64,000 nt of DNA. It comes from Eubacteriaceae bacterium (lineage in GTDB: Bacteria > Bacillota > Clostridia > Eubacteriales > Alkalibacteraceae). The DNA is taken from assembly GCA_013335935.1 (NCBI GenBank), contig JAAXUP010000003.1, positions 1 to 64,000 of the forward strand. The letters are read 5' to 3'. Positions within the stretch are counted from its first letter, which is position 1, and each line of letters starts with the position of its first letter. Under the pieces are notes generated by a model. That model ran no database searches. It was not told the origin of the DNA and saw only the letters and a program-made list of their open reading frames with translations. The position numbers and the translations under genes were made by a program. Positions 1 through 64,000 of the stretch are shown piece after piece.

Positions 1-289
1 GGATCTCACCCATTAAAAGCGCCGTTTTCACATCTTTAAAATAGGTCAGAACATGGATCTCTTCTCTGGTATTGACTTCGATTCCCGGGAGCAGCAGCAG
101 TTCATTCTCAATGGCAATTTTCTCCATAGCCGGGAGGTTCATAGCGGTATTGTGGTCGGCCACGGCTATGATATCAAGACCAATAAGTTTCGCCATATTG
201 ACGATATTATTTGGCGTCATATCCTCATCTCCGCAGGGAGAAAGGGCGGAATGAATATGCAGATCAACCGCATAGGGCTGAGTGTCCAT
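1..289 (-). CDS. PHP-domain phosphoesterase, partial (runs off left edge)
   Basis: The reading frame starts at an ATG at 289 and is open to the window edge, so only the N-terminal 96 residues are visible. The start carries the PHP metal motif DLHIHSALSPCGDED, and later comes an ADHNT motif, both typical of PHP-family metal-dependent phosphoesterases. It begins 2 bases after the DRTGG gene and is the last visible gene of the hydrogenase-sensor cassette. In Clostridia such PHP genes often sit in clusters with electron-bifurcating hydrogenase genes, so hydrogenase subunits may follow to the left. The substrate is not known. Confidence 0.85.
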   Translation of the reverse strand, partial: MDTQPYAVDLHIHSALSPCGDEDMTPNNIVNMAKLIGLDIIAVADHNTAMNLPAMEKIAIENELLLLPGIEVNTREEIHVLTYFKDVKTALLMGEI

Positions 290-291
290 GG

Positions 292-621
292 TTACAGTCT
301 TTCCTTGAATTCACAGGCAATTTTGTAAGCATCCAAAGGAGTAGTAAAAACCGCGATCCCTTCCTCAGATGCTCTTGCCAGGGTATTTTCTTCCGCCTTG
401 ATATTTTCAGGCAAAATAATGCAGCTCATTTCTAAAAGCACAGCTACCGCGATGATATTCATATGGGTCTGTACGGTTATCCATGCACTCCCCTTTCCCG
501 CATGGGCCATTACCCAGCTTAAAAGATCTCCGATATAAACACTTTCGATTTCTTTATTCAGATCTATATCTTCATTAAGAAGCTTCAACCCTTCCAGTGA
601 TGCCAGGTCTTTCAAAATCAT
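292..621 (-). CDS. DRTGG-domain protein (second copy of cassette)
   Basis: This 109-residue soluble protein consists of one DRTGG-like domain, the fold also found at the N-terminus of HPr kinase and in phosphotransacetylase regulatory regions. Visible family features are the GDLLSWVMAH segment and the hydrophobic strand IIAVAVLLEMSCIILPE. No enzyme motif is present, so it is probably a ligand-sensing or partner-binding module. Its ATG overlaps the stop of the hydrogenase-like gene by 4 bases, which indicates translational coupling. It is a distant paralogue of the DRTGG gene at 2397-2741. The ligand is unknown. Confidence 0.8.
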   Translation of the reverse strand: MILKDLASLEGLKLLNEDIDLNKEIESVYIGDLLSWVMAHAGKGSAWITVQTHMNIIAVAVLLEMSCIILPENIKAEENTLARASEEGIAVFTTPLDAYKIACEFKERL

Positions 622-1961
622 TCAATATCATCTCCTTCATTTTTCTCCTTCATTACTGGCACAACCTTCTCTGAGAGGTCGTACATCAGCTTGGAAAGCT
701 CATTAATGGCTTCTCTGAGCACGAAGATACAATCAACCTCACTTGCCTGTCCTCGTACGATATCTTCCGCCAGAGCTCTGCAGTCAGGCGCGCCGCAGGA
801 TCCGCAATCGATCCCCGGCAATGTTCCCTGTATCCTGTCCATCATCTCCATCTTTTCCATCGCTTTTTTAATATCCGGATCAAGAGGGGTGACAGGCATA
901 CGGTATACTTCCCCATGCCTGTTCAGAAAGCCCGAATCGTAATAATCCTTTATCATTTCGTCCGTGATATCATTCTCCATATTTTTCTTTTCAGCAGATC
1001 TGTCCATGATCTTTTTCTTTGCGATAAATGTATTTTCTACGGTCAGGCAGCCCCCGACACAGCCTCCGATGCAGGCCAGGCCCTCGAAGAAGTCCAGATC
1101 GCTGAGACGGCCGTTTTCGATTTCCTCAAGCACTCCAATAACATTATGTATCCCATCCACATTGATGATCTGTTTTTGAGGAATGAAACTTGACTCTCCA
1201 CCGGTATGCGCCCAGATAAGGCCTCTTCCCGAGGAGTGCTGAAGATTTTCTTCTTCGATGGAATCCAGCTTGTCAAGAAGCTCGGGATAAATTTCTTTTA
1301 TGGAAATAGAAGCATCCACGCTTGATTCTGCATTATCCCAGGGAATATAATTGTGGATCGTCGTTGCCTTAGCTGCGCAAGGGGTAATGAAAATGATCCC
1401 AATATCCTTGGCTTCCAGATTTTTTTCCTTCATGATCCGTTTCCTGGCGATTCGGGCAGTTATTTCCATGGGTGATTCCAGACTTACCAGATTTGGAATA
1501 AGTTCCGGGAACCTCACTTGAATAAGCCTGACCACTGCCGGACATGCCGATGATATCAGGGGCTTTCTGACAGTTTTCCCTTCAAGCTCAAATTTCAATG
1601 CTTCTCCCACGATTTCTGCACCGTAGGCTACCTCACAGACTTCATCAAACCCAATTTTTTTAAACGCGGTAAGGATTTTATTCACGCTGATATTCCTCTT
1701 GAATTGGGCGATGGTTGTTGGCGCAGGCATTGCCACCGTGTATTTATAGTCTTTTAAAATATTCAAACTATCGGTTACTGCATTTTTTGCATGATAAGGA
1801 CAGACACGGATACATTCTCCACAGTCTATACATCTTTCCTTTATTATTGTAGCTTTCCCGTTTCTAACCCGTATCGCTTGAGTCGGGCAATTTCTTAGGC
1901 AGGTTGTACAACCCTTGCATTTGCTCTTGTCAAGTACAACCGAATGGTAATAATCCTTCAC
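618..1961 (-). CDS. Sensory-type [FeFe]-hydrogenase-like iron-sulfur protein
   Basis: The 447-residue protein starts with two ferredoxin [4Fe-4S] motifs (Cys15/18/21/25 and Cys44/47/50/54). The hydrogenase H-cluster domain follows, then a C-terminal FeS domain with Cys386/389/394/411. The four H-cluster ligands seem to be present: Cys140 in SSACP, Cys195 in TPCAAK, and Cys297 and Cys301 in ACIGGCVGGC. The cysteine that normally precedes the first ligand and relays protons in catalytic enzymes is Ala139. The same change is known in sensory hydrogenases of the HydS type. The gene lies between two DRTGG genes and an RsbW-like ATPase gene. I infer a hydrogen or redox sensor rather than a bulk hydrogenase. 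Confidence 0.88.
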   Translation of the reverse strand: MKDYYHSVVLDKSKCKGCTTCLRNCPTQAIRVRNGKATIIKERCIDCGECIRVCPYHAKNAVTDSLNILKDYKYTVAMPAPTTIAQFKRNISVNKILTAFKKIGFDEVCEVAYGAEIVGEALKFELEGKTVRKPLISSACPAVVRLIQVRFPELIPNLVSLESPMEITARIARKRIMKEKNLEAKDIGIIFITPCAAKATTIHNYIPWDNAESSVDASISIKEIYPELLDKLDSIEEENLQHSSGRGLIWAHTGGESSFIPQKQIINVDGIHNVIGVLEEIENGRLSDLDFFEGLACIGGCVGGCLTVENTFIAKKKIMDRSAEKKNMENDITDEMIKDYYDSGFLNRHGEVYRMPVTPLDPDIKKAMEKMEMMDRIQGTLPGIDCGSCGAPDCRALAEDIVRGQASEVDCIFVLREAINELSKLMYDLSEKVVPVMKEKNEGDDIE

Positions 1962-1974
1962 AGGTTCACCGCCT

Positions 1975-2397
1975 TCAGATATTAAATATCATTTTTATTT
2001 TTGTCCCCGTTGGAACTTCTGATTCAATGTAGAATTCATCTGCACATTTTTTCATATTTGGAAGACCCATACCGGCCCCAAATCCCATTTCTCTTATTTC
2101 ATGTCCGGCAGTAGACCAACCCTCTGTCATGGCCAGATCCACATTTTCGATTCCCGGGCCGTAATCTTCTGTCTCCACAAATATTCTGTCACCGTCGATT
2201 AAAAGATCGATTTTCCCTCCCAATGAGTGTATGGCAATATTCATCTCGGCTTCATAGGAAGCGATGGCTATCCTTCGAATGATCGAAGAATCTACCCCCA
2301 GCTGCTTCAGCGTCCTCTTTATCGTCCTGGATGCATCCCCGGCACTTGAAAAATCACGGCTTCCAACATTAAAAGTCATTTCATAGGTATCAGCCAT
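1975..2397 (-). CDS. RsbW-like anti-sigma/ATP-binding protein
   Basis: The 140-residue protein has a GHKL ATPase fold like anti-sigma factor kinases (RsbW, SpoIIAB). Motifs seen are EAEMNIAIHS (N box), the ATP-lid segment EDYGPGIEN, and GFGAGMGLPNMKKCAD (G box). There is no histidine-kinase dimerisation domain and no membrane segment. It overlaps the upstream DRTGG gene by one base and precedes the hydrogenase-like sensor. A signalling role as kinase or anti-regulator that reads the sensor state is an inference. No cognate sigma factor or anti-anti-sigma gene lies in the window. Confidence 0.85.
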   Translation of the reverse strand: MADTYEMTFNVGSRDFSSAGDASRTIKRTLKQLGVDSSIIRRIAIASYEAEMNIAIHSLGGKIDLLIDGDRIFVETEDYGPGIENVDLAMTEGWSTAGHEIREMGFGAGMGLPNMKKCADEFYIESEVPTGTKIKMIFNI

Positions 2398-2741
2398 TAT
2401 TCCATATCTCCCAAGCCTTTTTTATAAAGCCTTCCACAGGATTCATATAATGGCAATTCTGTGGTCATAATGACCATATTAAGTTCTTCTGCCTGTTGGA
2501 TCAGATCCGGAGTGGGGGTCTTATCTCTGACAAAAACCAGACATTCGATATTTGCCATTTCGGCAGTTTTTAAAACGTGAATATTAGTAAGGCCGGTTAG
2601 TAAAACGACATTTTCCTTGGCGAATCTTAGTACATCACTCATCAGGTCGCAGCCGCATGCCAGCGACACTTCATAATCAAGTTTATCTTCACCGCATAAG
2701 ATGCTGGCTTTTAGTATGTCTCTTATTTCATAGAGCTTCAT
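2397..2741 (-). CDS. DRTGG-domain protein (first gene of cassette)
   Basis: This 114-residue soluble protein has the DRTGG fold, with LACGCDLMSDVLRFAKE and TGLTNIHVLKTAEM segments. It opens the apparent operon DRTGG, ATPase, sensor, DRTGG, PHP. The start is preceded by a GGGAGGG ribosome binding site, and a plausible sigma-A promoter lies 44-72 bases upstream. Such small DRTGG proteins recur in hydrogenase regulatory clusters of Clostridia, but their ligand is not known. Confidence 0.8.
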   Translation of the reverse strand: MKLYEIRDILKASILCGEDKLDYEVSLACGCDLMSDVLRFAKENVVLLTGLTNIHVLKTAEMANIECLVFVRDKTPTPDLIQQAEELNMVIMTTELPLYESCGRLYKKGLGDME

Positions 2742-2784
2742 ATATTGCCCTCCCTGTATCTTTCGAATTCCCGAATATACTCTA

Positions 2785-2813
2785 ATAATAAATTAAATGT
2801 ACGGTTAATACAA
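2785..2813 (-). promoter_or_regulatory. Candidate promoter of hydrogenase-sensor cassette
   Basis: On the minus strand TTGTAT and TATTAT are separated by 17 bases, followed about 40 bases later by a strong GGGAGGG ribosome binding site and the first DRTGG gene. The spacing fits a sigma-A promoter. It lies in the 99-base gap after the binding-lipoprotein gene, so the cassette may be transcribed separately from the transporter operon. Confidence 0.45.
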
Positions 2814-2840
2814 CTTAAATAATAGCAGTGAGGTTACTAT

Positions 2841-3929
2841 TCAGTCCGTCTTTTTGATTCTCATCCCTGTCCCTGATAATATATCTTTCACGTCCTGATC
2901 AGACAATGTGTAACTGAAAAATGTTTTATAGAAATTTTTCGTCTCCTTGTAAAGGTCAATATCTTTGAATAAATCCGGATATAAAGTCTTGTCGAGCCAA
3001 AGGATCGCCAAAGGAGTTTCAATTGAACCAGGGTGGCCCCATCTGGAGATTCCCACAGGCATCTGATACACAGTACGATTATTTACAGCGTCCAGACCCT
3101 TCCATTTGCTGTCGGTCAGGATATAGTTGGCTACGCCTTCTTCATTAGCAATTATTACCTCTGGATCCCAAATAAATATCTGCTCAAGACTGGCATAATT
3201 TTTATTTTCAACTAAGTTCAGTTCTTTATCAACAGAGACATTGATTACACCTGCTGACTCCATCCAGTCAGCGGACAATGAATCCTCGCTGTCTGTCCTT
3301 ACTGCTTCGTTTACCGAGTGATAGACTTTGATTTTTTCTTCCGCTGATAAGTTCTTCGTTCTTTCTTCGGCCAGGGCTATGCATTTACGGTAATACTTTG
3401 TATATGCTTCAGCTTTTTTTACAGCATCCCCTCCGCATACCTTGCCGATGATTTCCACCGCTTGTATTTGCTCTTCCATGTTTGTATAATCAGCGCAGAC
3501 CGCCGGTATACCCAATTCAGATATTTTCTTCATTTCTTGTTCATTGGAAGCCGTGTCCGAACGCACAAAAACCACATCAGGGTCCGCTTTGATCAGCTCT
3601 TCTATGTTGATGGAACCATCTGTGAATGGCACAAGGGCATTATCGATATCAGGGAATAATTTGACAAAAAGTTTATCTCTTTTTAAACCTTCAACCACAG
3701 CGACGATCTTATCGTCCTGCTCTAAAAGTCCTAAAGCATGACCTGTAAAGGCATAGAGGCATGCGATTTTCTCCACTTTTTCAGGAATTATGACACTTCT
3801 CCCTGCGGAATCGATAATTTCAAAACTTTGCTCATCTGTACCTGATGGTTCATTTGCTTTCCAGCAGCCTGATAGAAAAAAAACAATGCATAGCAAGGCA
3901 ATCAATAAAATTATTCTTTTTTTCATCAC
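2841..3929 (-). CDS. ABC transporter substrate-binding lipoprotein (BtuF/FepB family)
   Basis: The 362-residue protein has a lipoprotein signal peptide with lipobox LSGC and lipidated Cys22. A class III binding-protein fold of the BtuF/FhuD type follows. Family features include DSAGRSVIIPEKVEKIA near the start, INIEELIKADPDVVFV, and a C-terminal WGHPGSIETPLAILWLDK segment. It would capture the ligand outside the membrane and deliver it to the permease encoded at 5658-6683. The family carries ferric siderophores, haem, cobalamin or, in the MolBCA branch, molybdate/tungstate. Sequence alone does not fix the ligand, but the leader RNA of the operon favours molybdenum or tungsten. It is the last gene of the transporter operon. 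Confidence 0.88.
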   Translation of the reverse strand: MMKKRIILLIALLCIVFFLSGCWKANEPSGTDEQSFEIIDSAGRSVIIPEKVEKIACLYAFTGHALGLLEQDDKIVAVVEGLKRDKLFVKLFPDIDNALVPFTDGSINIEELIKADPDVVFVRSDTASNEQEMKKISELGIPAVCADYTNMEEQIQAVEIIGKVCGGDAVKKAEAYTKYYRKCIALAEERTKNLSAEEKIKVYHSVNEAVRTDSEDSLSADWMESAGVINVSVDKELNLVENKNYASLEQIFIWDPEVIIANEEGVANYILTDSKWKGLDAVNNRTVYQMPVGISRWGHPGSIETPLAILWLDKTLYPDLFKDIDLYKETKNFYKTFFSYTLSDQDVKDILSGTGMRIKKTD

Positions 3930-3947
3930 AGCATTCCTCCCAGTATT

Positions 3948-4829
3948 TTACTTGTTTTCAACTATGCACAGAAGGGATTCATTTGTCCATCTTCGATATC
4001 TGCAGTTTAGACAAGAACGTTTGCTTTCTGTGACTTGTTCCTCCATCACGTCAGGAATGAATGCTTCACAGCCTTCAAGATAGATGCGGTTGTTGCCATA
4101 AGCTCTCATTCTTTTTTTATCCATGGTTGTCCATATTTTACGGTCTTCCAGCCAGTGGACGATCAACGTAACGACTCCGCCCGTCAACATGGGCTTTGCT
4201 TTCCATTCCACATATATTTTTTCATTGTCATCAAGCTGCATCAGATTTTCATCCACTACCTGCCGGATGATGCTCTCTTCCTTCAGCTGTTTGACAGCGT
4301 AAGATTCTCCTTTAAGAAACTGCTTGATCTCGCCTTTGACTTCGCCATCATTTCCTCCCAGCCGCAGTCCGATACCCGCAACCGCGCCAATGACGCCTTG
4401 TCCGGTTCCTCCAACTTCCTTTAGGTATACCTTCGCGGAGTCGGCCAGATCATAGGCCTCCTTTTTAGTGAGTACAATCTTCTTAGCCCGAAGTCCGAAA
4501 TCCAAAAGCAGTTTTCCATTTAAACCTTCGTTGATTTTGGTTATGCAGATTCCCGGATCTGAGCCTTCTGCGCTCTCTGCTTTCAGATATTCAGTAGCAA
4601 TCTCTACGATTTGATTATAATTTTTCTTATCCGTTTCGCAATCAAAACACATGGAACTATTGTGAGAAGTATAAGGGATATCCTCATGGAGTAAAAGCTG
4701 ATGTCTGGTAATAATACCACACTCCCCTAAACCTCTGTTTTTAATCAATTCTGCTATTTCCTGGGCTATGGCTCCTGTACCCTTGGATTCCAGATTATCT
4801 GTATCATCGATACAAATCAGCAATTTCAT
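3948..4829 (-). CDS. TiaS-like DDTD-motif protein (COG1571-related) in metal-uptake operon
   Basis: The protein begins MKLLICIDDTDNLESKGTG, which matches the N-terminal DDTD motif of archaeal TiaS, the ATP-dependent tRNA(Ile2) agmatidine synthetase. The start at 4829 follows AGGGTGA at good spacing; an in-frame ATG 12 codons upstream lacks one. At 293 residues it is shorter than archaeal TiaS. The end carries a small cysteine set (CLNCRYRRWTNESLLC) that may be a reduced zinc site. Bacteria normally modify this tRNA with TilS, so a tRNA role is doubtful. It lies between the ATPase and binding-protein genes. Its function there is unknown. Confidence 0.6.
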   Translation of the reverse strand: MKLLICIDDTDNLESKGTGAIAQEIAELIKNRGLGECGIITRHQLLLHEDIPYTSHNSSMCFDCETDKKNYNQIVEIATEYLKAESAEGSDPGICITKINEGLNGKLLLDFGLRAKKIVLTKKEAYDLADSAKVYLKEVGGTGQGVIGAVAGIGLRLGGNDGEVKGEIKQFLKGESYAVKQLKEESIIRQVVDENLMQLDDNEKIYVEWKAKPMLTGGVVTLIVHWLEDRKIWTTMDKKRMRAYGNNRIYLEGCEAFIPDVMEEQVTESKRSCLNCRYRRWTNESLLCIVENK

Positions 4830-4851
4830 CTTCACGTCACCCTTTCGTTTT

Positions 4852-5664
4852 TTACTTAAAATCAAGAGGGATCATGTACCGAAGCAACCGATCGTTCTCA
4901 AGATTATCGTAAACTTTGGTTTTCATCCTAAAAATATGCTCCATATTTTTTTCATTCAGCGTTTCACAGGCACTGCCGTAGGCTCCAAAAATTCCTTTAT
5001 CCATGATGGCTACATTTGTTGGTATCCCCTGACTTTCAAAGAAAAAAGCATGATTTGGAAAATGTGTTGCCATAACAATGGATATTTTGCTCTCTTTGAT
5101 CAGTTTTGTCATATGCTTGATTATACTTAACTCATGATAAAAATCCAGATGTGAAGTAGGCTCATCAAAGATCATCAGATCAGCTTCCTGTGCAAGAGCT
5201 CTTGCAAATTTGACAAGCTGGGATTCTCCTCCGCTAAGGCTGTTGAAATTCCTGTTCATGAATTTCTCCATTCCCACTTTTTTAAGACAATCCATTGAAA
5301 TTTCTATGTCCATTTTCCTTGGGGAATCAAACATGGAAATATGGGCAGTTCTGCCCATAAGAACGATTTCAAGTACAGTGTAATCAAATGTGTGCTTTTG
5401 CTTCTGAGGTATATACGAGATTTTTTTTGCCATTTCCGTCATTGAAATATCAGAGATGTTTTCACCTTCAATAAAAATTTCTCCCTTTTCAACCTTGTTC
5501 ATTCCAAGAATACACTGGATCATTGTGGTTTTCCCGCACCCGTTTGGACCTAAGACACAAAGCATTTCACCCTTTTTAAGGGTAAAACTAATATCATTCA
5601 AGATTTTGTTTTTATTTGGATAGACAAAACTCAAATTTCGGACATCAATTATTGGCATCACCAA
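4852..5664 (-). CDS. ABC transporter ATP-binding protein (FecE/BtuD family)
   Basis: The 270-residue ATPase has Walker A GPNGCGKT (39-46), a Q-loop near residue 87 (YIPQKQ), the signature LSGGESQ (from 143) and Walker B LMIFDEPTSHLD. This is the BtuD/FecE branch that pairs with 10-helix permeases. The start overlaps the permease stop by 7 bases, as expected for coupled translation. It energises import of the ligand bound by the lipoprotein encoded at 2841-3929. Confidence 0.93.
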   Translation of the reverse strand: MVMPIIDVRNLSFVYPNKNKILNDISFTLKKGEMLCVLGPNGCGKTTMIQCILGMNKVEKGEIFIEGENISDISMTEMAKKISYIPQKQKHTFDYTVLEIVLMGRTAHISMFDSPRKMDIEISMDCLKKVGMEKFMNRNFNSLSGGESQLVKFARALAQEADLMIFDEPTSHLDFYHELSIIKHMTKLIKESKISIVMATHFPNHAFFFESQGIPTNVAIMDKGIFGAYGSACETLNEKNMEHIFRMKTKVYDNLENDRLLRYMIPLDFK

Positions 5665-6683
5665 TCCCCAACCCCTCTCTTGTTTTTGAGAATAATGATA
5701 TAGATCGGCCCTCCGATCAAAGCAGTAAGGATGCCTAAAGGAATCTCACTTCCGGTGATGGAACGTGCGATATCATCCACAATCAAAAGAAAGCTTCCAC
5801 CCATAGTAATGCATAAGGGAATCAGCTTTCTGTTGTCATTGCCTACAAGCATTCTGCCTATATGAGGGATCACCAGCCCGATCCACCCTATTGTTCCGCT
5901 TATACAAACTGACCCTGCAGTAGCCAGAGCTGTACAGGTGATGATGATCCCTCTGTACAAAGCTGTATTGACTCCCATAGACCGGGCTTCAGTCTCCCCC
6001 AGGGATAAGACATTGATCCTCCAGCGTACAAGCATGATCCCAGCCATGCCAATAACAATCGGTATGGATGCAACAAGCAGATCTCTATAATTAGCCCTTG
6101 CCAGGCTCCCCATGAGCCAGAAGGTTATTTCGGAAAGCTCCTGATAAGGGTCAGCTATGTACTTGGCAAATGATATCAGTGCCGAAAATATGGAGGATAT
6201 GATCACTCCTCCTAAAACCAACATGATCGTGGGAGCCGCTTTGTAGATTTTACCCACCGAATAGCTCAATCCCACTGCTATCAGTCCAAAAACAAAAGCA
6301 AATACGTAGTTCAGTACCATACTATTAAATAAAATTATTGAAAGACAGGCTCCAAATCCGGCACCTGCGCTTACTCCCAGCATTCCCGAATCAACCAGTG
6401 GATTCCTGAAGACTCCCTGCAAAGCTCCGCCACTTACTGCCAGTGCAGCTCCCACTAAAAGCGCCATAAGTATTCTTGGCATTCGAATTTGCCATACCAG
6501 CGTTTGCTCCATCAGAGAGAATCCGGTGTGATCTCCAGTAATTGCAGCTTTCAAGATTGCAAGAAGCTGGGATGCTGCAAGAGGGTACCTTCCGATGAAC
6601 AAGGATATAAATACCAGGATGATGGGTACAACAAAACCTGCAGTCAAGATGATTTTACTATTTATTTTACCTGTACTCATCAT
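5658..6683 (-). CDS. ABC transporter permease (FecCD/BtuC family)
   Basis: The 341-residue protein is highly hydrophobic with about nine to ten membrane helices. It shows FecCD signatures: RMPRILMALLVGAALAVSGG with GVFRNPLVDSGMLGVSAGAG near the N-terminus, and GTIGWIGLVIPHIGRMLVG toward the C-terminus, the region that touches the ATPase. A single permease gene implies a homodimeric BtuC2D2-type importer. It follows the surface-protein gene after 13 bases. Confidence 0.93.
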   Translation of the reverse strand: MMSTGKINSKIILTAGFVVPIILVFISLFIGRYPLAASQLLAILKAAITGDHTGFSLMEQTLVWQIRMPRILMALLVGAALAVSGGALQGVFRNPLVDSGMLGVSAGAGFGACLSIILFNSMVLNYVFAFVFGLIAVGLSYSVGKIYKAAPTIMLVLGGVIISSIFSALISFAKYIADPYQELSEITFWLMGSLARANYRDLLVASIPIVIGMAGIMLVRWRINVLSLGETEARSMGVNTALYRGIIITCTALATAGSVCISGTIGWIGLVIPHIGRMLVGNDNRKLIPLCITMGGSFLLIVDDIARSITGSEIPLGILTALIGGPIYIIILKNKRGVGDW

Positions 6684-6696
6684 CCACCATCCCCCT

Positions 6697-7314
6697 TTAT
6701 TTTTTGATTAGTTTCACTGCAACTACAGCCATCCCAGCTAAAATGCCCCAGTATACGATATTCGTTTGATCCCCGGTTTTAGGATTTTTTGCAGTTGTTG
6801 ATGCAGCTGCTTTATTGGCAGTTGCTGTATTTTGCGAGACTGCAGCCGCAACTGTCGAGAATGTGATCGTCACAGGTGCCCCGAGTACATCACCACTTTT
6901 ACTTTCTAATTTGCTGCCAATTTTCAACGCATATGTTTTTCCTGTCTGAAGTCCCCCGACAACCTGTATGATTACATCATTTCTTCGTTCCGGGTCTACG
7001 TTGTCATCAACCATAACTACATTGATGCTGACTTTGTTTCCTGTTTCATCTGTCATGGAAAAAGCGCTCATGTTGCTGTCCCTGACACTCATATTGACTA
7101 CATTTTTTGAAAACACCAAAAGGATCTTTCTTCCGGTTTCCACATTTTTTTCGTTGTTTGCAATTGTGGAGCTTTCCAGTTTCAATGGGTCAGCGCTGCC
7201 GCCGCCACTCCCGCTACCACTTCCCGTTCCGCTTCCAGAAGCCAGTACTGAACCTCCCATTACCATCAAACTAAGTACAATCATGATTGCGATGCTTTTA
7301 ATAAATCTTTTCAC
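6697..7314 (-). CDS. Secreted Ig-like protein with NPKTG sorting signal
   Basis: I chose the GTG at 7314 because GGGAGGA precedes it by 6 bases. The 205-residue product has a signal peptide ending near VLASG, then a Gly/Ser-rich linker (GTGSGSGSGGGS) and one domain resembling SbsA-type bacterial Ig folds (from ADPLKLESS to VTITFST). An Ala/Thr-rich stalk and NPKTGDQ follow, then a hydrophobic helix and KLIKK. This end is a sortase sorting signal of the NPxTG type. It is the first gene after the riboswitch candidate and precedes the permease gene by 13 bases. A role as cell-wall ligand-capture or spacer protein is an inference. The sortase at 26140-26790 is a possible processing enzyme. Confidence 0.8.
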   Translation of the reverse strand: MKRFIKSIAIMIVLSLMVMGGSVLASGSGTGSGSGSGGGSADPLKLESSTIANNEKNVETGRKILLVFSKNVVNMSVRDSNMSAFSMTDETGNKVSINVVMVDDNVDPERRNDVIIQVVGGLQTGKTYALKIGSKLESKSGDVLGAPVTITFSTVAAAVSQNTATANKAAASTTAKNPKTGDQTNIVYWGILAGMAVVAVKLIKK

Positions 7315-7350
7315 AATAATCTTCCTCCCTTTTTTTATCATTAATTTTGC

Positions 7351-7379
7351 AAAAAAAAACCATCCCAAAAAAGGAATGG
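7351..7379 (-). terminator. Intrinsic terminator between leader RNA and uptake operon
   Basis: On the minus strand CCATTCC, a loop of six T, GGGATGG and nine T form a compact intrinsic terminator. It sits after the folded leader element and 36 bases before the GTG of the first gene. The position is that of an expression platform that stops transcription when the aptamer is bound. Confidence 0.8.
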
Positions 7380-7415
7380 ATAAAAATCATGAAAATTTCA
7401 TACAATTGTTCATTC

Positions 7416-7506
7416 ATCCTTTCCACACTGGGAGGCGTAGTCGTTTCCATCTACACCCTAATGGTCTGCACTCTTAGGTATACACCCTTAGAATCTCGAC
7501 TCGGAT
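7416..7506 (-). ncRNA. Candidate Moco/Tuco-type riboswitch aptamer
   Basis: The minus-strand RNA is closed by ATCC at its 5' end and GGAT at its 3' end, with AGTCG/CGACT forming the next stem. Two internal hairpins follow: CTAAGG/CCTAAG with one A.A mismatch, and CCAT/ATGG. The 3' side reads CTACGCCTCCC then GTGGAAAGG. From memory these blocks and this architecture resemble the molybdenum or tungsten cofactor riboswitch. A promoter lies just upstream and an intrinsic terminator just downstream. The element heads an operon with a BtuCD-like importer, a family that includes the MolBCA molybdate/tungstate transporter. That this is a regulatory RNA is well supported; the ligand class is less sure. 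Confidence 0.6.
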
Positions 7507-7536
7507 ATTATTCTATTATGATATGCTGCTACAGCT

Positions 7537-7565
7537 ATTATACCTTTGATCATTCATGATGTCAT
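7537..7565 (-). promoter_or_regulatory. Promoter of riboswitch-controlled uptake operon
   Basis: On the minus strand ATGACA and a perfect TATAAT are separated by 17 bases. The predicted start falls about 20 bases before the folded leader RNA. It lies directly behind the stop codon of the small ATPase gene at 7584. Confidence 0.6.
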
Positions 7566-7583
7566 TAAAAATAATCAGAATAA

Positions 7584-8147
7584 TCAATCATTTATTTGAT
7601 CAGTGTATATCTCGCTTTCGCCCTCTGAGATGTATCCCCTCATCCAGCCAATTACTTCCAGATTGTTCAGCGGTACATTCCCCCCAAGGGTCTCTCTGAT
7701 TTCTCTCGTATCAAAGATAAACTCTTTATCATTGTATCGGTGTTTGTAGATGAAATTATTGGATTCTCCCAGCATCATGACAATGGTGATGATTGTATCT
7801 GTCATGTTTCCTAAGGGAGCTCTGTCAATGTGGTCATATTGAAAGGTGCTTATCACGCTGGTCCCTAAACCTACCTTTGACAAAATTTGAAGTTTTCCCC
7901 CACACCTTTCTGCAGCTGCCTCCAGAAGTGAAATCCCCAAGCCTACTGTTCTTGTCGTCCTGGAAGTTACGAAAGGATCCCTGACTTTTCCAAGCATATC
8001 CTTGGGTATTCCTTTTCCATTATCAGTGATCTTCAGTGTGAGCCAGTTATTTTCAACATCTTCCTTTACGGTGAGTTTTACCAGGCTGGCCCCCCCTTTA
8101 ATGGAATTTTCAAATATATCGATAATATGAAGGGATATTTCTTTCAT
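7584..8147 (-). CDS. GHKL-type ATP-binding protein
   Basis: The 187-residue protein has a histidine-kinase-like ATPase domain without a phosphoacceptor domain. Seen are the N box (HIIDIFENSIKGGAS), the ATP-lid motif (ITDNGKGIP), and a G box (TVGLGISLLEAAAERCGG). The C-terminal 60 residues are not recognised. The start follows GGAGG. It lies 27 bases after lipA and may be cotranscribed with lipBA. Similar small ATPases occur in clostridial hydrogenase clusters beside DRTGG and PHP genes, so a link to the cassette at 1-2741 is possible. No partner is proven. Confidence 0.75.
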   Translation of the reverse strand: MKEISLHIIDIFENSIKGGASLVKLTVKEDVENNWLTLKITDNGKGIPKDMLGKVRDPFVTSRTTRTVGLGISLLEAAAERCGGKLQILSKVGLGTSVISTFQYDHIDRAPLGNMTDTIITIVMMLGESNNFIYKHRYNDKEFIFDTREIRETLGGNVPLNNLEVIGWMRGYISEGESEIYTDQIND

Positions 8148-8174
8148 AATGACGGCCTCCTGTTTGCTACCTGA

Positions 8175-9053
8175 TTACTTTTCTGTATTATTCTCCCCGG
8201 ACAAAGCTTCCTCTGCGTTATATGAGCTTCTGACAAACGGGGATGAAGCCACGTATTTGAATCCCATGTCAACGGCGATCAGCCTGTACTCTTCAAACAC
8301 CTCAGGATGGATATATTCAACAACATCGTGATGTTCTTTTGAGGGTCTCAGATACTGGCCGATGGTAAGAAAATCGCAGTCAACAGCCTTCAAGTCCTTC
8401 ATGACCTCCAGCACCTGTTCCTTCTTTTCTCCAAGGCCGAGCATGATTCCCGATTTTGTGTAAATAGAAGGGTCCATCTCTTTCACTCTCTTCAAAAGTT
8501 CCAGCGACCTTTCATAAATCGCCATTGGTCTTACTTCATGATAAAGTACAGGCACGGTTTCCAGGTTGTGATTGATAATGTGAGGTTTTGCCTCCACCAC
8601 TTTTTTCAGGGCATCATAATCACCCTGAAAATCAGGGATAAGGACTTCAATGATCACATCGCTGTCCAATTTTTTGATTTCACCGATTACTTTAGCAAAA
8701 TGCCCTGAACCTCCGTCTGCCAGATCATCCCGGGTAACGGATGTGATCACCACATGTTTCATTTTCATCATTTCAACAGCTTTAGCGATGTTCTTCGGTT
8801 CATCCGGATCAGGATGCCCTGGATCCCCTTTTGATACATTGCAAAAAGTACAGTTTCTGGTACACACGCTTCCCAAAATCATGAAGGTTGCTCTTTTTTT
8901 ACTGAAGCACTCGCTTCTATTGGGACACATGGCTTCGTCGCATACGGTGCTTAACCCAAGGTCCTTAAGAAGTTTTTCCACTTCTTCTGAATGCCCTGCT
9001 CGCTTAAAGGAAACTTTTAGCCAGTCAGGCTTATTTTTAATATTCTCTCCCAT
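8175..9053 (-). CDS. lipA: Lipoyl synthase
   Basis: LipA is a radical-SAM enzyme that inserts two sulfurs into protein-bound octanoyl groups. The auxiliary cluster ligands are Cys38, Cys43 and Cys49 ([12 protein letters not shown]), and the radical-SAM ligands are Cys64, Cys68 and Cys71 (CTRNCTFC). The C-terminal RSSYNAEE carries the serine that ligates the auxiliary cluster. The start at 9053 follows GGTGAGG and gives 292 residues, normal for the family. It overlaps the end of lipB by 17 bases. Together lipB and lipA form the endogenous lipoylation pathway. No lipoate-using enzyme is in the window. Confidence 0.96.
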
Positions 9054-9723
9054 TGATAACCTCACCTAAATCTATTTTATTTATTTCTGCGTTGAATTCT
9101 TCTCCAAAATATCGGATCAACAGATCCTTCGCTTCAGCCATATCTATTTCTCTTCCCAGGATTTTCTCCAGGGAAATTGGATTTCTATCCGTCAGTCCAC
9201 AGGGGTTAATAAGCTTGAAGTGGTCCAGATTGGTTTTCACATTATATGCAAAACCGTGCATAGTTATCATGTGTCTGATATGTATTCCAATGGCTGTAAT
9301 TTTATCCGTTCCTATCCATATGCCCGTATACTCTTTGTCTTCCTTATGAGCTTCGATCCCATATTCGATCTTCAGCAATCTGATGAACATATTCTGTATG
9401 TTATCCAGATAATCCTTGGCCCCAAGGCCCGCTTTTTTAAGATTGATAATCGGGTATCCAACGATCTGACCTGGTCCATGATAGGTTACGTCCCCTCCCC
9501 TGCTGGTTTTGAAAATACTGATGCCCATTTTTTCCAGGACACTTTTTTCCGCCAGCACATTATCATCCTTGCCTCTGCAGCCTAAAGTCAGCACAGGCGG
9601 ATGTTCCACCAAAAGCAAAGTGTCACCAACTTCATCATTGTCCCGCATATCCCTTATCAGTGTCTGAAGGGAAAGGCATTTTCCATATTCCATTGTCCCA
9701 AGATCGATTACATTAAGTTTCAT
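9037..9723 (-). CDS. lipB: Octanoyltransferase (lipoate biosynthesis)
   Basis: LipB moves octanoate from acyl carrier protein to lipoyl domains. Catalytic residues are visible as Lys141 ([12 protein letters not shown]) and Cys175 (LINPCG), and the [12 protein letters not shown] motif lies near residue 76. At 228 residues the length is normal. It is the first gene of lipB-lipA and has a promoter-like sequence 25-54 bases upstream. The region further upstream is the mosaic repeat shared with trpB2. Confidence 0.95.
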
Positions 9724-9747
9724 AGGGTCTCCTTAAATGCTTAAATT

Positions 9748-9777
9748 ATTCTATTTTGAAGCGCTTTATTGAGTCAA
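9748..9777 (-). promoter_or_regulatory. Promoter candidate of lipBA
   Basis: On the minus strand TTGACT and TAGAAT are separated by 18 bases, 25 bases before the lipB ATG. Part of this sequence (GTCAAG, GTTCTT, CTTAAATGCTTAAAT on the plus strand) recurs in front of trpB2 near 34139-34192, so the promoter may have come with the repeat. Confidence 0.5.
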
Positions 9778-9779
9778 GT

Positions 9780-10055
9780 TGTTCTTCAGCACTTTAGCAC
9801 TTTAGCACTTTAGCACTTCTACGCTTTTCGCCAACCACCTAACCACCTAGTCACCCAACCACCAAAAAAGTCCAAGTCGCAAGTCCCAAGTCCTAAGTAT
9901 GCCAGATTCAAGCATTTCCGCAATTCACTACTTCAACACTTACGCATTTAAACGCTTTTGCCCTTTTGCTTTTCGCTAATCGTTAGTCACCTGGAGGCTA
10001 ATTGCTAACTGCCAACCACCTAACCACCTAGTCACCCAACCACCTAATGTAAATA
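9780..10055. repeat. Mosaic intergenic repeat, copy 1
   Basis: This gene-free stretch is built of short repeated words. AGCACTTT occurs about four times near 9787-9818. CCAACCACCTAACCACCTAG is present twice (about 9832 and 10013). A run of AAGTCC/AAGTCG-like words follows at 9868-9898, and then AAGTATGCCAGATTCAAGC at 9894-9912. The last block recurs with two changes at 34328, so this is a dispersed family rather than chance low complexity. No protein is plausible here. Confidence 0.8.
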
Positions 10056-10080
10056 TTTGGTAGTAGTTGAATAAAAAAAA

Positions 10081-10168
10081 TGGTGCGAAGGGGGGGACTT
10101 GAACCCCCACGGAAATAATATCCACATGCCCCTCAAACATGCGCGTCTGCCGGTTCCGCCACCCTCGC
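10081..10168 (-). tRNA. tRNA-Leu (anticodon GAG)
   Basis: The acceptor stem GCGAGGG pairs with CCTTCGC (one G.U pair), followed by discriminator A and an encoded CCA. The anticodon loop TTGAGGG is closed by CATGT/GCATG, giving GAG. A long variable arm and the class II D-arm (TGGCGGAACCGGCAGACGCG) are typical of leucine tRNA. T8 and the GGTTCAAGTCC T-arm are in place. A T-run follows the CCA directly and may help termination. Confidence 0.95.
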
Positions 10169-10184
10169 ACTAACTTTAAAAAAA

Positions 10185-10209
10185 GAACAGCGTCATTGAC
10201 GCATGATTC
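10185..10209 (+). repeat. Two-hairpin repeat, partial (first hairpin only)
   Basis: GAACAGCGTC, a three-base loop, and GACGCATGATTC form the first hairpin of the dispersed family seen complete at 19092, 34467 and 43315. The second, long hairpin is absent here. It lies between tRNA-Leu and coaE. Confidence 0.6.
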
Positions 10210-10273
10210 TCACATGTGAATGTAGACATCACATGAAATATATTATAAACGCTTATGCAAAAAATGACAACTG

Positions 10274-10891
10274 TTATTTGCCCTGGAAAGGAATATTTTC
10301 TTTGACTTTATCCCACAAAGCTACCACTGCAGCCTTCAGCTCTTCCAAAGTGCCATCATTGTATATGATGTAGTCAGCTTTCTCCATTTTCTTTTCATTG
10401 CTCATCTGAGCTTTTATACGATTCTTAGCGTCCGTTTCTGTCAGAGCATCTCTTTTCATGAGCCTTTTTAATTGCAGGTCTTCCGGTGAAACAATTAAGA
10501 TCACCTTATCGACCCTATTTATCAGATTTTCTTCAATTAGAAGAGGCACATCGTAGATGATATTATGAACGCCGGAATTACTCAATGCTTTTACCTCCAG
10601 CTCAAACAGCCTGGCTACCTCAGGGTGAACGATGGAATTAAGTTTTTTTAATTTGCCGCTGTCGGCAAATACCATCGCTGCCAGGGCTTTCCGATCCAGA
10701 GCTCCGAAGTTATCCAAAATTTCTCTGCCAAATTCCTCCTGAATTTTCTTTAGTCCGTCACTTCCTGGCTGGACTGCCTTCCTTGCCAGCACATCCGCAT
10801 CTATGACAGTGACATTCAGCGCTTCCCTGAATATCCTGCTGACCGTGCTTTTCCCAGAGGCTATGCCTCCGGTGAGTCCAAATATTTTCAT
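10274..10891 (-). CDS. coaE: Dephospho-CoA kinase
   Basis: CoaE phosphorylates dephospho-CoA, the last step of coenzyme A synthesis. The P-loop GGIASGKST lies at residues 8-16, and DADVLARKAVQPG and YDVPLLIEENL are further family motifs. At 205 residues the length is typical. The ATG has an AGGGGCAGGTG binding site. It is downstream of prsW with an 18-base gap, so the aminopeptidase, prsW and coaE genes probably form one transcript. Confidence 0.94.
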   Translation of the reverse strand: MKIFGLTGGIASGKSTVSRIFREALNVTVIDADVLARKAVQPGSDGLKKIQEEFGREILDNFGALDRKALAAMVFADSGKLKKLNSIVHPEVARLFELEVKALSNSGVHNIIYDVPLLIEENLINRVDKVILIVSPEDLQLKRLMKRDALTETDAKNRIKAQMSNEKKMEKADYIIYNDGTLEELKAAVVALWDKVKENIPFQGK

Positions 10892-10909
10892 ACACCTGCC
10901 CCTTTCAAG

Positions 10910-11602
10910 CTATTTTGTAAGATGATTTCTTTTCGAATCATTGTAATAAATGCTTAGCAGCCTGAAACTTCTCAACCAGAGATAAAATACAAAGGGGAAA
11001 AATAGCACCATAAGCTCCGTTCGCCCAGACATGATCAGGAAATTGAAAGTACCATGAAGGATGACTGGAATATAAAGTGATTTTCTGAAATACCCCTTGC
11101 ACTTGACAGGATCTGAGCAATATTTGGACATGGAAATGTAATACCCCATGGTCACTCCAAACATCATATGGGCAGGTACTGAGAGCAGACCTCTGTAGAT
11201 GCCGATGTTTTGAATATGGCTGAAGTTGTACAGATACATAATATTTTCCACTGCTGCAAAACCTAATGCGATAAAAACAGCATATATGATCCCATCCAGT
11301 TTCTCATCGAAATAGGGTGAATGATAGAATCGCTTAACCAGGACCATTCTTTTGAAATATTCTTCAGTCAAACCTGCGATGATGAAGGCTGAGAAAGCAG
11401 CCCCTGCCAGGGTGCTTCTCCCCCCTGCGAAATATGTCAGGATCGTCTCAACGATCAGTACAGGAAGTACAATGGCAACACCGGAAAAAAATGCAATCGC
11501 AAGGTTCGCTGCAGGTTCCTTGTCCCGTCGGTCGATAAAATAAAATAGCAGAATAAGAGCGATGACTGGCGCCAACGCTCCGATTAGAATTCTTGTACTC
11601 AT
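10910..11602 (-). CDS. prsW: PrsW-family intramembrane metalloprotease
   Basis: The 230-residue polytopic membrane protein has the conserved PrsW residues: EEYFKR near residue 81, the glutamate motif FAAVENIMY, HMMFGVTMGYY and HGTFNFLIM. These are the metal-binding and catalytic motifs of the CPBP/PrsW superfamily. In Bacillus subtilis PrsW cuts the anti-sigma factor RsiW in site-1 proteolysis. No anti-sigma target is visible here, so the substrate is unknown. The ATG follows the aminopeptidase stop codon without a gap. Confidence 0.88.
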   Translation of the reverse strand: MSTRILIGALAPVIALILLFYFIDRRDKEPAANLAIAFFSGVAIVLPVLIVETILTYFAGGRSTLAGAAFSAFIIAGLTEEYFKRMVLVKRFYHSPYFDEKLDGIIYAVFIALGFAAVENIMYLYNFSHIQNIGIYRGLLSVPAHMMFGVTMGYYISMSKYCSDPVKCKGYFRKSLYIPVILHGTFNFLIMSGRTELMVLFFPFVFYLWLRSFRLLSIYYNDSKRNHLTK

Positions 11603-13015
11603 TTAAAGACCACTTTGATAAAAAGCTTTGAAAGCCTTATACATCATATATATGTCACCTTTTGATGCGATCTCGCAAGGCGAATGCATGCTGAGAAGAG
11701 CGATTCCGCAGTCGATGACATCCATCCCATAAACGGCAGGTATGTAGGCAATGGTTCCTCCACCCCCAAGATCGACTTTCCCCAGTTCCCCTGCCTGCCA
11801 AATAATGCCTTCTCTGTTAAACAAGCCTCTGATCTCAGCCATGAACTCCGCATGGGCATCATGACTGGAAGATTTTCCTCTCACACCTGAGTATTTTGTG
11901 ACAGCAACACCCTCTCCCAGATAGGATGCATTGTACTTGTCATGGGTATTTTGAAAATTTGGGTCAACCGCGGCATTTACATCCGCGGACAGAAATTTGG
12001 AATTCTGAAGTGCCCTTCTGCTGATCAGATCTTTATTTCCTTCCGCGGAAAGGTTAATGATTTCATAGATGAAGTTTTCGAAGAACATGGAACTCATACT
12101 GGTGTCTCCCACGCTTCCGATCTCTTCTTTATCGGCAAATACAGCTGCTACGGATTTGGAAATATTTTTTAAATCAAAAATCGCTTTCAAAGAAGTGTAG
12201 GCGCAAACCCTGTCATCATGGGCATACCCTCCCACCATGCTCCTGTCGAAACCCACATCTCTTGCTTTTCCTGCAGGTACGATTTCAAGCTCGGATGAAT
12301 AGAAGTCTTCCTCGATAATACCGTACTTCTCATTCAAGAGCATCAGGATATTATATTTAAATCGTTCTTTTTCTTCCTTATCCTCATAGGGGATGCTTCC
12401 AATAAGAACGTTCAGCATCTCACCCTGGATCGCTTCGTCGATTTTCTTCGCATTGATTTCTTTTGAAAGATGGGGCAGCAGATCCGTGATGAAAAATACC
12501 GGATCACCGGGATCTTCACCGATGGAAATGTTTATTTTTTCACCGTTCTCCTTGATAATCACACCATGTATCGCAAGGGGAGTTGTGATCCACTGATATT
12601 TTTTGATTCCCCCATAATAGTGTGTTTTAAAAAAACTCATCTTTGTATCTTCATAAAGGGGAGACTGTTTCAGATCTAGTCTTGGGGCATCGATATGGGA
12701 ACCAATAAACAGGAATCCCTCCTCAGGAGCATTTTCCCCTATTATAAATAAAATCACATTTTTATCTTTGAAATTTGCGTAAATCTTATCTCCGGCCTTA
12801 AGTCTGTCACCTTTTTTCATATAATCCTCTAGTGGTCTAAAGCCTGCTGCTTCTGCCTGTTTGACAATATGCAAAGCAGCTTCCCGCTCAGTTTTGCACT
12901 GGTCAAGAAATCCTTTATATTCCTCACAGAATTCCAGAGCATCTTTTTTCTCCGCGCCCAAAGCATCCCAAACGTTGATCATTTCTTTTTTAAGTTTTCG
13001 TGTATCCTTTTCCAT
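11603..13015 (-). CDS. M18-family aminopeptidase
   Basis: The 470-residue protein matches the M18 family (aspartyl aminopeptidase-like, tetrahedral dodecamers). Metal and catalytic motifs are GSHIDAPRLDLK, GGYAHDDRVCAY, DKEEIGS and the C-terminal IALLSMHSPCE. The cytosolic enzyme removes N-terminal residues from peptides and uses two metal ions, usually zinc. The length fits the longer M18 branch of Firmicutes. It precedes prsW directly and follows a DUF896 gene. The exact side-chain preference cannot be read from sequence. Confidence 0.92.
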   Translation of the reverse strand: MEKDTRKLKKEMINVWDALGAEKKDALEFCEEYKGFLDQCKTEREAALHIVKQAEAAGFRPLEDYMKKGDRLKAGDKIYANFKDKNVILFIIGENAPEEGFLFIGSHIDAPRLDLKQSPLYEDTKMSFFKTHYYGGIKKYQWITTPLAIHGVIIKENGEKINISIGEDPGDPVFFITDLLPHLSKEINAKKIDEAIQGEMLNVLIGSIPYEDKEEKERFKYNILMLLNEKYGIIEEDFYSSELEIVPAGKARDVGFDRSMVGGYAHDDRVCAYTSLKAIFDLKNISKSVAAVFADKEEIGSVGDTSMSSMFFENFIYEIINLSAEGNKDLISRRALQNSKFLSADVNAAVDPNFQNTHDKYNASYLGEGVAVTKYSGVRGKSSSHDAHAEFMAEIRGLFNREGIIWQAGELGKVDLGGGGTIAYIPAVYGMDVIDCGIALLSMHSPCEIASKGDIYMMYKAFKAFYQSGL

Positions 13016-13026
13016 CTTTGTTCCTC

Positions 13027-13197
13027 TCAGTCTACTATTTTAATATTATCCAGCTGGGCCTTAAGGTTTTTCCGGACATTTTCGAGATATTCTTCTCTCA
13101 GCACCTGCTGTTCAGCCAGTTCTTCCTCATCCAATCCCTCGGTTTTTTTCTTTCTTGCCAGGAAGTTTATTCGTTGAACTTTTTCTTCGCTTAACAT
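13027..13197 (-). CDS. DUF896 small protein (YnzC family)
   Basis: The ATG at 13197 follows GGAGGAATAGAA and gives 56 residues: MLSEEKVQRINFLARKKK, then a second helix rich in Glu and Arg. This is the short helical-hairpin protein family DUF896 (B. subtilis YnzC), whose function is not established. It sits 11 bases before the aminopeptidase gene and probably opens that operon. Between it and ptsH lies the tandem repeat. Confidence 0.85.
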   Translation of the reverse strand: MLSEEKVQRINFLARKKKTEGLDEEELAEQQVLREEYLENVRKNLKAQLDNIKIVD

Positions 13198-13263
13198 TTC
13201 TATTCCTCCATTAATATGATTTATATCCAATTCCATATTATTTAATCAAAATAATTGGCCCCT

Positions 13264-13525
13264 GGTCCCCAGCGAGCTAGACGAATTTTCCCTACAATCA
13301 CATCGTCTTCGACGCTGTTCTTGTATTCCAGGAAAATTTGGTCCCCAGCGAGCTAGACGAATTTTCCCTACAATCACATCGTCTTCGACGCTGTTCTTGT
13401 ATTCCAGGAAAATTTGGTCCCCAGCGAGCTAGACGAATTTTCCGTACAATCACATCGTCTTCGACGCTGTTCTTGTATTCCAGGAAAATTTGGTCCCCAG
13501 CGAGCTAGACGAATTTTCCTGGAAT
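13264..13525. repeat. 76-bp tandem array of the two-hairpin repeat
   Basis: Units begin with GGTCCCCAGCGAGCTAGACG at 13264, 13340, 13416 and 13492, an exact 76-base period. There are three full units and a partial fourth. Copies are almost identical; one C-to-G change is seen near 13444. Each unit pairs TTCCAGGAAAATT with AATTTTCC on either side of the conserved AGCGAGCTAG loop, and contains GTCTTCGAC, the core of the first hairpin. The terminal copy reads AATTTTCCTGGAA and closes a longer palindrome. Single-copy relatives are at 19092, 34467 and 43315. Confidence 0.9.
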
Positions 13526-13554
13526 AAAAAAAAAGATAATTTTCATTATCTTTT
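13525..13554 (-). terminator. Terminator of ptsH
   Basis: On the minus strand AAAAGATAAT, loop GAAA and ATTATCTTTT form a hairpin followed by a run of T. It lies 16 bases after the ptsH stop codon and directly abuts the tandem repeat array. Confidence 0.75.
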
Positions 13555-13570
13555 AATTATGATACCTTAC

Positions 13571-13840
13571 TCATTCTTCTTCGTCAAATCCTGTATCAAT
13601 AAGTTTTACCAGCGCATCAAGGGCTTCTTTTTCATCAGAGCCGCTTGCCTCTATTCCTATTTCTGTTCCCTGAGCAACGCCAAGGACCATAACACCCATA
13701 ATACTTTTAGCACTGACCGTGGCAGTGTCTTTTTTTATGAAGATATCACTTGCGAACTTGTTAGCTGTCTCTACAAATTTTGATGCTGGCCTTGCGTGCA
13801 ATCCTGATTTGTTCTTGACAACTACGTTTTTGTAAACCAT
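13571..13840 (-). CDS. ptsH: Phosphocarrier protein HPr
   Basis: The 89-residue protein has His15 in SGLHARPAS, the site phosphorylated by enzyme I of the PTS. Ser46 in SAKSIMGVM is the site of HPr kinase. His15 distinguishes it from the regulator Crh. It is a monocistronic gene with its own promoter and terminator; no enzyme I or sugar permease lies nearby. In Firmicutes such HPr links sugar uptake with catabolite repression through CcpA. Confidence 0.95.
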   Translation of the reverse strand: MVYKNVVVKNKSGLHARPASKFVETANKFASDIFIKKDTATVSAKSIMGVMVLGVAQGTEIGIEASGSDEKEALDALVKLIDTGFDEEE

Positions 13841-13883
13841 TACACCACCCCTTCTTTAAAGCTTACTATATTCCCTATATTCA

Positions 13884-13911
13884 ATTATACATGGATTTTT
13901 TTGATAATCAA
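13884..13911 (-). promoter_or_regulatory. Promoter of ptsH
   Basis: On the minus strand TTGATT and a perfect TATAAT are separated by 16 bases, about 45 bases before the ptsH ATG. It is back to back with the promoter region of the DUF1858 gene, which has a plus-strand TATAAT at 13963-13968 but only a weak -35 box. Confidence 0.55.
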
Positions 13912-13996
13912 TTAATTAATGAAATTTCGACAACATTATTTATTTTTTTTTAAATAATATGTTATAATTAATTCATTAAGTTGGAGGTGAATACTA

Positions 13997-14194
13997 ATGA
14001 AAATTACAAAAGAAATGGATATCATGTCTGCTGTTAGCAATTTTCCTGAAACTGTAGATGTATTTCAACAATTCGGAATGCACTGCTTCGGATGCATGGC
14101 TGCAAGATTTGAAAATATCGAACAAGGCGCTGCTGCACACGGCATTGACATAGACCTTTTAATGGACGCTTTAAACAAAGCTGTTGAAAAATAA
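13997..14194 (+). CDS. DUF1858 redox-disulfide domain protein
   Basis: The 65-residue protein is a single DUF1858 domain, known from hybrid-cluster-protein-associated disulfide domains. The hallmark CxxC is Cys30-Phe-Gly-Cys33 (GMHCFGCMAARFENIEQGA). The ATG has a TTGGAGGTG binding site and a perfect TATAAT lies 29 bases upstream. It is monocistronic and ends in a long hairpin. A thiol redox or metal-binding function is inferred from the cysteine pair only. Confidence 0.88.
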   Translation: MKITKEMDIMSAVSNFPETVDVFQQFGMHCFGCMAARFENIEQGAAAHGIDIDLLMDALNKAVEK

Positions 14195-14220
14195 GGTTTA
14201 CACTTATTAGCTATCGAAAT

Positions 14221-14265
14221 ACTTAAAACCTGGTGAGCTTCAATGAAGCGCACCAGGTTTTAAGT
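14221..14265. terminator. Bidirectional terminator between DUF1858 gene and uraA
   Basis: ACTTAAAACCTGGTG pairs perfectly with CACCAGGTTTTAAGT, and an inner GCTTC/GAAGC stem closes the loop. A/T runs flank the GC-rich part on both strands, so it can stop the plus-strand DUF1858 transcript and the minus-strand pyrR-uraA transcript. Confidence 0.85.
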
Positions 14266-14269
14266 ATGT

Positions 14270-15508
14270 TTATATTTCCATGGGAAGCAATTTATTTAAA
14301 ACAACACCCAAAAATGCTGCAATGGCAAGTCCTGATACTGAAAAAACTCCCATAGTGATATGGTTTATGGCTATACCGCTTACCAGGATCAGAGAACCGA
14401 TGATAAGATTTCTGCTGTGGGAGAAATCAAGTTTCGCTTCAACCATGGTCCTGACGCCAATACTTGCGATCATCCCGAAGAGTATTATGCTTATGCCTCC
14501 CATGACAGGTGTAGGGATGGAATTGATGAGTGCGCCAAATTTACCTATCATGCTTAAAAGCACGGCAAAAACAGCTGCGATCCTGAGAACCGCTGGGTCA
14601 TATACTTTGGTAACTGCAAGTACTCCGGTATTTTCTGCATACGTAGTATTGGCAGGTCCTCCGAGAACACCTGCCAGAATAGTGGCAAGTCCATCGCCAA
14701 GCATGGTCATATGAACGCCTGGATCTTTGAAGAAATCCTTACCGACAACGGCTCCATTTGTGGTGATATCACCAAAATGCTCGATGAATATGACAAAAGC
14801 GATAGGAGCGATTGCTGTGATCCCCGACATGCTGAATTCGGGTATTGTCGTAATACTGTTCCAAGCCGTGGCTGACATGCCTATCCATTTGGCAGCTATG
14901 ATATTTGTAAAATCAACCATCCCCAAGGCTGCAGAAAACAGATAACCTACTGTTACAGCGATAAGAATAGGAACCAGCTTGTAGAAACCTTTAGCAAAAA
15001 TAGATACAGCGATCATGGAAAGGATCACAACTGACGCCACCATCAATGACTGGGGATCCATTGTCCCGGTTTGTGTGGCTGTGTCATATGAATACCCTGC
15101 CATGCTAAGGGCAACAGGACTCAGTCTTAATCCTATTACAATAATTACCGGCCCCGTTACGATCGGCGGGAAAAAAGTTCTCACTGTATCGGATCCTACA
15201 ATTTTAATGACAAATGACATAATAACATAAACGATCCCTGCTCCGATAATCCCTCCCTTGACAGCACCTAAGCCGTACTGAGATAAAGTCAGGGATATGG
15301 CTCCAATAAATGCGAAACTGGATCCTAGAAAGACAGGGACTTTTTTCCCTGTGATATAATGAAATATTAATGTTCCCAACCCTGCGCATAACAGCGCTAC
15401 TGAAGTATCCAGTCCGGTAAGGATAGGCACAAGTACGGTTGCTCCGAACATTGCCAAAAGATGCTGCAATCCCAGCAAAGTTTTTTTGCCTGCTGTCAAT
15501 TCACTCAT
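14270..15508 (-). CDS. uraA: Uracil permease (NCS2 family)
   Basis: The 412-residue protein has about 12-14 membrane segments of the NCS2 transporter fold. It starts with [20 protein letters not shown] and contains the substrate-binding region [20 protein letters not shown], followed by [25 protein letters not shown] split over the next helix. It imports uracil with protons. The ATG overlaps the pyrR stop by 4 bases, so the two are coupled and form a pyrimidine-salvage unit. Confidence 0.94.
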
Positions 15509-16047
15509 TTTTCTCCTCCTTGTTTTGTTAAAATCACTGCGTCTTTTCCATCCTGCTCCTTGAGTAGTACATGGATCGTTTCTTCTCTTGAAGTGGGAAC
15601 GTTCTTGCCAATATAATCCGGTCTGATGGGGAGTTCTCTATGCCCCCGGTCGATTACCACGGCCAGTTGGATTTTTTCCGGCCTTCCTTTTTCCATAACC
15701 GCATTGATCGCGGCTCTGCAGGTTCTTCCGGTATAAATCACATCATCGATGAGTATAACTTTTTTCCCTTCAACATCCATGTCCAGAAATGTGCCTGAAC
15801 CTTTTTGTTTAGACAAGCTAATATCATCCCGATAATCCGTGATGTCCAGGGTGCCAAAAATCACTTCCTCAGCTTCAAACCTAGCAATATTTTCCACTAC
15901 TCTTTTTGCTATCGGGACTCCCCGGGTTTTAATGCCCAAAATGACCAGATCCCGGACTCCCTTGTTTTTCTCTACGATTTCATGCGAAATCCTGGTTATG
16001 GCTCTGTTTAATGCATTTTCATCCATAATTTCTATTATAGAACCCAT
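15505..16047 (-). CDS. pyrR: PyrR bifunctional pyr attenuator/uracil phosphoribosyltransferase
   Basis: The 180-residue protein has the PRPP-binding loop [14 protein letters not shown] and the family segments [13 protein letters not shown] and [12 protein letters not shown]-like [15 protein letters not shown]. PyrR binds pyr mRNA when UMP is high and also makes UMP from uracil and PRPP. It is coupled to uraA. I looked for a PyrR-binding attenuator in front of the gene but the gap of 33 bases is too short, so regulation of this unit is not evident. Confidence 0.93.
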
Positions 16048-16080
16048 AAAAACCTCCGCTGCAGCAGCGTCTTTGAACTG

Positions 16081-16527
16081 CTATTTTATTGTGAATGTAA
16101 ATAAATTCTCATTTTCTTCATTATCCGCAACAGTTACATGATAAGTTCCCACGGTAGTTACAGTGATTCCTGTGAGAGCTACCTTTCGACCGTTCAAGGT
16201 AGCAGAGACGACTTCACTGTCATCGGTAAATTTAAGTATTACTTTATTCGCTTCAGTTGTGCTGTTGTTTTCAAGTGACGCTGGATAAAGGGGTGTGATT
16301 TCCGGGTACCCGGACAATTCCTTTGCATCTGGCTTCTGAACAGCAGCCTGGGAAATGGAAGACTCGATTTGATTGCTTTTTTCCTCCAAATCGGCTAATG
16401 TCTGTGCTGCTGCCTGATTAAATGATTTGATCTGATCTTTTGAATATTCTTCTTTGTTCATATTTTTCATGCCCAGGATGAATATGATAAGGAATGCGAT
16501 TGACAATAATGCAATCAGTTTTTTCAT
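16081..16527 (-). CDS. Uncharacterised membrane-anchored protein
   Basis: The ATG at 16527 follows TGGAGG and gives 148 residues. An N-terminal hydrophobic helix (about residues 3-20) is followed by a polar, partly coiled segment, and then a beta-rich C-terminal half (VILKFTDDSEVVSATLNGRK, TGITVTTVGTYHVTVADNEE) that resembles an Ig-like or bacterial adhesion fold. No catalytic motif is seen. It lies between pyrR and the phosphatase gene of the polysaccharide operon. An envelope location is likely; the function is unknown. Confidence 0.6.
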   Translation of the reverse strand: MKKLIALLSIAFLIIFILGMKNMNKEEYSKDQIKSFNQAAAQTLADLEEKSNQIESSISQAAVQKPDAKELSGYPEITPLYPASLENNSTTEANKVILKFTDDSEVVSATLNGRKVALTGITVTTVGTYHVTVADNEENENLFTFTIK

Positions 16528-16554
16528 AAAAACCTCCATCAATTAATTATGTCC

Positions 16555-17325
16555 TTACTTAAAAAATCCAAGCAGTCCTTTTCTGACTTTTAACGGCTTC
16601 TCCGGATACAGCATTTCATTATTTAAGATAGCTTTTGGATTTTCCACTATAAGATTATTGACGTATTTTTCATCCACAAGATCCTTAAGCACCTGGATCG
16701 CCGTTTTGGCCTGTTCATAATGCTCTTTTTTATGTGCATCTGTTGCGGCAATGTGGACCATATTGTGCTCCAGCATCGTTTTAGCAGTCTTTTTTATCTT
16801 GTCGCCGTATTTTCCAGTAAGACTCAGAAGATTCATCTGCATAAGCACATCTCTTTTGATGAGAGAGGCTGCCCGATTGGGATCCTCCATGATGAAATCA
16901 TATCTTTCAGGATGTGCAAGAATCACCGAATACCCTGCGATCTCCATCTGAAAAATATAATTCAGCAAGCTTTCGTAATTCATTTTTTGCCTTGGTACTT
17001 CTGTGAGTATATATTTGGAGCCGTTAAGCGTGCAGGCTTTCCTATCTCTCACAAGGCCAGGCGTATCTGAATCATAATAAATCTCACTGCCGGGATGAAG
17101 GCGTATTCTAAGACCCTCTTCCTTGATTTTTCTTTCAAGGCTTTCAAGCTTTTCTTCATTTTCTGCTAAACCTGCAGAAAATTTCGAATCCGAAATATAA
17201 TGGGGTGTACAGACGATATGGGAATAACCCGTTTTTAGTGCGGCTCTGATCATTTCCATTGCTCCTGAAATATCCTGGGCCCCATCGTCAACACCAAAAA
17301 TAATATGGCTGTGCAAGTCGATCAT
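16555..17325 (-). CDS. Tyrosine-protein phosphatase of CpsB/YwqE type (PHP fold)
   Basis: The 256-residue protein starts MIDLHSHIIFGVDDGAQ, the metal-binding PHP start shared by CpsB of Streptococcus and YwqE of Bacillus. Further metal motifs are CTPHYI, HPGSEIYYD, LAHPERYDFI and ATDAHKK. It removes phosphate from the tyrosine tail of the partner kinase CpsD. Order and spacing of CpsC, CpsD and CpsB match the phosphoregulatory set that controls capsule or exopolysaccharide chain length and export. Confidence 0.92.
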   Translation of the reverse strand: MIDLHSHIIFGVDDGAQDISGAMEMIRAALKTGYSHIVCTPHYISDSKFSAGLAENEEKLESLERKIKEEGLRIRLHPGSEIYYDSDTPGLVRDRKACTLNGSKYILTEVPRQKMNYESLLNYIFQMEIAGYSVILAHPERYDFIMEDPNRAASLIKRDVLMQMNLLSLTGKYGDKIKKTAKTMLEHNMVHIAATDAHKKEHYEQAKTAIQVLKDLVDEKYVNNLIVENPKAILNNEMLYPEKPLKVRKGLLGFFK

Positions 17326-17346
17326 AATGAATCCCCCTGTTACATT

Positions 17347-18015
17347 TTACTTGTATTCATACTCATAATTTACATAATAGCCTGCTTTGGAAGAAGCTTT
17401 GTTGATCACGGTACCCAGTATGTTCGCTCCAATATTTTCCAAAGCGTCCATGGACTTTTTATAAGCTTCCCTTTCCGTGGAGCCAAGAGCCACCACCATG
17501 ATGGTTCCATCCACGATCTGGGATAGGATGAGTCCGTCTGTCACTGGCATGACCGGAGGCGAGTCGATCAGGATCATGTCAAAATGATCTTTCAGTGAAT
17601 CCACCAGTTCCCTCATCCTTTTAGAATCCAGCATCTCAGCGGGATTTGGAGGAATCGGTCCAGAAGTCAGGATGAATAAATTGTGGATTTTTGTTTCCTT
17701 AATATTTTTATCCATGAGGTTGTCCCCTACCAGGATATTGGAGAGTCCATTGGTATTTGAAAGAGAAAACATTTTATGAATTTGAGGCCTCCTGAGGTCA
17801 CAGTCCATTACAAGAACTTTCTTTCCAGATTGCGCCAGCGTAACGCCATAATTGGCTGTGATTGTGCTTTTGCCTTCTCCCTGCAAGGAACTGGTTATCT
17901 GAATGATTTTTATTACCTTGTCAATATTTGTGTAATGGACATTCGTCCTCAGATTTCTGAAGCTTTCAGAAATTGGGGATTTGGGATCCACATGAGTAAC
18001 TATCGTATTTTTCAT
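17347..18015 (-). CDS. CpsD/CapB-type tyrosine autokinase
   Basis: The 222-residue BY-kinase has Walker A SSLQGEGKST, Walker A' VLVMDCDLRRPQ and Walker B ILIDSPPV. The C-terminus carries a tyrosine cluster, GYYVNYEYEYK, the autophosphorylation tail. It has no membrane helices, so it needs the transmembrane adaptor encoded at 18012-18737, whose stop it overlaps by 4 bases. The pair controls polymer length with the phosphatase encoded at 16555-17325. Confidence 0.94.
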   Translation of the reverse strand: MKNTIVTHVDPKSPISESFRNLRTNVHYTNIDKVIKIIQITSSLQGEGKSTITANYGVTLAQSGKKVLVMDCDLRRPQIHKMFSLSNTNGLSNILVGDNLMDKNIKETKIHNLFILTSGPIPPNPAEMLDSKRMRELVDSLKDHFDMILIDSPPVMPVTDGLILSQIVDGTIMVVALGSTEREAYKKSMDALENIGANILGTVINKASSKAGYYVNYEYEYK

Positions 18016-18737
18016 TTTTTCTCCCCCTGGTCTAAGGATGTGCTGTGGGGTATCATTGCCAGTATAGGTCTGGATGAAAGAAACTCAATTTCTTCAGGAT
18101 TTTTAATTCTTGTGTCAAGATACTCCCTTATAAATACAACAAACACACCCAGCATCAGTCCCAGTACCATAGCGATGGCAATATTCATGATCGGTCTCGG
18201 TTCAACGGGATCTGTACTTGCCTCAGCAACATCGATGATATTGATATTGTCGATTTGCATAAGTTCCTTCACATAACTGCTGAAGGTGTTGGCCATCTCA
18301 TTAGCGATTTTAGCTGCAAGAATGGGATCCGTATCCTTCACCGTGATTTTTATGATTTCAGTGTCATTCACAGTAGTTACGCTGACGATATTCGCAAGTC
18401 CTTCGTTTGTGAAATCCAGATTGAGCTTCTTGATGACCTTGGTCGTTACAACTCTGGATTTTGCGATCTGTGAATAGGTAGAAACAAGCTGCTGATTTAA
18501 CAGCACATCATTATACGTGATTTCCGTATTTCCGGACTCCGTCTTGTAATCATTGGGTTTTCCAAGCATCAAAGTGGTATAGCTCTCATACTGCTTATCC
18601 AAAACAAAAAAACTGACTGCTGCAGCGACAATCATTGCAGTTATTGTGAAGACAATTAGCAGGAGTACATTATTCTTAAAAATTCTCCAAAGCTGCTTCA
18701 GGTCAATCTGGTCCATATTTTCTATCTGCTGATCCAT
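18012..18737 (-). CDS. Wzz/CpsC-type chain-length determinant, kinase adaptor
   Basis: The 241-residue protein has two membrane helices, near residues 28-52 and 180-203, around an extracellular domain. Family landmarks are QIDLKQLWRIFKNN at the start and DPVEPRPIMNIAIAMVLG before the second helix. The proline-rich PVEPRP motif before the second helix is typical. Its cytosolic tail would activate the CpsD kinase. It is the first gene of the three-gene set. The biosynthetic cluster it may control lies 25 kb away at 43.5-61.6 kb. Confidence 0.92.
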   Translation of the reverse strand: MDQQIENMDQIDLKQLWRIFKNNVLLLIVFTITAMIVAAAVSFFVLDKQYESYTTLMLGKPNDYKTESGNTEITYNDVLLNQQLVSTYSQIAKSRVVTTKVIKKLNLDFTNEGLANIVSVTTVNDTEIIKITVKDTDPILAAKIANEMANTFSSYVKELMQIDNINIIDVAEASTDPVEPRPIMNIAIAMVLGLMLGVFVVFIREYLDTRIKNPEEIEFLSSRPILAMIPHSTSLDQGEKK

Positions 18738-18956
18738 TAATTCTGTTTATCCTCTCATGTTTAGATTTTTTCTGTTCTTACATACATATCTTATTCTAAT
18801 AAATATCAGCCAAATAATCTACCCATTTTGCAAAATATAGCAATTAACCCTGAGTAATAAATATAAACTGGCATTCTTTATTGAAAACTGAATACGACTA
18901 CATGGCCAATTCATCCGATTTAGCCGTACAATTTGAAAAATAGTGCTTTTTTTGAC
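18738..18956. other. Gene-free divergent region
   Basis: This A+T-rich stretch separates the minus-strand CpsC gene from the plus-strand tkt leader. I see no open frame, hairpin or repeat that I can support. It should hold the promoter of the CpsC-CpsD-CpsB unit, but no good box pair was found. Confidence 0.5.
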
Positions 18957-18985
18957 TTTCAAATTCCAGGGTCCTTAGGTATAAT
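18957..18985 (+). promoter_or_regulatory. Candidate promoter of tkt
   Basis: A perfect TATAAT at 18980-18985 is preceded at 17 bases by TTTCAA. A better -35 (TTGACT at 18952) is 22 bases away, which is too far. If used, it gives a leader of about 200 bases that carries the two-hairpin repeat. Confidence 0.4.
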
Positions 18986-19091
18986 AGTGAGAGATTCCCC
19001 GCTTTGAACTTTTTTTTACAATTTCATTGCAGGTAGAATCAGAAAAAACGGGTATAAAACTATTATCTTTGTATTTATCTTTTCTATATTA

Positions 19092-19174
19092 CAAGAATAG
19101 CGTCTTCGACGCGTTATTCAAGTAGACTAGGAAAGTTTGGAACCTAGCGAGCTAGTCGAACTTTCCTAGTCTAA
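19092..19174 (+). repeat. Two-hairpin repeat, complete copy upstream of tkt
   Basis: The first hairpin is GAATAGCGTC, loop TTC, GACGCGTTATTC. The second is TAGACTAGGAAAGTT paired perfectly with AACTTTCCTAGTCTA around a 20-base loop holding AGCGAGCTAG. It ends 11 bases before the tkt ribosome binding site. The copy at 34467-34548 differs at only a few loop positions. Confidence 0.88.
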
Positions 19175-19196
19175 AATAAAATTATGAGGTGGTAAA

Positions 19197-21167
19197 ATGA
19201 GTAAAAAAAATTCAATTAACGCACTTAGATTCCTGGGAGTTGACGCAGTCAACAAGGCAAACAGCGGTCATCCTGGAATTGTTTTAGGTGCAGCACCAAT
19301 GGTTTATTCACTGTTTTCCGGACATCTGGCTTACAATCCTAAAAAACCAGACTGGTTCAACAGGGACAGATTCGTACTATCAGCAGGACATGGTTCCGCT
19401 TTACTTTATTCTACATTGCACCTGACCGGTTACAACCTTCCTATGGAAGAGGTAAAAGCATTCAGACAGTGGGGTTCTAAAACTCCGGGTCACCCAGAGT
19501 ACAAACATACGGAAGGTGTGGAATGTACAACAGGACCGCTTGGACAAGGACTTTCCATGGCTGTTGGAATGGCAATTGCTGAAGGCTACCTGGGAGCAAA
19601 CTTAAACAAAGATGGTTTCCCGATGGTAGACCATTACACTTATGTCGTATCAGGTGACGGTGACCTTCAGGAAGGCGTCGCAATGGAAGCTATTTCACTT
19701 GCAGGCCACCTTGGACTGAATAAACTGATCCTTCTTTTTGACTCTAACGATATTCAGCTTGATACACCTGTCAGTGACGCAACATCAGACAATATCCAGA
19801 AAAGATTTGAAGCGATGAATTGGAATCACCTCCTTGTTGAAGACGGTGAAGACTCCGATGCAATAACTGCAGCTATCGCTGAAGCGAAAAAATCTGACGC
19901 CAAACCTACCGTCATCGAAATCAAAACCGTTATCGGGTGTGGAAGTCCTAAAGAAGGAACCTGTGCAACTCATGGTTCCCCATTAGGTGAAGAAAATACA
20001 GCTGTCACTCGAAAAAATCTTGGATGGGATCATGCGCCTTTCGAAATTCCTGAAGAAGTATATGCTGATTTCAAAGATTCAAATAAAGATAAAGGGGTCA
20101 AAGCATCTGAAGAATGGGAAGCCATGCTGGAGAAATATACTGCAGCTTACCCTGCAGAAGCTAAACTTTTAAATCAAATCATTAATAACGACCCCATCGA
20201 TATTGACTTTGAAAAGGTCTTTGCAGCTTACGAGCCAAAAGCGTCTTATGCTACAAGAGTATCCGGGGGAGACATTCTGGATCTGCTTCAAAAGGAAAGC
20301 CTGCTTCTTATCGGCGGCAGCGCTGACCTGGCTTCATCAACTAAAATAAAAGGAATCAACGGAGCATTTACTCATGCAAATCCTATCGGCCGAAACATCA
20401 ACTTCGGTGTTAGAGAACATGCCATGGCCGCTGTTGTAAATGGCCTTGTGCTTCATGGACTTAAAGGTTTCTGTGGTGGATTCTTCATTTTCTCTGATTA
20501 TATGAAACCTGCCATGAGACTTGCAGCATTAATGGGTCTGCCATCAATATTTGCTTTCACACATGATTCCATCGCTGTAGGTGAAGACGGACCTACCCAT
20601 GAGCCGATTGAACAGCTTGCGGCTCTGAGATCTACTCCAAACATGGATGTTATCCGACCTGCAGATGCCAATGAAGTAATGGCTGCTTACCAGCTGGCTC
20701 TTGAGTCAAAAAGTCATCCCACATCCATTCTCCTTACAAGACAGAATCTGCCTACCCTTGCAATTGCAGACAAGGCTGGAGTAGCTAAAGGAGCATACAT
20801 TATTTCTAAGGAAGCTGCTAAGCTTGATGCCATCATCATCGCCACTGGAAGTGAGGTTTCACTTGCGCTGAATGCACAAAAAGCCCTTTTAGAAGAAGGT
20901 ATTGACGTAAGAGTTGTATCCATGCCTTCGTTCTTCAGATATGACGCACAGGATGCAGATTATAAAGAGTCTGTGCTTCCAAAATCCTGCACGAAACGTG
21001 TAGCTGTAGAGATGGCTACCTCTTTCGGATGGGCTAAATATTTAGGCTTCGAAGGAAAATCAGTAACCATTGACAAATTCGGTGCCAGTGCAAATGCTGA
21101 AATCGTCATGGATAAATATGGATTCAATATTCCAAATGTTGTAAGTGTAGTAAAAAGCCTGTTTTAA
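19197..21167 (+). CDS. tkt: Transketolase
   Basis: The 656-residue full-length enzyme transfers two-carbon units between sugar phosphates in the pentose phosphate pathway with thiamine diphosphate. Motifs are NKANSGHPGIVLGAAP and LSAGHGSALLYSTLHL at the start, the ThDP fold GDGDLQEGVAMEA, FDSNDIQLD, and the pyrimidine-domain INFGVREHAMAAVVNG. A GAGGTGG binding site precedes the ATG. It is monocistronic, with a terminator at 21231. The DNA upstream contains the repeat element. Confidence 0.96.
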   Translation: MSKKNSINALRFLGVDAVNKANSGHPGIVLGAAPMVYSLFSGHLAYNPKKPDWFNRDRFVLSAGHGSALLYSTLHLTGYNLPMEEVKAFRQWGSKTPGHPEYKHTEGVECTTGPLGQGLSMAVGMAIAEGYLGANLNKDGFPMVDHYTYVVSGDGDLQEGVAMEAISLAGHLGLNKLILLFDSNDIQLDTPVSDATSDNIQKRFEAMNWNHLLVEDGEDSDAITAAIAEAKKSDAKPTVIEIKTVIGCGSPKEGTCATHGSPLGEENTAVTRKNLGWDHAPFEIPEEVYADFKDSNKDKGVKASEEWEAMLEKYTAAYPAEAKLLNQIINNDPIDIDFEKVFAAYEPKASYATRVSGGDILDLLQKESLLLIGGSADLASSTKIKGINGAFTHANPIGRNINFGVREHAMAAVVNGLVLHGLKGFCGGFFIFSDYMKPAMRLAALMGLPSIFAFTHDSIAVGEDGPTHEPIEQLAALRSTPNMDVIRPADANEVMAAYQLALESKSHPTSILLTRQNLPTLAIADKAGVAKGAYIISKEAAKLDAIIIATGSEVSLALNAQKALLEEGIDVRVVSMPSFFRYDAQDADYKESVLPKSCTKRVAVEMATSFGWAKYLGFEGKSVTIDKFGASANAEIVMDKYGFNIPNVVSVVKSLF

Positions 21168-21230
21168 TAAACAGCTGAATATCAAGCAAAAAACTCAAGA
21201 ATCGCATCTTAAGTGCTTTATTCAAGAATG

Positions 21231-21262
21231 CAGCCTCCGTATTTTCGGAGGCTGTCTTCTAT
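21231..21262 (+). terminator. Terminator of tkt
   Basis: AGCCTCCG, loop TATTTT and CGGAGGCT form a GC-rich hairpin followed by GTCTTCTATTTTC. It stands 64 bases after the tkt stop codon. Confidence 0.75.
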
Positions 21263-21283
21263 TTTCATTATTGGGTTAAGGGT

Positions 21284-21326
21284 ACAGGTCTGCTGTTACA
21301 AAAAGTGACATCAGACCTGTCACTTT
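21284..21326 (+). promoter_or_regulatory. Two mutually exclusive leader hairpins before the RNA helicase gene
   Basis: ACAGGTCTG (21284-21292) pairs perfectly with CAGACCTGT (21312-21320). AAAGTGACA (21302-21310) pairs perfectly with TGTCACTTT (21318-21326). The two 9-base-pair stems share bases 21318-21320, and the second 5' arm lies in the loop of the first, so they cannot both be fully formed. The GAGAGGG ribosome binding site follows at 21334-21340. This could be a temperature- or helicase-responsive switch. Confidence 0.5.
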
Positions 21327-21347
21327 ACAAAAAGAGAGGGATAACAT

Positions 21348-22796
21348 ATGAAAAACAATAGCTTTAAGGATTTAGGCATATCCGAAGAGATCCTGAAATC
21401 ACTAAAAATACTTCAATACAGCGAACCTATGGAGGTTCAGAAAAAAGTCATTCCCCTGATTCTTGATGGAAAGGACGTCATTGTTAAATCCCAGACAGGA
21501 AGCGGCAAGACAGCGGCCTTTGGAATTCCCCTGTGCCAGATGTCAGAAGTTGAAGAAAGACGACCACAGGCACTAATACTGGCTCCTACCAGGGAGCTTG
21601 CCCTTCAGATCAAAGATGAAATCTCAACCATCGGAAAATTCAGGAAAATACGTGTCAGTGCGGTTTTCGGCAGGCATCCTATCGATCTTCAGCAAAGGGA
21701 GCTGCGCCAAAGAGTGCACATCATTTCGGGTACTCCCGGAAGAGTCCTTGATCACCTGGAAAGAGGAAATATCATTACCGACAACATTAAATATCTTGTC
21801 ATCGATGAAGCGGATGAAATGTTGAATATGGGCTTCATCGATCAGGTGGAGGCTATTTTGGAAAAACTCCCTAAAGACAGGCAGACGCTGCTCTTTTCGG
21901 CGACTATGCCTGAGAAGATCGAGGCTATATGCCGCGAGCATATGATCGAACCTGTGCGGATCGATATCAAATCAAGTTATACCACCCTTGAAAAGATCAA
22001 ACAGATCTATTACAGAGTTTCTGAGACGGATAAATTCAAACTCCTGAATAGCCTGTTCCAGAAAGAAAAACCGGGCAGTTCCATTATTTTCGTCAACACC
22101 AGGGACAAGGCGGATGAGATCTCCAGGGAAATGAAGCGTATGCGGTATTCTTTTGCCATGCTCCACGGTGGAATGTCCCAAAGGGAGCGGTTCAGAACGA
22201 TCCACGCCTTCAAAAAAGGTGAGGTACACTTTCTGATCGCTACAGATGTGGCTGCAAGAGGTATCCATGTGGAAGACGTGACCCACGTCATAAATTATGA
22301 TTTCCCTTTGGAAAACGAAAATTATGTCCACAGGATCGGAAGGACGGGCAGAGTATCAAACAAAGGGATCGCCATCAGCTTTGTGACTCCCAAGGACGAA
22401 AGCCGGCTCAAATCCCTTGAAGCGTACCTGGAATACACCATCAGTAGTGTGAAATATTCCGATGAAGATCTTAAGGGCTCCAATGAAATCAAGACACCTT
22501 CCATGCTGAAGCTGCAGCCAAAATCAGACAAGACTTCGGAAATTAATGAAGGGATTCAGCGAATAAGGATCAATGCCGGAAAGAACAAGAAACTCCGTCC
22601 AGCAGATGTTTTAGGCGCACTGTCGAATATAGAGGGTCTCACTTCTGAGGATATCGGAATTATTGATGTTCAGAATACCTGCACCTACGTTGAAATATTT
22701 CATCAGAAATCAAAAAATGTTTTCAGAAATCTGAAGGAATTAAATATCAAGGGCAGAAATTTGAGTATCAAGCAGATCTTTCAAAAGAAATACTAA
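21348..22796 (+). CDS. DEAD-box RNA helicase with DbpA-type C-terminal domain
   Basis: The 482-residue protein has the Q motif FKDLGISEEILKSL, motif I SQTGSGKT, motif II DEAD (VIDEADEML), motif III SAT and motif VI HRIGRTGR. The last 80 residues (RIRINAGKNKKLRPADVLGA to the end) match the RNA-binding domain of DbpA and Bacillus YxiN, which binds hairpin 92 of 23S rRNA during large-subunit assembly. It is therefore closer to DbpA/YxiN than to CshA. It is monocistronic and has an unusual paired leader. Confidence 0.92.
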   Translation: MKNNSFKDLGISEEILKSLKILQYSEPMEVQKKVIPLILDGKDVIVKSQTGSGKTAAFGIPLCQMSEVEERRPQALILAPTRELALQIKDEISTIGKFRKIRVSAVFGRHPIDLQQRELRQRVHIISGTPGRVLDHLERGNIITDNIKYLVIDEADEMLNMGFIDQVEAILEKLPKDRQTLLFSATMPEKIEAICREHMIEPVRIDIKSSYTTLEKIKQIYYRVSETDKFKLLNSLFQKEKPGSSIIFVNTRDKADEISREMKRMRYSFAMLHGGMSQRERFRTIHAFKKGEVHFLIATDVAARGIHVEDVTHVINYDFPLENENYVHRIGRTGRVSNKGIAISFVTPKDESRLKSLEAYLEYTISSVKYSDEDLKGSNEIKTPSMLKLQPKSDKTSEINEGIQRIRINAGKNKKLRPADVLGALSNIEGLTSEDIGIIDVQNTCTYVEIFHQKSKNVFRNLKELNIKGRNLSIKQIFQKKY

Positions 22797-22838
22797 CTAA
22801 AACAAGGAGAGGCAGACTAGCCTCTCCTTGTTTTAGTT
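22795..22838. terminator. Bidirectional terminator between helicase and YkoP-like genes
   Basis: AACTAAAACAAGGAGAGGC pairs over 19 bases with its exact reverse complement around the loop AGACTA. Both strands end in A/T-rich arms. The hairpin overlaps the last bases of the helicase stop codon and the stop codon of the convergent gene. Confidence 0.88.
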
Positions 22839-23349
22839 ATGCGATTTTTTTCATTTTTTCAGCTGAGATCCAGACCTCTTCCGATACCCTTTTTTTAGTG
22901 TTTTTGTTTTCGGTATAGGTCATATAAATAAGCCGGTCCCAAAAGTTTAAAAATAGCCGCAAGAAGCTGCTTCCCATGGGTAATATCTCGAATCCATATT
23001 TCATTACAAAAGGATAGAGGATGGTTCTCCCATAGAATGCTTTACATCCCTGGAAATGGCCGGAATTTAGCGCATTGCCAAGAAAGACGAATTCCGACTT
23101 GATATTCCTGTTGAATTGTCTGAAGTTATTCATGTCAACCTTTGGCAGGACTCTGTTATTGACATGCATCTCCCCTACCAGATCCCCGGGCGTGATCACT
23201 GTTCCATCCGATAACTTTCGGTGTACCCCCTCATATTTTTTAAAATTTATATAGAAATATTTGAGATCAGAATCTGGTATGGTCTGCCAGTTTTCTTTCT
23301 TTATCAGTAGTCCCTCGATCAATTCTAAAATTCTTTTTGCAGGCTTCAT
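22837..23349 (-). CDS. YkoP-like protein
   Basis: The ATG at 23349 overlaps the deacetylase stop (ATGA) and is preceded by GGAGGTCGGG, giving 170 residues. The segment DGTVITPGDLVGEMHVNNRVLP and the C-terminal WDRLIYMTYTENKNTKKR region resemble the YkoP domain of Bacillus, which is found beside polysaccharide deacetylase and diglucosyl-lipid synthase-like genes. The same three gene types are adjacent here. No membrane helix or catalytic motif is evident. The function is unknown, perhaps linked to envelope glycolipids. Confidence 0.65.
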   Translation of the reverse strand: MKPAKRILELIEGLLIKKENWQTIPDSDLKYFYINFKKYEGVHRKLSDGTVITPGDLVGEMHVNNRVLPKVDMNNFRQFNRNIKSEFVFLGNALNSGHFQGCKAFYGRTILYPFVMKYGFEILPMGSSFLRLFLNFWDRLIYMTYTENKNTKKRVSEEVWISAEKMKKIA

Positions 23350-24047
23350 TCCAACCCGACCTCCATATTGACCAGTTGAAATCCTTTTCCCCTGCACCAG
23401 GGCAGAAATTTTTTCATGGCGTCCAGGGTATTTCTGGGAGCTCCCTCATCGCCGCCACTGTCGTGGAGAAGAACAATATCTCCCGGGCTGCAGTATTCCT
23501 TAAGGTTTCTGAAAATATCTGAAGCACCGGTATCGCGACGCCAGTCGTATAACTCCAAAGACCACAATATGGTTTTTATCCCGTATTTTGCTGTTATTGG
23601 ATAGGTGAACAAATTGAAGGTTCCCCAAGGTGGCCTGAAATATTTGATTTCGATCCCAAGCTCTCGAAAGACTTCCAGAGATTTTTCAAATTCGTTTTTT
23701 GTTCTTTCCGGAGTGTTTACCCAGGCAATTCTGTGACTCCATGTATGCATGGCTATGGTGTGCCCCTCTTCATTGATCCGTTGGATAAGCTGGGGATTTT
23801 CCCTGGCTTTTCGGGCTACGACAAAGAAGGTTGCCTTTGCGCCATACGCTTTTAAAAGATCGAGAAGTTCTGGGGTGTATAGGCTGTCAGGGCCGTCATC
23901 GAAAGTCAGAGCGATTCTGCCGTCTTTTCCCTGGATTTTCCTGATGGGCTTCTTCGACAGATTTCTCATCCAAAAATTTGGGATCAGGGTATAAGCGGCA
24001 GCGGCTGTCAGAATGGCAGTGATCGCTGTTGCCTTTATTTTTTTCAT
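23346..24047 (-). CDS. Polysaccharide deacetylase (NodB/CE4 family)
   Basis: The product starts with a hydrophobic anchor or signal (AITAILTAAAAYTLIPNF), followed by the NodB domain. Metal and catalytic motifs are LTFDDGPDS, AMHTWSHR, RPPWG and LLHDSGG. It acts outside the membrane on N-acetylated cell-wall or extracellular polymers. The ATG at 24047 gives 233 residues; a GTG four codons upstream is an alternative. It lies 18 bases after the glycosyltransferase gene and overlaps the YkoP-like gene. Confidence 0.92.
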   Translation of the reverse strand: MKKIKATAITAILTAAAAYTLIPNFWMRNLSKKPIRKIQGKDGRIALTFDDGPDSLYTPELLDLLKAYGAKATFFVVARKARENPQLIQRINEEGHTIAMHTWSHRIAWVNTPERTKNEFEKSLEVFRELGIEIKYFRPPWGTFNLFTYPITAKYGIKTILWSLELYDWRRDTGASDIFRNLKEYCSPGDIVLLHDSGGDEGAPRNTLDAMKKFLPWCRGKGFQLVNMEVGLE

Positions 24048-24065
24048 CTCTATCACCACTCTTGC

Positions 24066-25175
24066 TTAATTTCTTGTAGTTTCAAGAATTTTTCTCGCGA
24101 TTATTTCCGTATTGACGTTTTCTTTGACCTTTTTTATATTGTCGATGATTTTGTTTCTATTGTCATAATAAAGCAAGGATATTACTGCTTTTTTGAGTTC
24201 TTTGATATCTTCTGTTATTAGCCCTAATCCTTCGTTTTTAATGAACTTGCAGTTTTCCATTTCCTGACCCAGTTCAGGTTTATATACGATGGAAGGCAGC
24301 AAAGAAACGATTGCCTCAAAAACAGTTATTCCGCCAGCCTTGCCAATAAGGATATCCACCATATGCATGTATTCAGGCATTCTGTCCGTATGTTCGATAA
24401 CTTTGATGTTCCTCAATTGCAGACTTTCCAGTTTCTCCTTCAGCTTGGCGTTTTTTCCTGAAATGATTACTGTTTTCACATGCTCGATCCTGTCAAGCCA
24501 TCTGTAAAACGAAGCTTTTTCGGGGATCAATCCATGAGCGCCTCCCATGATGAGAATCACTCTATCCCTTGCATCATAACCAAATTCTACTTTCAATGCT
24601 TCCTTGCTATATTCTTTATAGAATTTTTTCCCGACAGGTATTCCGGTTGCCATTAATTTTTCAGGGGAAATGTCTTTGTCAATCAAACGTGCTGCTATAC
24701 TTTCGTGGGCAACAAAATAAAGATCATTGTTTGGATGAATCCACTCGCTATTATCGACAACATCGGTTATACAGGTGTACAGGAGGATTTTACTGTTATA
24801 AGCCTCTTTGTATAAGGACATGATTTCCGTACTTGATGGAAAGGTGGAAAGCACGCAAGCTGGCTGCAGCTCCTGAAGAAGTTCATGGATCTTACTAAGA
24901 AATTTTGCAAAAAATACTTCCTTATGCTTGAGATAACTCCATGGCCTTCGGTGATAATAATAAAAATTGTATACATGAGAGTCTGTCTTGATGATCCTGT
25001 CAAAATTCCTGTACATGATTTTGGATTTGCGGGAAAAAAGCAGCTCGTTCATATCTATTATGCAGACCCTGTAGGTGGGATCTATGCTTTTTAAATGTTC
25101 TTCTATTGCGTTTGATACAGATATATGTCCCGCACCAAAATGTACCGTAAGTATTAAGAGGTCACATTTATCCAT
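24066..25175 (-). CDS. MGDG-synthase/UgtP-type glycosyltransferase
   Basis: The 369-residue protein shows the MGDG synthase N-domain motif LTVHFGAGHISVSNAIEEHL and the GT28-type C-domain with IGKAGGITVFEA. Such enzymes add sugars to diacylglycerol at the cytosolic membrane face; UgtP makes the anchor of lipoteichoic acid. The start at 25175 is preceded by AGGTGA; an ATG two codons earlier is too close to it. The operon with a deacetylase and a YkoP-like gene fits an envelope glycolipid role, but the acceptor is not certain. Confidence 0.85.
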   Translation of the reverse strand: MDKCDLLILTVHFGAGHISVSNAIEEHLKSIDPTYRVCIIDMNELLFSRKSKIMYRNFDRIIKTDSHVYNFYYYHRRPWSYLKHKEVFFAKFLSKIHELLQELQPACVLSTFPSSTEIMSLYKEAYNSKILLYTCITDVVDNSEWIHPNNDLYFVAHESIAARLIDKDISPEKLMATGIPVGKKFYKEYSKEALKVEFGYDARDRVILIMGGAHGLIPEKASFYRWLDRIEHVKTVIISGKNAKLKEKLESLQLRNIKVIEHTDRMPEYMHMVDILIGKAGGITVFEAIVSLLPSIVYKPELGQEMENCKFIKNEGLGLITEDIKELKKAVISLLYYDNRNKIIDNIKKVKENVNTEIIARKILETTRN

Positions 25176-25219
25176 AATCATTCACCTGCCTGTAATGATA
25201 TTTTTATGACCAAGGAAAG

Positions 25220-26143
25220 TCAGTCTGGCCCCCTGAGGTCAGATGTTCCGAAAATTTCCGATGCCTTTCTTGAATGCTCTTTACTTTTACTGAGCAGGGT
25301 GTAGCCACTGAGAGATCCGATTCCTATTGCAAGCGCAATCGATCCTGCAATGAAAAAGAAATTGACATAACCCTGAGAAAGATTTCTGACAGCTTCATTG
25401 ATATGATCTGAACTTATTGAAATCTTTGATGGGATCTTAAGGAGTAACGCCATAATGGAGGGAATCAGCATAAATAAGGATGCCGCTGTAAAACTGCTGC
25501 CCACCCATATAAGGGTCCGGTGCCTTCGTCTTCTGCAATGTATGGCCAGAAAGGCTATGGTAGAAACTATTGCAAGTGCCCAAAGTCCAATACTGTCGTG
25601 GACATTGCTGATAATTTTTCTAAACTGCTGGAACTGGGAATAGCCTGATGCATTTTCAACATTTATAAGGGTTAGATCAATTTTAAGAAGGGCACTGAGC
25701 TCCTCAGAGATTTCTTTAGCCTGGATCCTTAATTTTTCGTCGTATTCAATGCCGTACTTGCTGGTGTATTCCATTAGATAAGCATCAAGCTTTTTTTCTA
25801 TTTCAAGCTTTTCAAAAGTCAAGCCGGGAGTTTCCGTTTCAAATTTCAAATAGGCAACGGTATTTTTAACGCTTTTTTCAGAATAATACTTTATCTCTTC
25901 TTCATTTATGAGTTGATTCACCATAGCTTCAGGGAGGGAATTTATCATTGCAAAATTTTTAAGACTGAATTCCATCGCTGTGTTCAGCTGTTTGTAGTAT
26001 CCGCTTCCTTCAACCGTTCGATTAATGAATTTATCACTTAACATAGTTGTCCTCACAAACAGCGAAAGCGTAAACCCAAGAATGAAAAACATTAGGACAA
26101 AGCTCAGCATTATCCTGACCACATCCCTGATTTTCACCATCAT
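25220..26143 (-). CDS. Uncharacterised membrane protein of sortase operon
   Basis: The 307-residue protein has an N-terminal helix (MLSFVLMFFILGFTLSLFV), a long extracytoplasmic domain of about 150 residues, and three further helices toward the C-terminus (around residues 190-285). It overlaps the sortase start-to-stop junction by 4 bases, so it is translationally coupled to the sortase gene. No known domain is recognised. It may assist surface-protein display or act as a receptor; this rests on gene order only. Confidence 0.65.
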   Translation of the reverse strand: MMVKIRDVVRIMLSFVLMFFILGFTLSLFVRTTMLSDKFINRTVEGSGYYKQLNTAMEFSLKNFAMINSLPEAMVNQLINEEEIKYYSEKSVKNTVAYLKFETETPGLTFEKLEIEKKLDAYLMEYTSKYGIEYDEKLRIQAKEISEELSALLKIDLTLINVENASGYSQFQQFRKIISNVHDSIGLWALAIVSTIAFLAIHCRRRRHRTLIWVGSSFTAASLFMLIPSIMALLLKIPSKISISSDHINEAVRNLSQGYVNFFFIAGSIALAIGIGSLSGYTLLSKSKEHSRKASEIFGTSDLRGPD

Positions 26144-26790
26144 TCCCCCTCCTCGCCTAAGCCGAGTGATGTTCTTTCCACCAGATCACAAGTGACCACA
26201 TATCTGTTTGGCGCATTTCCAATGAATTCAAAGGGATAGCACGTATACATGGTCAGAGCATCCCTGTCAAGTGGCTGGATGATGGACTGATCATTTCCGT
26301 CTGTGATTCTGATATCTGTGATTTCGTAAGTAAACAACCCATAATTTGTGTTGATTACGACCTTGTCCCCCAGCTTAACTTTTCCCAGTTTCTTAAAAAC
26401 AGAATTCCTGTGTCCAGCCAGCACGGTGTTACCGCCTTCACCAGGAAACTTTGAGCCATAAAACTGACCAACTCCCTTTAGGAGGATCTCATCGCTGTCT
26501 CCACAATAGACAGGCGCTTTTATTTCTGCGGATTCAATGATGATTTCTCCATATTTCTGACCAAACCTCGGGTAGATGACATCTGCTCCTACATCCTCAC
26601 TTTGAGCGATCAAAGAACTTTCATCGTGTATGAAGAGGCTTGACAGATAAAAGGCATACTTGAAGTAATTAAAGCCAGCAATGGTTATCAGCATAATTCC
26701 TGTGACAAAAAGAAAGAGAGGAATTCCAATAAGAATTCCTAATCTGGATTTTTTATGATGTTTTTTACTCGATCTATGATTATTTGTCAT
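26140..26790 (-). CDS. Sortase (class D-like)
   Basis: The 216-residue membrane-anchored transpeptidase has an N-terminal helix (IGIPLFLFVTGIMLITIAG). The catalytic residues are His127 (AGHRN), Cys184 (TMYTC) and Arg196. It cleaves surface proteins at an LPxTG-like motif and joins them to the cell wall. It lies 20 bases after the gene of a small surface protein with a sortase-like C-terminus, its probable main substrate. The protein encoded at 6697-7314, with NPKTG, is another candidate. Confidence 0.9.
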   Translation of the reverse strand: MTNNHRSSKKHHKKSRLGILIGIPLFLFVTGIMLITIAGFNYFKYAFYLSSLFIHDESSLIAQSEDVGADVIYPRFGQKYGEIIIESAEIKAPVYCGDSDEILLKGVGQFYGSKFPGEGGNTVLAGHRNSVFKKLGKVKLGDKVVINTNYGLFTYEITDIRITDGNDQSIIQPLDRDALTMYTCYPFEFIGNAPNRYVVTCDLVERTSLGLGEEGE

Positions 26791-26810
26791 AGAGCCTCCT
26801 GCGTTTCTGT

Positions 26811-27338
26811 TTACTGAACTGCAACTTTTTTCCTGAGCACTAAGCTGGATGCAGCAGCAGTAATCATTAATGCTATGCCTGCAGCAAAGAGCAGGTTATT
26901 AGCACCTGTCTGTTTTACCTGATTTGACGTAAATACCGATACGATGTTCCCTGAAGCGTCTTTGAAAGTAAATTCAAAATAACCGTTTGCTCTTGCCTCG
27001 ACGGTAACGGTAAGTCCTATTGCACCAGCTGCATTTTTAATATATTCGAGTACTTTCGTTTTGTCTGACTCGGTCAATTTCGTGACATCCGTTGTTCCGG
27101 CAGCTGCCATAATGGCATCAGCCTTTTTGATCTCGGCAATGATCGTATCGGCCTGAGCAGACGTTACCTCATTTGCATTCAGGTAATTCTCTGTTTGAAT
27201 GATATATGTCTGAGGCATTTTTGCATCCTTTAAAGCACTGATGATATCGCTCTCCGATGCGGCAAAGGCAGGTGTTGCGATTCCGAAAGTCAGTAAAAGT
27301 GCAAGTAATGCTGTAGTTAATTTCCTTAATGATTTCAT
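26811..27338 (-). CDS. Small secreted surface protein, putative sortase substrate
   Basis: The 175-residue protein has a clear signal peptide ending near PAFAAS. An alpha-helical acidic region with LNANEVTSAQADTIIAEI follows, then a beta-rich part, and a C-terminal VKQTGANN followed by a hydrophobic helix and RKK. The end has the layout of a sorting signal, with QTG in place of the usual LPxTG. This organisation resembles the processed acidic surface proteins that accompany class D sortases in Firmicutes. It directly precedes the sortase gene. Confidence 0.75.
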   Translation of the reverse strand: MKSLRKLTTALLALLLTFGIATPAFAASESDIISALKDAKMPQTYIIQTENYLNANEVTSAQADTIIAEIKKADAIMAAAGTTDVTKLTESDKTKVLEYIKNAAGAIGLTVTVEARANGYFEFTFKDASGNIVSVFTSNQVKQTGANNLLFAAGIALMITAAASSLVLRKKVAVQ

Positions 27339-27479
27339 AATATTCCCCCTGGGTTAATTTTATAGTGTCCTTTTATTACAAAATATATTTATACAAGTAT
27401 CAATTTTAAAACTCTTATTAATATTTTAATTGAAAAAAGTGGTATTGTCTATACTATTATGGAAAAAATTATAATCATT

Positions 27480-27950
27480 TCAAGGCTTTGACCCGCTCTT
27501 TTTCCATATCCCACAGAACCTGTACAAAAGGATCCCCAATATACTTCCCCCCGAGTCGATAAGAACATCTGTGATCTGAGCTCCTCTTCCCGGTACAAAT
27601 AGCTGATGGAATTCATCACTGGAAGCGTATAGGACGCAAATGAGGAGCGTAAAGAAAACTTCTCGTGAAGTAATGTTTTTACCCTTCAGGAGACCTCTTG
27701 CCACAAGCAGTCCAAGGATTGTATAGACCGTAAAATGTGCCAGTTTTCGTATCAGATGATGCATCATTTCCTGACTTATTCCCGGTAGTATTTTTCTTAA
27801 CATTTTAAAGATGATGATTGTGAATTCACTGCTCAGTTTCGCCGAATCATCTCCAACCTGTGCGGAAAAGAAAAAAATCACGCACATCCATATCATAACA
27901 GGTATCCATCTGGACAGGGATTCTGTATGTTTTTGTGATAGGTGCTTCAT
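27480..27950 (-). CDS. VanZ-family membrane protein
   Basis: The 156-residue protein has about four membrane helices and the VanZ signatures RKLAHFTVYTILGLL and SDEFHQLFVPGRGAQ followed by DVLIDSGG. VanZ of enterococci gives slight teicoplanin resistance, but most family members have no known function. It is separated from the surface-protein gene by 141 bases and divergent from the DUF1659 gene. Confidence 0.88.
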   Translation of the reverse strand: MKHLSQKHTESLSRWIPVMIWMCVIFFFSAQVGDDSAKLSSEFTIIIFKMLRKILPGISQEMMHHLIRKLAHFTVYTILGLLVARGLLKGKNITSREVFFTLLICVLYASSDEFHQLFVPGRGAQITDVLIDSGGSILGILLYRFCGIWKKSGSKP

Positions 27951-28074
27951 ATTTAAACTCGGTCCTCTCTCTTATTTGATTACACATGTCATTCATGGAT
28001 TATACCATATCTTTCTTTCCATGGGTCAATTTTTACCCATCTGTCTACTTTATTGTATGAAAGGAGGTGATCAC

Positions 28075-28299
28075 ATGGCAGTTGAGTCAACAGTATTATC
28101 TTCAAAGATGGTTTTGAGATATGACATGGGTCTGGACGAAAATAACAATCCCATTTATAAAAGCAAAACCTATCCAAATGTGAAGATCAGCGCGGCAGAC
28201 CAGGACTTTTACGATGTTGCAGCCCAAATTTCTACATTGCAGAGCAACACCCTGGCAGATGTCCGAAAGGTGCAGGAAATCGTCTTAGCTTCAATTTAG
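28075..28299 (+). CDS. DUF1659 small protein
   Basis: The ATG at 28075 follows AGGAGGTGATC; the longer open frame upstream lacks such a site. The 74-residue protein (MAVESTVLSSKMVLRYDMG, then KTYPNVKISAADQDFYDVA) matches DUF1659. In Firmicutes it is encoded next to a DUF2922 gene, as here. A short inverted repeat, ATGGGT with ACCCAT, lies at 28021-28040 in the leader. The function of the pair is unknown. Confidence 0.85.
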   Translation: MAVESTVLSSKMVLRYDMGLDENNNPIYKSKTYPNVKISAADQDFYDVAAQISTLQSNTLADVRKVQEIVLASI

Positions 28300-28331
28300 T
28301 AAAATTCTGATCCAGGAAAGGAGGTGAGATA

Positions 28332-28553
28332 GTGGCTACAGTAAGACTTGATATGGTTTTTAAAAAAGCAGACGGTAGAAACAGCAGAGTGTCCGTAGAC
28401 AACGCACGAGAGGATGTAACTGCCCTTGAAGTTAGTACCTTTATGGATAACCTGATTACAAAAGGGGTATTTGAACCAAATGCTTCAGCTTTTGTTGAAA
28501 AGGTAAGCGCTGAGATCGTTTCAATAGAAACCAGCGAATTAACGCTGGTGTGA
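28332..28553 (+). CDS. DUF2922 small protein
   Basis: The GTG at 28332 follows AGGAGGTGAG and gives 73 residues matching DUF2922 (TVRLDMVFKKADGRNSRVSV, VSTFMDNLITKGVF). It is 32 bases after the DUF1659 gene and both have unusually strong ribosome binding sites, which suggests abundant products. No function is known. Confidence 0.85.
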   Translation: MATVRLDMVFKKADGRNSRVSVDNAREDVTALEVSTFMDNLITKGVFEPNASAFVEKVSAEIVSIETSELTLV

Positions 28554-28571
28554 TTTTAGCTTTCCATATGG

Positions 28572-28603
28572 AACAGGTCCGGATCAATTCCTCCGGACCT
28601 GTT
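28572..28603. terminator. Bidirectional terminator after DUF2922 gene
   Basis: AACAGGTCCGGA, an eight-base loop and TCCGGACCTGTT form a 12-base-pair hairpin followed by TGCTTTAG. It ends 5 bases before the stop codon of the convergent lipoprotein gene, so it may serve both transcripts. Confidence 0.78.
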
Positions 28604-28607
28604 TGCT

Positions 28608-29549
28608 TTAGTAGTTTTCTGCGGCTGAATCAACCAGTTCCTTGACATGTTTTGCGAATTCCATATGTTTTTCATAATCGGCATATGTATAGGGAGCATT
28701 GTAGCTGTCAGCCTTTAGTTCATCATTGAATTTCCTGACTGTTTCCGTTGTGGTGAGTTCCGGATACTCCTTGATAAAATATTCATAAGCTTCGATATAC
28801 TTTGACTCTATTTTCTTTGTATTGAAATTTACCAGAGGTGTATTGTCGATCCCACCCAGCAGTGCCCCCAAATATATTTTGTAAAATCCCAATAGCTCAT
28901 CTTTCCTGGATGCTTCCGGATATAGGGTCATAAATCGTTCTGCTGAGGCGATCCTGTCTGCAAGTTCGGACAAGGTTATTACCAGTTCAGCATCAGAAGC
29001 CCATTTTTTATCCGAATTTAATGCCATAAAATCAAAATAATCCTTCATTTCAGTTGAGAGATCATTTGAATAAGCTTCTCCAAAGCGGTAATCGATAACC
29101 AGATACAGCATACCTTCCTGCGCAACGAATTTAAAACCAGCGCCTGTAAGGTCAGCAAAAAATTCTTTCAGCTCAGCTTCCTGGATCTTTTCAGGATCGA
29201 TGGTTAAGGTATCGAAATCAAAATAGCTGCTAAGTTTTTCCAGCTCGTCCTGGTGATCGTCAACAGCCGCATCCATGAAATCAGCCATAAAGTCCAGGTA
29301 TTCACCCACTAAAGCATCCGCTGTTTTCGTTCCGGCATCCTGAATAAGACCATCGAGATATTCTTTAACTTCCTGGGGTGTCTTTCCCTGTGCGATGTAA
29401 TCCCTAAAATCCTTTAGCATTTCGGTATCCACGATCGTGTCCGATGGTTCAGGTTCACCATCTCCGTTCCCATTTCCATTCCCTTTGTCACCTGAACAAG
29501 CAGTCAATATCATCGTTAGAACCAGAAGAAAAACAAAGATTTTCTTCAT
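28608..29549 (-). CDS. Uncharacterised lipoprotein
   Basis: The ATG at 29549 follows AAGGAGGAGC. The 313-residue product has a lipoprotein signal (FVFLLVLTMILTACSG, lipobox LTAC) and then an Asn/Gly linker (GNGNGNGDG). The rest is an acidic, mostly helical domain without recognised motifs. It is monocistronic. Being a surface lipoprotein is well supported; the role is not. Confidence 0.72.
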   Translation of the reverse strand: MKKIFVFLLVLTMILTACSGDKGNGNGNGDGEPEPSDTIVDTEMLKDFRDYIAQGKTPQEVKEYLDGLIQDAGTKTADALVGEYLDFMADFMDAAVDDHQDELEKLSSYFDFDTLTIDPEKIQEAELKEFFADLTGAGFKFVAQEGMLYLVIDYRFGEAYSNDLSTEMKDYFDFMALNSDKKWASDAELVITLSELADRIASAERFMTLYPEASRKDELLGFYKIYLGALLGGIDNTPLVNFNTKKIESKYIEAYEYFIKEYPELTTTETVRKFNDELKADSYNAPYTYADYEKHMEFAKHVKELVDSAAENY

Positions 29550-29618
29550 GACAAGCTCCTCCTTCATTATTAACTCTTTCCACTTCCATTATATTCCTAT
29601 TAAATGATAATGTATAGC

Positions 29619-31034
29619 TCATAAGTAGGGATAAAACAGCATATCCTCTTTCAAAATATGCCCCGCAACAAGTTCATCAACGACAAAGGAAAAAAACACG
29701 GATGGTTTCACCTCATCTGCGAGAAGACTGTCTTTTAGCCTCAAAGCTTTCTCCATTATTTTTTCATGCTCTATTTCATGCCTCCAGGTGTCCTTGAAGC
29801 CGGTTTGCTTTATGATTTCTAGTTCTTCATTAAAATGTTTTGAGGCATGATCCAAAAACTGATAAAGTTTACTGGTAAAATTTTCGGTTTTTATTTCCGT
29901 CATGGCGATATAGATCAATTGATTGGTCATTTCGATCATTTCTTTATGCTGGCTGTCAATGATCAAATTTCCACTTACCCACTCGCTTTTCCAGTCGATA
30001 TGCATGGACGCAAAGGGAGAAATGCTTTCTTCTGAGAGAATCACTCGGTTCCTTCCCTGTTTTTTTGCATGATAGAGTGCTTTATCAACTCTCTTGAATA
30101 ACAGCTTTGGTTTTTCTCCCCAGAGTCTTTCCCCCACGCCAAAACTTGCTGACACGCACCCTGCGTCCGGGTGTGAATATTCTGCTAAAGTCAATCTGAG
30201 TTTTTCAGCCAGTAACTTTGCTCCATCAATTGAAGTATGCGGCATCAGGATAGCAAATTCTTCACCACCCCACCTTGCGAATATATCTGCGCACCTTATT
30301 TTCCCCTTGATGAGTGCCGCCGTTTTTTTAAGGACTTCATCCCCCTTATGATGTCCCCACTGGTCATTAACTCTTTTGAAATTGTCAAGATCAATCAGGA
30401 TCAAGGAAAGAGGCACTTTGTACCTGTCGGATCTTTCTGCTTCCTCGATGATCCTCCTGTCAAAATAGTAGCGGTTATTGATTCTCGTAAGCTGATCCAT
30501 TCCAATCATCCCGCTCAAAATATGATTTTGATTTTTCAGCTGTTGGGTCAGATTTTCCAGTTCTTTCTCCGAACTCTCTAATTTTGCTATGACTTCATTT
30601 TTACCCATTATTTCATAGTTAAGCAGAGCTTCCAGTTTTTTTCGTTCAGAAATATTCCTGGATACTCCCAGGACGTCAATAAATCCTGTTTCTTTATTCT
30701 CTAAAATCTTAATGGATATTTCAACTTCCACGATGGAACCATTCTTATGGTACTGACTGAATTCATAGGTGCTGGCAGTCGTAAAAATAGTTCTGTCACC
30801 CTCCAGGAATCTTGGCATAAGCGTATTGGAAATATTATTAATGATCTCCAATGATTCAGGAGTCAGCGCGTTTTCAAGAGATTCCATTAATGCCTCATCA
30901 GGTGTGACTCCCCTCAAATCATAAACTGACGGACTTACATATTTAAAGCGCATAGACTTAAGATCAAATAGCCAGATACAATCTACGGAATTATCCACAA
31001 GAAGCCTTAACTCATCAATCGTCATGTTTTTCAA
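29619..31034 (-). CDS. PAS-GGDEF-hemerythrin protein (putative oxygen-responsive diguanylate cyclase)
   Basis: From the TTG at 31034 (GGTGGTGA precedes it; an ATG three codons later is possible) the protein has 471 residues. A PAS domain (about 10-130) is followed by a short coiled coil and a GGDEF domain with GGEEF at 256-260. The inhibitory site RCAD lies at 247-250. The C-terminal hemerythrin-like domain shows His363, His396, His400, Glu404, His419, His423, His459 and Asp464, a plausible di-iron set. It should make cyclic di-GMP in response to oxygen or redox state. There is no transmembrane helix. It is divergent from the PucR gene. Confidence 0.9.
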   Translation of the reverse strand: MKNMTIDELRLLVDNSVDCIWLFDLKSMRFKYVSPSVYDLRGVTPDEALMESLENALTPESLEIINNISNTLMPRFLEGDRTIFTTASTYEFSQYHKNGSIVEVEISIKILENKETGFIDVLGVSRNISERKKLEALLNYEIMGKNEVIAKLESSEKELENLTQQLKNQNHILSGMIGMDQLTRINNRYYFDRRIIEEAERSDRYKVPLSLILIDLDNFKRVNDQWGHHKGDEVLKKTAALIKGKIRCADIFARWGGEEFAILMPHTSIDGAKLLAEKLRLTLAEYSHPDAGCVSASFGVGERLWGEKPKLLFKRVDKALYHAKKQGRNRVILSEESISPFASMHIDWKSEWVSGNLIIDSQHKEMIEMTNQLIYIAMTEIKTENFTSKLYQFLDHASKHFNEELEIIKQTGFKDTWRHEIEHEKIMEKALRLKDSLLADEVKPSVFFSFVVDELVAGHILKEDMLFYPYL

Positions 31035-31124
31035 ATATTCACCACCCAACCTTGTTTTTCTTACGATTAAGCATAACAAATATGACCTCAAAATTCTACT
31101 AAAAATAATTTACTTCTACAAATC

Positions 31125-31143
31125 ATTATGATACCATCATAAT
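31125..31143. promoter_or_regulatory. Palindrome between GGDEF and PucR genes
   Basis: ATTATGA, spacer TACCA and TCATAAT form a perfect 7-base-arm inverted repeat in the 167-base divergent intergenic region. The size suits an operator, possibly for the PucR protein. It is A+T-rich, so chance is not excluded. Confidence 0.3.
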
Positions 31144-31201
31144 TGGAACCTTAATTTTCGTATCATTTAACAATAATTCTATTAGTTCAGGAGAATGTGG
31201 G

Positions 31202-32683
31202 ATGAAACTTGATATTCTTGAAATTATAAATGAGGTGAAGAAATTTGGTGTCATGTACCAATTATGCGCAGATACCAGAATAAATGTTGATTTCATCGCC
31301 CATATCCAGAAGAACCAGAATGTTTTTGAAGATGATGTTTTATATGTGGGAAAAACTTCAGATATTTATTTCAGGCAGATCACAGGCAAACATGTCAATG
31401 CAATACTTGTAAATGACAATAACATTAATGTGGAAGATATCCTTCAATACCGCTGCAACCTTATTATATTGACCATCAGGAAGGATATCACTGAAATTTA
31501 TACCACCCTTAAAATGCTGTTAAGCACAAAATCTGATTTTTCCGAAAAATCAAACCAGGTATTGCGGTTGGCACTTGCAGGAAAAGACCTTCAATATATT
31601 ACCGACAGCTTTTCAGATATCATCGCTAATCCTGTTTTCATTGTTGATGTTAGCTCAAATATACTGGCCTGCTCATCAAACTTTGAAGCGTTTCCCACTG
31701 AAAAAAGCATTTTGGAAATCGTATCCGAATTTCTTCAAAATAATGAAGATCCTGTTTTCATCACCAATGAAGGCTTTGGATGTCGTCAGCTCATATGCGG
31801 TATCCATCTGGACGGCAACAATTTAGGTTTTATTTCTATCTTGGAAAAAGAGAGAAATATTACAAGCCTGGATCAAAATCTATTAGAACTTGCAGCCAAA
31901 GTCGTTGCAGCCGAAATTGCAAAAAATTTCTGTTTCAGTAACGTCCGTTCCGAATTCGAACGCTTTCTTGATGATATTCTGGAGGAAAGGTACTTCTCTT
32001 CCTCTCTTTTGGAACGCTGCGCTCATTTTGACGTTTTCAGCCGAAAGTGTTGTATTCTTACGGTTGCACCTAAGGATGCCGGAGCAAATAATCTGGTCCA
32101 TTTTTATCGAAATATGCTGGAAAAGATTCTTCCTGGGAGCAACTCGGCAGTATGCGGCAATCGGGTAGTTGTGATATTCAATCCGACCTCCGATAAAGCT
32201 TTTAGTGATGCACAACTTCATGGGATAACTGAATTGCTTAAACAAAATGGGCTCATATGTGGGTTAAGCGATCCTTTTCGTGACTGTTCAAAGCTCCCTC
32301 TTCACTTGGAGCAGTCCGAAAAAGCACTGGAATTCGGGCGTAACGAAGGCGCTGACCAATTCGTATGCCACTATAGCGAATATTATCTCCACCATCTCCT
32401 TGAAGCGGTGGATGATTTAAATCTCCTGGCCAGCATCTGCCATCCATCCTTTGAGGAACTTAAGACATATGATGAGGAGAATAAAACGAATTATATCAAT
32501 ACCCTGGAAGTTTATATCCGTTGCTACAACAATGCTCCTCAGGCTGCAAAGGCACTGGGGATTCATCGGAATACGTTAGACTACAGGATCAAAAAGATCC
32601 GAGACCTGCTTAATCTGGACCTTAATGAACGAAACAACTCTCTTAGACTATATATCACTTTTAAAATACAAAATATGCTGTGA
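31202..32683 (+). CDS. PucR-family transcriptional regulator
   Basis: The 493-residue protein has an N-terminal PucR-type ligand domain (about 1-125), a middle GAF-like region (VFIVDVSSNILACSS), a GGDEF-like degenerate linker region, and the C-terminal PucR helix-turn-helix (YNNAPQAAKALGIHRNTLDY). PucR-family proteins control purine catabolism, amino-acid use or related genes. It is followed by a bidirectional terminator and convergent trpB2. The divergent GGDEF gene is a possible target. Confidence 0.9.
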   Translation: MKLDILEIINEVKKFGVMYQLCADTRINVDFIAHIQKNQNVFEDDVLYVGKTSDIYFRQITGKHVNAILVNDNNINVEDILQYRCNLIILTIRKDITEIYTTLKMLLSTKSDFSEKSNQVLRLALAGKDLQYITDSFSDIIANPVFIVDVSSNILACSSNFEAFPTEKSILEIVSEFLQNNEDPVFITNEGFGCRQLICGIHLDGNNLGFISILEKERNITSLDQNLLELAAKVVAAEIAKNFCFSNVRSEFERFLDDILEERYFSSSLLERCAHFDVFSRKCCILTVAPKDAGANNLVHFYRNMLEKILPGSNSAVCGNRVVVIFNPTSDKAFSDAQLHGITELLKQNGLICGLSDPFRDCSKLPLHLEQSEKALEFGRNEGADQFVCHYSEYYLHHLLEAVDDLNLLASICHPSFEELKTYDEENKTNYINTLEVYIRCYNNAPQAAKALGIHRNTLDYRIKKIRDLLNLDLNERNNSLRLYITFKIQNML

Positions 32684-32692
32684 CCCAAGCTA

Positions 32693-32735
32693 AAAAACGG
32701 ATGAAAATCATATGATACGATTTTCATCCGTTTTT
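32693..32735. terminator. Bidirectional terminator between PucR gene and trpB2
   Basis: AAAAACGGATGAAAATC pairs perfectly over 17 bases with GATTTTCATCCGTTTTT around a nine-base loop. A- and T-runs at both ends serve both strands. Confidence 0.9.
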
Positions 32736-32749
32736 AGGTCATTAATTGA

Positions 32750-34120
32750 TTAATCTAAATTTGGAAGGCTGCAAAACCCAACCTCCAGATCCTCATCTGT
32801 CGGGACCTGGTCGGTCATTGTTTTATCGTGATACTGCATGTATGCCTGCATATCAAAATATCCTGTTCCGGTGAGGCCGAAAAGGATTGTCTTTTCTTCA
32901 CCGGTTTCTTTGCATTTCAACGCCTCCTGTATTGCTCCGTAAATCGCGTGGGCGGATTCAGGCGCAGGAAGGATCTGCTCTTTTTGTGCAAAAAGCACTG
33001 CAGCTTCAAACACAGTTGACTGGTCAACAGAGATTGCCTCCATATATCCATCATGGTAAAGTTTGGAAAGTATCGGCGACATTCCATGGTATCTCAGGCC
33101 TCCCGCATGATTCGGTGAAGGCATGAAGCCGCTTCCGAGTGTATACATTTTGGCAAGGGGCGTTATTTTCCCTGTGTCGCAGAAGTCATATGCATATTTT
33201 CCTCTTGTCAGTGACGGACATGATGCCGGTTCCACGGCGATGATCCTTGGGTCAGCTTTCCCAGTGATTTTATCCTGCATATATGGCGCTATCAGTCCCC
33301 CAAGATTTGATCCTCCCCCAGCACAGCCAATGATGATATCCGGATATTCACCCAATTTATCCATGGCGATCTTACTCTCGAGACCGATAATTGACTGATG
33401 TAGAAGTACCTGATTCAGTACGGAACCTAAAGCATACCGGCAGCTGTCATCCTTCATTGAAAGCTCGATCGCCTCAGAAATAGCACATCCAAGGCTGCCC
33501 CCGGTATTTGGATTCTTGGCCAGGATCGCACGGCCGATCTCTGTCGTATCGGATGGACTTGGTATGATATTTGCTCCGTAGGTCTCCATAACCGCTTTTC
33601 TGAAAGGCTTCTGATTAAAGGAAACTTTTACCATGAAAACCGTGAGGTCAAGTCCGAAGAAAGAACAAGCCATGGAAAGAGCCGTACCCCACTGTCCTGC
33701 CCCTGTTTCTGTGGTAAGGGATTTAAGGCCCTGCTCTTTTGCATAATAAGCCATTGCAGCTGCCGCATTAAGCTTGTGGCTTCCTGAAGTATTATTGCCT
33801 TCGAATTTAAAATAGATTTTTGCAGGGGTACCCAGAGCCTTCTCCAGATTGTATGCCCTGATCAGGGGTGAGGGTCTGAAGGTTTTGTAGTAATCAAGAA
33901 CACCTTCCGGGATATCGATATATCTTGTAGTGCTGTCCATTTCCTGCCTGGCAAGCTCTTCGCAGAATATTGGATACAGATCTTCAGCGGATAATGGCTG
34001 CAGTGTTCCTGGATGCAACATGGGATCATGCTGCTCTTTCATGTCAGCTCTCAGGTTATACCATTGTTTCGGAATCTCTTCCTCCGTCAGGTACGTTTTA
34101 TAAGGGATCTTTGTCATCAT
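32750..34120 (-). CDS. trpB: Tryptophan synthase beta-like subunit, TrpB2 type
   Basis: The 456-residue PLP enzyme has the lysine at 116 in TSGSHKLNAA, the phosphate loop CAGGGSNLGG and the region TETGAGQWGTALS. Length and the N-terminal extension match the TrpB2 branch, which works without TrpA and condenses indole with serine. No trpA or other trp gene is nearby. A T-box leader with a Trp specifier codon lies upstream, which supports control by uncharged tRNA-Trp. This suggests indole salvage into tryptophan. Confidence 0.93.
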   Translation of the reverse strand: MMTKIPYKTYLTEEEIPKQWYNLRADMKEQHDPMLHPGTLQPLSAEDLYPIFCEELARQEMDSTTRYIDIPEGVLDYYKTFRPSPLIRAYNLEKALGTPAKIYFKFEGNNTSGSHKLNAAAAMAYYAKEQGLKSLTTETGAGQWGTALSMACSFFGLDLTVFMVKVSFNQKPFRKAVMETYGANIIPSPSDTTEIGRAILAKNPNTGGSLGCAISEAIELSMKDDSCRYALGSVLNQVLLHQSIIGLESKIAMDKLGEYPDIIIGCAGGGSNLGGLIAPYMQDKITGKADPRIIAVEPASCPSLTRGKYAYDFCDTGKITPLAKMYTLGSGFMPSPNHAGGLRYHGMSPILSKLYHDGYMEAISVDQSTVFEAAVLFAQKEQILPAPESAHAIYGAIQEALKCKETGEEKTILFGLTGTGYFDMQAYMQYHDKTMTDQVPTDEDLEVGFCSLPNLD

Positions 34121-34138
34121 TATTGCTCCTCTCTTTGG

Positions 34139-34466
34139 CTTAAATGCTTAAATGCTTAAATTTTTAGATCAATTTTGATGTCAAGGTGTTCTTGAAAATA
34201 TCTGCTTCAATGCGGAACGCATGGAATGCGTTCCCTACAAAAAGCATTTCGCCAACCACCTAACCACTATCGAGTCGCTAGTCTCAAGTCACTAGTCCCT
34301 AGTTGCAAGTCATAAGTCATAAGTCGTAAGTATGCTAGATTTAAGCATATCAGTTCTGTCTTTTCGCTAACAGCCAACTGCTAATCACCTAACAGCATTT
34401 CAGCACTTCAACATTTACACGCTTTGTTTTGGCTAATTGCCAGCAGCTATTCACCTAATCGCTTAA
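34139..34466. repeat. Mosaic intergenic repeat, copy 2, inside trpB2 leader
   Basis: The stretch shares ordered blocks with 9731-10055: CTTAAATGCTTAAAT and GTCAAGGTGTTCTT near 34139-34192, CCAACCACCTAACCAC near 34253, and repeated AAGTCATAAGTC words. It ends with AAGTATGCTAGATTTAAGC at 34328 and AGCACTTCAACATTTAC-like text near 34395. It also holds a perfect small hairpin GGAACGCAT/ATGCGTTCC near 34213. It separates the T-box terminator from the trpB2 start by about 430 bases. Confidence 0.8.
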
Positions 34467-34548
34467 CAAGAATAGCGTCTGCAACGCGTTATTCAAGTAG
34501 ACTAGGAAAGTTTGGACTCCAGCGAGCTAGTCGAACTTTCCTAGTCTA
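34467..34548 (+). repeat. Two-hairpin repeat, complete copy behind T-box
   Basis: The first hairpin is GAATAGCGTC, loop TGC, AACGCGTTATTC. The second has arms TAGACTAGGAAAGTT and AACTTTCCTAGTCTA around TGGACTCCAGCGAGCTAGTCG minus its last bases. It abuts the T-run of the T-box terminator. It is nearly identical to the copy at 19092-19174. Confidence 0.88.
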
Positions 34549-34549
34549 T

Positions 34550-34586
34550 AAAAAAACTCCTGCCCCTATTTTCTTAGGGACAGAAG
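34550..34586 (-). terminator. Terminator of T-box leader
   Basis: On the minus strand CTTCTGTCCCTA, loop AGAAAA, TAGGGGCAGGAG and seven T form the conditional terminator. Its 5' arm lies 12 bases after the T-box sequence, the usual arrangement. Confidence 0.85.
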
Positions 34587-34823
34587 TAAAGTTCTTCTGC
34601 GGTACCACCCGAATTGACCATAAGGTCCACTCGTTTCATGCACTGCCATGCATGCTTCAAGGATAACGGGTGAAGATCCCGTCAGCTGCTACTCTGCATA
34701 TGCATTTCACGCCACACTCACAGGTCCATTCCATCCGGCTTATACTGCTGCGTTCTCACCATCTGCAGCTCTCTTTATGTACAGTTTCAGATTTACTACT
34801 CCTGATCATCGTTTTCAATCTAT
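34550..34823 (-). promoter_or_regulatory. T-box riboswitch, tryptophan-specific
   Basis: The minus-strand leader carries the conserved T-box CGGGTGGTACCGC (34599-34611), whose TGG-T bulge pairs with the CCA end of uncharged tRNA. Stem I starts with a GTAGTAAAT motif and its distal loop holds GATGGTGAGAAC. On the 3' side of the specifier loop GAATGGACC gives the specifier TGG at 34726-34728, the tryptophan codon, followed by the conserved A. A terminator follows. The first downstream gene is trpB2, which agrees with Trp control. The leader is interrupted from its gene by two repeat elements. Confidence 0.92.
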
Positions 34824-34829
34824 ACCAAA

Positions 34830-34858
34830 ATGTTACATCTATCGAACATTTTTGTCAA
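34830..34858 (-). promoter_or_regulatory. Promoter of Trp T-box leader
   Basis: On the minus strand a perfect TTGACA and TAACAT are separated by 17 bases. The expected start is about 34823, just before stem I of the T-box. Confidence 0.75.
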
Positions 34859-34917
34859 TAACTTTTTAAAATGCTATAATATAATCATAATTAATGGCAA
34901 ACAAGGAGGTCATGATC

Positions 34918-35427
34918 ATGGAAGAGATACTGAAAATAGCCTTCAACTCCACTGCGGTTTACATTTTTATTATTATTTCCATACGGATTTTTGGAAAGAA
35001 GGAACTGACACAGCTAACTGTTATCGATCTGGTATTTATCCTGCTTATCAGCAACTCCGTCCAAAATGCAATGGTCGGCTCCAATAGCTCCCTTCTCGGA
35101 GGTATGGCCGCAGCCTTTTCATTATTTGTTGTCAATTTTGTCCTGAAATACCTATTCTATAAATTCCCAGGGATCGGCAAAGCTTTTCAGGGAGAAGCTG
35201 TTCTCCTTATTTATGAAGGAGAACTCAATACAAAAAACATGGTGAAAGCTAAGCTGTCGCTGGATGAAATCAACGAAGCCATCAGGGAACACGGCGTGTC
35301 TTCCATCGACCAGGTTGACCTTGCGGTTTTAGAAATCGATGGCAGCATCAGTATCGTCTCCGATGAATACAAGAGAAGAACGGTCAAGAAACGAAAATCC
35401 TCAAAAGCGGTCACTAAACAGCAGTAA
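34918..35427 (+). CDS. DUF421-family membrane protein (YetF-like)
   Basis: The start is the ATG at 34918, 7 bases after AGGAGGT; the ATG two codons earlier is too close. The 169-residue protein has about three N-terminal helices with IRIFGKKELTQLTVIDLVF and a cytosolic DUF421 domain with GEAVLLIYEGELN. Family members such as Bacillus YetF occur in spore-forming Firmicutes; their function is unclear. It is shorter than the usual 200-230 residues and ends in a Lys-rich tail. It is divergent from the T-box. Confidence 0.85.
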   Translation: MEEILKIAFNSTAVYIFIIISIRIFGKKELTQLTVIDLVFILLISNSVQNAMVGSNSSLLGGMAAAFSLFVVNFVLKYLFYKFPGIGKAFQGEAVLLIYEGELNTKNMVKAKLSLDEINEAIREHGVSSIDQVDLAVLEIDGSISIVSDEYKRRTVKKRKSSKAVTKQQ

Positions 35428-35467
35428 CTAATTATAAAAAGCCATGACCTCTTTTGCATACAAAGAA

Positions 35468-35505
35468 GAGCTGCCAAAACCTTTTGGGTTCCGGCAGCTC
35501 CTCTT
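35468..35505 (+). terminator. Terminator of DUF421 gene
   Basis: GAGCTGCC and GGCAGCTC enclose an inner AACC/GGGTT stem. A pyrimidine-rich CTCTTGTTCGTCTTCTTC follows. It stands 41 bases after the stop codon. Confidence 0.65.
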
Positions 35506-35641
35506 GTTCGTCTTCTTCATGTATTGGGGATACATTATCTCAAAACAATTTTGAGAACAGGCGAGATTCATTATGTTTCTTAATTACATTTTAGCATATG
35601 CCTATCCATTAAGTTTCAAGAATCTTTAAAGATTTAAAGAT

Positions 35642-37039
35642 TTAAAGGGTAATTATAAAATTTGAACCAAAATTCGGGTGGGATATGACTTTGATTTTAC
35701 CATCGTGTTCTTCCACGATTTGTTTTACGATGGCCAGTCCGAGGCCACTATCCTTATCACCGGTTTTTTTCGAAAAATACCGGTCGAATATTCTGGGCAT
35801 CTCTTCCTTGCCCATGCCGCTGCCTGTATCGGAAACGACGATCACTGTGTTACTGCGTTTCTCGTAGCATCGGATACTTATAATATCCCCGGAGTTCGTA
35901 TTTTTCAAAGCATTTGAAACAAGATTCTCCATGACGATCCTGAACCGTCGCTCATCGATATTGAGGGTGAAACCGTCAGGACAGGGATCAAAGACCAGGG
36001 ATATTTTCTGTCCGGAGGCTTTCTTTGAAAAAAGGGCAAGGATCTGCTCAAAAAACTCATTGGCATTGACCTTCGATTTTACCAGGGGCATCTCTTCAAC
36101 TTTAGCTATAACCTGGAGGTTATTTATTCTGCTCGTAATTTCCTCAAGATTTTCTTTTAAGGCATTGCTGTAATATTCAATATCCTCCGCTGTGTTCTCA
36201 TTCTCATCCAGCAGCAGCTCCATATAACCCCTGATGGCACCCAAAGGTTCCTTAAGGTCATGGGCAATATTCGACATCATCCTCTTCTGCTTCTCATGGC
36301 TGAAGGTCAGTCTGAAATAATCTCTTGTATAGGTGAAGTATTTGCTGATAAGGATAAATCCAATAATGCATATATTGGCAAGACTGATGATATCGAAGTT
36401 CCCTTGATAGAAGCCATTGTAATCATAGGCGGCCATTGCGCCGCTAATCAGAACGAAGATATTAAAAAAGTGGACATGAAACCTGCTGTAGATATTACGA
36501 AATCTTACCTTGAAGATGATCCATACCATAAATAATGTGAGCATGATGTAATATCCTGTGGCAAAATATAATGCGGTATCTCCATTTGTACCTCTGAATA
36601 TGGAGGATACCTCCAGGGTGATCCTTACGAACCCATCGATAAAGCTAAGGATGATCATAAAGATCACAAATCTATTGTTGTACTCAGTCATATTGATTTC
36701 TGATATCAACATGATCATGAGGATATTAAACATGCTCAGGGACAGTGCTTTAAGGCTCTCGATTGCCTCTACGGATGGATTGAGATGGAACGCCACAAAC
36801 ATAAGGGCATAAAGGGTAAAGAAAAGCATGACCTTATCTTTGATCCGGTATGCGAAATTGACTACCCCTGACATAATGATCATCGCCATCAGAAAATAGA
36901 TGGAGCTATTGTCCGGATTATAAAGTACTGAGATTTTTGGCAAAATGAAATAAAGACCGGCTGCTAAAATCAGCAGCACCAAAATCATCATAACCTTATT
37001 CTGCCTCGTTTCTTCTTTTATATTTTTAAGCATGTCCAC
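35642..37039 (-). CDS. Membrane sensor histidine kinase
   Basis: The 465-residue protein has about seven to eight membrane helices in residues 15-235, with no large extracellular loop. The HisKA box has His260 (SNIAHDLKEPLG). The ATPase domain shows N box VMENLVSNALKNT, G1 VVSDTGSGMG and G2 DSGLGLAIVKQIVEEH. The sensor part looks like a membrane-embedded input domain of the 7TM type. The response-regulator gene lies 5 bases upstream, so the two form one operon. The signal is unknown. Confidence 0.92.
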   Translation of the reverse strand: MDMLKNIKEETRQNKVMMILVLLILAAGLYFILPKISVLYNPDNSSIYFLMAMIIMSGVVNFAYRIKDKVMLFFTLYALMFVAFHLNPSVEAIESLKALSLSMFNILMIMLISEINMTEYNNRFVIFMIILSFIDGFVRITLEVSSIFRGTNGDTALYFATGYYIMLTLFMVWIIFKVRFRNIYSRFHVHFFNIFVLISGAMAAYDYNGFYQGNFDIISLANICIIGFILISKYFTYTRDYFRLTFSHEKQKRMMSNIAHDLKEPLGAIRGYMELLLDENENTAEDIEYYSNALKENLEEITSRINNLQVIAKVEEMPLVKSKVNANEFFEQILALFSKKASGQKISLVFDPCPDGFTLNIDERRFRIVMENLVSNALKNTNSGDIISIRCYEKRSNTVIVVSDTGSGMGKEEMPRIFDRYFSKKTGDKDSGLGLAIVKQIVEEHDGKIKVISHPNFGSNFIITL

Positions 37040-37044
37040 ACGTC

Positions 37045-37725
37045 CTATTTATCATTGAACTTGTATCCTCTTCCCCATACGGTTTTAATAAATGTCTTAT
37101 CTTTGTTTGCGTCTTTCAGCTTCTTTCGCAAATTAAACACATGGGTCTGGATGGTCCTTGGATCCCCTCCATCGTACATTCCCCAGACTGCGGTGTAGAT
37201 GTCATCCAGACTGTACGTCCTGTCGATATTTCTTGCCAGCTGAAGAAGTATATTGAATTCCTTGGCTGTAAGATCGATAGGGTTCCCCTTCATCATGGCG
37301 GATTTTGAAGCTGTATCGATGGCAAGATCTCCAAATACCAAAATCTTCGGCTGTTCGCTGCCGCTAAGACTATTTTTTATTCTTGCAATAATCCGGAAGG
37401 AAAGTTCTCTTGGGCTGAAAGGTTTCGTCATATAGTCATCTCCGCCTGAAATAAAGCCATCGATCCGTTCGTCCTCCTTACAGAGGCTCGAGAGAAAGAT
37501 CACTGGAAAATTGGCATCCTTCTTGATTTCCTGGCAAAACTTCAGCCCGCTGCCATCAGGAAGCATAACATCCAACACCATAAGGTCTGGAGAATAGTTT
37601 GCCAGGATTTCTCTTGCTTCTTTAATGCTGGCCGCCGTCACGACCTCATGACCCTGGCGTTGTAAGTATATGCTATTTATATCAAGTATGCTGTTGTCAT
37701 CATCAACGAGCATTATTTTATACAT
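37045..37725 (-). CDS. OmpR/PhoB-family response regulator
   Basis: The 226-residue protein has a receiver domain with the acidic triad at 8-9 and phosphoacceptor Asp52 (LMVLDVMLPDGSG), Lys at the conserved MTKPFSPREL, and a C-terminal winged helix (LTAKEFNILLQLARN, VWGRGYKFNDK). It precedes the histidine kinase gene and is its partner. No target promoter can be named from the window. Confidence 0.95.
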   Translation of the reverse strand: MYKIMLVDDDNSILDINSIYLQRQGHEVVTAASIKEAREILANYSPDLMVLDVMLPDGSGLKFCQEIKKDANFPVIFLSSLCKEDERIDGFISGGDDYMTKPFSPRELSFRIIARIKNSLSGSEQPKILVFGDLAIDTASKSAMMKGNPIDLTAKEFNILLQLARNIDRTYSLDDIYTAVWGMYDGGDPRTIQTHVFNLRKKLKDANKDKTFIKTVWGRGYKFNDK

Positions 37726-37792
37726 TTGAATCCCTCCGTATTTACACTTATTTTATCACGAAATGATAAATAATTATAGGAGAAATAAAATA

Positions 37793-37814
37793 ACCCTGCC
37801 GATAACGACAGGGT
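37793..37814 (-). terminator. Short terminator after the HIRAN-like gene
   Basis: On the minus strand ACCCTG and CAGGGT form a short hairpin followed by TATTTTATTT. It lies 16 bases after the stop codon at 37830. Confidence 0.5.
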
Positions 37815-37829
37815 GTTTGATTTATGATA

Positions 37830-38222
37830 CTACTTAAGATCTACCTGCAGTCTGACTTCACATTCATAGAAGCCTTCCTGATCCATAGCAATTTGATAAT
37901 GATCGATATAAGGTTTGACAGAACTGCCGTATTTGGTTTCGAAATATCTCAAATGCTGGGAAGGAATAACACCGATACTGCCGCCATTTGGCGCAAAAAC
38001 CTCCAGACCATACCCTAAAGGGCCTCTCGTCATGGCCGTTCTTGTTTTAAGTACCTCATCGCCTTTCAGTGTTTCCAATACTTTCTGCCTTTCCTTAGTT
38101 GTGGACCCGGTTAACTTGACCGTTATATTGTTTGAAGCACCTGTTGTTCCAGGTTTACCCTCACTGTCATTTACTTCTGAGGTCTCATTTTGTTTTGATT
38201 TAAGCCAGTCTATTAATCCCAT
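37830..38222 (-). CDS. Uncharacterised protein with HIRAN-like domain
   Basis: The 130-residue cytosolic protein has a polar linker (ETSEVNDSEGKPGTTGASN) and a C-terminal beta-rich domain. Its pattern is NITVKLTGSTTKERQ, then GLEVFAPNGGSIGVIPSQHL, then YECEVRLQVDLK. This resembles a HIRAN domain, a DNA-end or nucleic-acid binding fold, including the IGxIP turn. The match is weak and the role is unknown. It is monocistronic. Confidence 0.5.
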   Translation of the reverse strand: MGLIDWLKSKQNETSEVNDSEGKPGTTGASNNITVKLTGSTTKERQKVLETLKGDEVLKTRTAMTRGPLGYGLEVFAPNGGSIGVIPSQHLRYFETKYGSSVKPYIDHYQIAMDQEGFYECEVRLQVDLK

Positions 38223-38344
38223 TATTTTTGCCTCCTTATCAATAGAATTATCATAATGATAAGAACCCTATCCATCAAGATAAGGTTCTTTTTAGTGTAA
38301 TTAATTTTCCCAAAGGGGCAATGTCAAGGTTTAATAGAAAAAAA

Positions 38345-38419
38345 TGGCTAGGGCGGAAGGATTCGAACCTTCGAATAGTGGAGTCAGAGTCCAGTGCCTT
38401 ACCGCTTGGCTACGCCCCA
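38345..38419 (-). tRNA. tRNA-Gln (anticodon CTG)
   Basis: The acceptor stem TGGGGCG pairs with CGCCCTA (first pair U-A, as usual for glutamine tRNA), followed by discriminator G and encoded CCA. The anticodon loop CTCTGAC gives CTG. The T-arm has GGTTCGAATCC. The outermost anticodon-stem pair is C27-C43, a mismatch; the other four pair. Confidence 0.93.
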
Positions 38420-38534
38420 TCAAATTTACCGGTCCTTCAAACTTCTCTGAAAAGACAGGTTCTTTCTATTAGACACAATAAATAGTTTAACATGAATTCA
38501 AAATAATGCAAGTGTTTTTGAAGAAAAATAATGC

Positions 38535-38606
38535 TGGCAGTTATTGTTAGCTGTTAGCTGTTAGTTTAGCAAAAAAGGCTAATGGCCAACCACCTAACCA
38601 CCCAAT
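38535..38606. repeat. Mosaic intergenic repeat, copy 3 (short)
   Basis: The stretch holds GTTAGCTGTTAGCTGTTAG and CCAACCACCTAACCACCCAA. These are the words seen at 9830 and 34253. It touches the stop codon of the flavoenzyme gene. Confidence 0.7.
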
Positions 38607-38607
38607 G

Positions 38608-40521
38608 TTATATATCCCTTCCTGCATTATATCCTGCAGTAGTAGCAGTGTACAGTGTTCCTCTATTGCTGGCGCAGTCACCGATGAAGTACGTATCATC
38701 CACAAGATTTTCAAAGGTCAGTGCTTCTTCTGTCTTTGGTTTGACTCCAAGAGACACAATGAGCGTATCAAATTCTAAGGTTTTTTCACCATTCTCACCT
38801 GTGATATGAACCGTATTTTCCTCTGCTCTAAGTAACTTATGCCCCGATAATACTGTGACATTTTCTTTCTTCAGGAGCTGAAGCATGGCTGTCATGGGTA
38901 TCGGAGAAACCTCCAGCATCTGTTTCTCGCTTACCATCTCGACGATAGTGACTTTTTTGTCTTTTCTCGCCAGATCCAGCGCCACTTCACAACCCGTTAG
39001 ACCTCCCCCTGCGATGACCACTCGGTTTCCCGTCTGGGCTTCCCCGGTTTCAACATCTCCTACCCAGACCACATTTTCTCCGTCTAATCCTGGTATGGGT
39101 GGGATGTTCCCTTCAGCGCCTAACGCGACGATAATGGCATCCGGCTTCTCAGCCAATACCTTATCCGGTGTTGCTTCAGCCGACAGCCTTAAATGGATCT
39201 TCGGATGTCTGCTGGTCATTCTTATTGCCCACTCCAGGTAATCTTTCAGATCTGCCTTAAAATCAGGTGCCACGGCCAGATTCAGCGCTCCTCCAAGCCT
39301 TGGGCTTTTTTCAAACAGCACCACATCATGCCCCCTGTCGGCTGCAGACCTTGCAGCTTCCATACCAGCAGGACCCCCACCAACGACAACTACTTTTTTA
39401 CTTATCTCGGCTTTTAAAGCTTCATCTTTCAGCTCAAGCTCCCGGCCAACTTTAGGATTTACCGCACATGCCACCCTGATTCCAGCGGGACCATGAGTCC
39501 TGTTTAGACACAGCACGCACCGGATGCAAGGACGGGTTTCCTCCTCTTTCCCTGTTCGGGCATTATTGACTGCATTGGGGTCAGCGATCACTGTCCTTAT
39601 CATAGCGAACATGTCCGCTTCATCTTTTTCGATAATTTCAGCTGCCAGCTCCATATCGATGGATCCGACGGTAGTTACAGGAATTTTGATGCCGGCCGCT
39701 TTTTTGACCGAGGCGGCAAAGTGAGCATTGATCCCTCTCTCAAAATAGGTCGGCTGCGTGACCATCGGTACGATATCATCCAATAGCAATAGCCCTGCAG
39801 AGACATGCACCAAATCGATTTTATCCTGGATGATTTTAATAAACTCGATGGTTTCCTCGATTTCGATTCCTCCTTCTATCAATTCAGAGGCACTTAATCG
39901 GAATTCAATGGCAAGCTTATTGCCCACTCTTGCCCGTATGGCGTCCAGGAGTTCACAGGCGAATGTCGCTCTGTTTTCGATGCTTCCGCCGTATTTATCC
40001 GTCCTGTGATTAAACAACGGAGAGAAAAAATTGCTGATGAGTATTCCATGTCCTCCATGAAGGAGAATCATATCCATACCGGCCTTGCAGGCTCTTTCTG
40101 CTGCATCGGCAAACAGTTCGATCCAGTTATCGATTTCTTCCTGTGTCATGACATCAATTGGGGACATCCCCTCCGGCATATCATGTCCGAAGGCGAAGCC
40201 AGCCAGCTCGATGGAAGCCTTTGCTCCATATCGGTGAACGGTATCCGCCAGTACAGACAGACCGTTGATCACATGGTCGCTTCCCATATTCACACAATAA
40301 CCGCTGGTACCGGGAACTGGAGGAGTCACCATGGAGATCCCTACCGTTACGATTCCTGCCCCGCCCTTTGCCAGGGCTCTTGTCCACTCAATCAGTTCTT
40401 GAGAAACAAGTCCCTCAGGAGATGCAAGCCGCGGAGCTGCAGGGGCCGTGATGATGCGGTTCTTAACCAGCATGCTGCCGATTTTGATCGGTTCAAAAAT
40501 TTTCTTATACCTTGGATTCAT
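38608..40521 (-). CDS. 2-enoate-reductase-like flavin/iron-sulfur oxidoreductase
   Basis: The ATG at 40521 follows GGGAAGGAAAATTTCA and gives 637 residues, typical of the family. The N-terminal half is an old-yellow-enzyme TIM barrel binding FMN (HGGHGILISNFFSPLFNHR region). Cys332, Cys335, Cys338 and Cys352 bind a [4Fe-4S] cluster. Two Rossmann motifs follow (VVVVGGGPAGMEAA and VVIAGGGLTGCEVA) for FAD and NAD(P)H. Relatives are clostridial 2-enoate reductase, BaiCD/BaiH and trimethylamine dehydrogenase. It likely reduces an unsaturated acid or ketone. Divergent from a TetR gene that may control it. Confidence 0.9.
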   Translation of the reverse strand: MNPRYKKIFEPIKIGSMLVKNRIITAPAAPRLASPEGLVSQELIEWTRALAKGGAGIVTVGISMVTPPVPGTSGYCVNMGSDHVINGLSVLADTVHRYGAKASIELAGFAFGHDMPEGMSPIDVMTQEEIDNWIELFADAAERACKAGMDMILLHGGHGILISNFFSPLFNHRTDKYGGSIENRATFACELLDAIRARVGNKLAIEFRLSASELIEGGIEIEETIEFIKIIQDKIDLVHVSAGLLLLDDIVPMVTQPTYFERGINAHFAASVKKAAGIKIPVTTVGSIDMELAAEIIEKDEADMFAMIRTVIADPNAVNNARTGKEEETRPCIRCVLCLNRTHGPAGIRVACAVNPKVGRELELKDEALKAEISKKVVVVGGGPAGMEAARSAADRGHDVVLFEKSPRLGGALNLAVAPDFKADLKDYLEWAIRMTSRHPKIHLRLSAEATPDKVLAEKPDAIIVALGAEGNIPPIPGLDGENVVWVGDVETGEAQTGNRVVIAGGGLTGCEVALDLARKDKKVTIVEMVSEKQMLEVSPIPMTAMLQLLKKENVTVLSGHKLLRAEENTVHITGENGEKTLEFDTLIVSLGVKPKTEEALTFENLVDDTYFIGDCASNRGTLYTATTAGYNAGRDI

Positions 40522-40657
40522 TGAAATTTTCCTTCCCATTCTTGATATCATTACTGTAATTTGCGGACAGATCGTTTGAAACGCTCCCATAGATGGCAAC
40601 GTTTTCAAGTCGTAAAATATCCCCTTGTTAAATATATAATAATAGTTTAACATAGGG

Positions 40658-40692
40658 TATAGACCGTTGTCTATAGTCTTGTATACAATTGT
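40658..40692. promoter_or_regulatory. Palindromic operator candidates between flavoenzyme and TetR genes
   Basis: TATAGAC, spacer CGTT and GTCTATA form a perfect 18-base palindrome at 40658-40675. A second palindrome TTGTATACAA (40679-40688) overlaps ACAATTGT (40685-40692). They lie in the 245-base divergent region, suitably placed for TetR repression of both genes. Confidence 0.5.
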
Positions 40693-40766
40693 CTGTAAAC
40701 TGAAAATTTGATCTTCGGGCAGAAACCCCAATTATGGTATAATAACTTAAAAACGAGGTACCCTAT

Positions 40767-41843
40767 ATGGAAAATTTAGATACAAAACAAAAAATATACG
40801 CTGTAGCCAGAAATTTATTCTATGAACAGGGATATTATAAAACATCTCTCCAGTCGATTTCGAAAAAACTGGAGATTTCACATTCGGTGATCTTTCATTA
40901 CTTCGAAAACAAAAGGGACATTCTAGTCAACATCATCAGCGATTACCACAAAACTGCCGATGGCATCGTTGCCGATTTGATCAAGGATATGAGCATACTG
41001 GAAACCCAGGTATTCATGCTTAAATTCAGTATGATGCCCCTTATCAGAGACAGAAAACTTTTCCGCCTCTTTTATGACAGCATTCAGGAGAATGTCACGG
41101 TTGATATCTTCTCCAAATCCATGACCGAAACCATGGAACGGATCTATCGATACAGCACCCTGGAATATGATGAAACAGACAAAATCCTTCTTTACAACTC
41201 CTTTGTGGGCATCAGCAAGGAGTTCCTTACAGGTCTCTACAAGGGCAGTCTCCCGCTAACTGAAAACACCATTGACCGATATGTGATTTACTTCATGAAA
41301 TTGTTTTTCAATGCCTCGGAAGGTGAAGTATTAAGTGTCATCATAAAAACCGGTAAATTAATGAAGATATTTAAATACGAAAATATGTCTTTTTCAAAGC
41401 TTCAGGACAATGTTTCAAATGCCATTACAAACAAAGCAGGAATTTCATATTTTGATCACTTCCAGTCGGATTTCATAACCAATGTTATTTTCGATGATCA
41501 AGGCAATCAAAACAGTCCTGAGTTTGACAGCTGCAATAAAATTGTTGTCCTGACGAAGCAGATCAAGCTTTCCCACTATCTCGATCTGGATGATATATCC
41601 GTAAAGCTGCAGGATTTTCACAATAAAAGTGCCGAGTTATACGATTTTGTCATAAAAGAAATCCCGACATTACAGTTGCTGCCGGTTACTCACATGAAAA
41701 AAAGTGATGCCGTCCATTTCCAGTTCAAGGATTTTACCGACTACAACATCGATGTCCTGAAAACCCTGGAGCACATGAATATTGAATACCATGTAAACTC
41801 TGAAAAACTGACTCTGGTGTTATTTTTTGCATATATCCTTTAA
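40767..41843 (+). CDS. TetR-family regulator with long C-terminal extension
   Basis: Residues 5-60 are a TetR helix-turn-helix (KIYAVARNLFYEQGYYKTS, then ISHSVIFHYFENKRDILVNI). The protein has 358 residues, about 150 more than usual TetR proteins. The extra C-terminal part after residue 195 matches nothing I recognise. A TATAAT lies at 40738-40743. Divergence from the flavoenzyme gene and the palindromes between them suggest that it senses a substrate of that enzyme. Confidence 0.85.
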   Translation: MENLDTKQKIYAVARNLFYEQGYYKTSLQSISKKLEISHSVIFHYFENKRDILVNIISDYHKTADGIVADLIKDMSILETQVFMLKFSMMPLIRDRKLFRLFYDSIQENVTVDIFSKSMTETMERIYRYSTLEYDETDKILLYNSFVGISKEFLTGLYKGSLPLTENTIDRYVIYFMKLFFNASEGEVLSVIIKTGKLMKIFKYENMSFSKLQDNVSNAITNKAGISYFDHFQSDFITNVIFDDQGNQNSPEFDSCNKIVVLTKQIKLSHYLDLDDISVKLQDFHNKSAELYDFVIKEIPTLQLLPVTHMKKSDAVHFQFKDFTDYNIDVLKTLEHMNIEYHVNSEKLTLVLFFAYIL

Positions 41844-41871
41844 AGAAAAAATTTGCCGACTCTTATCAATA

Positions 41872-41909
41872 AACCCTCATGTACAATTTAAATGAACATG
41901 AGGGTTTTG
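41872..41909. terminator. Bidirectional terminator after TetR gene
   Basis: AAACCCTCATGT and ACATGAGGGTTT form a 12-base-pair hairpin with a 13-base loop and a T-run on the plus strand. It ends 6 bases before the stop codon of the convergent gene. Confidence 0.75.
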
Positions 41910-41914
41910 CTGTC

Positions 41915-42643
41915 TTAAAGCTCAATAGTTTTCATAAAACTGACAAATGACTTAATCCTTCCATCCTGATGGAATTTTAAGGAGTTGTCATCTCCATTTA
42001 CACCGATCACATTGAAGTCGAAAGCAGGCAATTCTCCATCTGGCGTCTGAATTTTTTCCGGTTTTGCGGGCTCCACAGATTTTACCGCGCCATTATTATA
42101 GAAGGATATCCCCGTCCTCACGTCCAGTTCCCCAAGCGGTGTATTTACACGGATCTTCTCGTTGGGCCAGAAGGTTATGCTTCTTATTCCCCCCTCGCTG
42201 TAGAGACATAGCCCCATCAGCCGGGTGGTCAATTCTCCGACTGTGGTTTTTATTTTCAGATCTTCCGTCAAAGTATACTCATCTTTCTCGTCCCAGTATG
42301 GTGTGATCCGTCCAAAGAGTGGAAAGATCCGTTTGATACTGCCATCTTCATAGAAGGAGATCATTTCTGCCAGTATATCTCCGGCAATTGTAGAAACCAG
42401 AATCCTTTCATCTAGCAGGATACTTTTAAGTCGTCCATTGGGATAAAAAGATATGGAAGTCGTATTCTTTTTCCTTACCTCGTCGTCCCGATAATGAGGA
42501 ATCAATACCCCCAGGCTGGTATTGATTTTATTGACCTCTGAAAGAAAACATTCCTTCAGGCTGCCGTCCTCGTAAAAACCCGGAAATGTGGCTCCCGTTA
42601 TTTTCCCATATCTTGTCATATAACTATTCTTCTTAGTATTCAT
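41915..42643 (-). CDS. MORN-variant repeat protein
   Basis: The ATG at 42643 follows GAAGGAGGAAAAG and gives 242 residues. Repeats of the pattern FYEDGSLK occur about seven times (FYEDGSLKECF, SFYPNGRLKSI, SFYEDGSIKRI, LYSEGGIRSI, SFYNNGAVKSV, KFHQDGRIKSF), alternating with TxxGEL-type segments. This resembles the MORN-variant repeat of toxin-antitoxin wing proteins. The 12 bases to the AnfO-like gene suggest one operon. The function is unknown. Confidence 0.75.
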   Translation of the reverse strand: MNTKKNSYMTRYGKITGATFPGFYEDGSLKECFLSEVNKINTSLGVLIPHYRDDEVRKKNTTSISFYPNGRLKSILLDERILVSTIAGDILAEMISFYEDGSIKRIFPLFGRITPYWDEKDEYTLTEDLKIKTTVGELTTRLMGLCLYSEGGIRSITFWPNEKIRVNTPLGELDVRTGISFYNNGAVKSVEPAKPEKIQTPDGELPAFDFNVIGVNGDDNSLKFHQDGRIKSFVSFMKTIEL

Positions 42644-42654
42644 CTTTTCCTCCT

Positions 42655-43275
42655 TCATTCTGCGATGTCGCTGCAGATATTTTTGCAGATCTCTGCAAGT
42701 TTCTCGCCTTTTTCTGTTTCATATACTTTGTATATCAGGGACATTTCACTCAGTTTTGCATCAAACCAGGGCGGTACGTGGGAGCAGATCACGTTGATTT
42801 TAAAGAATCTCCCATTTTTTAAGAAAGGCAGCAGCAGAGATTTTGATGTGGCATTTTTATCTTTCCTCATTCCTTCTGTTAAATTGATTTCATAGCAGCC
42901 TTCCCCAAGATCTCGAAAGATTTCCGATTTCCCCCTTTTCAGCTCCTTCTCCTGGTTATCCGTAAGAGAAAAAGAATCCAGTGCTTCCTTTGGAGTTCCA
43001 GCCATCTCCCAGATGTCAAATCCTGCAGTCTCAAACACGGTGTAAAAAATTCCTGATATTTTCCTTGCGATCAATACCCTGCAGTCTTTTGCCAGATCTG
43101 CAATACTTTTGATTTCATATCTCATATCTTCTATACTGTTAATTTTTTCAAGGGAGTAAGGGATATGTTGATTCAATTGCCATTTCCCCTGGTCCATTTC
43201 ATAGATATTGATTTTGTTACCTTCAATAAAGCTTTCCAGTCTGTCTTCACTGCTTAGACATAATGCTACTTTCAT
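42655..43275 (-). CDS. AnfO-like protein (Fe-only nitrogenase accessory family)
   Basis: The ATG at 43275 has AAAGGGTGATG upstream and gives 206 residues. The start MKVALCLSSEDRLESF, the middle CRVLIARKISGIFYTVFE and the AGFDIWEM segment resemble the AnfO family, first found in Fe-only nitrogenase operons and later in non-fixers. The C-terminal part has a PPWFD motif. No nitrogenase gene lies in the window, so another redox-related role is possible. The family call is from memory of the pattern and is moderate. Confidence 0.55.
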   Translation of the reverse strand: MKVALCLSSEDRLESFIEGNKINIYEMDQGKWQLNQHIPYSLEKINSIEDMRYEIKSIADLAKDCRVLIARKISGIFYTVFETAGFDIWEMAGTPKEALDSFSLTDNQEKELKRGKSEIFRDLGEGCYEINLTEGMRKDKNATSKSLLLPFLKNGRFFKINVICSHVPPWFDAKLSEMSLIYKVYETEKGEKLAEICKNICSDIAE

Positions 43276-43314
43276 ATTCATCACCCTTTGCGAAAATTTT
43301 ATAATGAATAACAC

Positions 43315-43392
43315 GAGAACAGCGTCTCTGACGCATTATTCTCGTACGCAGGAAAATTTGGTCATCAGCCAGCTATGACGAATTTTCCTGCA
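43315..43392 (+). repeat. Two-hairpin repeat, divergent complete copy
   Basis: The first hairpin is CGAGAACAGCGTC, loop TCT, GACGCATTATTCTCG. The second has arms GCAGGAAAATT and AATTTTCCTGC around TGGTCATCAGCCAGCTATGACG. Paired positions differ from the 19092 copy on both arms, so pairing is kept while sequence changes. It lies upstream of the AnfO-like gene. Confidence 0.85.
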
Positions 43393-43394
43393 TT

Positions 43395-43425
43395 AAAAAG
43401 GATGCATTGATTTATCAATGCATCC
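43395..43425 (-). terminator. Terminator of O-acetylation genes
   Basis: On the minus strand GGATGCATTGA, loop TAAA, TCAATGCATCC and a T5 run form an intrinsic terminator 78 bases after the AlgX-like gene. It closes the transcription of the exopolysaccharide locus. Confidence 0.8.
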
Positions 43426-43502
43426 TCGCAATTTCTGAACTTATTTTGCTTATTGTATCACTTGTTCTTCCAATTTACAATTATTTTCAGATCGGTTTTC
43501 AT

Positions 43503-44630
43503 TTACTTCGCGATCTCGAAAGATGATAAATTTCCAGAATACCTTTCCACGAATTCCAATACAATGATATCCGGTTTATACAAATCAAGCATTTCAGGAT
43601 AGTACTCCTTGGTATGGATGATATTGACTTCAGAAAAATCATGGAACAGATGTGGCTTCATTGCTGTGGAAAAGGAATCTCCAATAAATAAAACGGACTC
43701 CTGATGAGGCGCTTTTTCATTACTATAGTTTTTAACTGTCCAGTTATCAAGATCATGAATGCTGTCCTCTACGATATATTCAGCATCATCATTGAAATAC
43801 CACTTCATGCCAACCATATTTGCCAGGCCATTATCCCCATTTTCATGTTCCTTTAGTTGGAATTTTAAGATTTTTTGTTTTTCCAAATAGCTCCTCTTTC
43901 CGTACAACACTTCCAGCAGCTGCTGTTCACCGACATATGAACCCAGCTGGTTCCAATGGGAATCATATTTATAATATGTCTGGTATCCTTCCGATACTTG
44001 AATCAATTCAGCCTTAGGATCTACAATGTCAATATTCGTATTATTATTCAGGTATTCGATCAGCACGTCGGTGCGGCTTTTATCATTGATTATTTCGATA
44101 TTTTCCGGCATATACATTTTATAGACCTGCTCCTTGTTGGGAGGGACCATCAAAACGAACCGTATTCCCCTGGATTCCATGATTTTTTTAATATCCGCCA
44201 GACAATCTTTGGTATTCTCCAACTGTTTAAGGGTCATATGATCAGTCCCCTGGTAGTCGGCTATAGGATTTCCATCAAATTCCGATTTATAAAACAGCCA
44301 ATTTTGTTTTCCCAGCAGTACCTGCTTAGAAACAAATTCACCGGTAATAAAAAATCGTAGTGAACTGTCAATTCCCGATATTTTATCAACATAAAGGATT
44401 TTGTCGTTGTAAAGGGAATCAAATTTGTTGATCATTCCTTTTATGCGATCTCCAGGTTTTGCGTCCGCTGACAGTTCCTTTTTATATTCAATAGCTATAT
44501 TGGATAAATTTGTTCTAAGAGTGCTGGAAAACTTGGCTGTGGATCCCGCCGCAAGTAAGAAAAGCGCCATGATAAAAATAATTGCAATGACTTTTTCTCT
44601 TGAAGAATTCCTGCTCTTTTCTTTTTTCAT
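43503..44630 (-). CDS. AlgX/AlgJ-like (DHHW-type) exopolysaccharide O-acetylation protein
   Basis: The 375-residue protein has one N-terminal membrane anchor (VIAIIFIMALFLLAAGS) and an extracellular SGNH-like domain. Motifs are LLGKQNWLFYKSEFDG, the catalytic-like YYKYDSHWNQLGSY (Asp-x-His) and LFIGDSFSTAMKPHL with the nucleophile-type serine. Partners of MBOAT acyltransferases with this fold acetylate polymers outside the membrane. It is 17 bases after the MBOAT gene, its expected partner. Confidence 0.85.
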   Translation of the reverse strand: MKKEKSRNSSREKVIAIIFIMALFLLAAGSTAKFSSTLRTNLSNIAIEYKKELSADAKPGDRIKGMINKFDSLYNDKILYVDKISGIDSSLRFFITGEFVSKQVLLGKQNWLFYKSEFDGNPIADYQGTDHMTLKQLENTKDCLADIKKIMESRGIRFVLMVPPNKEQVYKMYMPENIEIINDKSRTDVLIEYLNNNTNIDIVDPKAELIQVSEGYQTYYKYDSHWNQLGSYVGEQQLLEVLYGKRSYLEKQKILKFQLKEHENGDNGLANMVGMKWYFNDDAEYIVEDSIHDLDNWTVKNYSNEKAPHQESVLFIGDSFSTAMKPHLFHDFSEVNIIHTKEYYPEMLDLYKPDIIVLEFVERYSGNLSSFEIAK

Positions 44631-44647
44631 GACCTTAACCCCTCGTT

Positions 44648-46045
44648 TCAGAAATTAAAATAGATAAATGGGTTGTATGTGTTGTTTACGATGGCTGATA
44701 TGGAAAGCACCAGGGTCAACAAGACCATGACCGCAAATGCGATATCCCACACTAAGGTCCCTTTGAACTTTTCATCGATCCATTTGGCCACAGGCATGGA
44801 GAAAATGAAGCCTGCAATATAGAAAACTGAGTAATGCACCAGGTATTGGATTGCCATACCGTCCACCAGTGATGTTGCATTGATCCCAAACATCCCTGCC
44901 ATGTACGTCAATGCCAACTCAATAGAGTCAGACCTGAAAATCACCCAGCCCAGCAAAACAAAGAACAGAGTATAAACATGGCCAAACCATCCTAATTTCT
45001 TGCTAAAACCCGTAAGCTTCTCAATGGATAAAAGTACAAAATATAAAAGCCCCCATACGACGAAGGTCCAGTTTGCACCATGCCATATACCTGTCAATAG
45101 CCATACCACAAATAGGTTGAACACAAGTCTGAATTTGCTTTCTACCCTGCTTCCACCCAACGGGAAATATAAATAATCCCGGAACCAGGTGCTTAAGGAA
45201 ATATGCCACCTTCTCCAAAATTCGCTGATGGATTTTGCGATATAAGGAAAATTAAAGTTTTCCAGAAAGTGAAATCCAAACATTTTCCCAAGACCTATGG
45301 CCATGTCCGAATACCCTGAAAAATCGAAATATATTTGGAAGGCATAAGCAAGAATCCCAAGCCAGGACATTAAAACTGACAGATGTCCTACTTCAGCAAA
45401 GGTTCTGTCAGCGACAACGCCAAGATTATTCGCCAGTAGTACCTTTTTGGAAAGACCCATGATAAATCTTGTGGAACCCAGATAAAAATCTTCAATTTTT
45501 TCCTTTCTATTCCTGATTTCATTTGCTATTGTTTCATATCGTACAATGGGACCTGCAATCAGCTGCGGGAAAAAAGACACATAGAGACCTACATTAAAGG
45601 GTGTCCTCTGAGCTTCCCCTTTATTCCTGTAGACATCGAAAACATATGATAATGCCTGGAAGGTAAAAAAGGAAATGCCTATTGGCAATGCAATTTTTAT
45701 TACTTTTAAGTCCTGGAAAAGGTAAAATTTAATATTTTCCATGGCGAAGGTCAGGTATTTAAAAATGAATAATATCCCCATGTTATAGACAACAGCAACG
45801 ATCATGGCGATTCTGGATCTTGATGTATTTCTGTATTTATCTGCCAGCAAACCAAGGTACCAATTGACAACAATGGAAAGCAGCATAACAAGAACAAAAA
45901 CAGGCTCTCCCCAGGCATAGAAACCTATGCTGAGAATAAGCAAAACCGTGTTCCTGAAAATTCTGCTTTTAAATATGGGATTGTAGTATATGATAAGCAC
46001 CAACGGCAAGAATAAGAATAAAAATATCGCACTTGAAAATAACAT
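44648..46045 (-). CDS. MBOAT-family O-acyltransferase (AlgI/DltB-like)
   Basis: The start MLFSSAIFLFLFLPLVL at 46045 is the family's usual beginning; an in-frame ATG six codons upstream is possible. The 465-residue protein has about ten helices. Motifs are SISEFWRRWHISLSTWF and LTGIWHGANWTF, with the catalytic histidine in WHGAN. It passes acetyl groups across the membrane to the AlgX-like protein encoded at 43503-44630, so the polymer made by this locus is likely O-acetylated. Confidence 0.93.
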   Translation of the reverse strand: MLFSSAIFLFLFLPLVLIIYYNPIFKSRIFRNTVLLILSIGFYAWGEPVFVLVMLLSIVVNWYLGLLADKYRNTSRSRIAMIVAVVYNMGILFIFKYLTFAMENIKFYLFQDLKVIKIALPIGISFFTFQALSYVFDVYRNKGEAQRTPFNVGLYVSFFPQLIAGPIVRYETIANEIRNRKEKIEDFYLGSTRFIMGLSKKVLLANNLGVVADRTFAEVGHLSVLMSWLGILAYAFQIYFDFSGYSDMAIGLGKMFGFHFLENFNFPYIAKSISEFWRRWHISLSTWFRDYLYFPLGGSRVESKFRLVFNLFVVWLLTGIWHGANWTFVVWGLLYFVLLSIEKLTGFSKKLGWFGHVYTLFFVLLGWVIFRSDSIELALTYMAGMFGINATSLVDGMAIQYLVHYSVFYIAGFIFSMPVAKWIDEKFKGTLVWDIAFAVMVLLTLVLSISAIVNNTYNPFIYFNF

Positions 46046-46126
46046 TCTGATCACGCTCTTCATTATTAGTATTTTTCTCTTTAATTATGCACAAAATTGG
46101 AATATAATAATATAGATCGTTCACAA

Positions 46127-46202
46127 GCTACCCTGGCTCAGCAGGTAGAGCAGCTCACTCGTAATGAGCAGATCACCGGTTCGAATCCGGTGGGTAGCTC
46201 CA
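46127..46202 (+). tRNA. tRNA-Thr (anticodon CGT)
   Basis: The acceptor stem GCTACCC pairs with GGGTAGC, followed by T and an encoded CCA. The anticodon loop CTCGTAA, closed by GCTCA/TGAGC, gives CGT. The T-arm has GGTTCGAATCC. The gene is on the plus strand inside a minus-strand polysaccharide locus, in the only gap between the MBOAT and polymerase genes. Confidence 0.95.
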
Positions 46203-46204
46203 TT

Positions 46205-47593
46205 TTAATAATAACGCGTCGGAGATGCTGTTCTCAATTTCAACTCTTGATTTGAGGATAAAGTTAGCATTGAAAGGGGCAGCAAAATATACAGCACATC
46301 AGTCGCTGAAAATGAAAGGGCGAAGCCGGTTATTAAAATTACCATCAGGTAGAGAGATGCGCTTCCTTTGAATAGAATTGCCGGCTTCATCAATATTTCT
46401 CTCAGAAAAACAATGATGGTCATCATGCAAATGATCCCTAATTCTCCTAGGAGCTCAATATAGATATTATGCGCCGCCATCAGTTTTCCAAAATGCAGAT
46501 TCAGGATATTTGCCCCATTTGCAAATCCTGTTCCAATAAATATCATTTCAGGGTTTTTGGCAAACATGGCGATATAGCTGGTCCATATTTCTCCTCTCCC
46601 CGTCAGAAGACTATTGTACTGATTTCTTGCTTCGATAAGCGGAATGACAATATTCATGATTGCTGAATATAGCGCCAAAAGACAGACCGAAAAAATAACG
46701 ATCATCCAAAAGTATACTCTGATGGATGTTTTATTTTTATATATTTTTATGAAATAGTAGATAAAAAATGTTGCTATCACGAATAAAAATGTCAGTGCAT
46801 AACTTTTTGACAGGCTTCTAAAACCATTGAAAATCAAATAAGCTGCGATACCTGCATCAATTATCAAATTTTTCTTTTCTTTTTCATTCAGAATCAAAAA
46901 CATCATAAAAGCGATTGCGATCAAAACAAGCTGACTATAATAATTGGGATCTCCATTCAGACCAGCAAATCTGTTGATCTGATTGAGGATATCAGATACC
47001 TCATAGTTTGTGATGGAAGGAATGCCTGGCCATAGATCGGTGACAAGAATACTTAGTGCCATTGAGCACGAGAACATTAATATGCTGTTTTTAAAATATT
47101 TCAGCTTGTTGTCCGGTTCGATATCCATAAAATTAACGATACAGGTTTTTACAAATAAAACATTGAACAGGAAGGAAACTATACTGACTAATCCTGCATG
47201 GTAGATGATGGCAGAAATTATCTGGAGTGCACATATGGCAAAGAAAAGGATCAGATCCATCAGTTTAAGTGTTTTCTTCTTGTAAAAATAGGTATTTGTC
47301 ATGTAAATGACATACAAAAAAATCAAACTTGAAGGCAGATTTGACGTTAGTTTAAAAATTGCTGCAAAAGGCAGGGTGAAGATAATATAATAGTATTGCT
47401 TCTCCAGACTTTGAATGCTGAATAAAAACAGGTAGAGGCCCGTAAAAATTATTCCTGCCGTATAGGATATAAGATTGAAGGCAAAGGAATAACCCAGCCA
47501 TAGGATGCTCAATCTTAAAATGACTTTAAGCTCAAACTCCTGATAACTGGTCTTCTCTTTTAACGCCGACTCATTCCACGCATAACCATTCAT
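46205..47593 (-). CDS. O-antigen ligase/polymerase-like membrane protein
   Basis: The 462-residue protein has about 11-12 helices and a large outer loop holding RNQYNSLLTGRGEIWTSY and FGKLMAAHNIYIELLGELG. These match the Wzy_C/RfaL family. It would polymerise repeat units or ligate the polymer. The last ten codons (LRTASPTRYY) are encoded by the first hairpin of the dispersed repeat, which overlaps the 3' end. The stop codon follows within the repeat, 3 bases from tRNA-Thr. Confidence 0.85.
   Translation of the reverse strand: MNGYAWNESALKEKTSYQEFELKVILRLSILWLGYSFAFNLISYTAGIIFTGLYLFLFSIQSLEKQYYYIIFTLPFAAIFKLTSNLPSSLIFLYVIYMTNTYFYKKKTLKLMDLILFFAICALQIISAIIYHAGLVSIVSFLFNVLFVKTCIVNFMDIEPDNKLKYFKNSILMFSCSMALSILVTDLWPGIPSITNYEVSDILNQINRFAGLNGDPNYYSQLVLIAIAFMMFLILNEKEKKNLIIDAGIAAYLIFNGFRSLSKSYALTFLFVIATFFIYYFIKIYKNKTSIRVYFWMIVIFSVCLLALYSAIMNIVIPLIEARNQYNSLLTGRGEIWTSYIAMFAKNPEMIFIGTGFANGANILNLHFGKLMAAHNIYIELLGELGIICMMTIIVFLREILMKPAILFKGSASLYLMVILITGFALSFSATDVLYILLPLSMLTLSSNQELKLRTASPTRYY
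46207..46235 (-). repeat. Two-hairpin repeat, partial, forming the 3' end of the ligase gene
   Basis: On the minus strand GAGAACAGCATC, loop TCC and GACGCGTTATTATT match the first hairpin of the dispersed repeat. The second hairpin is missing; tRNA-Thr lies in its place. The repeat is translated as the C-terminus of the upstream gene. Confidence 0.6.
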
Positions 47594-47610
47594 CTTCTCT
47601 CACCTTCAAA

Positions 47611-48825
47611 TCAAACTCTCCTTTGGATTTTCTGCCAGGCGTCCTCCAATATTGATACAGAACGCTCAACTGTAAAATGCTCTTTTATGTACTTTCTTCC
47701 ATTCATTCCCTTGACCGAACGACCCGGCTCTGCCGCCAGACTCCTGATCCTATTGATAAATGCTTCCTCATCTCCCGACCAAACCCACTCTCCGCATTTG
47801 GCCGCTTCAATCAGATCTTTGATGTCAGAAACCCTGTCTGTCGCTGCCAGGACAGGCTTTCCGTACTCCATGTAGGATAAGATCCGGGAGGGAAAGTTCG
47901 GGATCGAAAACCTGGGATCCAGGACAATCAGCCCTACATCGCTTTCCCGGGTGATCTGTTCATAGTCCGCTCTTGGCAAATTCTCCAGGACCATGGCATT
48001 AGGGATATGGTTTTCTCTGATGGTATTTTCCAGTTTGAACCGGTCAGTACCCCGGCCAATAAAAAGAAAAAAGCAGCCAGGTTCACTCTTTAAAGCTTTG
48101 ACAGCCCTGCATAACAGTTCCATGTATTGGGGTCTTCCCATATTCCCCCCAAATAAGAAAACACAGGAGTTATCCGGGATGCCAAACTCCCTCCTAATAG
48201 ATCTGTCCACAGATTCAACTATATCTGACAGCTTCTTGGTATTGGGAAACAACTCAATTTTATTTGGATCCAGCCAAATATTTTCATTTATCAAATATTG
48301 CCGGTTTGCCTGAGACATGCATCCAATGCAGTCGGCGGCTTTATAGAGCTTTTTCTCTTGTGCTTTAAAAAAATGGAACAACACGCCCCTCGGCTTCAGG
48401 ATTCCTAAATCTGCTGCATTTTGCGGAAATATGTCCTTAAGCATCAGATAGGACATGCAATTGAACTGCTTTTTGGACCAGGTTACGATACCAGAATTGG
48501 TTACTGGAGGAGATTCAAAAAGGACAAGGTCAAACTTTCTGTTACCAAGATACTTCCTGATACCTGTGCGCATAAGTATTGGTATTTTAAGCGTCGTCAA
48601 TCCTTTTTCTATGTACCCCACATCATAGTAATTACCGGTTACGATTCTTAGTACCTCAAATCCCCGCTCATTCTTCATTTCAGTATGCTTTTTATTTCTG
48701 GGCTGTTCAGAAACGGCCACCGTGATTTCATGTCCAGCTTTGTGCAGAGCTTCAGCGAGGTCGGTATAGATGGTTGCTCCCTTTGAGGGTTCAGGAAATG
48801 AAGTAGCAATATACAGGATCTTCAC
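47611..48825 (-). CDS. Glycosyltransferase family 4 (WbuB-like)
   Basis: The GTG at 48825 follows GGAGAAGGGG and gives 404 residues. The start KILYIATSFPEPSKGATIY and the C-domain with LFGGNMGRPQYMELL and YMEYGKPVLAATDRVSDI fit GT4 enzymes like WbuB, which transfer amino-sugars such as N-acetylfucosamine to a lipid-linked unit. The sugar added here is unknown. It lies in the locus beside the ligase gene. Confidence 0.88.
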   Translation of the reverse strand: MKILYIATSFPEPSKGATIYTDLAEALHKAGHEITVAVSEQPRNKKHTEMKNERGFEVLRIVTGNYYDVGYIEKGLTTLKIPILMRTGIRKYLGNRKFDLVLFESPPVTNSGIVTWSKKQFNCMSYLMLKDIFPQNAADLGILKPRGVLFHFFKAQEKKLYKAADCIGCMSQANRQYLINENIWLDPNKIELFPNTKKLSDIVESVDRSIRREFGIPDNSCVFLFGGNMGRPQYMELLCRAVKALKSEPGCFFLFIGRGTDRFKLENTIRENHIPNAMVLENLPRADYEQITRESDVGLIVLDPRFSIPNFPSRILSYMEYGKPVLAATDRVSDIKDLIEAAKCGEWVWSGDEEAFINRIRSLAAEPGRSVKGMNGRKYIKEHFTVERSVSILEDAWQKIQRRV

Positions 48826-48839
48826 GATTCCCCTTCTCC

Positions 48840-49556
48840 TTATCTGTTCCAGCAATGAAACGTGTATTCGCATTTTGTAAGTTTAAACCCATTTCGGAAA
48901 TATAGGTTGATGGCCTGGATATTATCTGCCTGGGTTACCACTCGGATGGAATGGACCCCATGATCTGCTGCCTTTCTCTTCAATGCACTTATCATCTTTC
49001 CGGCGATACCCATATTGCGATATTCTTCATCAACTGCGATAAGCTCGATGTCCATCGTTTCTTTATCTATGAAGGAGAACAGAATGAATCCGGTCTTTTC
49101 CTCCGTCACAACAAAATACTTGTCATCTCTGGAAAATGCGTTTTTGATCCAATTGCCATAAAGATCATCTGCTTTGGATTTTTCAATGGACGGATCTTTA
49201 TAAAATCGGCCTCGTAAAAACGAGTTCCGCGCCATGGTCTTGATCTTTTCGTCCTCTGGGTAACGATTTCCGATTTCGATCCCTATACTTTGCCCTTGAT
49301 CCTGAAATGTCACTTCATAGAAAAAAATCATAGGCACATCTACAAGACAGCACCCTTTCAGTGAGCAGATCTTGATATTATTTTCAGTGGCGGAGGCATT
49401 ATTATCAATGGTTACAAATTCGAAATTCCTGACCTTTTTCTTTAAACCTGAAAACTCCCCTGTGCTCAAATTCTTTTCAATATGCACACGTGCGCATTTC
49501 ATTTTGAAAAATTCGCTGTCCCATTTTTGTTCCAGGAATTCATATGCTCTGTCCAT
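48840..49556 (-). CDS. GNAT N-acetyltransferase (WecD-like)
   Basis: The start at 49556 follows AAGGTG by 7 bases; the ATG two codons earlier is too close. The 238-residue protein has an N-terminal unrecognised domain and a C-terminal GNAT fold. The acetyl-CoA motif is LIAVDEEYRNMGIAGKMIS and the QADNIQAINLYFRNGF segment follows. Size and order resemble WecD-type dTDP-aminosugar acetyltransferases. With the DegT gene at 51964 it may N-acetylate an amino-sugar. Confidence 0.8.
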   Translation of the reverse strand: MDRAYEFLEQKWDSEFFKMKCARVHIEKNLSTGEFSGLKKKVRNFEFVTIDNNASATENNIKICSLKGCCLVDVPMIFFYEVTFQDQGQSIGIEIGNRYPEDEKIKTMARNSFLRGRFYKDPSIEKSKADDLYGNWIKNAFSRDDKYFVVTEEKTGFILFSFIDKETMDIELIAVDEEYRNMGIAGKMISALKRKAADHGVHSIRVVTQADNIQAINLYFRNGFKLTKCEYTFHCWNR

Positions 49557-49605
49557 GATCATGCACCTTTCCAAAAATTTTACGTGTCAGGTTGATTGTT
49601 CCCAG

Positions 49606-50262
49606 TTAACGAATGATCCTTCTGATGGTTTTAAATGCCTCTGCAGAATCGAGGCAACACTCATTCCCCATGTAATGAGCCAGGTTCGTTAAGGATTGTA
49701 CCGACCTGGGATGTGGATATTCACGCACTTCGCTGGTATAGCACATAAAAGCCTCTTTTTTGAGTTCAAGATAATTTTCAATATTCACCCAGGTATCCGC
49801 CACAAAAGTCATGGGATACGCCCATTCCGTATTACCAACGGTATAGAAAGCATAAATTTCTTCGATGAAATGTTCCACCGGCCTTACCGCGATCTGGGCA
49901 GCTTCTGAAACGATTTTATGATCCCTGTTGATATCATCCCCATACTGGCAAAATATGATTTCAGGTTTGAACTCTCTTACAATTTTTTCAATGGGTGTAA
50001 TGATATCCACCAGGCTTATGGTATCCAGGCGCTGGTCCGGCATCTGAAAGGTATGCACTTTTTCAACGCCTAATACCTTTCTTGCCTTTTCTATAGCCAG
50101 CAGCTGGTTTACGTTCTTTCCCTTGAATCGGATGGATTCTCCCTCACAGACAATGATCGACTGCACCCGATTTCCTTCTGCCGCATGACGGGCTACCGTA
50201 CCGCCGCACCCCAAAAGCTCATCATCAGGATGAGCTGCAATAACCAGAACTTTCTTATCCAT
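49606..50262 (-). CDS. PIG-L/LmbE-family deacetylase
   Basis: The ATG at 50262 has a TTGGAGGGTAAG site and gives 218 residues. The zinc motif is IAAHPDDELLGCGGTVA, with NRDHKIVSEAA later. Family members remove N-acetyl groups from GlcNAc-type sugars. In this locus it probably trims a sugar precursor or lipid-linked unit. Confidence 0.9.
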   Translation of the reverse strand: MDKKVLVIAAHPDDELLGCGGTVARHAAEGNRVQSIIVCEGESIRFKGKNVNQLLAIEKARKVLGVEKVHTFQMPDQRLDTISLVDIITPIEKIVREFKPEIIFCQYGDDINRDHKIVSEAAQIAVRPVEHFIEEIYAFYTVGNTEWAYPMTFVADTWVNIENYLELKKEAFMCYTSEVREYPHPRSVQSLTNLAHYMGNECCLDSAEAFKTIRRIIR

Positions 50263-50305
50263 ATTCTTACCCTCCAACTGAAAAGCTGCTCGCTCTAATC
50301 CCCTA

Positions 50306-50929
50306 TTATTTTCCGCTTTTGATCTTGTCATTATAGTTTTCTGCAATATAAATGTTTTTTCTGAGCAGTACGGTGGCTATGGTCTTAAAGAATATCCTGA
50401 CATCCAGCCAAAATGAAATATTGTTGACATAATAGCAGTCATACTTTTTCTTTTCTTCCCAACTGATGGAATTTCGGTAATACGCCATGGTATATCCCGT
50501 GATCCCCGGCTTTACATCTAATTTTCTGAGTTCCTTCTTTGTGTACAGTGCCAGGTGATCTGGCAAGTCAGCCCTTGGACCCACAATGCTCATCTCTCCT
50601 TTGATCACATTGATGACCTGGGGTAGTTCGTCCAGGCTCGTCTTTCTGATCATTCTCCCTATCCTGGTCAGTCTCGGATCGTTCTCTCCATTATAGGTAG
50701 AACCATCCACATTTCTGATGTCCTGGGAGGTTTCTTTCATGGACCGAAGCTTAAGCATCTTGAATATCCTTCCGTATTGTCCAAGTCTGGGTCCTGCATA
50801 AAATACATTACCCTGGTCTTCCAGTTTAATGAATATAGCAAGGATAAAAATAACCGGCAATACAATAGGAAGCAGCAAGAAAGCAAGGATCAAATCAATA
50901 ATTCTTTTAACGTATTTTATATAGATCAT
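50306..50929 (-). CDS. PglC-type initiating sugar-phosphate transferase
   Basis: The 207-residue monotopic enzyme has an N-terminal re-entrant helix and the motifs GPRLGQYGRIFKMLKLRSM and RIGRMIRKTSLDELPQVINV, plus VGPRAD. The DE pair in DELPQ is catalytic. It moves a sugar-phosphate to undecaprenyl phosphate, the first membrane step. The small size fits the PglC type, whose substrate is often diNAcBac, in line with the DegT and GNAT genes. Confidence 0.93.
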   Translation of the reverse strand: MIYIKYVKRIIDLILAFLLLPIVLPVIFILAIFIKLEDQGNVFYAGPRLGQYGRIFKMLKLRSMKETSQDIRNVDGSTYNGENDPRLTRIGRMIRKTSLDELPQVINVIKGEMSIVGPRADLPDHLALYTKKELRKLDVKPGITGYTMAYYRNSISWEEKKKYDCYYVNNISFWLDVRIFFKTIATVLLRKNIYIAENYNDKIKSGK

Positions 50930-50949
50930 TGAAGATTTGCCTCCCCTCG

Positions 50950-51930
50950 CTAAAGCTGCGTTGCTCTTTCAGCGCTTGTTCTTATTGTCTTCAGCAGTTT
51001 CCCCTTAAAACCGCCTTCCACAAGGTTGTATCCCTTTAAAACCTCTCCGTTTTCAGCTTCCAGCTCAGTTAAAATAAGAACACCACTGCCGCAGGCTACA
51101 GATATCCCGCAGACTTCCGGCTCAGTACCTTTGACCGTACCGATAACCGTCCCCGGAAGTTCCAGGGAAGCCAGACCTTCCGGAAGGGCTGCCCTCACGA
51201 TTTTTAACTGATGACCATCAAGGTAAGAGAATGCGCAGGGATAAGGCTTCGTCAGTGCCCGTACAAAGTTGTATAGTTCTTCTGCAGACTTCGACCAGTC
51301 AATCAACCCATCACTGGGTTTTCTATGGGGAAGGAGTTCTTCCTCCGTGGGAGTTTGGGCTTTCCCAGGCATTACGCCTGCCTTCAGGGATCCAAACAGT
51401 TCTCTTAATTGGATATATAAAAATATGGAAACCTTTCCGTAAACACTCTCACAGGTATCGTAGAATTCAATTGGGAAAGGAATTTGACTGATGATCTTTC
51501 CATCATCCACACCAGCGTTCAGCCACATTAGCGTGATTCCTGTCCTGTTTTCACCTTTGATGATCGTCCAATTTACTGGAGCGCTTCCTTTGTTGTGGGG
51601 AAGCAGGGACGAATGACCTCCCACAACACCGATTTTTGCACTGTTTAGTAATCGGTCATTCACGATTTGACTCCACCCCATGACGATGACCACATCCGGA
51701 TCGTAGCTTTTCATAAGATCAAAGGTATCATCATCATTGATATGACGGATATAGTGTATGGGGATTGCATTGTTTTTGCAGATCTCCAGGTACTGCCTGG
51801 TGCCAGCACTTCTTTTTATGTACTCTTCATCCTTCAAAGTGAAGAATGCAGATATTTTTATTCCATCTTCAACTAATTTTTTGAAAGGATATAAGCCCAC
51901 TTCATGAAAACCCACCCAGCAAATGTTCAT
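50950..51930 (-). CDS. Formyltransferase (methionyl-tRNA/sugar N-formyltransferase fold)
   Basis: The ATG at 51930 lies 9 bases after AGGAG and gives 326 residues. The formyltransferase core holds IGVVGGHSSLLPHNKGSAP and WLNAGVDDGKI, with the expected catalytic His and Asp. The C-terminal part with SDGLIDWSKSAEEL is like Fmt. Because the gene lies between the initiating transferase and the DegT aminotransferase, a sugar N-formyltransferase acting on an amino-sugar nucleotide is likelier than a second Fmt. Confidence 0.85.
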   Translation of the reverse strand: MNICWVGFHEVGLYPFKKLVEDGIKISAFFTLKDEEYIKRSAGTRQYLEICKNNAIPIHYIRHINDDDTFDLMKSYDPDVVIVMGWSQIVNDRLLNSAKIGVVGGHSSLLPHNKGSAPVNWTIIKGENRTGITLMWLNAGVDDGKIISQIPFPIEFYDTCESVYGKVSIFLYIQLRELFGSLKAGVMPGKAQTPTEEELLPHRKPSDGLIDWSKSAEELYNFVRALTKPYPCAFSYLDGHQLKIVRAALPEGLASLELPGTVIGTVKGTEPEVCGISVACGSGVLILTELEAENGEVLKGYNLVEGGFKGKLLKTIRTSAERATQL

Positions 51931-51963
51931 TTGACTCAACTCCTATTTCAACAAATATGTATT

Positions 51964-53163
51964 TCAGCCCTGGCTAAGAATATCTTTGAAATTTTCCACA
52001 ACGTAATCTGCGTCCTCATCCTTTAGTGTGGAATACAGCGGAAGCGTGATTTCATTTCGATACATTTCATAAGCATTTGGAAAATCCTGCAGTTTAAATC
52101 CCATTCTCAGGTAAGCTGAAAGCAAAGGCAGCGGTTTAAAATGTACATTTGTAGCGATTCCCCTCTGAGCCATTTTTTCGATGACTTCATTTCGATATTT
52201 TTCATCTTTTCCGGTTAATCTCACCAGGTATAGATGACCGCTTGAGGCGTACTCATTGGTAAAATGCTTTAAAACCTCCACGTTTTCATTTTTCAGGGCT
52301 TCATCGTACCTTTCAATAAGCGCTTTTCTTCTTGCCAGCATCCCGGGATACCGATGAAGTTGTACAATCCCCAGGGATGCCAGGATATCCGTCATATTGC
52401 ATTTATACGCTGGAGAGATGATATCGTATTCCCACCCTCCCAGACAGGTTTTATCCAGTGCATCCCGAGTCTGACCATGGAGGGATATGATCATTAATTC
52501 CTTATAGATCTCTTCACTGGTGATTCCCTGAATCTCTCTCCAGGTCACAGCTCCGCCTTCGGCAGTGGTCATGTTCTTTACCGCCTGGAAAGAGAAACTT
52601 GTGAAATCTGCCGCATTTCCACTGGTTATCCCTTTGGAGATAGCTCCAAAGGAGTGCGCCGCATCTGCAGCTACCGTCACGCGACCCACGGCCTCCTGGA
52701 ATTTGTTGGCAGGACGAAACAAGCCCTTTTTACTTTCAACGGCTTGGATTATTTTATCATAATCGCACATGATCCCGGCAATATCAACAGGGATGATGGC
52801 TTTTGTCCTTTCCGTAATGGCATTAGGAATAGCTTCGTAATCGATTTCAAAAGAATTTTTGCCCGTATCCAGCATGACAATTTTTGCACCCACGTGATCG
52901 ATCACACTGGCCGATGCAGAATAGGTATATGCTGTAGTAATGACCTCGTCGCCTTTTCCGATTCCCAGGAGTCTCAGCGTCATTTCCATACAGGAAGTTT
53001 CTGAGCTCATTGCAGCTGCCTTTTGTGTACTGCAGTAATCGGAAATCATATGCTCGAATAATTTCGCTTTGGGTCCGGTTGTGATCCAGCCAGATCTCAA
53101 GGTAGCCACAACTTCATCGATTTCAAGTTCTGTAATATCCGGAGGTGAAAAAGGTATTCTCAT
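51964..53163 (-). CDS. DegT/DnrJ/EryC1-family sugar aminotransferase
   Basis: The 399-residue PLP enzyme has Lys196 in FSFQAVKNMTTAEGG, and VAADAAHSFGA for the ring-stacking region. The family transfers an amino group to keto-sugar nucleotides. It lies 33 bases before the formyltransferase gene. The dehydratase that would supply the keto-sugar is not in the window. This gene follows a terminator, so it starts the second transcription unit of the locus. Confidence 0.93.
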   Translation of the reverse strand: MRIPFSPPDITELEIDEVVATLRSGWITTGPKAKLFEHMISDYCSTQKAAAMSSETSCMEMTLRLLGIGKGDEVITTAYTYSASASVIDHVGAKIVMLDTGKNSFEIDYEAIPNAITERTKAIIPVDIAGIMCDYDKIIQAVESKKGLFRPANKFQEAVGRVTVAADAAHSFGAISKGITSGNAADFTSFSFQAVKNMTTAEGGAVTWREIQGITSEEIYKELMIISLHGQTRDALDKTCLGGWEYDIISPAYKCNMTDILASLGIVQLHRYPGMLARRKALIERYDEALKNENVEVLKHFTNEYASSGHLYLVRLTGKDEKYRNEVIEKMAQRGIATNVHFKPLPLLSAYLRMGFKLQDFPNAYEMYRNEITLPLYSTLKDEDADYVVENFKDILSQG

Positions 53164-53255
53164 AATGCATCCCCACCTAAACTATAAATGATTTCAACTT
53201 CTTCTTAATTTTATACCCAAATATTCTTCCTAACTGCATAATTATAAACGATAAC

Positions 53256-53286
53256 AAAAAAAATCCCGGTTGATTAAATCCCCGGG
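53256..53286 (-). terminator. Terminator inside the polysaccharide locus
   Basis: On the minus strand CCCGG, a 12-base loop that includes the stop codon, CCGGG and ATTTTTTTT form an intrinsic terminator. It overlaps the end of the NodB-like gene, so transcription of the right half likely drops here. Confidence 0.65.
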
Positions 53287-54242
53287 CGGAAATCCGTCAA
53301 TGTTTCTCCATAGGAAAAAGCGCTCACATATTGAAAGAGCTTTTCCATATCTGCAAATAATTTGTCAATACTTTCCTCCGAAAGAAAAGTTGGATTCAAG
53401 CCTTGAGTCATTTCTGAAGAATGAAGCATGAATTCAATGTACCCATGATCATTCCTTTTGCAGATCTCTGCGGTGTCCATCATATCCTCCAGATTATCTG
53501 GTCCCGGACGGATCCAGCTATTTTTCACCAGAAGTTTGCTGATAAACAGATTCCTGAAAAAAAACGATTTTTCCAAAGAAGCCAGTAATCCTATTCCGTA
53601 TCGGGGCTTTTTAATGATCGTTACCGGTACCTCAAGGATTTTCATGTCACCCTTCATCCCGATGTTCTCAGATGATGGATGATACGCGCCAGACGGGAAT
53701 AACCGATAGTCGCTGCCTCCAAAGGCAGGATTTCCGCCTGGCATCTTTGCCCAGCTTACTCCTGGGGTGACTGAACAGTCAACCTTGTAACCGTACTTTT
53801 CCAGGAGTTTCATATAGGTTTCGTTCATTGCCCAGCGACCTGACCTGTGGGAGGTTACTTTCGTTTCAAACCTTTCCTCAAGGAGTCTGGTCATGATTAC
53901 GATTTTTTCTTCCATGATTTCAGTACTGTATTCGATCAAATAAGGCTGCCTCTGGTTGTCAGCAGTGGTCAGCGGGACAATTGGAGGTGAATTCCACCCG
54001 TGAAGATGCATGCCGATCTCGCATTGTTTTCGGTTCAGGTATTTTTTCCCAAACTTAACAAACTCCGTATCCATGGCCATCTCATAATTCGTCAGATACG
54101 TTGGCTTTAGCCCGTACTTGATGCATAACTCCTGAAAACGGAACAATTGCTTTGTGTTATTAGTGGTGATAACCTCTGGCTTGCTCCATAAATTATCACC
54201 TTCGGTATCGATCGTAATCAAGAATGGAATTTTGGATTCCAA
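53274..54242 (-). CDS. NodB-like polysaccharide deacetylase-fold protein
   Basis: The 322-residue protein has TIDTEGDNLWSKP, with the Asp and Glu of the metal site, and IGMHLHGWNSPP, the paired histidines. SHRSGRWAMNETYMKLLEKYG matches the third motif. No signal peptide is seen. The TTG start after GGTGA overlaps the FemAB-like gene by 47 bases. It may deacetylate a lipid-linked sugar in the cytosol. Several such genes occur in archaeal and bacterial polysaccharide loci. Confidence 0.8.
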   Translation of the reverse strand: MESKIPFLITIDTEGDNLWSKPEVITTNNTKQLFRFQELCIKYGLKPTYLTNYEMAMDTEFVKFGKKYLNRKQCEIGMHLHGWNSPPIVPLTTADNQRQPYLIEYSTEIMEEKIVIMTRLLEERFETKVTSHRSGRWAMNETYMKLLEKYGYKVDCSVTPGVSWAKMPGGNPAFGGSDYRLFPSGAYHPSSENIGMKGDMKILEVPVTIIKKPRYGIGLLASLEKSFFFRNLFISKLLVKNSWIRPGPDNLEDMMDTAEICKRNDHGYIEFMLHSSEMTQGLNPTFLSEESIDKLFADMEKLFQYVSAFSYGETLTDFRPGI

Positions 54243-55023
54243 GGAGATTCACCAGCCTATTCTTCTTATCATTATATTTGGTAATAATTTTTTTTGTTTC
54301 CAACACTAGTTTACCCTTTAGACTGACAGCTTCATCTACATAAAAGGTATCGATTTCCACACCTCCGAACCGGCTTTTGAAATCAGTGATATTTCGTATT
54401 TCCTCCCTGTCTGAAATTCCACCCCAGTCGTAGATCTTCCCCCCATGATTTTTAAAGGACAGCATGTCTGTATAATGCAGCAATCGATTCGCTCTGCCCA
54501 CCATATTTTTATTCACACAGGGGTCGCTTCGATAGTGAGATACCGAAAACAGGCCTCTGGCTACTTCCGAGTCATAAATCGTCACATGGCAGGCAAGAAT
54601 TTTATCACCCCATAAAGCCTTGGAAATGGCAAGATTTCCGCTTTCCCATAAAAGGGTGAGGTATTCAGTTTCATTTTTTGAAGAGGGTAATTTTTTTTCT
54701 TCCAGAAATAAATGATGGGAAAATACAAATTCTCTGATACTGTCTGCAGTTAAACTCTCCGAAAATGCCATGGTCGTGCTGATCCCTTCCCGCTGGGCTT
54801 TTCTGATTTGTTGTTGGCAGCTTTTGTGAATATTATTCCATAGCGCCTCTTCTGATTTTGTCAAATCGGTGATGAAGGTCCTGGAATGTTTTTTCAGAAC
54901 TGCAAATTCTGTTGGCGTCTGGCAATAGGAAATAATATCTGCTTTTTTATCATTATCTTTTTGTTGGGAAAACCATACTTCTTCGATCTTTACTCCTTTG
55001 CTTTCTCTGACGATACTGATCAT
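54196..55023 (-). CDS. FemAB/GNAT-like acyltransferase, paralogue 3
   Basis: The product, from MISIVRESKG at 55023, has 275 residues. It shares the segment HYRSDPCVNKNMVGRANRLL, followed by KIYDWGGIS, with the paralogues encoded at 55059 and 55897. The fold is FemAB-like double GNAT, as in proteins that add amino acids to peptidoglycan or acyl groups to sugars. The C-terminus is about 20 residues longer than in the other two. Confidence 0.78.
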   Translation of the reverse strand: MISIVRESKGVKIEEVWFSQQKDNDKKADIISYCQTPTEFAVLKKHSRTFITDLTKSEEALWNNIHKSCQQQIRKAQREGISTTMAFSESLTADSIREFVFSHHLFLEEKKLPSSKNETEYLTLLWESGNLAISKALWGDKILACHVTIYDSEVARGLFSVSHYRSDPCVNKNMVGRANRLLHYTDMLSFKNHGGKIYDWGGISDREEIRNITDFKSRFGGVEIDTFYVDEAVSLKGKLVLETKKIITKYNDKKNRLVNLLGIQNSILDYDRYRR

Positions 55024-55058
55024 CAAAACACACCCCAATACATGATTGATTTTTATAT

Positions 55059-55826
55059 TTATTTACTGCTTCGTATTATGGATCTGAACCTTTTTTTTAT
55101 TTCAAGAGCCAGTTTGCCTTTCAGGCTGACCGCTTCCTGTACAAAAAAGGTATCGATTTCCACCCCTCCAAATTTTCTTTTAAAATCGTTGATGCTTTTG
55201 ATATCAGCTTCATCCGAAATTCCTGCCCAATCATACACCTTGATTCCACGGTTCTTAAATTCAAGCATATCCCTGTAATGCAGCAGTCGATTCGCCATAC
55301 CAACCAGACGCTTATTCACACTCTCGTCGCTTCGGAAATGTGAAAAAGAAATTACGCCTCTTGTGGTAAACTCATCATAAAGATAACTGTGGTAAACAAT
55401 CACTTTCCCCTGGCTCGAAGCCACGGATAAGGCAAGGCAGTCATTTTCCCGAAGTAACTTTAAATATTCTAGTTCGTTATAGGAAGATGGCAAATTCTTT
55501 TCCTGAGTAAACAGTAGGTGAGAAGCCTGTAATTCCTGGATCATTTCCTCTGAGATATTCTTTCCAAAATATATCGCTGTCTCTATCCCTGCCCGCTGTG
55601 CACGCCTGATCTGATATCTGTCATCCTTATGAATGTTATTGAAGAGCTCCTCTTCCGGCAAGGTAAGATCATTGATCAGCGTCCGTCCTTGCTTGTTCAA
55701 ATATCCAAACTTCGAAGGTGTCTGACAATATGAGATGATGTCCACATTTTTGTCGTTTTCTTTTCTCGGGCAAAACCATACCTCTTCAATTTTTATCCCT
55801 TTATTCTTTCGAATGATGCTGATCAT
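55059..55826 (-). CDS. FemAB/GNAT-like acyltransferase, paralogue 2
   Basis: The 255-residue protein starts MISIIRKNKGIKIEEVWF and ends in a basic tail. The segment HFRSDESVNKRLVGMANRLL, then VYDWAGIS, and FGGVEIDTFFVQEAV are shared with the neighbours. It lies 35 bases after the stop of nothing else but the copy encoded at 54196-55023, in the same orientation. The substrate is unknown, possibly an amino-sugar of the polymer. Confidence 0.78.
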   Translation of the reverse strand: MISIIRKNKGIKIEEVWFCPRKENDKNVDIISYCQTPSKFGYLNKQGRTLINDLTLPEEELFNNIHKDDRYQIRRAQRAGIETAIYFGKNISEEMIQELQASHLLFTQEKNLPSSYNELEYLKLLRENDCLALSVASSQGKVIVYHSYLYDEFTTRGVISFSHFRSDESVNKRLVGMANRLLHYRDMLEFKNRGIKVYDWAGISDEADIKSINDFKRKFGGVEIDTFFVQEAVSLKGKLALEIKKRFRSIIRSSK

Positions 55827-55896
55827 CAGTTATCCCCCGTTTAACAATATATTTTTTTGAATAATAATTGCTTCCTCTTGCATATACTGAAATTAT

Positions 55897-56655
55897 CTAC
55901 TGATGAAATTTTTGAATCAGCTTTTTGAATTGAAGGGCGATTTTTCCTTTTAGTGTGACAGCTTCCAGCACGTAGTATGTCTCCGTTTCGACTCCTCCAA
56001 ATTTACTTTTAAATTCCGTGATATGTTGGATTGCGGGATCATCTGAAATCCCGGCCCAGTCATAGCTCTTAAGTCCTAGCTTTTTAAATTCCATCATATC
56101 CCGGTAATGGAGCAATCGATTCGCCATGCCGACCAATTGCTTATTCACACTGGAGTCGCTTCGGTAATGGGAAGTAGATAGTATGCCTCTTGCAATATTC
56201 TCATCATAAATATAACAGTGATTAATGATCACTTTCCCTTCATATAGGGCTCTGGAGATCATCATATGACCGCTTCTCCACCATAACCCCAAGTAATTCA
56301 GTTCGTTGGATGACAGCGGGAGTTTTTTTTCTTTTGTAAACTGTGCATGGGAAGTATGAAGTTCATTGATCATTTCCTGGGTGATGCTGTCTGAAAAATA
56401 GATCATCGTTTGGATACCCTTTTCCTCGGCATGTTTGATTTCTTGTTTGCACTTTCTATGGATTCCCTTCCAGATTTCTTCTTCCGTCATCGTCAGGTCA
56501 TTGATCAATGTTCTGCCCTTCTTGTTTAAAAAAGCAAATCCTGATGGTGTCTGACAATAGGAGATGACATCCACTTTTTTGTCATTTTCTTTTCGAGGCG
56601 AAAACCACACTTCTTCAATTTTTATCCCTTTTTCTTTTCTAACGATGCTGATCAT
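55897..56655 (-). CDS. FemAB/GNAT-like acyltransferase, paralogue 1
   Basis: The 252-residue protein has the shared start MISIVRKEKGIKIEEVWF and the block HYRSDSSVNKQLVGMANRLL with SYDWAGIS and FGGVETETYYVLEAV. It overlaps the glycosyltransferase stop by 4 bases, so the three copies belong to that operon. By eye it is closer to paralogue 2 in the C-terminal half. Function is inferred from fold only. Confidence 0.78.
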   Translation of the reverse strand: MISIVRKEKGIKIEEVWFSPRKENDKKVDVISYCQTPSGFAFLNKKGRTLINDLTMTEEEIWKGIHRKCKQEIKHAEEKGIQTMIYFSDSITQEMINELHTSHAQFTKEKKLPLSSNELNYLGLWWRSGHMMISRALYEGKVIINHCYIYDENIARGILSTSHYRSDSSVNKQLVGMANRLLHYRDMMEFKKLGLKSYDWAGISDDPAIQHITEFKSKFGGVETETYYVLEAVTLKGKIALQFKKLIQKFHQ

Positions 56656-57749
56656 AGGGGCATCACCTCTTCATAGAGCTGCACATATTTTTCCACGCAG
56701 CGATGAATGTCATATTTTTTTGCGTAGGTTCTGGCGAGCTCGCCCATATTTTCCCTGGTTTGATCCTCTGTGATCAGCCGGATCATCGCCAGATGCAAAG
56801 CTTCAGCGTCGCCAATGGGTACAACGATCCCATTTTCATTGTTTTTTATAATGTCGATCACCCCTCCTGCAGCCGTAGTGATTACTGGCAGCCCGCAGGA
56901 CATCGCCTCCAAAACGGATATGGGCAACCCTTCCACATTGGATGATAGAATAAAGATATGGGATTTCTGCAAATAATCAGATACGTCTTTCTGGATGCCC
57001 GGCAAATGAACCTTATTGGCTAACCCATAAGCAGCGATTTGTTTTTCAAGGCCTTCTCTAAGCTCCCCTTCACCCAGAATCGTCAATTCGATCTCAGGAA
57101 TGATTTTTTCAGCCATTTTAAACGCCTCGATCATAAGCTTGTGATTTTTGATATGATAAAGAGCTCCGGTTGAAATAAATCTGATCGCGCCATCTTTATT
57201 TTTTATCTGACCCGGGGTAAAACGTTCTGTGTCTACTCCATTATAGATGCAGGGTATCGATCCTTCCGGAATATGATATTCCTGGATTATGGATGCCTTA
57301 ACATAGTCGCAGATGGCAACCGGTACAAAACCGAGCCTGTCAAAAGCGAACTGATAAATCCGCTTTTTGATCCTGCTGTTTGCAGCCGCGCGGCCTGCGA
57401 CACTATGGAAGGTAAAAAATTTTTTATTGGTCTTGTACATCGCGCAAAAGGGAATCACATAAAGTATCGAACTCAGATTTGCGTGAATGATCTCAGGCCT
57501 TTCCCTTCTAAAAAAACGCTCGATTTTTAGAACAGACGCCATCAGATTATTCCCGCACAAATCGATTACCGGAATATCATGGAATCTCAGGAGCTCTAAA
57601 AAAGCGGTTTCTTCAAAGTACTTTGTCACAGCAACGATCACTTCAAATTTTGATTTATCAATATTAAGGGCTAAATCGGTTACAAACTTTTCGGCTCCCG
57701 CAGATCTTAAGCTTGGAATAAACAGGACAACTTTTTTCAACCTGATCAC
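56652..57749 (-). CDS. Glycosyltransferase family 4
   Basis: The 365-residue GT-B enzyme has LFIPSLRSAGAEKFVTDLA and the GT4 C-domain VFILSSNVEGLPISVLEAM-like motif (ILSSNVEGLPISVLEAMSCG) with EX7E glutamates. NGVDTERFTPG is also characteristic. It adds a sugar to the lipid-linked unit in the cytosol. It is coupled to the first FemAB-like gene. Confidence 0.92.
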   Translation of the reverse strand: MIRLKKVVLFIPSLRSAGAEKFVTDLALNIDKSKFEVIVAVTKYFEETAFLELLRFHDIPVIDLCGNNLMASVLKIERFFRRERPEIIHANLSSILYVIPFCAMYKTNKKFFTFHSVAGRAAANSRIKKRIYQFAFDRLGFVPVAICDYVKASIIQEYHIPEGSIPCIYNGVDTERFTPGQIKNKDGAIRFISTGALYHIKNHKLMIEAFKMAEKIIPEIELTILGEGELREGLEKQIAAYGLANKVHLPGIQKDVSDYLQKSHIFILSSNVEGLPISVLEAMSCGLPVITTAAGGVIDIIKNNENGIVVPIGDAEALHLAMIRLITEDQTRENMGELARTYAKKYDIHRCVEKYVQLYEEVMPL

Positions 57750-57786
57750 TTTCTTCCAAAGATAAATTATTTATTCGTAAAAAGTC

Positions 57787-58875
57787 TTAAATATCTTTCT
57801 CCCATATAGACAGATACTTCTGGAACACTGTTTTTATTTCATATTCATTTTTCACTTTAAGGTATGCATTTTGACCCATTTTTTGTCTCAAGGATTTGTT
57901 TTCTATGAATCGATTGATGGCCTTCTCGATGGGTTCAGAGGCTCCAGGTTCGATGACCTCTCCGCAGTCCCCGGAGAGCATGTCCGGGATCGCACCCACA
58001 TGGGTTGCAATTGTCGGTTTTGCCAGGGACATGGCTTCCAAAACGGTGTTGGGAAAGCCTTCTGTGTAGCTGGGGAGAATAAATATTTCTGAACTGTTCA
58101 GAATATCCATTGCTTCATCATGCCTTTTTTCTCCTTCAAAAAGCATACCCTGAAAAGAGAAACGATTCTTTAGCGAGCTGAGATAATCCTCCTTGCAGGG
58201 ACCAACGATTTTCAGCGTCCAGTCCTGGTGCTTGCCCCAAACTCTTTCCCAGGCAGTCAGCAGCTCTTCGATCCCTTTATTTTTAAGGACCCACCCTATA
58301 AAGACGATGCTCTTCCCAGAAGCCACCACCGGTTCAGGCAAGCCTGATAAATCGATGGGATTTGGGACATAGCTTACACTCACCATGGGCAAATGTTCTT
58401 TGATGGTACGATAAGTCAATTTGTCGATTGCGATCACTTCGGAAGAAAGCTTCATTGCCTTAGTCAGCAGTCTCCACTCTCCATTATTTCTTGATGCCAG
58501 GTCTTTGACCCTTCCAAATCGAATGTGGTAAGTCGCTGCCACCTGGTTTTTTTTTAAAATTTTCAGAAGCAAAATATCCCGTATGACGGATAGCCTTCCA
58601 CTGGTGGTCATGTGAACAACGTCCGGAGGATTTTCCTGAATCATTTTGATAAGTTCTTTCCGTTTCCATATCATGGAAATTCCACTGTCCAGTACTCTAT
58701 CCCAGAGAGGCCTGAAAGCGGCAACCTTGTTTTTCGGGGAGGTGTCAATGATTCTCAGACTGATATCTTCCCGATTCCTGGCAATGTAGTTTTCAATAAG
58801 CATCACCCAATTTGAGATCCCTCCATAAGGAGGCGGATAGGGAGCGATGATACAGAGTTTCATCCCTTTTTTCAT
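57787..58875 (-). CDS. Glycosyltransferase family 4
   Basis: The 362-residue enzyme begins KLCIIAPYPPPYGGISNWV, the common GT4 glycine loop, and has ILPSYTEGFPNTVLEAMSLA with the EX7E pair and VPNPIDLSGLP. It is a retaining transferase of the exopolysaccharide locus. The donor sugar is unknown. Confidence 0.92.
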   Translation of the reverse strand: MKKGMKLCIIAPYPPPYGGISNWVMLIENYIARNREDISLRIIDTSPKNKVAAFRPLWDRVLDSGISMIWKRKELIKMIQENPPDVVHMTTSGRLSVIRDILLLKILKKNQVAATYHIRFGRVKDLASRNNGEWRLLTKAMKLSSEVIAIDKLTYRTIKEHLPMVSVSYVPNPIDLSGLPEPVVASGKSIVFIGWVLKNKGIEELLTAWERVWGKHQDWTLKIVGPCKEDYLSSLKNRFSFQGMLFEGEKRHDEAMDILNSSEIFILPSYTEGFPNTVLEAMSLAKPTIATHVGAIPDMLSGDCGEVIEPGASEPIEKAINRFIENKSLRQKMGQNAYLKVKNEYEIKTVFQKYLSIWEKDI

Positions 58876-58912
58876 AACGCATTCTCCCTTACAACGTTCA
58901 CAGTCCTGAACC

Positions 58913-60013
58913 TCATATTTTCAGATCATGCTTCCGATTGGAAAGCCTGACTGCAGTTTCAAGTATTTTGCCCATTACCCGGGTAAAGGATATGGTAAAG
59001 AAATTTGCATTTCCGCGTTTATGTCCACAGGTAATCAACAACGACTTTTTATCGATATTGCATTTTGCGGTAAGAGGTGGCTTCCCTTCATTGAATCCCT
59101 TCATGGTATAGAGAATCCGATATTTTACAACCGCATACAGCAGGGGACGAAGCAAAAAGAACCGCTTTCTGGAAATATACCGCATCAGGTAGTATTCATA
59201 TGCCAATTCATCATGCCATATGGAAGATTTCAAACTCATGTTCATTTCATAGATGTAGACATAAAGCTTGGCATCCACCTCATAGACCCCGAAATGATAG
59301 GCATATTTGGCTGTGAAATAATAGTCTTCGTTGAACATCCCTTCCGTGTAGAAGCCTCCCAAATCTATCGCGTTTTTACGCAGGAATACCGCTCCCAACA
59401 GGTGTGCGGAGAACCGGAAATTGTAGGTTCTGAAGTCGTAGAATTTAAGGGTATCACCTATTTCAGCAACTTCCTGGGTAAGATTTTTAAAATCATATTG
59501 CGGGCTTCTAGCTAAACTTACCTCGTTGGCTTTCAGGCTGAGAAAGGTGATTTCCTTATGCTCCCGGATGAGCTTGGTCATTGTGAAAAGATGATTTTCC
59601 ACAAAAAGATCATCATCGTGAATCATGGTTACCCATTCGCTTCTTGCCAGTTCAAGGCACCGGTTCCAGTTTGCATACATGCCAATATTTTTTTCATTTC
59701 TGTAGTACACGATCTTGTCACTGTTATATTCTTTGATCACCTTTTCGGTTTCTGACGTTTCCCCGTCAAACGCCTCGTTGTCCACGATCAATAATTCGAA
59801 ATCATTAAAATATTTTTGTTCCAGAACACTGTCGATGGCATTTTTAATAACGTCCGGTCTTTTGTAGGTCGGCATGAACACTGTGATAAAAGGAGCCGGC
59901 TTTTCAATATCCCCATAGATCAATCTTGATTTTATAGCCGAATATTTAATAAAATTATTTTCTATGGAGAAACAATCCCGCTTCTTTAACCATTCAAGCT
60001 TTTCCGTATTCAC
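58913..60013 (-). CDS. Glycosyltransferase family 2
   Basis: The GTG start at 60013 follows GGGGAGGTG. The 366-residue inverting GT-A enzyme has ITVFMPTYKRPDVIKNAIDS, the LIVDNEA strand and the DXD-type motif TMIHDDDLF. The C-terminal region is rich in aromatic and basic residues and may touch the membrane. It lies between the flippase gene and the GT4 genes. Confidence 0.92.
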   Translation of the reverse strand: MNTEKLEWLKKRDCFSIENNFIKYSAIKSRLIYGDIEKPAPFITVFMPTYKRPDVIKNAIDSVLEQKYFNDFELLIVDNEAFDGETSETEKVIKEYNSDKIVYYRNEKNIGMYANWNRCLELARSEWVTMIHDDDLFVENHLFTMTKLIREHKEITFLSLKANEVSLARSPQYDFKNLTQEVAEIGDTLKFYDFRTYNFRFSAHLLGAVFLRKNAIDLGGFYTEGMFNEDYYFTAKYAYHFGVYEVDAKLYVYIYEMNMSLKSSIWHDELAYEYYLMRYISRKRFFLLRPLLYAVVKYRILYTMKGFNEGKPPLTAKCNIDKKSLLITCGHKRGNANFFTISFTRVMGKILETAVRLSNRKHDLKI

Positions 60014-60110
60014 CAGTCACACCTCCCCTTTGGTCCCTTACTATTTTGCTATATTTTTACCCATTTTCACCCAATCTACACGCTGATTGATCCAGCCCTG
60101 GCTGCAAGGT

Positions 60111-61631
60111 TCATTTTCCTTTTTTGATTCGTTCCAGCAATTCTTTGATCAGAACATCAGCGTTGCCAATTTTCATAAAATAGACAAGAACAAAATAGAC
60201 GAATGTTGCGGTCAACAACGCAATTCCCAAAGACAGATTCATATTCAAATAATGATTTAACATAATATAAACGGTCCAGGAAAGCAATCCCATAAATAAA
60301 GAGGCTGCGATGATCTTTCCATAGGATGCAATGATGGACATAACCCCCAAGCCCCCGATTTTTTTTCGAAGATCCCAATAAAGCAGACCAGAAAATACGA
60401 TGGCGGATATGCTTGTGGCCAGTGCTAATCCGCTTATGCCCATGAAACGGGATAAAATCAAATTCAGTATGATATTGGTGATCATGGAAAATACCGCATT
60501 CTTTATGGGTGTCTTCACGTCCTGGAGACTATAAAACACCCTTGAGAGAAGCTCTCTCAGACCAAATCCGATCATCCCGATGGAATAAAAGAACAAGGCT
60601 CCAGTTGTCATGGAGATGTCCTGGGCATCGAAGGCTCCCCTTCCAAAAAGCAGGCTCACCACAGGACGCGCAAAAATCATGATTCCAATGGTCATGGGAA
60701 CAACAAAGATACTTATCCCCGACACGGCCTCCAATAAGGATGTTTTGATCCCGTCAATGTTATGTTCCGCTGCCATTTTTGATATCTTTGGAAACATGAT
60801 AGTGGAGATGGAAACAACAAAAATCCCTTCAAAAATCCCATTGACTCTTTCCGCATAGGTTAATGCTGTAATTCCCCCTACTGCGATTCGGGATGCCAGG
60901 TTCTTGTCTACTAATATATTGATCTGATTCACAGAAACACCCAGCACAAGGGGCATGGTATTGAGGATCAGGGTTTTAATGTTTTGATCTTTGAAATTTA
61001 AATTAAAGTGATATTTGAAACCTTTTCTAAATGAAGGCGGCAATAAAAACAAGACCTGGAATATTGAAGCCACTACAGTACCGATGGACAATACATAAAT
61101 ATTGATCTTTACACTCAAGAATATGGAAATCATGATCATAAAATTTGCCAATAACCCAATGAGGGAGGGGAAAATATAATTTTCTCTTAGTTGAAGGAAT
61201 CCGCTGAAAATACCGATCAGGACTGTTCCATAAACTCCAAACAAACCGATTTTAGTAAATTGTACGGCAAGCTCCATTGTCTCTGGATCGAAGCCTGTTG
61301 CAAATATTCGAATGATTTGTTCCGTAAACAATAGTCCCATAAGAATCAGGATCGTACAGATCATGATCAGAATATTGACAAGATTGCTGGTGAATCGATA
61401 ACCGGCTTCTTCGTCCGCTATATGCTCAACTTTGCTTAAAACGGGGATGAAGCCTGTATTGATTGCTGATCCGATCAAACCGAATATTACAGTAGGAATC
61501 GTAATGGAAATCAGGTAGGCATCGCTGATGGTGGATGCCCCATAATAATAAGACAGGATCATGTCTCTGACAAACCCTGTTATCTTCGAAGCTGCATTTA
61601 TAATGATCAAAATTAAGGTTATTTTTTTCAT
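60111..61631 (-). CDS. MurJ/Wzx-like lipid II or polysaccharide flippase
   Basis: The 506-residue MOP-superfamily protein has about 14 helices. It starts with ASKITGFVRDMILSYYYGAS and has LREVLARVFY-like text as FGLRELLSRVFYSLQDVKTP, a MurJ landmark. It could flip lipid II or, in view of its position at the head of the cluster, lipid-linked repeat units. The gene is first in transcription of the locus. No other flippase is in the window. Confidence 0.9.
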   Translation of the reverse strand: MKKITLILIIINAASKITGFVRDMILSYYYGASTISDAYLISITIPTVIFGLIGSAINTGFIPVLSKVEHIADEEAGYRFTSNLVNILIMICTILILMGLLFTEQIIRIFATGFDPETMELAVQFTKIGLFGVYGTVLIGIFSGFLQLRENYIFPSLIGLLANFMIMISIFLSVKINIYVLSIGTVVASIFQVLFLLPPSFRKGFKYHFNLNFKDQNIKTLILNTMPLVLGVSVNQINILVDKNLASRIAVGGITALTYAERVNGIFEGIFVVSISTIMFPKISKMAAEHNIDGIKTSLLEAVSGISIFVVPMTIGIMIFARPVVSLLFGRGAFDAQDISMTTGALFFYSIGMIGFGLRELLSRVFYSLQDVKTPIKNAVFSMITNIILNLILSRFMGISGLALATSISAIVFSGLLYWDLRKKIGGLGVMSIIASYGKIIAASLFMGLLSWTVYIMLNHYLNMNLSLGIALLTATFVYFVLVYFMKIGNADVLIKELLERIKKGK

Positions 61632-61701
61632 AATACCTGCCTTCCATCCAGTATGGATGACCTACCCATAGACTTTGATTACAATCTATATACCCACTCT
61701 T

Positions 61702-61730
61702 CCAAATAATCATCAAAAATGATTATTTGG
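61702..61730. promoter_or_regulatory. Perfect inverted repeat upstream of the flippase gene
   Basis: CCAAATAATCAT, spacer CAAAA and ATGATTATTTGG form a perfect 12-base-arm palindrome, 71 bases before the flippase ATG. It lacks a T-run and GC-rich stem, so it is likelier an operator than a terminator. Confidence 0.45.
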
Positions 61731-61768
61731 TCTATTTCTCATGGACTTCTGGATAGTTAGCTATAGTT

Positions 61769-61812
61769 TTAAAGCGGCTCTCCTCAAAATTGAGGAAAAC
61801 CGCTTTCTTTTC
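61769..61812 (-). terminator. Terminator of the damaged membrane-protein gene
   Basis: AAAGCGG and CCGCTTT enclose an inner CCTC/GAGG stem. On the minus strand it is followed by TTAAAAC and lies 26 bases after the stop codon. Confidence 0.65.
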
Positions 61813-61837
61813 TGTTGGAGAGGTGTAAAAAATCTTC

Positions 61838-62937
61838 TCAGGGCTTGATTTCCAGGATGTCGAACTGATTGCCCCTTGGATTCCCCGCCAGACCGGAGGC
61901 ATCATTCAAACCGATGAGGTAGGTAGGACGGTTCTTGATATTCAATAAAACTGGGAAAGTTAGGGTATAGTTTTTCTCCTGAATCTGTCCACTGGCTGAA
62001 TTCATCGCCGAAACCTCATCTGCCGACGGAACCGAGAAGAATTTGGCTTCCTTGGTTCTCAGGTTTACAAAATAAAAGCCCAGATTGGAGGAATCGCTTC
62101 TTATGGAGGTAACACCAGTGTACAGGTATATATCATCATTCAAGGGCACATAGTTGTAGCCCTGGGTGGTTCTTGTCACATTTTTCTGGCCGATGATGGA
62201 ACTCAAGAACCCACTGGCAAGTTTTCCGCGAAAATCAAGCTGCTGAATGATAAGGTCCGATGGGTACACACGGTCTACCCAGGAGGGCACATTATTAACA
62301 TCGTAGTAGGTTGATTCACCGGTGCTTCCATTAGTGACAATTGCTCCCTTTACATCGGTACCCCCGAAAAATCCAATTCGTTTTGTCAGGACAGAAGTGA
62401 TGTAAAATCCATTTCCTGCATCATCCACCTCGAAGTTGGTTTCGCCAAACATTTTAGTAGGATATTTGAACCGAATGTGCCTTGCTATGTCCCGCATCAG
62501 GATATCGCTCTTGGAATATTTCAGCGGATTGACAAGCTTTATCAGGTCAGCTTCCTGGGTAGCCATATCAACCTTGACATAGTATGGACTCCCATTCCTG
62601 GAATTGATGATGTACTTAATGATATCAGAATAAGACAGTGGCGATACCCTGACGGGCACGCCCTTGATATTTATTTGTGGATAATTGTCATTGATTTCAA
62701 ATTGGGAAACGACTTCCTGGACAGAGCCCATTTGCCGTTCTCCAATAATGGCCGCAGTTTCCCGGTCCACCACAGGTACTTTATCATAACCGATTTCCTT
62801 GACGGTATCTGCAAAGTTGGCATCGGTCACAGGTATGAGTGCAGCATAAGCCCTTGCCCGAAAAATAGGTTGGGAAAAAAAACCAGTACAGCGGGAGCAA
62901 CGACCAGAATCGCTACTACGATTGCCGAAACAGTGCA
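61838..62937 (-). pseudogene. Damaged uncharacterised membrane protein (frameshift, lost start)
   Basis: The intact part is a 340-residue extracytoplasmic domain from SQPIFRARAYAALIPVTD to the end. The bases before it encode a membrane helix, TVSAIVVAILVVAPAVLVFF, but in another frame. The two frames meet at a run of eight T (minus strand, 62875-62882); nine T would join helix and domain. Upstream the helix frame hits TGA at 62938-62940 with no start codon. The N-terminal part is therefore missing, perhaps replaced by the GGDEF gene. An in-frame ATG at 62941 would give a different, Cys-rich start. The protein family is not recognised. Confidence 0.6.
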
Positions 62938-62971
62938 TCATTCTATATTCAAAGATTTCGTTACACTTCCA

Positions 62972-63922
62972 TCACTTGAAAGTTTGACTAATTCCTGATG
63001 CAGTAACTCTATTTTTACCGGCATTCTTTGAAGCGTACAGGTTTTCATCAGCTTTAATGATGATTGCATCGACGGACACTCCGGCAATATTTTCAATTGA
63101 AAACTCCGCGACCCCCGCACTGAATGTAGGCGAAAAGTCGAGTTCTTTCATACACGCAGTGCGAAATGAGGTTGAAATTCGCTGCAGAACCTTGATTACA
63201 AGAGAAGTAACCGTGTCAGGAAAAAGAAGCATAAATTCTTCACCGCCAAACCTTCCTACAATGTCCTGTTTTCGTGTGTTTGTGAAGGCCGCGGAGCAGA
63301 ATAGGTTGAGAACCCTGTCGCCTACCAAGTGACCATACGTGTCATTTACTGATTTGAAATCGTCAATGTCAATCATTGCCACTGTCAGCCCATCTTTGCT
63401 TTCAGCAAGACTCTTTAACGAATTGACAAGAGCGTATTTATTCATTGAACCTGTCGCGGCGTCGAGTGAAAGCTGGGTTTTTAGCAATTTCTCATATCCC
63501 ATTTGGGTTGTGATGTCCATGAAAGACAGTACACCATATATCGCATTATCTGTGACAACGCGTGATGCGCTAACATTAAACCACTTCTTCCGATTTGCCC
63601 CATTAATATTGAAATAATGTTCAACAACCGTTTCCGGGACATTGACGCCTTCCATCATAGCGGTGCTCAGAATCCTGCGCAAGCTGCAGTCCCTGCAATT
63701 GTCTCCCTCTCCACAGTTTTTCCCGGTCAAATAAATATCAGAACACTTGAGCGCATTGCCGAGCATACGCTCATGAAAGTCTTTTGGGTCAATATTAAAG
63801 GTTGCAAACATATAGTTATTAATACTCTGTAGAGATGTATCTCCGTTCACAACAACCAGCCCGACAGGGCTATTCTCGAAAACTGCCTGAAACAAACGGG
63901 ATGAAATGTTATCGTTTTCCAA
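62972..63922 (-). CDS. PAS-GGDEF diguanylate cyclase
   Basis: From the TTG at 63922 (AAGGAG 11 bases upstream; a GTG at 63934 is possible) the protein has 316 residues. A PAS domain with Cys60, Cys70, Cys76 and Cys79 may bind a cofactor or metal. The GGDEF domain has GGEEF (226-230) with the inhibitory site RKQD (217-220), so cyclic di-GMP synthesis with product inhibition is expected. There is no membrane helix. It ends 34 bases before the damaged gene. Confidence 0.9.
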   Translation of the reverse strand: MENDNISSRLFQAVFENSPVGLVVVNGDTSLQSINNYMFATFNIDPKDFHERMLGNALKCSDIYLTGKNCGEGDNCRDCSLRRILSTAMMEGVNVPETVVEHYFNINGANRKKWFNVSASRVVTDNAIYGVLSFMDITTQMGYEKLLKTQLSLDAATGSMNKYALVNSLKSLAESKDGLTVAMIDIDDFKSVNDTYGHLVGDRVLNLFCSAAFTNTRKQDIVGRFGGEEFMLLFPDTVTSLVIKVLQRISTSFRTACMKELDFSPTFSAGVAEFSIENIAGVSVDAIIIKADENLYASKNAGKNRVTASGISQTFK

Positions 63923-64000
63923 TTTATAAATCACTCCTTTTTGAGAGCTTTAGCCTTCGGATGGCGCTTCCACAATGATGATGTGATGATGCGATATTTG

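Follow-up and report, generated by a model that had tools for sequence, protein, structure and literature searches.

Structured two-hairpin repeats behind intrinsic terminators in a genome of the Eubacteriaceae

The 64,000-nucleotide stretch of DNA analysed here (the window; contig JAAXUP010000003.1 of a Eubacteriaceae bacterium) carries, at dispersed positions, a short sequence made of two adjacent hairpins, and at one of these positions the sequence is repeated in tandem. What sort of element is this, on which strand does it fold, and by what means could it have reached its sites? A preliminary description had put forward three possibilities: a non-autonomous mobile element, a structured RNA, or something REP-like. 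This range of readings is supported, except that the REP-like label does not hold in its strict sense, because no cognate RAYT transposase was found. The repeats are a real family of mobile structured elements with an unusual target.

Structure, copies and folding strand

The element measures about 76-85 bp. Read on the minus strand of the window, it runs from a T-run through a long hairpin (HP2) and a short one (HP1) to an end at TTCTTGT. HP1 has the form GAAYA-GCGTC-N3-GACGC-RT-TATTC, which many copies extend with ACAAG/CTTGT or ACGAG/CTCGT. HP2 adjoins it with no gap. Its outer arm comprises 7-9 variable pairs and leads into AAAGTT/AACTTT, which hardly varies; beyond a small internal loop comes the middle stem, found in the versions GAC/GTC, GTCTT/AAGAC and GCCAT/ATGGC, and at the tip a capped loop. 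On the minus strand, the main subfamilies have at this tip, set on the covarying middle stem, a G(CUYG)C tetraloop, of a class noted for its stability. In the position profile one side ends sharply at ACAAGAA; on the other, behind HP2 on the plus strand, conservation extends through an A-run of about 8 nt and no further. The two ends differ and are not terminal inverted repeats. GTAG precedes HP2 on the plus strand in one subfamily only and is missing in the diverged ones. A candidate minus-strand promoter in HP1 (TTGAAT, 16 nt, TATTCT) was dropped, as other subfamilies lack it.

The copies that the preliminary description had listed are all present, and all but one lie on the minus strand. 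The tandem array occupies 13263-13526 (period 76, 3.4 copies and 99% matches over 13263-13519). It consists of a truncated HP2 (about 13263-13295), two middle units, each without one of the outer HP2 arms (about 13296-13371 and 13372-13447), and a complete terminal HP1-HP2 unit (13445-13526), which is adjoined at 13526-13556 by an A-run (a T-run on the minus strand) and a terminator-like hairpin. Of the three complete single copies, the one at 19091-19173 (HP1 19091-19123, HP2 19123-19173) lies between a minus-strand gene (18012-18737) and a plus-strand transketolase gene, and its A-run, from 19173 on, has no terminator hairpin behind it. The copy at 34466-34548 (HP1 34466-34498, HP2 34498-34548) stands between a trpB-like gene and a minus-strand T-box leader (RF00230, 34573-34818), inserted behind the terminator of the latter and abutting its T-run. 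The third, at 43312-43393 (HP1 43312-43345, HP2 43346-43393), follows the minus-strand gene 43503-44630, whose T-run and terminator hairpin occupy 43394-43425. Two fragments hold HP1 only: one at 10183-10215 adjoins a tRNA gene, and a degraded one at 46203-46233, in the opposite orientation on the plus strand, lies directly behind the tRNA gene at 46127-46199.

Other features of the window include a Moco (molybdenum/tungsten) riboswitch (RF01055, 7400-7518, minus strand) and three tandem paralogous genes of about 250-280 codons at 54196-56655, parts of which are 67-74% alike in DNA. A second dispersed repeat, GCCAACCACCTAACCACCTAGTCACC with TTAGC-type runs, is found near tRNA and T-box loci (9830-10047 and 34380-34460, and about 2000-2200 of locus L009 elsewhere in the genome).

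A search of the kind proposed in the preliminary description, with a covariance model built from nine copies, returned at E<=1e-4 92 matches in the organism's own genome (G000, a 2.64 Mb draft of 268 contigs), 23 in a genome from another genus of the same family (G003), 21 in a genome from another family (G014) and none in the other 38 of the 41 genomes searched. A second model gave 85, 21 and 41 at E<=1e-5. The family thus numbers about 90 copies in its own 2.64 Mb genome, far from being confined to the window. In a class-wide sample, with few candidates scored per genome, two of 220 genera gave matches. An exact-pattern scan added diverged copies in Anaerotalea alkaliphila and in the Clostridia MAGs R1_Bin155, R1_Bin286, L_E1_T20_A_bin.31 and L_E1_T20_C_bin.58; its other matches look like chance by inspection. 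Phage, plasmid and viral contig collections yielded no copy, and Rfam no family, neither at gathering score nor at E up to 10. We found no description of the repeat in the library searched, which covers a minority of subscription papers.

Two hairpins had been claimed, and single copies are indeed folded much more stably than their dinucleotide shuffles (z -4.7 to -7.3; none of 200 shuffles as low), but the structure is better read on the strand opposite to the one first described. Among the HP2 outer-arm mismatches read on the plus strand there are 35 distinct A.C contexts against 5 G.T (p 1.4e-6, a guide only, as copies share descent). Substitutions in the unpaired loop favour neither strand (C>T 9, G>A 8), and HP1 mismatches are not asymmetric (12 A.C, 9 G.T). 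Since A.C on the plus strand is G.U on the minus strand, the HP2 pairing that has been maintained is that of the minus strand, as RNA or as single-stranded DNA.

That pairing is kept while the arms change, as the preliminary description had maintained, also held in a sample of 44 diverged copies from the own genome, G003, G014, Anaerotalea and the MAGs. The 20 HP2 pairs were formed in 95.3% of cells, a figure favoured by the partial derivation of the structure from the same sequences. Both-side changes were seen in 15 of the 20 pairs, and cells changed on both sides numbered 169, widely exceeding both controls (49 in shuffles, 17-27 in slid structures); the covariation score was 0.545 against 0.186 in shuffles. 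Neither of the outcomes that the preliminary description had named as fatal to its reading, a search finding only its own copies or pairing broken as often as kept, occurred.

Position behind intrinsic terminators

Of 78 copies read on the minus strand, about 74% follow immediately after the hairpin and T-run of an intrinsic terminator, in a single orientation; this figure includes a few array units, which adjoin another unit instead of a terminator. The same hairpin threshold is passed by 2.4% of left (far-side) flanks and 5% of shuffles; about a quarter of the copies have no clear terminator behind them. The hairpins are those of the adjacent genes and differ among copies, and the layout of terminator, T-run and element recurs in G003, G014, Anaerotalea and the MAGs. 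This targeting had escaped the preliminary description, as had the folding strand, the A-run and the adjoining terminator hairpin. Seven copies, judged by the antiterminator motif, follow T-box leader terminators, three of them confirmed by RF00230. Inserted in one orientation behind a terminator T-run, the element becomes the first thing after the terminator and therefore often lies in the 5' leader of the next gene; 54 of the 98 copies with both neighbours scored stand between two genes on the folding strand.

Clean empty sites, the comparison that the preliminary description had called for, were found in relatives at two loci. Upstream of glyS, the T-box and terminator are conserved in G001, G004, G005 and G014, with the ribosome site following within a few tens of nucleotides; in the own genome about 115 nt of element and a partial second unit separate terminator and ribosome site. 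At the trpB locus of the window, G001 has no insert. The terminator therefore predates the element. The upstream regions of orthologous leuS and tkt genes carry other leaders or repeats and are not comparable. The glyS upstream regions of G003 and G002 (L223, L224) hold other repeats, AGCGAAAACnAnGTTTTCGC and a tandem unit of about 92 bp; in relatives, such repeats lie behind the glyS T-box terminator or replace the T-box.

No target duplication was detected among 61 copies (a mean of 1.11 was observed, shuffled pairs giving 1.20). Orientation relative to the G-rich strand did not exceed that of the genes (47 of 56), a comparison in which the simple terminator predictor serving as baseline was unreliable through noise; the orientation thus speaks neither for nor against targeting of the lagging-strand template. 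No new insertion was observed from strain to strain. We consider it very probable that the element is mobile as such, and likely that it is a non-autonomous mobile DNA that targets terminators.

Tandem units and possible routes of movement

Arrays or partial extra units occur at more than ten loci, with a recurring period near 76-80; G014 also has two units in tandem at a distance of 77 bp. Read in minus orientation, an array comprises the terminator, the T-run, a complete HP2-HP1, units lacking the 5' outer arm of HP2 and, often, a partial HP2. Partial extra units share unusual arm bases with their own neighbour, and the junction between units sits behind CGAAnTTTCC of HP2. Decayed forms include HP1-only copies, deletions of the HP2 loop and, in two copies, inversions of the HP2 interior (C41:727, C265:47005), and point to ordinary palindrome instability. 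In R1_Bin155, three copies carry an IS110-family element (PF01548, PF02371) at the HP2 junction site; it is seen at about 1427-2994 of L182, contig CALJNR010000054.1, and two of the contigs end inside it.

Because insertion is one-sided, strand-specific and free of duplication, single-strand transposition of the HUH (IS200/IS605) kind may be proposed, a possibility that we hold tentatively. An enzyme supplied in trans would recognise the folded single strand, with HP2 at one end and HP1 at the other, and would join the HP2 end to the T-run behind the terminator hairpin, the far junction making no sequence demand. Tandem units would probably result from a replication stall in HP2 with restart before HP1, or from insertion of multimers. 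One could further imagine a new mode of transposition, in which the putative enzyme directs the folded strand to a terminator hairpin and T-run and not to a fixed sequence, and so generates tandem units; this is somewhat more doubtful. The strand-specific HP2, the one-sided insertion and the missing duplication would agree with an IS200/IS605-derived element, for which strand-specific end hairpins, insertion 3' of a short target and no duplication are expected; the target, on the other hand, is here a T-run behind a hairpin and not a fixed tetra- or pentanucleotide, HP1 lacks strand asymmetry, and no autonomous relative with the same ends was seen near the Y1 genes of the draft G000.

The mobilising enzyme was not found: reverse transcriptases, Y2 transposases and a cognate Y1/RAYT were sought without support. 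As all the genomes are drafts, such an absence is no proof. The two RAYT-like Y1 genes of G000 (L009:1075-1875, L010:1108-1887) have no copy of the repeat at their flanks and are flanked instead by other palindromes, of the GGGACGTTTCGTTTGTCC type, which look like a separate REP-like family.

These genes bear on the strongest competitor of the HUH-type scheme, a REP-type element moved, in the past or at present, by a RAYT (Y1, PF01797) transposase. The strand-specific imperfect hairpins, their high copy number, intergenic position and lack of target duplication would all suit it, and G000 and G003 encode Y1 proteins of RAYT size; the IS110-family insertions in HP2 likewise recall REPs, which are established IS targets (PMC1525189). 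RAYT genes, however, carry their own REPs at their flanks (PMC2817692), in inverted orientation, whereas those of L009 and L010 have other palindromes and no copy of our repeat. Moreover, only Y1 fragments occur in G014, a host of at least 41 copies, although an intact Y1 would be expected in each host (a comparison among draft genomes), and the diverged subfamilies lack a conserved GTAG-type head. REP/BIME systems share with our repeat the imperfect hairpins, the many intergenic copies and the role of IS target (PMC2817692, PMC1525189) but are built of inverted REP pairs, not of two unequal adjacent hairpins. We regard a RAYT-driven origin as unlikely.

Well below it in probability stands an RNA route. 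Group IIC introns insert directly behind terminator hairpins in one orientation, and terminator T-runs might similarly serve as sites for reverse splicing or reverse transcription of a folded transcript. The one-strand fold with its CUYG-type loop and the arrays with a constant T-run end and a variable far end would agree with this. Against it, neither G000 nor G014 has a reverse transcriptase, and the 80 nt of the element contain no ribozyme domains and match nothing in Rfam. We judge this route improbable.

We think it no less improbable that the repeat is an immobile cis-regulatory or processing RNA, selected in 5' leaders. Deep covariation on the coding-sense strand, the 54 copies lying between genes on that strand and the seven behind T-box leaders would be expected of such an RNA; the downstream genes are unrelated, though, the same leaders in relatives lack the element, its distribution is patchy with many near-identical copies, and HP1-only copies have decayed. 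Tandem growth by an IS110-family recombinase, suggested by the coincidence of the array junction with the IS110-family insertion site in the three MAG copies, is equally implausible as an explanation, for it would account for the arrays and not for terminator targeting.

Relation to known elements and significance

Among known kinds, the repeat most resembles BOX and REP elements, although the tests made here place it outside the REP/RAYT system. The BOX elements of Streptococcus pneumoniae (boxA-boxB(n)-boxC) are likewise short, intergenic, numerous, strongly folded, built with tandem modules and thought to be non-autonomous (PMC3049150). Here, by contrast, whole two-hairpin units are repeated, and insertion is tied to terminator T-runs, with a fixed orientation; the comparison, drawn from that paper, concerns architecture only, and no sequence relation was seen. 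The pneumococcal SPRITE repeats are also short and tied to terminators, but SPRITE itself resembles a terminator (PMC3049150), whereas our repeat targets a terminator already in place. IS1272 (IS1182 family) shares a stem-loop target and the absence of target duplication (PMC5678879); it replaces the stem-loop, while our element leaves the terminator intact and lies behind it. DDE-type MITEs differ in having terminal inverted repeats and target site duplications, and IS91/Helitron-like rolling-circle elements in their Y2 transposase, which is missing from G000, G014 and three repeat-bearing MAGs.

Bacterial genomes offer, in their many intrinsic terminators, safe sites for insertion, and by landing exactly behind them in a fixed orientation the element can spread without breaking genes. 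Whenever transcription reads through, the leader of the following gene receives a strong fold, T-box genes included. Should the enzyme be found, it would represent a transposition system aimed at a structure common to most bacteria.
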